NCBI GenBank assembly: GCA_903862955.1
Contig: CAIPAH010000017.1
Coordinates: 1 to 32,244, forward strand
Direction: 5' to 3'
From: an uncultured Opitutia bacterium
GTDB taxonomy: Bacteria; Verrucomicrobiota; Verrucomicrobiia; Opitutales; Opitutaceae
DNA: 32,244 nucleotides
How positions within the stretch are numbered: the stretch's first letter is position 1; the number at the start of each line of letters is the position of its first letter. A program made the translations under genes and the position numbers. Under the pieces are notes generated by a model. The model made no database searches. It had not been told where the DNA came from and saw nothing but the letters and a program-made list of their open reading frames with translations. This document shows positions 1 to 32,244 of this stretch, one piece after another.

Positions 1-44
1 CCCCGCCTGCAATGTCGGATGCAGGCGGGGACGCCTGCGCTACT
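1..44. repeat. Intergenic palindrome plus half of a GTAGCGCAGGCG-type element
   Basis: Positions 1-11 (CCCCGCCTGCA) and 20-30 (TGCAGGCGGGG) form an 11-bp perfect stem with an 8-base loop. Directly after it, 33-44 reads CGCCTGCGCTAC, the reverse complement of the repeat word GTAGCGCAGGCG found again at 16909 and 18030. The element runs off the left edge, so a partner arm may lie outside the window. It sits just before the superoxide dismutase start and could serve as the transcription end of a gene to the left. Confidence 0.7.
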
Positions 45-94
45 TCGCATCGGCAAGGTTGCGCCCGCTGCCCAACGCGCTAGTCTGCCCGCGC

Positions 95-883
95 ATGAAC
101 ACAACGACTGGCGGGAAGAATTCGCTGTCGCGGCGCGAGGCCCTGAAAACCCTGGGGACTGGTGCCGCTTTGATGGGATTGGGAATGATTTCAACGCGGG
201 CGATTGCCGGGGACAGTCCGACACCCGTGACGCCGCCGGCTCCAGCGCCCGTCGCCGCGTCCGCGCCGCAGCCGTTCACGCTGCCGAAGCTCGGCTATGC
301 CTTCGACGCGCTCGAGCCGCACATCGACGCGAAGACGATGGAAATTCACTACACGAAGCACCACCAAGCCTACATCACGAACGCCAACAAGGCGCTGGCG
401 GACCATCCCGAGCTGCAGAAACTTTCCGGCCCGCAAATCCTGCAAAGCCTCGGCGCGATGCCGGAAAAAATCCGCACGACGCTAAAGAACAACGTCGGCG
501 GGCATGTGAATCACTCGTTCTTCTGGCAGGTGATCCGTCCCAATGCCGGCGGCGCCCCCACGGGCGAGCTGGCGACGGCCATCGCCGGCACGTTTGGCTC
601 GGTCGACAAGTTCAAGGCCGCGTTCACCGACGCCGCCATGAAGCGTTTCGGCAGCGGGTGGGCGTGGCTTTGCGTGAAGGGCGGGGTGCTGGCGGTCCAA
701 TCGAGCGCCAACCAGGATTCGCCGCTCAGCGATGGCGCGGTGCCGGTGCTGGGGCTCGATGTGTGGGAACACGCCTACTACCTGCACTACCAGAACCGCC
801 GGGCCGATTACGTCGCGGCCTTCTGGAACGTCGTCAACTGGACCCAGGTCAGCGCCAACTACACCGCGGCGCTGAAAGCCTGA
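95..883 (+). CDS. sodA: Superoxide dismutase, Mn-type signature, Tat-exported
   Basis: Fe/Mn superoxide dismutase of 262 residues that converts superoxide to peroxide and oxygen. The metal ligands are visible: H85 (EIHYTKHH), H140 ([10 protein letters not shown]), D222 and H226 (DVWEHAYY). The GGH before the second ligand together with ANQDSPL near residue 205 is the pattern of Mn-dependent enzymes; Fe enzymes carry their active-site Gln at the other position. The N-terminus has SRREALK followed by a hydrophobic stretch, a typical twin-arginine signal, then a Pro/Ala-rich linker to about residue 60, so the enzyme should act in the periplasm. I chose the ATG at 95 over an in-frame TTG at 59 because it puts the Tat motif near the start. 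It converges on a Fur-family gene, a natural partner for oxidative or metal stress. Metal specificity is inferred from motifs only. Confidence 0.93.
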
Positions 884-899
884 CCGCCGAGCGAGGGGC

Positions 900-931
900 A
901 AAAAAACACCGCCGACGCGAAGTCGGCGGTG
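900..931 (-). terminator. Rho-independent terminator of the Fur-family gene
   Basis: A 10-bp perfect stem (CACCGCCGAC with GTCGGCGGTG, 907-931) around a 5-base loop is flanked on the left by A residues at 900-906. Read on the minus strand this is a GC hairpin followed by seven T, placed 27 bases after the Fur-family stop codon. On the plus strand no T tract follows, so it is not a classical terminator for the dismutase gene. Confidence 0.85.
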
Positions 932-957
932 CAGTAAAACGGAGGCAGGAATGCCGC

Positions 958-1497
958 TCAGCGCGCGCGCGCCGTGACGGCAGCGGAGACGGCCGTGCGG
1001 ACGCCGGCCGGGGCTTTGCCGAAGAACTCGACCATGTGGGTCACTTCGGTGTAGCCGCGGGCCTTGAGCGTTTCCTCGATCTGCATCACACAGCGGCGGA
1101 GCTCGGCCGTGGTCTCGGCGTCGATGCCCTCGACCTGGTTGGTCTCCTTGCAGACGAAATGGTAGCCGGTGTTGGATTCACCGAGGTTGATGGCGTAGAG
1201 ACTGGTGCCGTTGTGGTAGAACGAGCGGCGGACCAGGCTGATTTCCTCGAAGGCCGCCAGGCAGCGGTAGACCGTCACCAAGTCGCACGAATCCTGGGCG
1301 AGATCGCCATGGATTTGCTCGATGCTCGCCGGCTGGCTGCGCTGGATGAGCGCGGTCAGGATCGCGATGCGCGGCTGGGTGATGCGCAAGCCCGCCTTCT
1401 TGAGTTGCGCACAAGCGATAGTGATTGGCGTCTGGCCGGACGCGGCTTCGGTTTTGTTGCCAACCAACGGGTGGTTGGTCTGGGTTGAAGCAATCAT
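958..1497 (-). CDS. Fur-family transcriptional regulator with reduced zinc sites
   Basis: Fur superfamily metalloregulator (179 residues from ATG 1497; an in-frame TTG at 1530 would add 11). The winged-helix part is clear: LKKAGLRITQPRIAILTAL, then IEQIHGDL and the recognition helix DLVTVYRCLAAFEE. In the dimerisation half the usual HHHH-CxxC region is replaced by YHFVCKETNQV, so the second Cys of CxxC is Thr. The final Cys after the HxVEFxG motif is Ala (HMVEFFGKA). The structural Zn site and much of the regulatory site therefore look eroded. No strong Shine-Dalgarno precedes either start. It could be a Fur, Zur or PerR relative with altered sensing. Opposite orientation to the dismutase gene, with its own terminator. 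Confidence 0.85.
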   Translation of the reverse strand: MIASTQTNHPLVGNKTEAASGQTPITIACAQLKKAGLRITQPRIAILTALIQRSQPASIEQIHGDLAQDSCDLVTVYRCLAAFEEISLVRRSFYHNGTSLYAINLGESNTGYHFVCKETNQVEGIDAETTAELRRCVMQIEETLKARGYTEVTHMVEFFGKAPAGVRTAVSAAVTARAR

Positions 1498-1560
1498 TTG
1501 TAAGGAATTTGTGACAATGCCCGCGCTCAAGGCGAGGGAAATTAGGCCTTACTAAAAACA

Positions 1561-1580
1561 AGTAATTTGCATTAATGAAA
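1561..1580. promoter_or_regulatory. AT-rich inverted repeat upstream of the Fur-family gene (possible autoregulatory site)
   Basis: TAAT (1563-1566) and ATTA (1571-1574) form a short inverted repeat in an AT-rich island within otherwise GC-rich DNA, 64 bases or more upstream of the Fur-family start. Fur and PerR boxes share TAAT/ATTA cores, but the spacer here is 4 bases rather than 1. Assignment as a Fur-family operator is a guess from position and composition. Confidence 0.25.
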
Positions 1581-1659
1581 TTGGCGGCCGATTGCGTCCG
1601 CCGCCACGTTGCGGGTTGCGCCTCCCGGGTGCGTGTGCTAACTCCCTCTGACTCGCACC

Positions 1660-2100
1660 ATGCAGGACCCCGATTTCACCGAGATTGTAGGCCTAATTTG
1701 CAAGGAAGACCCCCGTTTTGACCGCAAGGCCTACGATTTCATCCGCCTCGGCCTCGATCATGCCGTGAAGGAGTTGAAGAAAAAGGACGCTACGCGCCTG
1801 ACTCGCTCCCGCCACGTCTCTGGACCAGAACTCCTTGAAGGACTTAGGGTTTATGCACTTGAACAGTATGGCCCCCTGTCCAAGACCGTGCTCAATTCCT
1901 GGGGCGTGAAGCGGTGCTCGGACTTCGGCGAAATCGTATTTAACCTTATAGAATACAACGTCTTCAGCAAAACCGATAATGACCGTCGCGAAGATTTCAC
2001 GGACCTTTACAGCTTTGATGACGCGTTCGTGAAGCCCTTTCTGCCGACGCGCACGGGCCGGGGTCCGGCGACCAGCACCGAGGCTCTCGGCTCGGTCTGA
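1660..2100 (+). CDS. Minf_1886 family conserved protein
   Basis: Conserved protein of 146 residues, matching from memory the uncharacterised Minf_1886 family (TIGR04138), found in Verrucomicrobiota and Planctomycetota. Features that fit are an N-terminal ICKEDPRFDRKAYDFI, a central RHVSGPELLEGLRVYALEQ, and NSWGVKRCSDFGEIVFNLIE followed by an acidic tail segment. There is no signal peptide and no membrane segment, so it should be cytoplasmic. The last 15 residues are low in complexity and look like a variable tail. Function is unknown. It ends 26 bases before the M16 peptidase start and may be co-transcribed with it. Its codons are somewhat less GC-rich than those of its neighbours. Confidence 0.85.
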   Translation: MQDPDFTEIVGLICKEDPRFDRKAYDFIRLGLDHAVKELKKKDATRLTRSRHVSGPELLEGLRVYALEQYGPLSKTVLNSWGVKRCSDFGEIVFNLIEYNVFSKTDNDRREDFTDLYSFDDAFVKPFLPTRTGRGPATSTEALGSV

Positions 2101-2126
2101 GCGGTCGTTCCTCTTTCCCCGAATTC

Positions 2127-4688
2127 ATGGTCACTTCTTTTTCCGCCACGGCCGACCTTCGTTTGCTCGATCCTTTCTGGCGTGAAGCCGTTGAGCGGAT
2201 CGTGCTGCCGAACGGGCTCACGCTGATCCTCAAGGCCGACCGCTCCGCTGCGCTCGCGTCCGTGCAGGTGTGGGTGAAGACCGGGAGCATCCACGAGGAC
2301 CGGAATCTCGGCGCGGGGCTTTCGCACTACCTGGAGCACATGCTCTTCAAGGGCACCTCGCACCGCGCGGGCCGGGAGATTTCCGCGACGGTCCAGGCGC
2401 ACGGCGGCTACATCAACGCCTACACGACCTTCGACCGCACCGTCTATTACATCGACCTGCCCAGCGAACACACCGGGGTCGCGATCGAGCTGCTGGCCGA
2501 CGCCGTGCTCAACTCGACGCTGCCCGCCGACGAGACAGCCAAGGAAAAGGACGTCATCCTTCGCGAGATCGCGATGACGAAAGACGACCCGGACAACCGC
2601 CTGTGGGAGTCGCTGTTTTCGACGGCGTTTCGCGAGCATCCCTACCGCCAGCCGATCATCGGCCATCGCGATGTGTTCTCGGCCGTCACGCGCGAGGATC
2701 TCGTGAGCTACTACCGCGCCCGCTACGTCCCGAACAACCTCGTGGTGGTGGTGGTGGGCGACATCGACATCGCAGCGACGCGGGCCGCGGTCGAGCAGCA
2801 CTTCGGAACGGCGCCGCGCATGAAACTCGCGCCCGTCCTGGTGCCGGCGGAGCCGCTGCAGCTCGCGGCCCGGGCGGAGCATCGGTTTGAGAAGGTCGAA
2901 ACAACGCGCGCCGCGCTGGCCTGGCCGATCCCGGGGCTGACGCATGACGATGCGCCCGTCCTCGACCTGCTCGCGATGGTGCTCGCCAGCGGCGACAGCT
3001 CGGTGCTGTGGCAGGAGATCCGCGAACAAAAGGGACTCGTGCACACCATCGACGCCGCGACCTGGAATCCCGGCACGAGCGGGTTGTTCTGCGTTTCCTT
3101 CACGGCGGACGCCGACAAGCGCGAGGCGGCCACGGCCGCGATCCACCACACGCTCGCGCGCTGCGCCTCGCGGGGATTCACCGTCGGACAGCTGAAAAAA
3201 GCGCTGCGGCAGCTGGTCGTCGGGGAAATCAACACGCGCAAAACCATGAGTGGCCAGGCGTCGCGGCTCGGCGCGGCGGAGGTCGTCGTGGGCGATTTGG
3301 ATTACAGCCGCGCGTATTTCGAGCGCCTCCGCGGCGTCACGCCAGCCGACTTGCGCCGTGTGCTGCGGGCCTACGTCGTGCCCGCGCGCCTGACGTCGAT
3401 CTCGCTGAACCCGGAGTCAGCTGCGCCCTCCGCGGGGAACAGCGTCAGCGTCGGCAAGGCGACCGCGGATTTTTCGGAAATCAAGCTCCCCAACGGCGCC
3501 CGCCTGCTGCTGCAGCCGGACCACCGGCTGCCCAACCTGCACCTGCGTTTCGTGATGCAGGGCGGCCCGCTCTTCGAGGAGGCCGGCAAGCGCGGATCAA
3601 CCGCGCTCCTCGCCACGATGCTGACCAAGGACTCGCGCCAGCACAGCTCGGCCGAAGTGGCGAAGTTCATCGAGGAAGTCGGCGGGTCGTTCTTTCCGTT
3701 TTCCGGCAACAACACGCTGGGCGTGGCCGTCGAGGTGCTCCCGCCGGACTTCGCGCGCGCGCTGGCGGTGCTCGAGGAGGCGGTCTGCACGCCGGCTTTC
3801 AAGTCCGCCACCTTCGCGCTGGAGCGCGACGCGCAGTTCGCCGAACTGCAGCAGGACGCGGATGACGTCGTGACGTTTGCCCGCAAGCTGGCCCGCCGGA
3901 AATTTTTCGGGCCGCATCCGCTGGCGATTGACGCGCACGGCGATGAGGCGGGCGTCAAGGCGCTCAAGCCTGCGGACCTCGCGGCGCTCCACCGGCGGCT
4001 CTGCACCGGTCCCAACGTCGTGTTGGCTGTGGTGGGCGATTTCGATCCGCGGAAACTTTTGCCGGACCTCAAGGCCTTCCTGGGCCGGCTTCCGTCGGCG
4101 TCGGTGCCGGCGGTTTCCGCTCCGCCTGGCGGCCCGGCCGAGGCGGGGGATTTCGTGGAGAAGCAACCGCGCGAGCAGGCGGTCGTGCTGCAGGCCTTTC
4201 CGGGTCCGCGCGCGCATGGCCCGGATTTTTACGTCGGCGAGGTCGCGGACGAGCTGTTCAGCGGCATGGCGTCGCGGCTGTTCGAGCGGGTGCGCGAGGA
4301 AAAAGGCCTGGCGTATTTCATTCGTTCGGGTCGCGTCATCGGCCTGGACACGGGCATGTTCTATTTCTTCGCGGGCACGCAACCCGGCCGCGAGGGCGAG
4401 GTTTTGGCCGAGATCGACGCGGAAATCGCCCGCGTGCAGGCGGGCGCCGTGGAACCGGCGGAACTCGCGCGCTGCCAGACCCGGTTGAAGGCCGCGTTGC
4501 GGCAGAGCCTGCAGACGAACGCCGCGCGCGCGATGCAGGCGGCGGTCAACGCCCTGCAGGGCCAGCCGATCGAAGACTGGAAAAACCACGACGCCCGCGT
4601 CGAGGCGGTCACGATCAAAGACCTCGCTGCGTTCGCGCAGCGCTATTTCCAAAAACCGCTCCGCACGCAGCTGACCGTGAGGCCGTGA
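2127..4688 (+). CDS. M16 family zinc metallopeptidase, both halves in one chain
   Basis: Pitrilysin/insulinase-family peptidase of 853 residues. The inverted zinc motif HxxEH is present as HYLEH at residues 67-71, and the third ligand is E147 (LREIAM), exactly 76 residues after the second His as in the family. The N-terminal half is therefore the catalytic M16 unit. The second half, starting near residue 450 (FSEIKLPNGARLLLQP), repeats the fold but lacks HxxEH and should form the inactive partner half, with the ARGLAYF-like loop seen as EEKGLAYFIRSGR. Many bacteria encode the halves as two genes; here they are fused. No clear signal peptide is visible. Its stop overlaps the start of the next gene by 4 bases (GTGA), so the pair is translationally coupled. 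Confidence 0.93.
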   Translation: MVTSFSATADLRLLDPFWREAVERIVLPNGLTLILKADRSAALASVQVWVKTGSIHEDRNLGAGLSHYLEHMLFKGTSHRAGREISATVQAHGGYINAYTTFDRTVYYIDLPSEHTGVAIELLADAVLNSTLPADETAKEKDVILREIAMTKDDPDNRLWESLFSTAFREHPYRQPIIGHRDVFSAVTREDLVSYYRARYVPNNLVVVVVGDIDIAATRAAVEQHFGTAPRMKLAPVLVPAEPLQLAARAEHRFEKVETTRAALAWPIPGLTHDDAPVLDLLAMVLASGDSSVLWQEIREQKGLVHTIDAATWNPGTSGLFCVSFTADADKREAATAAIHHTLARCASRGFTVGQLKKALRQLVVGEINTRKTMSGQASRLGAAEVVVGDLDYSRAYFERLRGVTPADLRRVLRAYVVPARLTSISLNPESAAPSAGNSVSVGKATADFSEIKLPNGARLLLQPDHRLPNLHLRFVMQGGPLFEEAGKRGSTALLATMLTKDSRQHSSAEVAKFIEEVGGSFFPFSGNNTLGVAVEVLPPDFARALAVLEEAVCTPAFKSATFALERDAQFAELQQDADDVVTFARKLARRKFFGPHPLAIDAHGDEAGVKALKPADLAALHRRLCTGPNVVLAVVGDFDPRKLLPDLKAFLGRLPSASVPAVSAPPGGPAEAGDFVEKQPREQAVVLQAFPGPRAHGPDFYVGEVADELFSGMASRLFERVREEKGLAYFIRSGRVIGLDTGMFYFFAGTQPGREGEVLAEIDAEIARVQAGAVEPAELARCQTRLKAALRQSLQTNAARAMQAAVNALQGQPIEDWKNHDARVEAVTIKDLAAFAQRYFQKPLRTQLTVRP

Positions 4689-5470
4689 GCCCGCTGGCTG
4701 CCCTTTTCCCCGACGGCGATTATCGCTTTCACCTGACGCTGCGGCGGGGCGAACCGGCGGATTTTTTCCGCCCCCGCGATCGCTCCGGCCGCGTGTGCAC
4801 CGAGCGGGCGAGATGGCTCGTGGAAAATCCGGAGCGCTACGCGGCGCTGAGACCGGAGGACGAGCCGCTGCTGCAGGAAGTGGCGGAGATGGCGGAACGC
4901 GACTGGCAGGTCCGCCGTGCGACCACGGTGCGCGGGCTCGGTGAAACGCTGGAGCCGGATTTCCTGCTGCTCTCGCCGGACGAGACGGGGGCCTTCCGTT
5001 TGCGAGGTGGGGCGCTGTGTTTTCCGACAGGCTGGGCGTTGGAGGAGAAGATTGGCCACACCCTCGATTTCATCCACGGCGTGGTGCCGGGCCTGAACTC
5101 CGCGCTGGCATCGCCGATCCAGCAATTCCTGGGGAAACTGAAGCCAGGCGTCGCGTTCCTGCGGGACAACTGGGGAATCACGGCCAACGGGGAGCTCAAC
5201 CAGCATCCGGCCCGTGCGCTGCCGCCGCCCACGCTGCCCGTCGCGCTCGACCGACTCTGGCTGCGCGTCGAGCACCAGGCCTTGGTGGCGCTGCCGCGCA
5301 CGGGTGGGGTCCTGTTTGGCATTCGCATCGCGTTGCACCGGCTGGACGAGGTGGCGAAGGAACCGGCCGCACGGGAAGGATTGCGTCGCGCCCTGACTAG
5401 CATGCCGGCAGAAGTTGCGGCCTACAAACGCCTCGACGCCGTGCGCGACGCGGTTGTGGCGTTGTTATGA
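4685..5470 (+). CDS. DUF3445 haem-dependent oxidative N-demethylase family protein
   Basis: Protein of 261 residues that fits the DUF3445 family (haem-dependent oxidative N-demethylases, such as dimethylamine-type enzymes). Matching segments are LCFPTGWALEEKIGHTLDFI, the HGVVPGLN that follows it, LRDNWGI, LNQHPA, and LRVEHQALVALPRTGGVLFG with an IRI-type strand after it. The last two fit the family's conserved RxEPQ...LPxTGaxlF pattern loosely. The start is GTG at 4685, inside the stop codon of the M16 peptidase gene, so expression is probably tied to it by translational coupling. No electron-transfer partner gene is next to it, so the physiological substrate cannot be read from context. Confidence 0.85.
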   Translation: MSPLAALFPDGDYRFHLTLRRGEPADFFRPRDRSGRVCTERARWLVENPERYAALRPEDEPLLQEVAEMAERDWQVRRATTVRGLGETLEPDFLLLSPDETGAFRLRGGALCFPTGWALEEKIGHTLDFIHGVVPGLNSALASPIQQFLGKLKPGVAFLRDNWGITANGELNQHPARALPPPTLPVALDRLWLRVEHQALVALPRTGGVLFGIRIALHRLDEVAKEPAAREGLRRALTSMPAEVAAYKRLDAVRDAVVALL

Positions 5471-5484
5471 GGTGATGCGCTCGT

Positions 5485-5545
5485 CGTAGGTCGGGGTTTA
5501 TTCCCGGTATGAATTTCGGATATCGGGCGTAAAGCCCGACCTACG
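5485..5545. repeat. REP-like hairpin, GTAGGTCGGG family, copy 1
   Basis: The arms CGTAGGTCGGG (5485-5495) and CCCGACCTACG (5535-5545) are perfect reverse complements; the inner GTTTA/TAAAG extends the stem. It fills the gap between the DUF3445 gene and the converging NAD kinase gene. A second, slightly decayed copy lies at 9214. No transposase of the RAYT type is in the window. Confidence 0.8.
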
Positions 5546-5550
5546 GCGTT

Positions 5551-6399
5551 TCAGCCTGACTTCGGGCCGTCGGCGACGCCGCCGTTCCATTTGAGTTTCG
5601 TGCGGACGACGGAGAAGTGCGAGTAGTCGGCGCGCTGCACGAGCGAGAGCTTGAGTTTCGAGATGGAAATCTCGACGGGTGAGCCGATGCCAACCTTGAG
5701 GTCGCGCTGGCCATCGAGGGCCACCAGCAGCTTGGAATCGTCGGAGCGGTTGAACACGCGCAGCCGGACGTTCTCGCGGAAGATGATCGAGCGGTTGCTC
5801 AGCGTGTGCGGGCAGATCGGCGTCATCGCGATCACCTCGGCAGCGGGGTGCACGAGCGGGCCCCCGGCGGAGAGGTTGTAGGCGGTCGAGCCGGTCGGCG
5901 TGGCGAAGATGAGGCCGTCGCAGTAGTAGTCAGTGACGAGCTCGCCGTCGGCCACGACCTCGAGGCGCACGAGGCGCGAGTTGACCTCGTTCTTCACGAG
6001 CACGTCGTTGAGCGCGAGGCCGCGTTTGCCGGAGCCGGTCGAGCAGTCGAGCATCGACCGCTGGGCGATCTTGTAGGCGCCGCCGAGGACGCCGCTAAAA
6101 TGCGCGCGGGCCTCGTCGGCGGAAAACGTGGTGAGAAAGCCGAGGCTGCCGCGGTTGACGCCGATGATCGGCACCTGTTCCCGGGCGGCCTCGTGGGCGA
6201 CGCCGAGCAGCGTGCCGTCGCCGCCGATGACGCAGCAGGCGTCGATGCCATGCAGGAAACCGGGGGCCAGGGTGGAGCGCATCGTTTGCTTGAGCTTCAC
6301 GCCCGCCTGTCGCGCGACCGCCGTCAGCGTGCGCGCCAGATCGAGGGCGCCGGGCTTGTCCTCGTTGACGACGACGGCGAGTTTGCGGATGGGCTTCAT
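5551..6399 (-). CDS. nadK: NAD kinase
   Basis: ATP-NAD kinase of 282 residues that phosphorylates NAD to NADP, cytoplasmic. It has the GGDGT motif at residues 59-63, the NE motif in LNDVLVKNEV, and the NAD-binding stretch DGLIFATPTGSTAYNLSAGG, followed by LVHP. The length is normal for the bacterial enzyme. It lies downstream of tlyA and an SGNH hydrolase on the same strand, and NadK next to TlyA is a common bacterial arrangement. A long inverted repeat separates it from tlyA, so it may have its own transcript. The ATG at 6399 is supported by the standard N-terminus (RKLAVVVNEDKPGA). Confidence 0.97.
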   Translation of the reverse strand: MKPIRKLAVVVNEDKPGALDLARTLTAVARQAGVKLKQTMRSTLAPGFLHGIDACCVIGGDGTLLGVAHEAAREQVPIIGVNRGSLGFLTTFSADEARAHFSGVLGGAYKIAQRSMLDCSTGSGKRGLALNDVLVKNEVNSRLVRLEVVADGELVTDYYCDGLIFATPTGSTAYNLSAGGPLVHPAAEVIAMTPICPHTLSNRSIIFRENVRLRVFNRSDDSKLLVALDGQRDLKVGIGSPVEISISKLKLSLVQRADYSHFSVVRTKLKWNGGVADGPKSG

Positions 6400-6432
6400 T
6401 CGGGGTGGATGTTACGCAGAAGGCGGGATTGT

Positions 6433-6572
6433 TCACCACGAAAAACACGAAAGACCCGAAAAGCCCGGATTCGGAATTTATCGCGGAAGCGCGGAGGGGC
6501 GGAAGTTGGGAAACAATCCTTCTGAGCGAGATCGAATTCCGTGTTTCCGCTCCTCCGCGCTTCCGCGATAAA
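6433..6572. repeat. Long-arm inverted repeat between tlyA and nadK
   Basis: The element opens with the words CACCACGAAAAACACGAAAG. Then a 27-base arm starting TTTATCGCGGAAGCGCGGAG (about 6478) pairs with an arm at 6546-6572 ending CTTCCGCGATAAA, with one mismatch. The loop is about 40 bases. The right arm ends 2 bases before the tlyA stop codon. The same word set (CGCGGAAGC, CACGAA) recurs at 11012-11180. Confidence 0.85.
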
Positions 6573-6574
6573 AA

Positions 6575-7324
6575 TCAGGCTCTTTTGAGCCCGAGCAGGA
6601 ATTCGCGGTTGCCGTCGGCGCCGGTGATGGGGGAGTCGAGCGAGCCCAGGAGTTTGGCCCCGGGCAGCTGGGCAAGCGCGAAGTCGCGGACTTTCGCAAG
6701 CGTGGCGTCCTGCACGGCGGTGTCGCGGATCACACCCCGGCCCTTGTCCACCTCGGTTTTGCCGGCCTCGAACTGGGGTTTCACCAGCGCGACGAGCGTG
6801 CCACCCGCGCGCAGACACGGCCACACGGCGGGAAGGACCGACGTCAGCGAGATGAAGGACAGGTCCATCACGACGAGATCGAATTCGCTGCGGGGCAGGT
6901 CGGAGGGCGAGAGGTGACGGGCATTGATCTTCTCGAGGTTGGTCACGCGCGGATCTGCGCGGAGCTTCGCATGGAGCTGGGCTCGGCCGACATCGACGCA
7001 GACCACGTCCGCCGCGCCGGCCTGCAGCACACAATCGGTGAAGCCGCCGGTCGAGGCGCCGACGTCGAGCACGTGCGCGCCACGGACATCGAGGGCAAAT
7101 TTCTCGAGCGCAGCGGAGAGTTTTTCGCCGCCGCGGCTGACGAAGCGCGGTGGCTGCTCGACGGTCAGGTCGTAGTCAGCCGGGAAATCCTTGCCCGGCT
7201 TGTCGAGGCGTTCGGTGCCGTGCAGCACGCGGCCGGCCATGATGAGGCCCTTGGCTTGGGCGCGCGTGGCGGCCAGGCCACGCACGACCAGCAGCTCATC
7301 GAGGCGGATTTTGGCGGCGGCCAT
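6575..7324 (-). CDS. tlyA: TlyA family rRNA (cytidine-2'-O)-methyltransferase
   Basis: TlyA/hemolysin-A type 2'-O-methyltransferase of 249 residues, acting on ribosomal RNA with S-adenosylmethionine. The N-terminal S4 RNA-binding domain covers about residues 5-65 ([20 protein letters not shown]). An FtsJ-like Rossmann domain follows: [14 protein letters not shown], the SAM loop [12 protein letters not shown], then VVMDLSFIS and VALVKPQFE carrying the usual catalytic Asp and Lys. The C-terminus has [14 protein letters not shown], typical of TlyA. It starts 6 bases after the SGNH hydrolase gene ends, so the two are co-transcribed. Confidence 0.95.
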
Positions 7325-7330
7325 GAACCC

Positions 7331-7978
7331 TTACAGCTCAACACCGACGGCGTTGAGGAACGCCCGGGCGATGATGGCGTGGCCGATGTTGTTGGGATGC
7401 ACGCGATCCCAGGCGAGGTTGTTGGCGTGCATGTGCTGGAGCGCGGTGTTGAATGCGGCCTGCGAGTCGACGAAGAGAGCTTTGTGCTTGGCAGCGGTCT
7501 TTTTGACGATGGCGCCGTATTCGTCCATGCGGGCGCGCATGGCGTCGGCGGGATTGGGCTCGATGTAGAACGGGGACATGAGCACGAGGTTTTTCACCTT
7601 GGACTTGGTCGAGGCGACGAGCTCATCGAGGGTCTGGGCGTAGACCTCGGGCGACACGTGGATTTCGGTCTGGCGCGGCAGGTCGAACTGCCGCCAGACG
7701 TCGTTGACGCCGATCATGATGACGAGCCAGTCGGGCTTCAGGGCGATGACGTCGGTCTGCCAGCGGGCCTTGAGGTCGAGCACGGTGTTGCCCGAGCTGC
7801 CCATGTTGACGACGCGGATGGCGCAGCCGGGGTCGGTGGCGTAGAGGAGCCCCTCGACCAGCGAGACGTAGCCCTTGCCGAGGGCGCCGAAGAGGCCTTC
7901 CCCAACAGGGCGGGCACGTTCGCAGTCGGTGATCGAGTCGCCAATGAAGACGACCTTGCTGTGCGGGGCGATTTTCAT
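7331..7978 (-). CDS. SGNH/GDSL hydrolase family esterase
   Basis: SGNH-fold hydrolase of 215 residues. The four blocks are present: FIGDSITD with the nucleophile Ser (block I), GSSGNTV with the Gly (block II), MIGVNDVW with the Asn (block III) and DRVHPNNIGH with the catalytic Asp/His (block V). There is no signal peptide, so it is probably cytoplasmic. Close relatives are annotated as lysophospholipase- or acetylxylan esterase-like, but the substrate cannot be told from sequence. It is the first gene of the unit SGNH hydrolase-tlyA, with a 236-bp repeat-filled gap to the divergent binding-protein gene. Confidence 0.92.
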   Translation of the reverse strand: MKIAPHSKVVFIGDSITDCERARPVGEGLFGALGKGYVSLVEGLLYATDPGCAIRVVNMGSSGNTVLDLKARWQTDVIALKPDWLVIMIGVNDVWRQFDLPRQTEIHVSPEVYAQTLDELVASTKSKVKNLVLMSPFYIEPNPADAMRARMDEYGAIVKKTAAKHKALFVDSQAAFNTALQHMHANNLAWDRVHPNNIGHAIIARAFLNAVGVEL

Positions 7979-7991
7979 CGGGGCGGATGTT

Positions 7992-8204
7992 TAACCACGA
8001 AAAACACGAAAGACACGAAAATCGGCCCCGGAGCGGGTGAGACGGGAGAGTGAAGTTGGGTTTTTTAGCCGGAAGCCAGGAAGCCTCGAATCGATCCGGT
8101 TCCTGGGTTCATGGCTTCTGGCTTCAAAAGGGTTTCGCCCCTCCGTGCCTTCGCGATCAGGATCGGTCTGGTTTTTTGTGCGTTTTTGCGCCTCTTTGTG
8201 GCCA
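7992..8204. repeat. Composite repeat region between divergent genes
   Basis: The gap begins with AACCACGAAAAACACGAAAG and a further ACACGAA, continues with an inverted repeat GGAAGCCAGGAAGCC (8071-8085) / GGCTTCTGGCTTC (8113-8125), and ends with words that on the minus strand read as CACAAAGAGGCGCAAAAACG-like sequence. No clear promoter hexamers stand out. An upstream extension of the binding-protein reading frame runs through this DNA but encodes only repeat sequence. Confidence 0.6.
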
Positions 8205-8214
8205 ACCCCTCCCC

Positions 8215-9192
8215 ATGAAATTCGCAATTCGGTCCCTGGTTCTGGTTCTCATCCTCGGCGTCCTGCCGTCCGGCCTGTGCGCGGCGGCCGAGCACTACAC
8301 CATCGCGGTCATCCCGATGGGGACGACGCACGAGTATTGGAAGATGATCCACGCGGGCGCGCTGCAGGCGCAGGCGGAGTTGAAGGCTGGCGGCACGGAC
8401 GTGGAAATCATCTGGAAGGGTCCGCTGCGCGAGGACGACCGCGACCAGCAGGTGCAAGTGGTCGAGAACTTTATCGGCCGCCGCGTGAGCGGCATGGTGC
8501 TGGCGCCGCTGGATCACCGCGCGCTGGTGGCGCCGGTCGAGCAGGCGGCCGCGGCGGGCATCCCGGTGGCCATCGTGGACTCGGGTTTGGATTCGAAAAC
8601 ACCGGTGAGCTACATCGCCACGGACAATTTCAAGGGAGGCCAGCTCGCGGCGGACCGGCTGGGCGAACTGCTGCACGGGCAGGGCAACGTCATCCTGCTC
8701 CGCGTGCAGGTGGGCTCGGGAAGCTGCGAGGCGCGCGAGGCGGGATTTCTGGCCGAACTCGCGGCGAAGTTTCCCGCGATCAAGGTGATCTCGTCCAACC
8801 AGCACGGTGGCGCGACGCGCGACACGGCGATGGCGGCTTCGCAGAACCTGCTCAACCGCTACGGCGCACAGGTGAACGGCATCTTCACGCCCAACGAATC
8901 CACCCAAGCCGGGATGCTGCTCGCGCTGAGCAACGCCGGCCTCGGCGGCGGCAAGGTGAAGCTCGTGGGCTTTGCCAACAGCGCTTCCTTCAACGACGCC
9001 TTCAAGCGCAACGATCTCCAGGGCATGATCCTGCAGGACCCGGTTAAGATGGGGTATCTCGGAGTGAAGACGATCGTCCAAGTCCTCCGCGGCGAGAAGG
9101 TCCCGGCCGTGGTGGACACCGGCGTCTACCTCGCGACGGCGGAGAATCTCACCGACCCAAAGATTGCGGGCCTGATGAAGCTGCCGAAGTGA
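8215..9192 (+). CDS. Periplasmic sugar-type substrate-binding protein (orphan)
   Basis: Periplasmic binding protein of the ribose/xylose (Peripl_BP_4) type, 325 residues. The signal peptide MKFAIRSLVLVLILGVLPSG ends near AAAEHYT. The mature part has the family's IAVIPMGTTHEYWKMIHAGA opening, MVLAPLDHRALVAPVEQAAA, IPVAIVDSGLD, YIATDNFKGGQLAADRL and IFTPNESTQAGMLLALSNAG. The start is the ATG at 8215; the frame is open 55 codons further upstream, but that stretch is repeat DNA. No ABC permease or ATPase gene is adjacent, so it is an orphan binding protein that may share a transporter encoded elsewhere or act as a sensor. The ligand is unknown, probably a sugar or a related polyol. Confidence 0.92.
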   Translation: MKFAIRSLVLVLILGVLPSGLCAAAEHYTIAVIPMGTTHEYWKMIHAGALQAQAELKAGGTDVEIIWKGPLREDDRDQQVQVVENFIGRRVSGMVLAPLDHRALVAPVEQAAAAGIPVAIVDSGLDSKTPVSYIATDNFKGGQLAADRLGELLHGQGNVILLRVQVGSGSCEAREAGFLAELAAKFPAIKVISSNQHGGATRDTAMAASQNLLNRYGAQVNGIFTPNESTQAGMLLALSNAGLGGGKVKLVGFANSASFNDAFKRNDLQGMILQDPVKMGYLGVKTIVQVLRGEKVPAVVDTGVYLATAENLTDPKIAGLMKLPK

Positions 9193-9213
9193 CGGGCGCG
9201 AGTGCTCGGCGAG

Positions 9214-9274
9214 GTAGGTCGGGGTTTATCCCCGATATGCTTTTCGGAGTACCGTGCGTATAGCCTGACCTACG
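9214..9274. repeat. REP-like hairpin, GTAGGTCGGG family, copy 2
   Basis: GTAGGTCGGGGTTTA (from 9214) pairs imperfectly with TATAGCCTGACCTAC ending at 9273. Size and core match the copy at 5485-5545, with a few arm mismatches that show decay. It lies between the converging binding-protein and PhyH genes. Confidence 0.75.
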
Positions 9275-9283
9275 GGGCCTATC

Positions 9284-10057
9284 TCAGTTCGCAACCAGCG
9301 GGAACAGGTCCTGGTCCATCTTCTGGCCGACCTTGAGCTTCAGCGGGTCGGTCGTCTGGTGGGGGCTGCCGCTGTAGGTCGTGCCGTCGGGCATGAAGAT
9401 GATCGCGATGACTTCGCGCAGGCCGTCGGAGCGGTTCGGGCCGGCGTAGTGGAAGGTCATGCCGTTGTGCACGGTGACGGAGCCGGCCTTCAGTTCGCAG
9501 GTGACGGGCTTGATGCCCTTCGTCTGCGGGGCGACGGCGTAGAGGTCCTGCGGGTCGCCGAGATTAACGGGCTCGATGTCGAACATCCGGTGCGTGGTGG
9601 GGATGAAGGACATGCAGCCGTTCTGGATCGTGGCGTCGCGGAGGGCCACCCAGATGGTGAGCTGGTGCATCTTCTGCTGGTGCGGCCAGTAGGGGGTGTC
9701 CTGGTGCCACGGCGTTTTCGCGCCGGTGTGCGCCTCCTTGAACAGCGCGTGGTCATGCCAGATGCGGACAGCGTTGCCCATCAGGCGGGCGGCGATACGG
9801 CCGAGCTTGGGCGACAGCACGAAGGGCTTCACCTTCGGGTAGCGGTGCCAGAGGTTGACGCACTGGATGAAGATCTGCTCGTAGCTGCCCTTCACGCGGT
9901 TCGGATCGAGATCCTTCGTGTCCTCTTTCACGGCGGCCTCGACGGCGTCGCGGAAAGCCACGAGGTCGTCGCCCGTGAAGACGTCATTCAATTGAATGTA
10001 ACCGTCGCGTTGATAGTCGGAGATTTGCTGCGGGGTCAGGGGATATTCGTCGTTCAC
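9284..10057 (-). CDS. Phytanoyl-CoA dioxygenase (PhyH) family protein
   Basis: Fe(II)/2-oxoglutarate-dependent oxygenase of the PhyH family, 257 residues from GTG 10057 (a GTG at 10075 would add 6). The N-terminus LTPQQISDYQRDGYIQLNDV is typical. The iron ligands are the HxD in PWHQDTPYW and the distal His in HNGMTFHYAGPN; an Arg in GLREVIAIIF is positioned to bind 2-oxoglutarate. It is cytoplasmic with no signal peptide. Substrates in this family range from acyl-CoAs to small metabolites, so the reaction is undetermined. It is divergent from an AraC-type regulator across a gap of about 100 bp with repeated sites, which suggests that the regulator controls it. Confidence 0.92.
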   Translation of the reverse strand: MNDEYPLTPQQISDYQRDGYIQLNDVFTGDDLVAFRDAVEAAVKEDTKDLDPNRVKGSYEQIFIQCVNLWHRYPKVKPFVLSPKLGRIAARLMGNAVRIWHDHALFKEAHTGAKTPWHQDTPYWPHQQKMHQLTIWVALRDATIQNGCMSFIPTTHRMFDIEPVNLGDPQDLYAVAPQTKGIKPVTCELKAGSVTVHNGMTFHYAGPNRSDGLREVIAIIFMPDGTTYSGSPHQTTDPLKLKVGQKMDQDLFPLVAN

Positions 10058-10116
10058 GGTGCGGGAAGGTAGCACAGGGCGGTGGTTGGGGCTTGTATGG
10101 GTTGGGCAAAAACTTG

Positions 10117-10145
10117 AACGTTTCCGTCATTAAGGCAACGTTTAC
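10117..10145. promoter_or_regulatory. Paired AACGTTT direct repeats, probable AraC-family operator
   Basis: AACGTTTCC at 10117-10125 and AACGTTTACC from 10137 are direct repeats 20 bases apart, about two helical turns. They sit in the gap between the divergent PhyH-like gene (start 10057 or 10075) and the AraC-type gene (start 10159). AraC-family regulators commonly bind direct repeats with about this spacing. AACGTT is also self-complementary. The regulatory role is inferred from position and spacing. Confidence 0.5.
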
Positions 10146-10158
10146 CATCAACCAGGCC

Positions 10159-11004
10159 ATGGTGCGGCTGAGCGCCACGCGGCCGCTGAACGTCGAGCAC
10201 GTGGCGGTCACGCAGGACATCGCGCCGCATGACCATGACTACTACGAGGTAAGCGTGGTCGTGCGGGGACGCTGCCGGCACCACACGGTCGACGGCGCGC
10301 AGGAGCTGGAGCCGGGGTCGGTCATCGTGGTAGCGCCGGGTGGAGTGCACGCCTTTTCGCGTCCGCGCGGGGTGGAATTCATCAACCTCTACTATCTCGC
10401 GGAGTGGCTGGGCATCGGCTGGCGGGAGCAATGGGCGGAGCGCGGCCTCGTGCCGCTATTCCTGGCGCAGGTGCTGTTCCGCCGGAAGGAGCAGCCGCGT
10501 CCGGCAGTGTTCCGGCTCGAGCCACGGATGGCGGCGGCGGTCGGGGCGGAGTTGGACGAGATCCGGCGCGAGCTGGGCGCGACGCAGCCCTCGCCGCTGT
10601 TCATCAAGGCGGCGTTCCTGAAGGTGCTGGTGCAGCTGTCGCGGGCGTGCGATGCGACGCGCGAGGAGTTTTCCGCGCCGATCTGGGCGGTGATGCATGG
10701 GATCGAGGCGTGCATCGAGAACGGCCGGCCGTTCGACCAATCGGCGCAGCTGCGGGAGTGGCCGGTGTCGGCGGACCACGGCAGCCGGCTGTTCCGGCGC
10801 GCGACGGGGCTGGCCCCGCTCGAATACTATCAGCGCCGCCGAATTCACCACGCGTGCGCGCGACTGCTGGACAGCGAGCAGACGATCACGCAGGTCGCGA
10901 TGGACCTCGGGTTTGCCGACTCAGCGCATTTCAGCCGGCTATTCCGGAAATACGCCGGGCTTACGCCGAGGGCTTACCGCGGGAAATATAAAGTCGGGCG
11001 ATGA
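10159..11004 (+). CDS. AraC family transcriptional regulator
   Basis: AraC/XylS regulator of 281 residues. The N-terminal cupin-like sensor includes APHDHDYYEVSVVVRGR, then GSVIVVAPGGVHAF. The C-terminal DNA-binding domain, from about residue 180, has two helix-turn-helix units: the first with SADHGSRLFRRATG, the second with the signature ITQVAMDLGFADSAHFSRLF, then RKYAGLTPRAYR. I prefer ATG 10159 to the TTG at 10093, because the upstream part would cover the intergenic repeats at 10117-10145. Divergent from the PhyH-like gene, its probable target. The effector is unknown. Confidence 0.93.
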   Translation: MVRLSATRPLNVEHVAVTQDIAPHDHDYYEVSVVVRGRCRHHTVDGAQELEPGSVIVVAPGGVHAFSRPRGVEFINLYYLAEWLGIGWREQWAERGLVPLFLAQVLFRRKEQPRPAVFRLEPRMAAAVGAELDEIRRELGATQPSPLFIKAAFLKVLVQLSRACDATREEFSAPIWAVMHGIEACIENGRPFDQSAQLREWPVSADHGSRLFRRATGLAPLEYYQRRRIHHACARLLDSEQTITQVAMDLGFADSAHFSRLFRKYAGLTPRAYRGKYKVGR

Positions 11005-11011
11005 CCGCATT

Positions 11012-11180
11012 TTAACCACGAAGGGCACGAAGCTCATGAAGCCGCTAATCGCGGAAGCTCGAAAGGGCGAAAGCTGGAAAATCCTCCAGCAGGATCGGAT
11101 TCCACGCCTTCGCCCTTTCGCGCTTCCGCGACTACTTTCTGTAGATCGGGCTTCGTGAGCTTCGTGCCCTTCGTGGTTAA
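11012..11180. repeat. Long nested inverted repeat between converging genes
   Basis: An outer arm starting TTAACCACGAAGGGCACGAA at 11012 pairs with an arm ending GTGCCCTTCGTGGTTAA at 11180 over about 30 bases with one mismatch. Inside, TCGCGGAAGCTCGAAAGGGC pairs with GCCCTTTCGCGCTTCCGCGA imperfectly, so the whole 169-bp gap can fold into one extended hairpin. The right end touches the stop codon of the Fpg-like gene at 11181. It may end transcription from both sides. Confidence 0.88.
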
Positions 11181-12026
11181 CTACAGTTTTTGCCGGGCCG
11201 GCGACCAGCAGGTGGTGCGGCCGCCGGTCTCGGCGCGGGCGAGGGGTGTGCCGGTCCGCGGGTCGCGTCCGCCCGCCTCCCAGCGATGCCAGAACAGCCA
11301 GGTCTTGGGAATATGGGCGTTGAGATCCGGCGGCAGATAGCTGCCGCGTCCAGCGATGGTGTCGAGCGCGAGGCGGCAGACCCGGCCGCACTCACGCCAC
11401 AGGGTCTTCACTTCGGCGGGCTGGAGCGACCCGGACAGGCGGCGCGGATGAATGGCGGCGCGCCAGAGGATCTCGTCCGCCATCCAGTTACCGACACCTG
11501 GGAAGCGTTCCTGCATGAGCAGCACAGCCTTGATGGGTGCGCGGGCGCGGCGTTTCAGGAAGGCGCCGACGGCTTCGACCGTGAACTCGGGCGAGAGGAT
11601 GGGCGGCGCGATTTTCGTCCACCACGTGGGAGCGGTGTCGCCGACGTGGAATTGAACGCGCCCGAACATCCGCGGATCGGAGAACACCAACCGGTGCTTA
11701 GTGGTGGTGAGAACGAGATGGTCGTGTCGGAGCGCAACGTAGCCGGTGGGCTCGACGCGCAGTTCGCCGCTCATGCCGAGGTGAACGCCGAGGCACGCCG
11801 TCGCCTTGCGTCCGGGTGAAGGCCGGCGGAAACGGAAAAGCATCTGTTTCGCCTGGGCCTCCGACGAAACGTAGGTGGCACCCGTGAGCGCGCGGCGGAT
11901 GGCGGTGGGGTTGGCGCCGCGGAAGATTTTCGCCGCCGAATGCAGCTCGACCGACTTGACGCGCTGGCCGGCGGCGGCTTGGGCCCAGCGCTTGCGGAAA
12001 AACTCAACCTCGGCGAATTCGGGCAT
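11181..12026 (-). CDS. Fpg/Nei-family DNA glycosylase lacking zinc-finger cysteines
   Basis: Formamidopyrimidine-DNA glycosylase family protein of 281 residues, a base-excision repair enzyme with AP-lyase activity. It begins MPEFAEVE with the catalytic Pro2 and Glu3. A Lys in QAKQMLFRF matches the conserved Lys57, and the helix-two-turn-helix is RFPGVGNWMADEILWRAAIHP in two parts. At the C-terminus the usual four-Cys zinc finger is replaced: DPRTGTPLARAETGGRTT is followed by CWSPARQ, leaving one Cys, although the GGRTT element that carries the finger Arg remains. This looks like a zincless finger as in plant, fungal and NEIL1-type enzymes. Substrate range (8-oxoG or oxidised pyrimidines) cannot be decided. 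The ATG at 12026 is fixed by the MPE start. Confidence 0.92.
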   Translation of the reverse strand: MPEFAEVEFFRKRWAQAAAGQRVKSVELHSAAKIFRGANPTAIRRALTGATYVSSEAQAKQMLFRFRRPSPGRKATACLGVHLGMSGELRVEPTGYVALRHDHLVLTTTKHRLVFSDPRMFGRVQFHVGDTAPTWWTKIAPPILSPEFTVEAVGAFLKRRARAPIKAVLLMQERFPGVGNWMADEILWRAAIHPRRLSGSLQPAEVKTLWRECGRVCRLALDTIAGRGSYLPPDLNAHIPKTWLFWHRWEAGGRDPRTGTPLARAETGGRTTCWSPARQKL

Positions 12027-12041
12027 GGCGGGAGATTATTG

Positions 12042-12104
12042 GCCCACGGAACACACGGAGAACACGGAAGCAAACAGGGTTAAAATTCCGTGTGATTCGT
12101 GGGC
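12042..12104. repeat. Inverted repeat between amidohydrolase and Fpg-like genes
   Basis: GCCCACGGAACACACGGAGA begins the left arm (12042), followed by ACACGGAA; the right arm TTCCGTGTGATTCGTGGGC ends at 12104. The arms pair imperfectly around a loop of about 20 bases. It is built from the same kind of words as the element at 13549 (CCACGGA, CACGGAA). Confidence 0.7.
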
Positions 12105-12110
12105 GGCGAC

Positions 12111-13535
12111 TCACTGGATGCCGACGCAGCCGCGGACGGAATCGAGGAGCTTTTTGGAGTCGTAGCCGACGCCGTCTTTGAAGACGATTTCGATTTTGCG
12201 GATGGCGGTGATATCTGTTGCCGGGTCGCCGGCGACCACCACGAGATCGGCGGCTTTGCCGGTTTCGACGCTGCCCACGGTCTTGTCCACGCCGAGTTCG
12301 CGGGCGCCGTTCAGGCTGGCTGCCTGGATGGCCTGAACCGGGGTGAGGCCGGCCTCCACGAGGAGCTCGATGGCGCGCAGGCTGCCGTGGCCGGCGATGG
12401 TTGAGCCGTTGCCGGTCGGGTCGGTGCCGACCACCAGCAGGCCGCCGGCGTCATGGAATTTTTTCTCCAGCGCCATCATCTTGTGGAGGATCGTGACTCC
12501 GCGCCCGTCGGTGAGGCCGCTGACGCGCGCCCACGTGCGGAGGTATTGCTCGCGCGAGTTGACGGAGAGGCAGTCGAGCTCGCGGGTGGTGAGAATCGGG
12601 CAGCCCGGCACGCTGGTGGCGAACACGGTCAGGGTGGAGGTCAGGGCGACGTGTTTGGCGATGAGGAACTGGATCAGCGACGCGACCTCGGGCGAGTTGA
12701 TGTCGAGCTCAGCCAGGCTGCCGGCGGCGGCGGCGGGGTTGGGCATTTCGTCGGGTTTCTTGCCGCGGACAAAATCCGTCATCGCGTAAAAGCCATGCTC
12801 GAGGTTGTCGATGCCGAGTTCGGCGGCCTCGCGGTAGGTGACGGCGCCGATGTGGCCGGTGACCTTGAGCCCGCGCTGGTGCGCCGCGTCGATCACGGCG
12901 CGCATTTCCGCGCGCGGGAGGTGCATGTAGCATTTGAACGAGGTGAAGCCCTTGTCGGCGTAATAGTTGACCTGGCGCGCGGCATCCTCGGGGCTCGTCA
13001 CGGGGTGCAACTGCGGGATGACCGAGGGAAAACCCTCGAGGTAGGGCGCGGTGAGAAAGAACTTGGGCCCCGGCATCGTGCCGGCGTCGACGCGCGCCTT
13101 CACTTCCAGCTCGGTGTAGGGCTCGAAGGACCCGGTCGTGCGCGCGGTGGTCACGCCGCAGGCGAGGTAGAGGCGCGGAAACGAATACTCCATCTCGGCG
13201 AAGTGCCGCGGCACGGTGGCCGAGGCTACGGAGGTGAACATCAGGTGCTCGTGCAACATCACGAGGCCCGGCAGCACGGACTTGCCGGTGAGATCGATCG
13301 TCTGCGCGCCCGCGGGCACGGCGACCGTGGCACTGGGCCCGACGGCGGCGATGCGTCCGTCGCTGACGACGATGGTCTGGTCCTCGCGTGGCGCGGCGCC
13401 GGTGCCGTCGATGAGCTTTGCGTGGGTGAACGCGATGAGCGGGGCGCGGACGGAGATGACGGAGTCAACTTCCTGCGCCGCGAGGCGACCCGCGGAGAGC
13501 AAGGCGAGGATGAAGAGAATGCGTGGGAGTTTCAT
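12111..13535 (-). CDS. Secreted amidohydrolase family protein
   Basis: Metal-dependent amidohydrolase (imidazolonepropionase/prolidase-like group) of 474 residues. A signal peptide (MKLPRILFILALLSAGRLAA) leads to the mature start near QEVDS, so it is exported. The domain order is the usual N-terminal beta-sandwich strands (KLIDGTGAAPREDQTIVVSD), the metal site HEH in VMLHEHLMF, a Lys in GFTSFKCYMH that could be the carbamylated ligand, His in VTGHIG and NLEHGF, and Asp in VGTDPTGNG. The C-terminal GSVETGKAADLVVVAGDP closes the sandwich. The start is ATG 13535; the frame is open further upstream through repeat DNA. Substrate unknown; relatives hydrolyse cyclic amides or peptide bonds. Confidence 0.92.
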   Translation of the reverse strand: MKLPRILFILALLSAGRLAAQEVDSVISVRAPLIAFTHAKLIDGTGAAPREDQTIVVSDGRIAAVGPSATVAVPAGAQTIDLTGKSVLPGLVMLHEHLMFTSVASATVPRHFAEMEYSFPRLYLACGVTTARTTGSFEPYTELEVKARVDAGTMPGPKFFLTAPYLEGFPSVIPQLHPVTSPEDAARQVNYYADKGFTSFKCYMHLPRAEMRAVIDAAHQRGLKVTGHIGAVTYREAAELGIDNLEHGFYAMTDFVRGKKPDEMPNPAAAAGSLAELDINSPEVASLIQFLIAKHVALTSTLTVFATSVPGCPILTTRELDCLSVNSREQYLRTWARVSGLTDGRGVTILHKMMALEKKFHDAGGLLVVGTDPTGNGSTIAGHGSLRAIELLVEAGLTPVQAIQAASLNGARELGVDKTVGSVETGKAADLVVVAGDPATDITAIRKIEIVFKDGVGYDSKKLLDSVRGCVGIQ

Positions 13536-13548
13536 GGGTCGGAGTAAC

Positions 13549-13636
13549 GCCCACGGATCACCCGGAAGACACGGAAGAACCCGGATAAATTCGGGTCCAA
13601 TGGTTCCATTCCGTGTCTTCCGGGTGATCCGTGGGC
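13549..13636. repeat. Perfect long-arm inverted repeat
   Basis: GCCCACGGATCACCCGGAAG, continuing ACACGGAA (28 bases from 13549), is matched without mismatch by its reverse complement ending GATCCGTGGGC at 13636. The loop contains a small secondary repeat, AACCCGGATAAATTCGGGT. It lies between the amidohydrolase start and the gmhB stop. It is the most perfect of the hairpins in this window, and its arms differ in sequence from those at 6433 and 11012. Confidence 0.9.
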
Positions 13637-13642
13637 AAAAAA

Positions 13643-14206
13643 TCAGCTCAAGGTGGCGGCAAATTCGGCGAAGCTGGGGTAGACGGGGATGAAATTGGCG
13701 GCGATCTCGGGGATGGTCGCGGGGTCGACCTTGCCGGTGCGGACGACGGCGACGTTGATGTCGGCGGCGAGGGCGGCACCCACGTCGACAGCGGAGTCGC
13801 CGACCATCCAGCATTGTTCCGGCTCGAGATTATGCTGCTTCATTTGCTCGAGGATGAAGCGCGGCGACGGCTTGCGGTATTCCACGGGCTGGCCGGGCGC
13901 CTCGGGAGCGATGCCGACGGCGGTGAACAGCGGTGAGCCGAGGCCGAGCAGCTCCTCCATGCGGGCATTGACGCGGAGTGTGTCCTCGAGCGTGTGCAGC
14001 CCGCGGCCGATGCCGGACTGGTTGGTGAACAGAAAGAGCAGGTAGCCCAGCGCCTGGGCGCGGCGGAGGCCGTCGGCGGCGCCGGGGATGAGTTCCACGC
14101 CGGCGGGATCGGCCAGGTAAACCTTGTCGATGATGAGCGTCCCGTCGCGGTCGAGGAACAGCGCCCCGCGAATCTCGATTTTCGATTTTCGATTTTCGAT
14201 TTCCAC
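13643..14206 (-). CDS. gmhB: D-glycero-D-manno-heptose-1,7-bisphosphate 7-phosphatase (HAD family)
   Basis: HAD-superfamily phosphatase of 187 residues of the GmhB type, which removes the 7-phosphate in ADP-heptose synthesis. Motif I is FLDRDGTLI, followed by TNQSGIGRG (motif II region), YRKPSPRF (motif III Lys) and MVGDSAVDVGAALAA (motif IV). The Cys residues of the zinc loop found in many GmhB proteins are absent (PEAPGQPVEYRKP). The gene follows the heptose kinase gene after an 18-base gap, which supports the pathway assignment. The start is GTG 14206, and the first 12 or so residues are encoded by a 7-bp tandem repeat, an unusual leader before the conserved core. A histidinol-phosphatase-like role is the main alternative. 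Confidence 0.88.
   Translation of the reverse strand: MEIENRKSKIEIRGALFLDRDGTLIIDKVYLADPAGVELIPGAADGLRRAQALGYLLFLFTNQSGIGRGLHTLEDTLRVNARMEELLGLGSPLFTAVGIAPEAPGQPVEYRKPSPRFILEQMKQHNLEPEQCWMVGDSAVDVGAALAADINVAVVRTGKVDPATIPEIAANFIPVYPSFAEFAATLS
14176..14202. repeat. 7-bp tandem repeat (CGATTTT) inside the gmhB start region
   Basis: CGATTTT occurs at 14176, 14183 and 14190, and a fourth unit, CGATTTC, starts at 14197. The array lies directly after the GTG start of gmhB (minus strand, reading GAAATCG/AAAATCG). As 7 is not a multiple of 3, gain or loss of one unit would shift the gmhB frame. Confidence 0.9.
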
Positions 14207-14224
14207 GCGGGAGACGGTAGGGAA

Positions 14225-15202
14225 TTACTGCTCGTGCGCGAGGTAGGCGACGAGTTCGGAGGGAGTGACAGTGGCAGTGCCGATCTTGCCGACCACGACG
14301 CCGGCGGCGGCGTTGGAGAAATGCGCGGCGGCCTCGAGGTTCGCACCGGCGGTGAGCGCAAGCACGAGCGCGGCGAGCGAGGTGTCGCCGGCGCCGGAAA
14401 CGTCGAACACCTCGCGCGCGGCGGTGGGGATGAGTTTCTGGATTTTGCCCTTGGCGCTGAGCAGCATGCCGTCCTCGCCGAGCGTGATGACGAGGTGTTT
14501 GGTTCCGTAGAGTTTATCCAGCTTGGCGCAGACCTCGGCGGCGGGGTAGGGCGTGTGCGGCAGGAGCTTGATGCCGGCGAGCTGGAGCGACTCGCGCTTG
14601 TTGGGCGTGATCAGGTCGAGGCCGTGGAACGAGAGGTGGCGGCGCGGCTTGGGGTCGAGCGCGATGAATTTGCCGGCGGTATGCGCGAGCTTGCTCACGC
14701 GCGCGATAACCTCGTCGCTCAGGATGCCCTTGGCGTAGTCGGACAGAATCACGGCGTCGCAGGCCGCAATTTGCTTCGCGAGCAACGTCTCAGCCTGGCT
14801 GGCGGTGACGTGATAGGCGGCCGGCGGGTCCTCGCGGTCGATCCGGCACAACTGCTGGCCGCGCGCCATGACGCGCGTTTTCAGGATGGTCTGGCCCGAG
14901 CCGGGGGTGCTCAGCGTGTCGATGCCGTGGTCCTTCAGCTTGTCGCGGAGGCTGTCGCCGGCCTGGTCCGGGCCGAAATACCCGGCGACGATGCAATGGG
15001 CGCCGAGAGACGCGATGTTGAGCGCGACGTTGCCGGCGCCGCCGGCGGTGTTGAATTCCTCGGAAACGTCGACGACCGGGACGGGGGCCTCGGGCGAGAT
15101 GCGAGAAACGTCACCCTTGATGTAGTGGTCCAACATCACGTCGCCGACGACGAGGATGCGCAGGCGGGCGATTTTCTTGAGGAGGCCGGGCAGGTCTTTC
15201 AT
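14225..15202 (-). CDS. rfaE1: D-glycero-beta-D-manno-heptose-7-phosphate kinase (HldE kinase domain type)
   Basis: PfkB-family sugar kinase of 325 residues matching the kinase half of HldE/RfaE. Diagnostic stretches are VVGDVMLDHYIKGDVSRISP with EAPVPVV after it, NTAGGAGNVALNIASLGA, LSDYAKGIL, TPNKRES and the catalytic DVSGAGDTSLAALVLAL. It makes heptose 1,7-bisphosphate, the substrate of GmhB encoded next. The separate adenylyltransferase half is not in the window. The ATG at 15202 overlaps the stop of the preceding peptidase gene (ATGA), so coupling favours it over the ATG at 15214. Cytoplasmic, LPS inner-core precursor pathway. Confidence 0.94.
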   Translation of the reverse strand: MKDLPGLLKKIARLRILVVGDVMLDHYIKGDVSRISPEAPVPVVDVSEEFNTAGGAGNVALNIASLGAHCIVAGYFGPDQAGDSLRDKLKDHGIDTLSTPGSGQTILKTRVMARGQQLCRIDREDPPAAYHVTASQAETLLAKQIAACDAVILSDYAKGILSDEVIARVSKLAHTAGKFIALDPKPRRHLSFHGLDLITPNKRESLQLAGIKLLPHTPYPAAEVCAKLDKLYGTKHLVITLGEDGMLLSAKGKIQKLIPTAAREVFDVSGAGDTSLAALVLALTAGANLEAAAHFSNAAAGVVVGKIGTATVTPSELVAYLAHEQ

Positions 15203-16338
15203 CGGAGTTCCCATTCGTAGGGGTATTTGGAAAGCATCTTGGGCGCACGGTCGGTGACCTGCACGACATCCTCGATACGGCAGCCGCCGAGGCCGGGATA
15301 GTAGAGCCCAGGCTCAACGGTCACGACGGCGCCCTTTTTCAGCGTCATCGAGACGGTGGGGCTCATCCGCGGCATCTCGTGGACGGCGAGGCCGAGGCCG
15401 TGGCCGGTGCCGTGGAAGTATCCGACGGAGCCGTTCTTCGTATGTTTCGTCTTGTAGCCCGCTTCGATGAACGTGTTGGCGACCTTGGTGTGCACAGCCT
15501 TGCCGTCGACGCCGTCGCGGATCATGCGGATCGCAGCGAGCTGGGCCGCGCGTACGGTGGCGACGAGTTTCCGCTGGGCGTCGTTGGCGCGTCCGCGGAG
15601 GAAGGTGCGGGTCATGTCACCGAAGTAACCGGTCGTCGTCACGCGCGGGAAAATATCGAGAATGATGAGGTCGTGGGGCCGGAGCGGGCCGGAGCCGCGG
15701 TTGTGCGGATCGCAGGCCTGGTCGCCGCCGGCGACGATGGTGTCGAGGGACGTGCCGCCCTCGCGGAGGATGGCGCTCTCGATGGCGAAGCGGAGGATCT
15801 CCGACGTGAGCGGCCGGCCGGCATAGCGAAGCGTGCGGCCCTTCGGCCGCGAGGCGCGGAGGACGGCCTCGGCGGCGGCGAAGCCGACGGAGCTGAGGCG
15901 GTTGCCCTCGCGGATGGCGGCGGCCTCGGCGTCGGACTTGATCTCGCGATCGGGAAACATCGCGCCGTTGGCCGGCTCGAGTTTCACGCCGAGGGCGCGC
16001 AGTTTCAGGAAGAGGGCGACGGGAAAGTCATCGGGGATGCGGAAGCCGCGGATGTGGTAGGCGCGCGCGAGCTCGGCGATGATCTCGGCAGGGCCGACCT
16101 TGCGGCGGGGCCAACGCGCGGCGGCGCGGGCGTGCCAGTCGGCGAGGGGCAGGACGGCGTCGAAGGTGCGGGCCTTCTTGATCCGCCCGAATTCGAGGGC
16201 GTTTTGGAGCGTGATGCGCTTTTTGCCGACCCCGAAGGCGATGAAGGGGTCATGCACGCTGACGCGGCTGAAGTAGAGCTGATCGGAGCTGGTGCCGGTG
16301 TCGGCGTAGAGCAGGGGCGGAAGAGCGGATCGGGCCAC
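15199..16338 (-). CDS. M24 family Xaa-Pro peptidase
   Basis: Pita-bread-fold metallopeptidase of 379 residues (aminopeptidase P/prolidase family). All five metal ligands are visible: Asp in LIILDIFPR, Asp in GYFGDMTRTF, His in GTGHGLGLAVHEMP, Glu in VTVEPGLYYPG and Glu in CRIEDVVQVT. The N-terminal creatinase-like domain covers about the first 150 residues. I chose GTG 16338 (ARSALPPLLYADTG) because longer starts would run into the divergent lipoprotein gene at 16389. It overlaps the heptose kinase gene by 4 bases, so it heads a three-gene unit with rfaE1 and gmhB. No functional link between peptidase and heptose synthesis is known to me. Confidence 0.93.
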   Translation of the reverse strand: MARSALPPLLYADTGTSSDQLYFSRVSVHDPFIAFGVGKKRITLQNALEFGRIKKARTFDAVLPLADWHARAAARWPRRKVGPAEIIAELARAYHIRGFRIPDDFPVALFLKLRALGVKLEPANGAMFPDREIKSDAEAAAIREGNRLSSVGFAAAEAVLRASRPKGRTLRYAGRPLTSEILRFAIESAILREGGTSLDTIVAGGDQACDPHNRGSGPLRPHDLIILDIFPRVTTTGYFGDMTRTFLRGRANDAQRKLVATVRAAQLAAIRMIRDGVDGKAVHTKVANTFIEAGYKTKHTKNGSVGYFHGTGHGLGLAVHEMPRMSPTVSMTLKKGAVVTVEPGLYYPGLGGCRIEDVVQVTDRAPKMLSKYPYEWELR

Positions 16339-16388
16339 GAGGAGAGAGAGGTTGAATTGCGGGGCGGGGAGGATTAGCCAACGAACCT

Positions 16389-16910
16389 GTGAAAAACGCA
16401 AATCTGGTTTCTCTCTGCGGCATGGGGCTGGCGCTGATGTTCGCGGCGCTCGGGTGCGGGTCGAAGGCGCCGGCGACGACCCCGAAGTCGGTGGCGGACT
16501 ATTTTCCGATCAAGGTCGGCGACCGGGTGGTGCGGATGCAGCTCGCGGTGCTGGAGCAGGAACAGGAGCACGGCCTGATGGAGCGTACCGACCTCGCGGC
16601 GGATGCCGGCATGATTTTCATCTACGGGACGACGCAGCGCATGTCGTTCTGGATGCACAACACGCCCACGCCGCTGGACATCGGGTTCTTCTCGGCGGAC
16701 GGCACGCTGGTGGAAATCTACCCGATGCTGCCCTATGACGAGAAAACGGTGTCGTCACGCAGCCAGGACCTGAAGTTCGCGTTGGAGATGAATTTGAACT
16801 GGTATCGCGACAACGGCGTGAAGCCGGGGGCGAAGCTGGACCTCAAGGCGCTGGCGGCGGCGGTGAAAGCGCGCGATTTTGTGCCGCGAAAGCTGGGGTT
16901 GGAGGAGTAG
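16389..16910 (+). CDS. DUF192 family lipoprotein
   Basis: DUF192 protein of 173 residues with a lipoprotein signal: GTG start, hydrophobic segment LCGMGLALMFAA, lipobox ALGC with the lipidated Cys near residue 23. The DUF192 core reads EHGLMERTDLAADAGMIFIY, then MSFWMHNTPTPLDIGFF, then TLVEIYPMLPYD. The role of DUF192 proteins is unknown; the fold is compact and periplasmic, here membrane-anchored. A GGGGAGGA sequence lies about 15 bases upstream of the start. The TAG stop codon belongs to a GTAGCGCAGGCG repeat element that begins one base earlier. Confidence 0.93.
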   Translation: MKNANLVSLCGMGLALMFAALGCGSKAPATTPKSVADYFPIKVGDRVVRMQLAVLEQEQEHGLMERTDLAADAGMIFIYGTTQRMSFWMHNTPTPLDIGFFSADGTLVEIYPMLPYDEKTVSSRSQDLKFALEMNLNWYRDNGVKPGAKLDLKALAAAVKARDFVPRKLGLEE

Positions 16911-17006
16911 CGCAGGCGTTCCGCCTGCTCCGAGGTGGAGCGGCTTGCCCCAAGACGCTGGCAGAAAGCGGACGCAAACCAACGCGTTGGGGACAACGCG
17001 TTCCAC
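16908..17006. repeat. GTAGCGCAGGCG element plus a second inverted repeat
   Basis: AGTAGCGCAGGCGTTCCGCCTGC starts at the DUF192 stop codon; its arms GCAGGCG and CGCCTGC pair. Next, GGTGGAGCGGCTTGCCCCA (from 16934) pairs imperfectly with TGGGGACAACGCGTTCCACC (ending 17006). Together they fill the gap between the converging DUF192 gene and the hypothetical gene at 17034. Confidence 0.7.
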
Positions 17007-17033
17007 CGCGGAGCCCGACAGACGCGCGTCGCC

Positions 17034-17471
17034 TCAGTCCTTCGGGATTTCGTTGTTTGTGCGGAGGACGATCACGGGCTCCTTGGTCTTCACCCAGAGC
17101 TCGGCTTCCTTGTAGTGCTTGGCGGGGACGCTCTCGAAGGCCTCGCCGACGGTCTTGACGGGCAGGAGGCGGCCCTTTTTGGACGCGTTGAAATCGTAGG
17201 CGGCCTTGAAGACGCGGTCGGGCGTCGTGGCCGGGCTGGCGCTCTCGGGGATCTGCAGCACCCAACCGGTGAAATCGACCTTGGGCAGCTTGCCGTCGGG
17301 GTCGGACACGACGATGACGAACTGCTTTTTGACCGGCGGCGGCTTGTCCTCCTCGCCCGGGTCGGGCTGCACCGCCAGGTTCATTTCCTCGATGACGCGC
17401 CGGAGCACGGCGGGGTCGATGTGGTTCTTCTTGAGGATGTCTGCGACTTTGCTGACGTCGATTTTCGGCAT
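17034..17471 (-). CDS. Hypothetical protein, 145 residues
   Basis: I do not recognise a family. The ATG at 17471 gives MPKIDVSKVADILKKNHIDP, a helical start (VADILKKNHIDPAVLRRVIEEM), followed by a Pro-rich hinge (PDPGEEDKPPPVKK) and a beta-rich part starting QFVIVVSDPDGKLPK. The C-terminal part (KEAELWVKTKEPVIVLRTNN) repeats the strand pattern. No signal peptide or membrane segment. It is divergent from the Nudix gene at 17533 across a 61-bp gap that holds a 10-bp tandem repeat, and codon use matches the neighbours, so it is probably a real gene. Confidence 0.7.
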   Translation of the reverse strand: MPKIDVSKVADILKKNHIDPAVLRRVIEEMNLAVQPDPGEEDKPPPVKKQFVIVVSDPDGKLPKVDFTGWVLQIPESASPATTPDRVFKAAYDFNASKKGRLLPVKTVGEAFESVPAKHYKEAELWVKTKEPVIVLRTNNEIPKD

Positions 17472-17490
17472 GGTGTTTTCCGTTGGAGGG

Positions 17491-17520
17491 ACCACGAATG
17501 GACACGAATGAACCCGAATG
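17491..17520. repeat. 10-bp tandem repeat (xxCACGAATG x3) in a divergent promoter gap
   Basis: ACCACGAATG, GACACGAATG and AACCCGAATG follow each other without spacing at 17491, 17501 and 17511. The array lies between the divergent genes at 17471 and 17533, so the promoters of both must overlap or flank it. A related exact two-unit array (ACACGAATCA) lies at 23681-23700. Confidence 0.85.
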
Positions 17521-17532
17521 TAAAGGCAGCGC

Positions 17533-18033
17533 ATGGCTGACGAATACTTCGATGTCGTCAACGCGCGGGACGAAGTGGTGGGCCGGGCGCTGCGCCGGGA
17601 CGTGCACGCCCGAAAATTGTGGCACCGCGCGGTGCACATTCTCGTGTTCGATTCGGCGGGCCGGGTTTTCCTGCAGAAACGCTCGATGCAGAAGGACATG
17701 TCACCCGGGCTATGGGATTCGTCGTGCGCGGGACACGTCGATGCCGGCGAGAACTACGATGCCGCCGCCGTGCGCGAGTTGCATGAGGAGCTGGGCATCC
17801 GCGTGGCGGAGGCTCCCGAGCGCTGGTTGAAGCTGTCGCCGCGGGAGGAGACGGGCTGGGAATTTTGCTGGATGTACCGGCTGCGGCACGATGGACCGCT
17901 GGTGCTGCATCCCGAGGAAATCGAGACCGGCGAATGGCTGGCGCCCGCCGAACTCGACCGGAAGATCGCTGCGCGGCCGGAGGATTATTGCTCGGCTTTC
18001 CGGCTGATCTGGTCGCTGGCAGACCGGAAGTAG
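17533..18033 (+). CDS. Nudix hydrolase, IPP isomerase-like
   Basis: Nudix protein of 166 residues. The Nudix box is GHVDAGENYDAAAVRELHEE followed by LGI, with the full G-x5-E-x7-REx2EExG pattern. The N-terminus (DEYFDVVNARDEVVGRALRR) and WHRAVHILVFDSAGRVFLQK resemble the YfcD/isopentenyl-diphosphate isomerase-like branch, which acts on nucleoside or isoprenoid diphosphates. The Cys/Glu pair needed for true isomerases is not evident, so hydrolase is the safer call. Its TAG stop lies inside the left arm of the palindrome at 18030-18056. Confidence 0.92.
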   Translation: MADEYFDVVNARDEVVGRALRRDVHARKLWHRAVHILVFDSAGRVFLQKRSMQKDMSPGLWDSSCAGHVDAGENYDAAAVRELHEELGIRVAEAPERWLKLSPREETGWEFCWMYRLRHDGPLVLHPEEIETGEWLAPAELDRKIAARPEDYCSAFRLIWSLADRK

Positions 18034-18056
18034 CGCAGGCGACTCGCCTGCGCTAC
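18030..18056. repeat. Palindrome whose two arms carry the stop codons of both flanking genes
   Basis: GTAGCGCAGGCG (18030-18041) and CGCCTGCGCTAC (18045-18056) are perfect reverse complements around a 3-base loop. The TAG at 18031-18033 ends the Nudix gene on the plus strand; the CTA at 18053-18055 is the TAG that ends the converging hypothetical gene on the minus strand. Confidence 0.95.
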
Positions 18057-18400
18057 CGCTGTTCCGTGGCCGGACGGTCCATCGCGGGGTTCTTGGAGCC
18101 GGGCTCGTAGAACGACGGGCCGTTGCCGGTCACGCGGCGGCCGGTGATTTTCCCGGGACCGAGGTTGGCGCTGAGGCGTTTGATTTCCTCAAACTGTTTG
18201 GTGGAAATCAGGCGGCGGGGGACACGCTTTTCGGCCTCGTAGATGAGGCGTTCGCGGTCGTCGTCGTTGGGCGTGTAGGGCACCCAGGAGGAATGGTGTC
18301 CCTGGTGTTTGGTCCACTCGATATTGCCGCCATGCACGACGGCGCTGACCTGAAATTTTCCGTCCTCGTCCTTGTTCCACCAGCCGAACTCGATGCTCAT
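18053..18400 (-). CDS. Hypothetical protein, 115 residues
   Basis: Small protein starting at ATG 18400 with MSIEFGWWNKDEDGKFQVSA, then VVHGGNIEWTKHQGHHSSW, a YTPNDDDRERLIYEAEKRVP segment and a polar, probably disordered tail (KNPAMDRPATEQR). No domain recognised, no signal peptide. It starts 22 bases after the metallophosphoesterase stop on the same strand, so both probably share a transcript. The last residues are encoded by or next to the palindrome at 18030-18056, which supplies the stop codon. Composition fits a real cytoplasmic protein. Confidence 0.75.
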   Translation of the reverse strand: MSIEFGWWNKDEDGKFQVSAVVHGGNIEWTKHQGHHSSWVPYTPNDDDRERLIYEAEKRVPRRLISTKQFEEIKRLSANLGPGKITGRRVTGNGPSFYEPGSKNPAMDRPATEQR

Positions 18401-18422
18401 GGGGAGACCTTGCGGGCAAAGC

Positions 18423-19247
18423 TCACGTGGGCGCCAGCGCAAACTCGGCCACGGTCGGCCCCAGCCGGAATTCGCCGTGGCGGTGGACGGTGCGGCGCAG
18501 CGCAAGGTGATCGGGGCAGAGGTCGACCACGCAGCCGCCGAGGGGCGGACCGAACGAGCCGGTGTTGAGCACGGTGACGCCGTTGGGCTGCCGCCAATAG
18601 CCCGGATGGTGGATGTGCCCGATGATCGCGAAACGCGCCTGCGGACGAAAACGACGGGTCAAAGTCGCCGTTAGGCCGGGTGCGCGGCGCCAGGCGTTGA
18701 GCACGTGGAGGCTGCGCCCGGGCGGCCAGACAGTGTCCTTCAAGAATCCCAGCGTGTATTTCCAGCGGTTGGGCTCGGATTGGTGACGCTGCGGGATGGA
18801 GGCGGCGACGCGACGATAGACGGCGAGAAGCGGATCGAGCTGTTCGCGTTCAGCTGGCGTGAGGGTGGCGAGCTGTTCCGCCAGGCGCTGGCGCACGAGC
18901 GGGGCGTCCTGGCTCCACGGGACAAGGTCGTCGAAAATGATATCGCCGTGCGTCACGAAAACCTGGCCGCCGGCGAGGTCGAGCGCGTGTCGGTTGGAAA
19001 TGTCCGGATCGTGGTTGCCCGTGAGAAAAGTCGTCGGCGGTGCCGAGCGGGCAAAGAATTCGGCCACCTCGCTGCGCAGCGCGGCGGTGGCGCCCGGAGT
19101 GGAGCTGGGACGCGTGTCGAGGGTGTCGCCGTTCAGCACGATTTCATCGGCGCCCGCGAGCAGCGGCGCGATCTCGGCCAGCGTACGGATGCGGCTCCCG
19201 CGGTCGCCGTAGTGCAGGTCGGAAAGGATGCGGATGACGCCGGGCAT
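18423..19247 (-). CDS. Metallophosphoesterase family protein
   Basis: Calcineurin-like phosphoesterase of 274 residues. The five metal-binding blocks are in order: SDLHYGD, LNGDTLDT, LTGNHDPD, VTHGDIIF and IIGHIHHPG. The dinuclear active site is therefore complete. The N-terminus (MPGVIRILSDLHYGD) is tight against the first block, which supports ATG 19247. No signal peptide. Substrate not predictable; a role in phospholipid, nucleotide or phosphoprotein turnover is possible. A small hypothetical gene lies downstream in the same unit. Confidence 0.92.
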   Translation of the reverse strand: MPGVIRILSDLHYGDRGSRIRTLAEIAPLLAGADEIVLNGDTLDTRPSSTPGATAALRSEVAEFFARSAPPTTFLTGNHDPDISNRHALDLAGGQVFVTHGDIIFDDLVPWSQDAPLVRQRLAEQLATLTPAEREQLDPLLAVYRRVAASIPQRHQSEPNRWKYTLGFLKDTVWPPGRSLHVLNAWRRAPGLTATLTRRFRPQARFAIIGHIHHPGYWRQPNGVTVLNTGSFGPPLGGCVVDLCPDHLALRRTVHRHGEFRLGPTVAEFALAPT

Positions 19248-19254
19248 TTGGGTC

Positions 19255-19344
19255 GTGTTATGTGTTAGGTGTTAGGTAACAGCGAGGTCGAGAACTCGTT
19301 TGGTCGGCCAAACGTCATAACACCTAACACTTAACACCTAACAC
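19255..19344. repeat. GTGTTAGGT inverted repeat between divergent genes
   Basis: The left arm, from 19255 (GTGTTATGTGTTAGGTGTTA), and the right arm (AACACCTAACACTTAACACC, ending TAACAC at 19344) are reverse complements with small differences. Each arm is itself a tandem of a unit of about 9 bases, GTGTTAGGT. The loop is about 35 bases. It occupies nearly the whole gap between the metallophosphoesterase and the YhcH-like gene. Confidence 0.85.
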
Positions 19345-19398
19345 GCGCAAAGCGGAATGGCGCTTGCCAGCGTGGCGGTGCCGGCGTGGATTCGCCCC

Positions 19399-19899
19399 AT
19401 GGCTCTCCTCGGTTCCCTCCCCACGCTTCGCGCGCAGGCGGCACATTTGGAAATCTTCGCGGCGGGGTTCAGCTACCTCGACGAGATCCTGCGCGCCGGC
19501 TCACCGGCGGCGCGACGACTCGAGGGCGCGGTGGTAGGAAGCACACAGCGGATTGAGTTGGCGAATGGATCATTTGCGCTGGAGCAGGTTTACCTGGCCA
19601 AGGTGCGTCCCGAGGGTTTTTTCGAGTCGCATCGCCGCTACATCGACGTGCAGGTGGTGGTGGCCGGCGAGGAGATCATGGAGCTGGCCGACGTCGCGCG
19701 GCTGACGGTGCAGAAACCCTACGACGCCGAGCGGGACCTGATCGTCTATGCGGACTTCGCGGCGGCCTCGGTGCTGAAGTTGGGGGCGGGCGAGGCGGCG
19801 ATCTTTTTCCCGGTGGACGGGCACATGCCCTGCCTGCGTCCGGGCGCGACAGCGAACCTCGTGCGCAAGACAGTGATCAAGGTGCCGGTGCCGGTTTGA
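19399..19899 (+). CDS. YhcH/YjgK/YiaL (EbgC-like) family protein
   Basis: DUF386 family protein of 166 residues from ATG 19399; the open frame extends 14 codons upstream. Family signatures are ESHRRYIDVQVVVAGEE and AAIFFPVDGHMPCLRP, which carry the conserved His/Glu and the HxP metal-site residues. Members (YhcH, EbgC) are cupin-like proteins linked to sialic acid or other sugar metabolism, but the exact reaction is unclear. No sugar operon is adjacent. It ends 16 bases before rlmJ and is probably co-transcribed with it. Confidence 0.9.
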   Translation: MALLGSLPTLRAQAAHLEIFAAGFSYLDEILRAGSPAARRLEGAVVGSTQRIELANGSFALEQVYLAKVRPEGFFESHRRYIDVQVVVAGEEIMELADVARLTVQKPYDAERDLIVYADFAAASVLKLGAGEAAIFFPVDGHMPCLRPGATANLVRKTVIKVPVPV

Positions 19900-19915
19900 C
19901 CGGCGGAGTGCGTGA

Positions 19916-20782
19916 ATGAACTACCGCCATCATTTTCACGCGGGCAACTTTGCCGACGTGATGAAGCACGCGCTGCTCGTGCGGCTCATCACAGCGCTGG
20001 GACGGAAGGAAAAGGGCTTCCTCTATCTCGACACGCACGCGGGTCGGGGCAGCTACGATCTGGCGGCGGCCGCGCAAGGCGACTCGCTGGCGCGGGCGCC
20101 GGAGTATCCAAATGGGATTGGCCGGCTCTGGGCGCGAGCGGACCTACCGGCGGAGCTGGCGGACTATGTCGCACTGGTGAAGGCATTCGACCGCGAGCGC
20201 AGCAATGCGGGCGAGGCGCCGAGATTCTATCCGGGATCGCCCTGGATTGCGCGGCGGCTGGCCCGGCCGCAGGACCGGCTGGTGTTGTGCGAAAAGCACC
20301 CGGAGGAATTTGAGCTGCTCGACATCGAGCTCGCGCGGCAGCCGCGCGTGAGCGTGCAGGAGCGCGACGGCTATGGCGCGTTGAAGGCGATGCTGCCGCC
20401 GCCGGAGAAGCGAGCGCTGGTGCTCATGGATCCGCCGTTCGAGGCGCACGACGAATTTGCGCGGATGGTGTCGGCGGTGGGCGCCGGGCTGGCGCGGCTG
20501 CCGGGAGGCGTTTACGCGCTGTGGTATCCGTTGACGGAGCGGGCGCGGGTGGACGCGTTTTTTGACGGCCTGCTGGAGCTGAAGCTGCCGCCGACGCTCT
20601 TCCTGGAGCTGACGGTGGCAGGCGAAGCGTCCGCGCTGAAGATGAAGGGCTGTGGACTGGTGGTGCTCAACCCGCCGTGGCAATTTGACCGCGAGGCCGG
20701 GCCGATGCTGGCCTGGCTCGCGAAAGTGCTGGCGCAGGAAAACGGCGCCGGGTCGCGGTGCCGCTGGCTGGTGCCGGAGTAG
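19916..20782 (+). CDS. rlmJ: 23S rRNA (adenine-N6)-methyltransferase RlmJ
   Basis: RlmJ-type methyltransferase of 288 residues, which modifies the adenine equivalent to A2030 of 23S rRNA using S-adenosylmethionine. The N-terminus MNYRHHFHAGNFADVMKHAL is the family signature. FLYLDTHAGRGSYDL is the SAM loop, and LVLMDPPFEAHDEF carries the DPPF catalytic motif of N6-adenine methyltransferases. VVLNPPW near the C-terminus is also typical. Length is normal. It starts 16 bases after the YhcH-like gene. Confidence 0.96.
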   Translation: MNYRHHFHAGNFADVMKHALLVRLITALGRKEKGFLYLDTHAGRGSYDLAAAAQGDSLARAPEYPNGIGRLWARADLPAELADYVALVKAFDRERSNAGEAPRFYPGSPWIARRLARPQDRLVLCEKHPEEFELLDIELARQPRVSVQERDGYGALKAMLPPPEKRALVLMDPPFEAHDEFARMVSAVGAGLARLPGGVYALWYPLTERARVDAFFDGLLELKLPPTLFLELTVAGEASALKMKGCGLVVLNPPWQFDREAGPMLAWLAKVLAQENGAGSRCRWLVPE

Positions 20783-20783
20783 G

Positions 20784-20975
20784 TCAGCTCGACATCTGGC
20801 CCGACGTGAACGAGTTGAACTCGGTCAGGGGACGGGCCGGCAGGCGGACGACCAGCGGCGGAGCCTTGAACACCGGCCGGTTCCACAACACGTCCTCGCG
20901 CGTGATCTTCCGGATGATGGCCGGAGGATTCTCGCGCTCGGCGGCTGGGCGAAGCGGTGGCGGTGGGAGGTTCAT
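20784..20975 (-). CDS. Small hypothetical protein, 63 residues
   Basis: Open frame from ATG 20975 to a TGA just after the rlmJ stop on the other strand. It encodes MNLPPPPLRPAAERENPP, then IIRKITREDVLWNRPVFKAP, and a polar C-terminus ending SGQMSS. Third codon positions are strongly G/C and the amino-acid use is ordinary, which supports a real gene. No family recognised. No good Shine-Dalgarno, as for most genes here. Confidence 0.5.
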   Translation of the reverse strand: MNLPPPPLRPAAERENPPAIIRKITREDVLWNRPVFKAPPLVVRLPARPLTEFNSFTSGQMSS

Positions 20976-21024
20976 GACGGCCTAGTTGACCTTATCTTCG
21001 GAACGAGGTGCCAAAGAATTTAGT

Positions 21025-21047
21025 TAAAAAACGGTTTGGTTGCAAAC
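21025..21047 (-). terminator. Weak terminator downstream of the Hsp20 gene
   Basis: On the minus strand, GTTTG-CAAC-CAAAC is followed by CGTTTTTTAA, a 5-bp stem with a T tract, about 28 bases after the Hsp20 stop codon. The stem is short and AT-containing, so termination may be partial. Confidence 0.45.
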
Positions 21048-21074
21048 GACGCGTGGATCAGGGGAAACCCGACC

Positions 21075-21476
21075 TCACGCGACGTGGCGCACGCGGAGGC
21101 TGTCCTCGACGGGCAGGCGCTTGGGCAACGTGACGAGCAGCACGCCGTTGTGGATCTCGGCCTGCAGCGCGGCGTAGTCCACGCCGTGGCCGAGCCGCAG
21201 CCGCAGCTGGTAGTCGCGCTGGGCGGACTCGAGGTGGAGGGCCTGCCAGTTGACGCGCACGAAGTGGGCCTTCCGCGCCGTGATGACGATGTCGGGGGCG
21301 CGGGCTTCGATCTCCACGCCGGCGGCTTCGACTCCCGGCACAAAGACGGTGAGCTTCACGGCGTCGCGCTGGTCCTGGCAGTCATAGGTCGGCTTGCGGA
21401 GGTGGGCTGGATTGGCCGGGACTTCCGGGGACAGTGAACCGCGGGCGGGACTGAGGGGGTGGATGATCGTGTGCAT
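21075..21476 (-). CDS. Hsp20/alpha-crystallin family small heat-shock protein
   Basis: Small heat-shock protein of 133 residues. The alpha-crystallin domain spans about residues 38-122: VKLTVFVPGVEAAGVEIEAR, then IVITARK, LRLRLGHGVDYAALQAEIHN and GVLLVTLPKR, the last being the usual end of the domain. The N-terminal arm is short and Pro-rich (SPARGSLSPEVPANP), and the C-terminal tail is brief (RVRHVA) without a clear I-x-I motif. It should act as an ATP-independent holdase in the cytoplasm. No CIRCE element is visible upstream. A weak terminator follows. Confidence 0.88.
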   Translation of the reverse strand: MHTIIHPLSPARGSLSPEVPANPAHLRKPTYDCQDQRDAVKLTVFVPGVEAAGVEIEARAPDIVITARKAHFVRVNWQALHLESAQRDYQLRLRLGHGVDYAALQAEIHNGVLLVTLPKRLPVEDSLRVRHVA

Positions 21477-21561
21477 GGGAGAAAATGGAGGTGCGAACCT
21501 CGGGGCTTGGGGCCGCCGGGCTTCAGGATTTTCTAAACTTTATTCCGTTAGGACGGAGGGT

Positions 21562-21705
21562 TTAGGCCTGGAAGCCCGAGCCGGTCTGGTGTTTGCCCCA
21601 ATTAAGGACGACGACCGGCTGCATCTGGCCGCGGCAAATGGAAACGACGGCCTTCGTGAACGAAGCGCCGGCGATGCCGCGGAGATGTTTTTGCTGAACG
21701 GTCAT
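21562..21705 (-). CDS. Possible small protein, 47 residues
   Basis: In the 364-base gap between Hsp20 and the MazG-like gene, ATG 21705 opens a frame reading MTVQQKHLRGIAGASFTKAV, then VSICRGQMQPVVVLNWGKHQ and TGSGFQA. Third positions are mostly G/C, as in the surrounding genes, and no other frame in the gap looks coding. No family recognised. Downstream on the minus strand is a short hairpin (CCGTCCTAACGG). The rest of the gap (21706-21841) shows nothing I can name. Confidence 0.4.
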   Translation of the reverse strand: MTVQQKHLRGIAGASFTKAVVSICRGQMQPVVVLNWGKHQTGSGFQA

Positions 21706-21841
21706 TGGGACAGGCGAAGACCATGCACATAGCAGGTCGCGGGCCAAGTATTTATTTTCGGATGACGCGTTAAGACGAGGTTACGCCCCTCCGGCGGCAG
21801 GAAGAAGTTGTCGCCCGGGCGGACCCAACTACGGTGTGGGC

Positions 21842-22219
21842 ATGAAGCCTTTGACCGACACGACCGCGACCGTGGCCGAACTGAAGTCCCGCGTGCTGGC
21901 GTTTGCCCGGGAGCGGGACTGGGAGCAGTTCCACGCGCCGAAGAACCTCAGCATGGCGCTCGCCGCCGAGGCGGGGGAACTGATGGAGCATTTCCTCTGG
22001 GCGACGCCAGAGGCCTCGCAGGCCGTGGCGGCGGACCCGGTGAAGCGCGCGAAGATTGCCGAGGAACTCGCCGACGTGATCATCTATGCGCTGGAGTTCG
22101 CCAACGCGACGAAGCTCGACGTCGCCGCGTCCATCGAGGCCAAGATGGCGGCGAACGCGAAAAAATATCCGGTCGAAAAGTCCCGCGGCCGGTCGGACAA
22201 ATACACCGAGCTGAAATAA
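21842..22219 (+). CDS. MazG-like nucleotide pyrophosphohydrolase (RS21-C6 type)
   Basis: All-alpha NTP pyrophosphohydrolase of 125 residues. The metal-binding motifs are EAGELMEHF and EELADVIIYALEF, matching the ExxE...ExxD pattern of the MazG/dCTPase (RS21-C6) group. Such enzymes hydrolyse non-canonical or excess dNTPs and act as housecleaning enzymes in the cytoplasm. ATG 21842 is chosen over a GTG two codons earlier. The last residues (SRGRSDKYTEL) match the usual C-terminal KY motif. It converges on the DUF5069 gene, whose terminator overlaps its stop region. Confidence 0.92.
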   Translation: MKPLTDTTATVAELKSRVLAFARERDWEQFHAPKNLSMALAAEAGELMEHFLWATPEASQAVAADPVKRAKIAEELADVIIYALEFANATKLDVAASIEAKMAANAKKYPVEKSRGRSDKYTELK

Positions 22220-22246
22220 AAACGCGGAGTCGGTGAAGGCTCCGCG
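22214..22246 (-). terminator. Rho-independent terminator of the DUF5069 gene
   Basis: Minus-strand CGCGGAG (22246-22240) pairs with CTCCGCG (22229-22223), followed by TTTTTATTT. It sits 31 bases after the DUF5069 stop codon and overlaps the end of the converging MazG-like gene. Confidence 0.75.
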
Positions 22247-22276
22247 CGAGATCCTGGCGGATGAACGGGGGCCGGT

Positions 22277-22723
22277 TCAGCCCTTGCCGCCGAAGCTGAC
22301 GTAATCGTCGAGGTCGAGCAGGTCGGAGAAGGAGCGCACGTCGGTGCGCTTGGGCCCGATCTTCTTCAGCACGCCGGCCAACCAGACATGGCCCTCGTTG
22401 CCGCCGGGGCCGTGCTGCTCGATCCAGGCGGACCAGCTGGCGATTTGGAAAGCGGTGCGCTTCGTGTTCTTGCCGACCCACGCGAGCATCTCGGTGTCGG
22501 ACTTGCCGGTCTTCACGGCGGCAAGCATCTTCCTGGCGCTGATGCCCGTGAACTCGAAGAAGTGCCCGTCGAGCGGGCAGTTGTAATGGTAGTCGGCGTT
22601 CTTGCCGCGGAGCGTGGCCCGGGCCTTGTCGAGCAGGCGCGGCAGGTGGGCGTAGCCACCGAGGCGGACGCGCACGCTGCGAGGCGGATGTTGGGTGAAA
22701 TCAGGTTTGTTTTGGTTGATCAT
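22277..22723 (-). CDS. DUF5069 domain protein
   Basis: DUF5069 family protein of 148 residues from ATG 22723. The family signature is PRSVRVRLGGYAHLPRLLDK followed by ARATLRGKNADYHYNCPLDG. Other conserved parts are FFEFTGISARKMLAAVKTGK and DTEMLAWVGKNTKR. The domain is common in Verrucomicrobiota and its function is unknown. Cytoplasmic, no signal peptide. It has its own terminator and an upstream palindrome (22757-22774) that could be part of its control region. Confidence 0.85.
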   Translation of the reverse strand: MINQNKPDFTQHPPRSVRVRLGGYAHLPRLLDKARATLRGKNADYHYNCPLDGHFFEFTGISARKMLAAVKTGKSDTEMLAWVGKNTKRTAFQIASWSAWIEQHGPGGNEGHVWLAGVLKKIGPKRTDVRSFSDLLDLDDYVSFGGKG

Positions 22724-22756
22724 GGAGGAAAATTGAAGGGGTTCATTCAACGGACC

Positions 22757-22774
22757 CTGTTTCGCGGGAAACAG
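22757..22774. promoter_or_regulatory. Short palindrome upstream of the DUF5069 gene
   Basis: CTGTTTC (22757-22763) and GAAACAG (22768-22774) form a perfect 7-bp inverted repeat with a 4-base spacer, 34 bases upstream of the DUF5069 start and 28 bases after the gluQ stop region. It may be a regulator-binding site or a hairpin ending gluQ transcription; there is no T tract. Confidence 0.35.
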
Positions 22775-22801
22775 CAACTGTCCGCGAGAGTTAACTGCGC
22801 G

Positions 22802-23674
22802 TCAGTTGATCTCCGCGGAGAATTGCGCGATGAGGTCGGCGGGCTTTGCGCCCTGGGCGCGCAGCGTGCGCAGGCTGAGGGCGTCGTGGCGCTTGGCGAG
22901 GCGTTCGCCACGGGCGTCGTTCATCAGCGGACAGTGGAAAAAATCCGGGGCGCGCAGGCCGAACGCGCGGTAAACCAGGAGCTGGCGAAAGGTGCTCTTG
23001 ATGAGGTCGGCGCCGCGCACGACTTCGGTGATGGCCATGCCGGCATCGTCCACGGCGCATGCGAGCTGATAGCTGGGCAGGTCGTCCTTGCGCCACACGA
23101 GGAAGTCACCGAAGTCGCGCCCCGCGATGGCGCGCTGCGGGCCGAAGCGGCCGTCGGTGAAGGCGATTTCCTCGCCGTCCGGCACGCGCAGCCGCCAGTT
23201 CACGCTGATCTTCTCGCCGAGCGGCGGCAGGGGCGCGCCGGCGGGCGGGCGGAATTCCTTCGGGTAAACCGGCTCGTCGTCGGCGCCCGCGCCCTCGTGC
23301 GGCGCGCCGATCGCCTCAAGGACGTCGCGCCGCGAGCGCGTGCAGGGAAAAATCAGGCCGGCAGCGTGCAGTTGCTCGAGCGCGGCGCGGTAGTGCGCGC
23401 GCCGGCCGCTTTGGCTGTAGGGCGCGCAGGGGCCGCCGACATCGGGGCCTTCCTGCCAGTTGAAGCCGAGCCAGCGCAGGTCTTCGAGCATGGCGTCCAC
23501 GAAATCGAGCCGGAAGCGGATGGCGTCGAGGTCATCGTTGCGCAGCACGAGCGTGCCACCGGCGGCGCGGGCGCGTTCGGCGGCGACCCAGAACGTGCGG
23601 GCGTGGCCCAGGTGCAGGTGACCGGTGGGCGAGGGGGCGAGGCGGCCGCGGTAGTTGGCAGACGGGGAAGGCAC
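22802..23674 (-). CDS. gluQ: Glutamyl-Q tRNA(Asp) synthetase, zinc-site-less form
   Basis: GluQRS of 290 residues, a truncated glutamyl-tRNA synthetase paralogue that places glutamate on queuosine of tRNA(Asp). The class I HIGH motif is in RLAPSPTGHLHLGHARTFWV; the KMSKS-like loop is LAKRHDAL. LRNDDLDAIR, QSGRRAHYRAAL and FGDFLVWRKDDLPSYQLACA are typical. The CxC...YxxxC zinc cluster of the E. coli enzyme is missing here (FPCTRSRRD and VYPKEFRPP). Length excludes a full GltX, as no anticodon-binding domain follows. I chose GTG 23674; the open frame upstream encodes only repeat DNA. Confidence 0.93.
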   Translation of the reverse strand: MPSPSANYRGRLAPSPTGHLHLGHARTFWVAAERARAAGGTLVLRNDDLDAIRFRLDFVDAMLEDLRWLGFNWQEGPDVGGPCAPYSQSGRRAHYRAALEQLHAAGLIFPCTRSRRDVLEAIGAPHEGAGADDEPVYPKEFRPPAGAPLPPLGEKISVNWRLRVPDGEEIAFTDGRFGPQRAIAGRDFGDFLVWRKDDLPSYQLACAVDDAGMAITEVVRGADLIKSTFRQLLVYRAFGLRAPDFFHCPLMNDARGERLAKRHDALSLRTLRAQGAKPADLIAQFSAEIN

Positions 23675-23680
23675 GACGGG

Positions 23681-23700
23681 ACACGAATCAACACGAATCA
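23681..23700. repeat. 10-bp tandem repeat (ACACGAATCA x2)
   Basis: Two exact copies of ACACGAATCA lie at 23681 and 23691, 6 bases upstream of the gluQ start and so in its promoter or leader. They are related to the 10-bp units at 17491-17520. The rest of the gap to 23769 contains a partial counterpart, GTTCATTCGTTGG. Confidence 0.75.
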
Positions 23701-23769
23701 CTCAGGCGATGCAGCGCTTTTCTCGGCTTTAATTCGCGGCGATAGGCGTTCATTCGTTGGGGCCTCCCC

Positions 23770-24351
23770 ATGCCAAAACTCCTCTGCGTTTACTGTGCGT
23801 CCAGCGACCGGATTGACCCGAAATACACCGCGGCGGCGACCGAGCTGGGCCGGGAAATGGTCGAACGCGGCTGGGGACTGGTCTACGGCGGGGGCAAGAC
23901 CGGGCTGATGGGCGCGGTGGCGCGGGCGGTGAAGTCGCGCGGGGGCAGGGTGGTGGGCATCATCCCGGAGTTCATGAAGGCGCGCGAGCTGGCTTACGAC
24001 GAGGCGGACGAGCTGGTCACCGTGGTGACGCTGCGCGAGCGCAAGCTGCTGATGGAGACGCGGGCGGATGCGTTTGTCACGCTGCCCGGCGGTTTCGGGA
24101 CGCTGGAGGAGATCATGGAAATCCTCACGCTGCGGCAGCTCGACGTCGTGAAGAAGCCCTGCGTGTTCCTGAATCAGGACGGATTTTACGACGACCTGAT
24201 CCGGTTGTTCGAAAAGATGCTCGCGGAGAAATTCTTCAAGCCGTCGAACATGGAGCTATTCCGGGTGGCGAAGACGGTGCCGGAGATTTTTCCGCTGATT
24301 GAAGCGTCGGCAGGGGTGAAGGCGGAGTCGAAGTGGTTCGAGACGAGGTGA
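23770..24351 (+). CDS. LOG family protein (TIGR00730)
   Basis: LOG-family protein of 193 residues, similar to cytokinin riboside 5'-monophosphate phosphoribohydrolase, which releases bases from nucleoside monophosphates. The Rossmann-like start is LLCVYCASSDRIDPKY, then LVYGGGKTGLMGAVA, and the active-site motif LPGGFGTLEEIMEILT with the PGGxGTxxE consensus. Arg and Glu residues in RERKLLMETRADAF complete the site. Bacterial members also act as general nucleotide hydrolases. Cytoplasmic. It is divergent from gluQ and followed by a hairpin element. Confidence 0.94.
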   Translation: MPKLLCVYCASSDRIDPKYTAAATELGREMVERGWGLVYGGGKTGLMGAVARAVKSRGGRVVGIIPEFMKARELAYDEADELVTVVTLRERKLLMETRADAFVTLPGGFGTLEEIMEILTLRQLDVVKKPCVFLNQDGFYDDLIRLFEKMLAEKFFKPSNMELFRVAKTVPEIFPLIEASAGVKAESKWFETR

Positions 24352-24362
24352 AACCCGAGGCA

Positions 24363-24458
24363 TTTGCCCGCGAATAACGCGAATGAACACGAATTCGGAT
24401 TTGGTCATGAAACTCACCTCGCGCGGACTCGCGGCAATTCGCGTTATTCGTGGGCAAA
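24363..24458. repeat. Inverted repeat between LOG and Nudix genes
   Basis: TTTGCCCGCGAATAACGCGA (left, from 24363) and TCGCGTTATTCGTGGGCAAA (right, ending 24458) pair with one mismatch. Between them lies ATGAACACGAATTCG, again with CACGAAT. The gap joins two genes of the same orientation, so it lies within or between transcription units. Confidence 0.85.
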
Positions 24459-24474
24459 ATCCGGGGTCCTAAAA

Positions 24475-25029
24475 ATGCACCGAACTGATGTCCTGAAACT
24501 GCTTCGGCGGCACGCGGCGCGGGCGCTCGATGCGCATGAGGCGGAGATGACGGCGGACACGATCCGCTTCGTCGAGGCGCACGCCGACTGTTTTCTGCGC
24601 TCGCAGCTGAGCGGGCACCTGACGGGCTCCGCCTGGATCGTGGACCCCGCGCGCACGCGCACGCTGCTCACGCATCACCGCAAGCTCGACAAGTGGCTGC
24701 AGCTCGGTGGGCACGCGGATGGCGACAGTGACCTGAGGGCCGTGGCGCTGCGCGAGGCGCGGGAGGAGAGCGGGTTGACGCGGCTGCGGCTGGTGGCCGA
24801 CGAGCCGTTTGACGTGGACCGTCACCTGATCCCGGAGCGCAAGGGCGTGCCGGCGCATTTTCACTACGACCTGCGCTTCGTGATCGAGGCCGACCCGGCG
24901 GAGCCGCTGGCGATCTCGGACGAGTCGCACGACCTCGCGTGGGTGGAGCTGGATCGCGTGACCCAGCTCAATTCGGAGGAGTCGATGGCGCGGATGGTGC
25001 GGAAGACGCGCGCGTGGCGCGCGCAATGA
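24475..25029 (+). CDS. Nudix hydrolase family protein
   Basis: Nudix protein of 184 residues from ATG 24475; the upstream open frame is repeat DNA. The Nudix region reads WLQLGGHADGDSDLRAVALR then EAREESGL, with Asp in place of the first Glu of the box, as is usual in this subgroup. The REAxEESG core is intact. The N-terminal 60 residues are helical (VLKLLRRHAARALDAHEAEM). VPAHFHYDLRFVIEAD follows the box. Substrate unknown. Third gene in a row on this strand, after the LOG-family gene. Confidence 0.9.
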   Translation: MHRTDVLKLLRRHAARALDAHEAEMTADTIRFVEAHADCFLRSQLSGHLTGSAWIVDPARTRTLLTHHRKLDKWLQLGGHADGDSDLRAVALREAREESGLTRLRLVADEPFDVDRHLIPERKGVPAHFHYDLRFVIEADPAEPLAISDESHDLAWVELDRVTQLNSEESMARMVRKTRAWRAQ

Positions 25030-25104
25030 CGAATGACTAATGCCTGGTGAAAGAGCGATGAATGGACATCGGGCTCGGTCATTGGGCGTTCGACATTCGT
25101 CATT
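25025..25104. repeat. AATGACGAATG inverted repeat
   Basis: AATGACGAATG (25025-25035) and CATTCGTCATT (25094-25104) are perfect reverse complements, with further partial pairing inside (GATGAATGGACATCG against GTTCGACATTC). The left arm overlaps the Nudix stop codon: its TGA at 25027-25029 is part of the repeat. Confidence 0.85.
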
Positions 25105-25127
25105 TCCGCCTCATTCCAAAAGTCCAA

Positions 25128-26969
25128 ATGCCACATTCTCCGGGCCCGGCGAAATCCGGCGAACCTGTCCACGATCAAAACGCCGCCCATGTGCTGTCCG
25201 AGGACGGCAAGTCCGATTGGAGAATCGTCATCGATGCAGGCGCGACGGACCCGGAACGGCATGCGGCGGCCGAACTGCGGCGTTTCCTGGCGGAAATCGG
25301 CGGAGCGGACCTGCCCATCGTCACTGACAGCACGTCGGTGCAGCCGTCGGAGATCTGGGTTGGGCGCAGCGGGCGGTGGTCATCGTCCGCGGCCACGTTC
25401 AGCGAGGATCCGGACGTAGAATCGTTCCTCATTCAGACGGGCGTGGACCATCTGCTCATCGCCGGGGCGGGCCACCGCGGGACGCTCTACGGGGTCTACA
25501 CTTTCCTGGAAAAATACCTGGGCTGCCGGTGGTTCAGCCCGGAGGTCAGCCGGATTCCCCGACGCCGCCAGATCACGGTCGGGCCGATCAACGACCGGCA
25601 GATGCCGGCGCTGGAGTATCGCGAGCCGCATTGCTGCGAGGCGATGGATCCGGACTGGGCCGTGCGCAACAAGTGTAACGGGCACTTTCCGGCGTTCGCC
25701 GCCCGGCACGGCGGAGGCGTGAAATACGCCGGGCCGTTTGTTCATTCGTTCAACGATCTGGTGCCGGTCGAGCGGCACTTTGCGGCGCACCCCGAGTATT
25801 TCTCCGAGGTCAACGGCGTCCGCCTGCGCAAGGAGCCGCAGCTGTGCCTGTCCAATCCTGCGGTGCTGGCACGCGCGCTCGGCCAAGTTCGCGAGTGGCT
25901 CAAGGCCGAGCCGGACGCGGCGATCGTGTCGGTGTCGCAGAACGACTGGGGCAACCCCTGCCAGTGTCCCGCGTGCCGGGCCGTCGATGCGGAGGAGGGC
26001 AATTTCAGCGGGAGCCTGATCCGGTTCGTGAACCGGATCGCCGAGGCCATCGAGCCGGAATACCCGCACGTGGCGATCGACACGCTCGCCTATCTCTACA
26101 CGCGCAAGGCGCCGCGTCGCGTGCGACCGCGTCACAACGTCATCGTTCGACTCTGCAGCATCGAATGCTGCTTTTCCCACCCGCTGGAAAGTTGCCACGA
26201 GCAGATGCTCTTCAAACCGAGCGGCGACACCGTCACCACGTTTGTCGAGGATCTGCAGGCATGGGGCCGCATCTGCGACCGGGTGTATGTCTGGGATTAC
26301 GTCACGAACTTTGCCAATTACGTGCTGCCCTTTCCCAACCTGGGCGTGCTGGCGGCGAATGTGCGGCTGTTTGCCCGCAACCACGTGAAGGGTTTGTTCG
26401 AGCTCGGGGCCAATGCACCCGGCGGCGGCGGTGAGTTCTCGGCCTTGCGGGCGTGGCTGCTGGCCAAGCTGCTGTGGGAACCGTCGGTCGACGAACACGC
26501 GTTGCTCCGCGAGTTCCTGACCGGCTTTTACGGGCGCGGCGGGGAACCCCTGCTGCGGTATATCCGAGCCCTGATCCAGTTGGTGGAGTCGCAAGGCCTG
26601 CATGCCAGCTGCTACGATCGGCCGGACAGCGCCTACCTGACGCCGGAGCTGCTGGCGTTCGCCGACGAATGTTTCGACGAGGCCGAGCAAGTGGCGGACG
26701 ACGCGGCCGTTCTGGCGCGGATCAAGCGGGAGCGCTTGCCGATCCGTTTTGCCCAGCTGGCCGCGCTGCCGCTGGATGCCTCGGAGCGCGACGTGCGGTT
26801 GGACACATTTGCGGCGGACGCCGCGGCCTTCGGGATCACCCAGTTGTCGGAGCACATCCCGCTGGAGCGGACGATGCGTTATTTCCGACGGGGCATTCAT
26901 CTCTCCCATTTCGCCCGCTACGCAGGCGGCTGGAGCCCGCTCGACAACCCGTGGCCCGTTGAAAGGTAG
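25128..26969 (+). CDS. DUF4838 domain protein with glucuronidase-like N-terminal domain
   Basis: Protein of 613 residues. The first part of about 130 residues (ERHAAAELRRFLAEIGGADL, IWVGRSGRWS, GHRGTLYGVYTFLEKYLGCR) resembles the N-terminal domain of GH67 alpha-glucuronidases. The following DUF4838 domain has RWFSPEVSRIP, VSQNDWGNPCQCPACRAVDA with the CxCxxC cluster, and a helical C-terminal part. Such proteins are abundant in polysaccharide-degrading Verrucomicrobiota and Bacteroidota and are presumed glycoside-active, but activity is unproven. No signal peptide is seen from ATG 25128; starts further upstream only add repeat-coded residues. Confidence 0.88.
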   Translation: MPHSPGPAKSGEPVHDQNAAHVLSEDGKSDWRIVIDAGATDPERHAAAELRRFLAEIGGADLPIVTDSTSVQPSEIWVGRSGRWSSSAATFSEDPDVESFLIQTGVDHLLIAGAGHRGTLYGVYTFLEKYLGCRWFSPEVSRIPRRRQITVGPINDRQMPALEYREPHCCEAMDPDWAVRNKCNGHFPAFAARHGGGVKYAGPFVHSFNDLVPVERHFAAHPEYFSEVNGVRLRKEPQLCLSNPAVLARALGQVREWLKAEPDAAIVSVSQNDWGNPCQCPACRAVDAEEGNFSGSLIRFVNRIAEAIEPEYPHVAIDTLAYLYTRKAPRRVRPRHNVIVRLCSIECCFSHPLESCHEQMLFKPSGDTVTTFVEDLQAWGRICDRVYVWDYVTNFANYVLPFPNLGVLAANVRLFARNHVKGLFELGANAPGGGGEFSALRAWLLAKLLWEPSVDEHALLREFLTGFYGRGGEPLLRYIRALIQLVESQGLHASCYDRPDSAYLTPELLAFADECFDEAEQVADDAAVLARIKRERLPIRFAQLAALPLDASERDVRLDTFAADAAAFGITQLSEHIPLERTMRYFRRGIHLSHFARYAGGWSPLDNPWPVER

Positions 26970-27072
26970 GCGACCCAATTCAGTCCGGACCCGCCGCGCG
27001 GATCGTGCGAAAGCCATTGAACTTACCCTCGGAGCCAACAAATTTACCCAAGCTTCTTAGGTTTCTCCTCCC

Positions 27073-27672
27073 ATGAATCCTCGACTTCGTTTTCTGGGTT
27101 TCTTCCTCCTGATTTTCGCCGGCTGTATGGCGCCGGGCGTGCCGGTTGTGCCGAACGATGCCAGCAAGTGGACGATCGAAGTGACTTCGTCCGACCCCAA
27201 GCCAACGGGGCCAATTCGCATTTTTGATGAGCAGAACCGACTCATGTTGGACGGTTCGCTGGTGGCCGGACAGATGGACGGAACATGGACGGGATGGAGT
27301 TCCCAGAAGGATCGCCTGGTGATTTGGACGTATCGCGCCGGGGTGCGCAACGGGCCGATCCAGATGTGGTATGGACGTTTTGCCATTCCGGAGGCGGCTG
27401 GGAGGTTGAAACTTGAGGGTGCATTCCTCGACGGCAAATACGACGGCGCGGTCACCCGCAATCACCCGTCGGGCGCCCGACGAAGCGTCCGCATTTACAA
27501 GAACGGAACGATTGAGAGTGCCCGGTGTTGGGCGCCGGACGGGACGGAGCAAACGCCCGCCTTCACCGCCGATGTCGCAGCGGAAGAGCACAAGGCGGAC
27601 ATGCTCTATTTGGAACAGTTGGAAGGGATCGTGACGCGTTCCCTCGCCCAAGCCCATCGGCGAAATCCGTAA
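27073..27672 (+). CDS. Lipoprotein with MORN-like repeats
   Basis: Protein of 199 residues with a lipoprotein signal (LRFLGFFLLIFAGC), the Cys at about 18 being the lipidation site. The body has repeated turn-strand units of the MORN/YwqK kind: LMLDGSLVAGQMDGTWTGWS, then GVRNGPIQMWYG, then LEGAFLDGKYDGAVTRNHPS and GARRSVRIYKNGTI. These units often form elongated beta surfaces. The C-terminal 40 residues are helical. It is anchored in a membrane facing the periplasm; function unknown. It converges on the BatD/BatE-type gene with a 7-base gap. Confidence 0.82.
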   Translation: MNPRLRFLGFFLLIFAGCMAPGVPVVPNDASKWTIEVTSSDPKPTGPIRIFDEQNRLMLDGSLVAGQMDGTWTGWSSQKDRLVIWTYRAGVRNGPIQMWYGRFAIPEAAGRLKLEGAFLDGKYDGAVTRNHPSGARRSVRIYKNGTIESARCWAPDGTEQTPAFTADVAAEEHKADMLYLEQLEGIVTRSLAQAHRRNP

Positions 27673-27679
27673 CTGTTTC

Positions 27680-28942
27680 CTACTTCCACAGCGCGACCAC
27701 GTCCTCGCTGCGGACCCACCCGGTCTGGCCGTTTTCGAAGGTGAGGCGGATCCATTTTTCCTTGAGGAAGGCCCGGTCGGCGATCGCGACGCTGCCGGGG
27801 GCGAGCGTCGTGGTTTTCTGCGACGTGTCGGCGTCGGTGGGAATCGAATGCAGGACGCTGCCGTGCCAGACGATGACGGCGCGGGCGTCGGCGGTTTCGC
27901 CATAGGCGTAGAAGCCGGCGCCAGCCGCAGTGGCGAGGAGGAGGCCCGCGGCGAACAGGATGAACGCGCACCAGCGTCGCAGCCCTGACGCGGAGCGGTA
28001 GGCGCTGAGGAGACCCAGGCCGAACGCGAACGCGAGGATGAGGGCGGCGATCAAGAGCGCGATTTGCCATTCGCCGGGCGAGGCCAGGCGAGCGAGCGAC
28101 TGGAGCGGGCCGGGATGGCCGAATGCGGCGAGCGGTGCGGGCAGGTAGCCGGACTTTTCGGCGGCGAGGTTGAACTGCCAGCGGATGGGCTCGCTGGCGG
28201 GAGACTGCACCAGGGCGGCGGTGGCGTGGGCCATGGCGAGGTCCCAGTGATCCTGCTGGGCGAGGGCGAGCGAGAGGTTGTAGCGGGCGCTGGCGTCGGA
28301 CGGATTTTGGGCGACGGCGGCGCGCCAGACGCGTTCCGCGGCGGGGAAATCCGCGCGGCGGTAGGCGGCGGCGCCATCCTCGGCGCGGAGCGAGGGCAGG
28401 AGGATGGCCACGAGTCCGAGCAGCGTCAGGAACGGGAGCAGGTTCCGCGGATAAAACGCGGTGAAGGCCGAGAAACCGGGCACGCGCTTGGCGGCGAGGG
28501 CGGCCTCGGCGCGGGCGACCCAGTCGGACGGCAGCCCGGGATCGGCGCGATAGAGGGCGCGATCGGACTCGGTCCAAAGCGTCGCCCACTCGGAATCGGT
28601 CATCGCGGCGGGCGGCGGGGCCGCGTGGACAACGTCCCAGAGCACGGCGGAGTCGTGCTGCCAGGCGAGGAGCAGCGCGCGCTGCTGCGCGAGAGTTTCA
28701 GCAGGCAGTTTGGCGGGGGCGGCGGGTATTTCGCTGAGGGATTTGAGCGTCGCGGCGAGGCGGTCGCGGGCGTTGCGGCGGGTGCGGACGGGATCGGTCA
28801 GGCGGGCGCGCTGGATGGCCAGCCAGCCCCAGAAGAGCAACAAGGCGGCGACGGGCACGGCGAGTAGAACGGCCAGTTCGGCGGCCGCGGCGGTAATGAG
28901 CTTCTCAAAATAGGCGCGATCGTCAGGGCGGATGATGAAGAG
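27680..28942 (-). CDS. BatD/BatE-type membrane protein with TPR and SH3-like domains, 5' end missing
   Basis: Minus-strand gene cut off at the contig junction. The open frame continues past the first possible start (GTG 28858) back to about 28,942, reading LLFIIRPDDRAYFEKLI and then a membrane segment ELAVLLAVPVAALLLFWGWL. That region resembles the C-terminal part of BatD. It is followed by a charged cytoplasmic segment, a second membrane helix (LLPFLTLLGLVAILLP), TPR-like helices (AAYRRADFPAAERVWRAAVA, NPSDASARYNLSLALAQQD), two more membrane helices and a C-terminal SH3-like domain (KWIRLTFENGQTGWVRSEDV). TPR plus SH3 is the BatE arrangement, so this looks like a BatD-BatE fusion from an aerotolerance (bat) operon. 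The upstream bat genes are lost at the junction. Confidence 0.75.
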   Translation of the reverse strand, partial: LFIIRPDDRAYFEKLITAAAAELAVLLAVPVAALLLFWGWLAIQRARLTDPVRTRRNARDRLAATLKSLSEIPAAPAKLPAETLAQQRALLLAWQHDSAVLWDVVHAAPPPAAMTDSEWATLWTESDRALYRADPGLPSDWVARAEAALAAKRVPGFSAFTAFYPRNLLPFLTLLGLVAILLPSLRAEDGAAAYRRADFPAAERVWRAAVAQNPSDASARYNLSLALAQQDHWDLAMAHATAALVQSPASEPIRWQFNLAAEKSGYLPAPLAAFGHPGPLQSLARLASPGEWQIALLIAALILAFAFGLGLLSAYRSASGLRRWCAFILFAAGLLLATAAGAGFYAYGETADARAVIVWHGSVLHSIPTDADTSQKTTTLAPGSVAIADRAFLKEKWIRLTFENGQTGWVRSEDVVALWK

Positions 28943-28970
28943 GAGGCAGCCTTTGGCCGAAGCAAGCTAT
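28925..28970. other. Junction between bacterial and eukaryotic DNA (probable assembly chimera)
   Basis: Left of here the minus-strand BatD/BatE-type frame is intact. Right of here the plus-strand frame reads an exon, KLFLWHYVEELLKR, that ends at a donor splice site. Both genes are cut in the middle. The exact point cannot be fixed: the stretch from about 28,930 to 28,951 (GATGATGAAGAGGAGGCAGC) can be read in either gene. Beyond it introns, AT-rich non-coding DNA and lower GC begin. No transposon end, integrase or tRNA lies at the join. Confidence 0.85.
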
Positions 28971-30099
28971 TTCTGTGGCACTACGTTGAAGAGCTGCTGA
29001 AACGCATCACACAACCGAATGTCATGAACGGACTGATCGCTGCGCTCTCCATCATTTACAACATTTATCAGGTTAGCTCGTGCATTGTTGCGTTTGTGTT
29101 TCACGACGCTCGAACGCTTTCGTTTTCAGCAAGATGCCGCCAAGCGAGTGAGTGTATCTCGTTTTGGGCGAGCTGCAGAGATGTTTGGGCCCGTGGTCGA
29201 GAATGTACGCAAAGATGTGCTGGAAAGGCAGCGTGGCGGGGTCGGGTATCAGGTGGCTCTGAGGCGTTTGTCATGAATCATTCCGCAAATCGCTTCAATT
29301 TCATTTGTGCATGCAGGTGCTGCTGAGCTTGCCACGGCACAGTGTCCTTGGCAGCCCATGTTCCGCTTGTCGCTGGCTGACATGTGCTTCGGTCGGTTTT
29401 GCAATGTGAAGGGCAGCGTGATGGACCCATTCGTTGTAGTGAGCGAAGATTTCACCTCGGCCATTCTGGAGTACGCCTGTGCTACTGGGGCCAATTCGCA
29501 CGTGTACGCACAGTGCACGTCCAAGATGTACATCGACCCTCGCGTATGTCCTCGCGTATGTTCCGCAATGCATGGTCATGATGACGGCAGGTCATCGATC
29601 GCATGGTGGACAGCTGCGTCGCTGCGCAGAAATATATTTTTGTGCGAAACTAATTCTGATGATTTTAAGCTTTTTGTCAATTCATGATCAGGGTGCGATA
29701 CTGTGCCAGTACCAGCGCGCGCTTGACCACCGCCGTGCATTCGAGTACATCTGCAAGGCGGTGGAGCAGACTGGTGCTGTCAAGCAGGTTTATGGGTCAT
29801 TGTTCTCGTAGTTGCGCTTCAATTTTGCCAGGAGGAGCTTGAGCTGTTTTGGGACACGACCTGCCTTGAGCTGCTGATGGAGCTGCACGTCAAGGTCGAC
29901 TTATTCACATTTGACAGCCCGTGGCTTATATAACACTTCCTTGCAGCGGGGAGACACTGTGAAGACGATGACGGTGACGCGGCTGCTGGGCCGGCAGCAG
30001 TTCAGCGAGAGCAGCGACCCCTCCGTCCGACGCAATGCCGTGCAGCTCGAGCGCCAGCGGGCGTTCCTGGCCCTCTACCGCGCCCTCAGCACCACGTGA
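28949..30099 (+). CDS. 3' part of a multi-exon eukaryotic gene, unidentified helical protein
   Basis: Six exons can be read, all joined in phase 0: 28949-29071, 29130-29252, about 29356-29543 (acceptors at about 29317-29356 are ambiguous), 29692-29787, 29832-29894 and 29947-30099 with TGA. The introns begin GTTAGC, GTGGCT, GTATGT, GTTTAT and GTCGAC and end in CAG where fixed; fixed lengths are 44-148 bp. The peptide reads KLFLWHYVEELLKRITQPNV, then MNGLIAALSIIYNIYQ, QDAAKRVSVSRFGRAAEMFG, LADMCFGRFCNVKGSVMDPF, QYQRALDHRRAFEYICKAVE and EELELFWDTTCLELLMELHV. It is helix-rich and could be part of a TPR-like or armadillo-like large protein. I do not recognise the family. Its 5' end is lost at the junction. 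It converges on the eIF4E-like gene with 59 bases between the stop codons. Confidence 0.75.
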
Positions 30100-30158
30100 T
30101 CGATTGGCCATGTATTTTCGTCGAATGGACATATACAGGGGCACAAGACGTGTTTGGG

Positions 30159-31124
30159 CTATTGGATGTCGATGGATGGGATGTGATGATCGCCGAGAGC
30201 GCGCACGAGTGCCTCCTTGGCGATGCGCGGCACGTTATTGTATGATGAAGTGGCGTCTTTCGCGTCAGAGTGCCAGTGGAATCCGATCTGCACATGGAAA
30301 GTTGAAGGCACACTCGCACAGGCACGTACGTACGTACATCTATGAGCGGCAGAGTGTCGTGCAGCTTGAGCGCTTCAATGAATCGCTTGCCAATGCCGAT
30401 GTTGACTGCTTCATCGATTGTGTTGGTCCACACGGCTATGCGCTCAAACTTGCTCCGTCGGGACACCTGTGATCCGTTTGGTCGCGCTTCAAGTGTTGAT
30501 ATGATGCCGAACCACGGCGCCGCAAACGTCAGCTGACATGTCCATCAGCTCGCCGACCAGCGCCATGAGGCAGCGCATCCACGAGATGTCTGTCTTGGTC
30601 ATGGCGGGCTTGAGCTGCAGTATCCAGCGGCCGCCGCCCTCGTTGGCCTTGTCCTCCCAGGTCGGCGCCACACCATGCTTGAACACGTGGTAGTTTGAGC
30701 CGAGTTCCATCTGCAGCGAGGATATGAGCCATTGCGGTTGGCAGTGTGATGCCACGGGCCTGTGACGGCAGCAGCAGGCGGTTGAAGACGGCCCAGAACA
30801 TCTCAAGGCTGGTGATGTGGGCCACAAACTGCATGGCCGACTGATAGTCTCGCTCGCGCGTGGCGGCGGTCTTGCTGGCAAAGTCGTACCACCACACCCA
30901 CTTGTTGTGCAGCACTGTAACGCCGTCCGGGTTGAGCGGCAGCGCTGAAGGAGGAAAGTGAATAGATGCAAATGCGGCTTCTTCGATCAATTCAAAATTA
31001 ATAATTAATTCATAATTAAAAAAAGGAGCGAATGAAATAAAAACTAAAATGAATAGATTTCACCGAAACACTGAACACTGCCAATCGTACATGGCGCGGC
31101 CGGCAGCGGTGTTTTCATGGACAT
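30159..31124 (-). CDS. eIF4E/4EHP-like mRNA cap-binding protein, five exons
   Basis: Exons on the minus strand are 31124-31064, 30944-30760, 30710-30513, 30466-30338 and 30287-30159 (TAG), giving 233 residues. Introns of 119, 49, 46 and 50 bp follow GT-AG except the second, which starts GC (GC-AG). The protein has HNKWVWWYDFASKT, LEMFWAVFNRL, HGVAPTWEDKANEGGGRWIL, SADVCGAVV and FERIAVWTNTIDEAV. The cap-sandwich Trp equivalent to W102 is W100, followed by E101; that of W166 is W161. The W56 position, in the register of 4EHP (15 residues after the third Trp of KWVWW), is Y54, as in class II eIF4E proteins. It binds m7G-capped mRNA in the cytoplasm and may repress translation if truly 4EHP-like. 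The start is uncertain: the frame is open upstream to 31385 with a YGDRYGGGGYDRGQQQ stretch that could be an N-terminal disordered tail. Confidence 0.9.
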
Positions 31125-31558
31125 TTGCGTGTTTGACGAGATGCGGCGGCGTGTCTCGCTGTGCGGTGTCTGTTGCTGTCCTCGGTCGTATCCGCCCCCT
31201 CCATACCGATCGCCGTAGTTGAGGGAATGCTGCGGTGTCCTGGGTGGTGTTGCCCGCTCCCGTGCGCGCTGGTCGACTGCGCGGATGATGACAACGTGGC
31301 GTGGCATGTGCGGGACACTCACATCCAGGTGGCGCGGCATGATGTGACGGTGATGTCTGGCCAAACATAATGCGGGGCGACGCAAGCACCCCCGGACGGC
31401 GCTCGGCAGTCACGTCACGTGGCTGCTCAGAAAATCACTTGAGTACCAGCATTGCGTGTTTTGCGCAGTGACCACGTACCAACGGGCGTTGCATCGCAGT
31501 TTAGGGGAGATATGGCGCGGGGTTGTGAAACTCGCATTTTTTCGTTGACAACAACACG
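31125..31558. other. Gap between divergent eukaryotic genes
   Basis: 434 bases without a firm gene. The minus-strand frame of eIF4E exon 1 stays open through 31385 and may encode a Gly/Gln-rich N-terminal extension (YGDRYGGGGYDRGQQQ). From about 31,386 to 31,558 I see only non-coding sequence, including a CACGTCACGTGG palindromic stretch near 31,415 that could be a bZIP/bHLH-type site. It must hold the promoters of both flanking genes. Confidence 0.5.
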
Positions 31559-32136
31559 ATGTCGAAGGCGAGCAAGCCGATTCCGGGATACACGGGCCAT
31601 GTTGGAAAGACGCGCGCTGCAGACCCGTACGACAGCTACAAGGAGGACATGGATGTAAGTGCGGTTAAGGAAATAATCAATCTCAATACGTAATGATTAT
31701 TTTATTTAATTTTTACTATGCATTGTGTTTTAACTTGAGTGCAAATTACTCGTTTCTGGTTTTGTGCAACGCATCTCGCATGTCTCCCTGCGCAGGCCAT
31801 CGGCGTGTCGTTGCGGGGCGGCATCTTCGGCTCGTCAATGGGCGAGTTTTCCACGTCGTCATTGGGCAAGGATGATCTCGCGTTCGCCATCTCACCATGG
31901 CGATCAAAGGGAGCATATGATAATCGATAAACACAGGAATACACAGCACATGGCTGCTACGTCCGCGGTGTACCGGCCCGACACCACATTTCACTCCAAA
32001 ACAAACGACGAGAAAGCCTTTGTGGAGGCTGAGCTGGCGCGCCGGTGTGTACAGCCTCGGCGTTGTCGCCGCGTACTCAATGATTGATCGCAGGACGCTT
32101 GATCAGAAGCGAAAAGAGAATCTTGCCAAGAAGTAG
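31559..32136 (+). CDS. Four-exon eukaryotic gene, small protein with GYTGHV motif (axonemal-like)
   Basis: Exon 1 (31559-31654) encodes MSKASKPIPGYTGHVGKTRA then ADPYDSYKEDMD. Intron 1 (31655-31795) is GTAAGT...CGCAG, 141 bp. Exon 2 starts at 31796 (AIGVSLRGGIFGSSMGEF). A short second intron, best fitted as 31882-31936, removes an in-frame TAA; its donor GTTCGC is weak and alternatives exist. Exon 3 (about 31937-32044) encodes YRPDTTFHSKTNDEKAFVEA, ELARR. Intron 3 (32045-32093) is GTGTGT...CGCAG. Exon 4 (32094-32136) ends LDQKRKENLAKK and TAG. The total is about 110 residues. The PGYTGHV motif resembles short motifs in ciliary microtubule inner proteins, so a flagellar role is a low-confidence guess. 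Confidence 0.7.
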
Positions 32137-32178
32137 TTTGTTTGCTTGTTGATTTGTTCATGCTCATATACAATTGCA

Positions 32179-32244
32179 TTACGTGATGATGGGGCTGTCG
32201 ACCATCAGACTCTCGAGCAGCATAGGCCCCAGCACCACCAGCAC
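32179..32244 (-). CDS. C-terminal end of another eukaryotic gene (partial)
   Basis: At the right edge the minus strand reads VLVVLGPMLLESLMVDSPII, Thr and a TAA stop at 32181-32179. The frame is open to the edge and has coding-like codon use, in contrast to the AT-rich 32137-32178. It converges on the four-exon gene with 42 bases between stops, the same tight spacing as the other pair. Too short to identify. Confidence 0.45.
   Translation of the reverse strand: MLVVLGPMLLESLMVDSPIIT

Follow-up and report, generated by a model that had tools for sequence, protein, structure and literature searches.

The gene arrangement MoxR-DUF58-VWA-VWA-BatD is named the Bat aerotolerance operon, and the same gene order and domains are present in an Opitutaceae-like genome (G000) when two of its contigs, C26 and C17, are read together. 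The window analyzed here is the entire contig C17 (32,244 bases), which belongs to an assembly of 3,611,780 bases in 31 contigs, rated as 100% complete with 0.12% contamination.

As for wrong joins, the GUNC paper describes how fragments of different origin can be misassembled into a chimeric contig, an error that it considers relatively rare compared to mis-binning (PMC8201837). C17 resembles the chimeric contigs described there in that fragments from more than one source are assembled together in a metagenome-assembled genome; it differs from them in that the foreign part is eukaryotic and contains introns, and in that the correct continuation, C26, can be named. Judged from the letters of the assembly, C17 would be a chimera produced in the library, during sequencing or during assembly, in which 28.9 kb of bacterial chromosome are joined to 3.36 kb of protist nuclear DNA with no gene transfer; we assign this reading a probability of about 97%.

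The batD gene across C17 and C26

The features on the bacterial side of the window and at the joint are as follows.

27073..27672, plus strand: bacterial open reading frame of 199 amino acids, the last gene before the batD remnant; single Pfam match, below the cut-off
27680..28885, minus strand: 3' part of a BatD-type gene, with a membrane segment, TPR and an SH3-like end; the 5' part lies on C26
28843..28885, no strand assigned: overlap with the end of C26, 43 bases identical to C26:24587-24629, minus strand
28885..28886, no strand assigned: putative chimeric junction, given as the last base common with the bacterial continuation and the first differing base

Regarding the batD remnant, its open frame in C17 alone has 428 codons, and its match to TPR_16 (E 1.4e-06) is just under the Pfam cut-off. 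A base-by-base comparison revealed that the terminal 43 bases of C26 (24587-24629), once reverse-complemented, equal window positions 28843-28885, and that the two sequences diverge from 28886; this exact 43-mer is present at two places only in the genome, namely these two. C26 extends the intact version of batD just 43 bases past the joint, a point that counts against the chimeric reading. When G000 was searched with 28700-29200, the matches were C17 itself and the extreme end of C26. Joined at the overlap, C26 and C17 give a single stop-free frame of 861 codons, and the resulting protein takes its BatD domain (PF13584, E 1.2e-20) from C26 and its TPR part from C17.

The gene order on C26 is MoxR, DUF58, VWA, VWA and then batD, with Pfam matches to a MoxR-type AAA ATPase (E 4.3e-66), DUF58 (5.1e-33) and two VWA proteins (2.9e-20 and 2.7e-16). 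With batD joined, these genes are an ordinary Bat operon; the joined locus has nothing unusual, and the C-terminal TPR part occurs in relatives as well.

For the product of 27680-28858, named genome contigs yielded 27 relatives, all of them labeled Verrucomicrobia, Opitutaceae, Opitutae, Opitutus or Opitutia, and the host is therefore presumably an Opitutaceae-like verrucomicrobium. The C17 part of batD found a match in 40 of the 57 genomes searched. All 11 other genomes of the same genus were among those matched; in 10 of them the gene is one frame of 872-1232 codons, while in the eleventh (G010) the match begins at base 5 of a contig, so that the gene is cut by the contig edge. Once aligned with 14 relatives, the joined protein had 12 rows crossing the joint, with an identity of 57-75% over the C26 part and 56-69% over the C17 part. 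The two rows not counted as crossing were the contig-edge case and one row translated in the wrong frame; the row of C17 in its unjoined form, likewise translated in a wrong frame, was also left out.

The preliminary description of this DNA had proposed a chimera rather than a genuine transfer, and this proposal is well supported: C26, an alternative and correct continuation within the same assembly, crosses the junction with an uninterrupted batD; the join was not found among the few best candidates scored per relative, and the gene is whole in 10 of the 11 same-genus genomes, the eleventh being the case of the contig edge. We read the join as an almost certain artefact, and not as gene transfer, because batD is whole once C26 is used as the neighbor.

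Two observations were made at the other end of the window, far from batD. Around positions 18-46, the contig start carries a palindromic repeat, rich in G+C, of which 25-mers also occur at the ends of C14, C15 and C19, and this repeat may be the reason why these contigs end there. Positions 59-883 encode, by eye, a superoxide-dismutase-like protein with a twin-arginine-type signal; a second copy of this gene is likely in the genome, because a very similar motif is encoded where the ends of C24 and C29 overlap.

The foreign part and the position of the switch

Composition and gene type switch abruptly in the window at a single base. Neither an N nor any other mark interrupts the contig at 28885/28886, which counts against the chimeric reading. 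The GC content is 0.655 on the left of the junction and 0.543 on its right, with segments of equal size on the left ranging from 0.635 to 0.679. The tetranucleotide comparison of both sides, suggested in the preliminary description as a check, agrees with it: the right part lies at a distance of 0.248 from the left, compared to 0.061-0.108 for left segments against the rest of the left part. Likewise, the longest stop-free frame on the right has 176 codons, while in the left segments it has at least 282, with a median of 489; both baselines were taken from 103 left segments of 3359 bases each. The difference between left and right is far beyond chance. Finally, scanning the window for Rfam families and for tRNAs gave no match.

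The features of the foreign part are the following.

28886..30099, plus strand: 3' end of the gene for INTS8 (Integrator subunit 8), truncated within an exon; it has five GT-AG introns, and the stop is at 30097-30099
29072-29129, 29233-29316 or 29253-29316, 29544-29691, 29788-29831 and 29895-29946, plus strand: introns of INTS8, GT-AG, from the exon model
28931..28950, plus strand: purine-rich stretch, within the foreign exon, in a single copy
30338..30944, minus strand: eIF4E gene, in three exons (30944-30760, 30710-30513, 30466-30338)
31559..31900, plus strand: start of a possible FAM166-like ciliary protein gene; weak, ATG placed

As for INTS8, the product matches Pfam TPR_INTS8 with E 3.1e-13 and 49.7 bits, above the cut-off of 27, and the solved Integrator chain 7cun_H with E 9e-09; its introns are 44-148 bases long. 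The Pfam match begins at codon 35, and the first 34 codons (28886 to about 28987) were assigned by their open frame and by exclusion. The eIF4E product matches Pfam IF4E with E 5.5e-44 and 150.1 bits, above the cut-off of 28.7, and the best of the solved eIF4E chains with E 3.1e-32; an additional upstream exon is likely. Its two introns are one GC-AG and one GT-AG, with the apparent GC-AG splice pair located in the intron 30759-30711. As a candidate for the FAM166/CIMIP2 family, the FAM166-like start matches FAM166A with E 0.025, no stretch being significant alone, and SPATA48 with E 0.11, below the cut-off; it hints at a flagellated protist as the source.

The switch from bacterial to eukaryotic DNA noted in the preliminary description is present in the sequence, with batD on the minus strand lacking its 5' end and, next to it, a eukaryotic gene with introns that begins in mid-exon. 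Its position had to be revised: the breakpoint had been placed at 28925-28970, and the true switch at 28885/28886 is 40-85 bases further left, C26 being identical through 28885. The interval first reported is entirely on the foreign side, because C26 and C17 part at 28886. As regards the three further intact or partial genes mentioned there, eIF4E is firm and the FAM166-like start weak, whereas no assignment was obtained for the last fragment or for the final 200 bases. The purine-rich stretch, said to be readable on both sides of the join, did not hold up as a shared element; this 20-mer belongs to the foreign DNA, and G000 contains it a single time when up to 2 mismatches are allowed. As a cause of the misjoin it was rejected, since it lies on the foreign side with no second copy in the genome.

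Other copies of the foreign DNA were sought in several collections. No second copy of 28960-32244 was found in G000, and the foreign end of C17 had no 25-mer in common with any other contig end. Compared with 56 relatives, the foreign part had no match at E 0.001 in 55, and a 37-base match with 89% identity in the remaining one, with the best few candidates per genome scored; against a set of 386 genomes of the phylum, some additional and some overlapping with the relatives, there were no matches at E 1e-6. For most of these searches on the relatives and the phylum, scoring was limited to the best 2-5 candidates in each genome. The same join in an independent genome, which the preliminary description held would speak against a chimera, was sought among the relatives and the phylum and was not found among the candidates scored. 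Finally, the eIF4E piece had no relative in the genome_contigs and viral_contigs collections, a 30-base pattern of the INTS8 exon had no match in viral_contigs, and the DNA at 28700-32244 had none in phage records; the source eukaryote was thus found in none of these collections, another point that counts against the chimeric reading.

Alternatives to a chimeric contig

A real eukaryotic insertion into batD, in the bacterium or in part of its population, would make the 43 bases at the end of C26 the target-site duplication at the far side of the insert. The letters allow it, with one 43-base copy in C17 beside the foreign DNA and the other in C26, and with the far end of the insert outside the window; bacterial DNA was sought on both sides of the foreign genes, and the foreign DNA continues to the contig end. 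However, the insert would begin in mid-exon of a spliced gene, keep its introns and come with no recognized mobile element; it would break a gene kept in all 11 same-genus genomes, and C26 would need to end precisely where the duplication does. The foreign DNA is also in no relative, apart from the 37-base match and among the best few candidates per genome. We consider such an insertion very improbable, and we hold the same view of its population form, in which part of a verrucomicrobial population would have a recent protist insertion in batD, introns included and with 43 target bases duplicated, while other cells keep the gene intact. The reverse transfer, of a piece of bacterial chromosome into a protist nuclear genome, with C17 as a protist contig, would likewise set intact bacterial DNA sharply against spliced genes. 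Nevertheless, the C17 genes would in that case have to be present a second time, in the bacterium itself, and the search with 28700-29200, for that stretch only, returned C17 and the end of C26 alone; C26, moreover, fits C17 as its direct neighbor. This direction of transfer appears the least probable of all.

As for the stretch 28886-28987, it might derive from a third source, and there would then be two joints instead of one. The INTS8 match in Pfam starts only at codon 35 of the exon, and a minus-strand frame is also open over this stretch, as a third source would allow; on the other hand, the plus strand has, starting from 28868, an open frame in phase with the INTS8 exon, and no other place in the genome accounts for the stretch, given that the other matches of 28880-28975 in G000 spanned just 14-22 bases, none with an E value better than 0.3. 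A third source is thus unlikely, although less remote than either transfer.

Contig ends and consequences for the genome

For the chimeric reading, the following course of events is the most likely. Positions 1-28885 are almost certainly true chromosome of the Opitutaceae-like verrucomicrobium, continuing into C26 inside one batD gene, and 28886-32244 nuclear DNA of an unrelated eukaryote, with the end of INTS8, eIF4E and part of a third gene. The kind of eukaryote is deduced from these genes, and it was probably a flagellated protist of the same sample. C17 and C26 both seem to fail at the same spot, as with thin coverage or chimeric reads; the wrong join may have come from a chimeric read, or from the assembler bridging a poorly covered spot where C26 also stops, and C17 would then have been extended with protist DNA.

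The contig ends of the assembly were surveyed as a whole, with 400 bases for each of the 62 ends. Exact dovetails were found in 12 pairs, including C20 with itself (all N) and one of 15 bases only; the remaining 10 pairs share 28-141 bases, two of them exactly 141. C20 (1974 bases) consists of N throughout, with a GC of 0. Exactly 141 bases at the start of C5 (6027 bases) recur at the end of C18 and again at that of C7, as would be seen where an assembly graph branches at k 141; 141 is the last k of MEGAHIT. The 43 bases shared by C17 and C26 were not taken as a k-mer size, because some of the contig-end overlaps are repeats.

Three low-GC ends, those of C16, C22 and C28, were followed over a longer stretch, and eukaryotic DNA was rejected on the contents read for these ends and for the start of C10; the contig interiors covered were those of C26 and of the small contigs. 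By eye, the end of C16 is presumably 16S rRNA and that of C22 presumably 5S/23S rRNA; the end of C28 is an AT-richer stretch with bacterial-type frames, and the low-GC start of C10 has, again by eye, integrase-like and other bacterial-type frames.

In conclusion, the chimeric reading removes a false case of eukaryotic INTS8 and eIF4E in a bacterial genome, together with that of a broken batD, and it identifies the end of C26 as the true neighbor of C17. The low contamination figure does not reveal the chimera in C17, and a genome rated as 100% complete with 0.12% contamination can still contain such a joint. Regarding the organism itself, the join would not be a real feature, and the locus is biologically ordinary.
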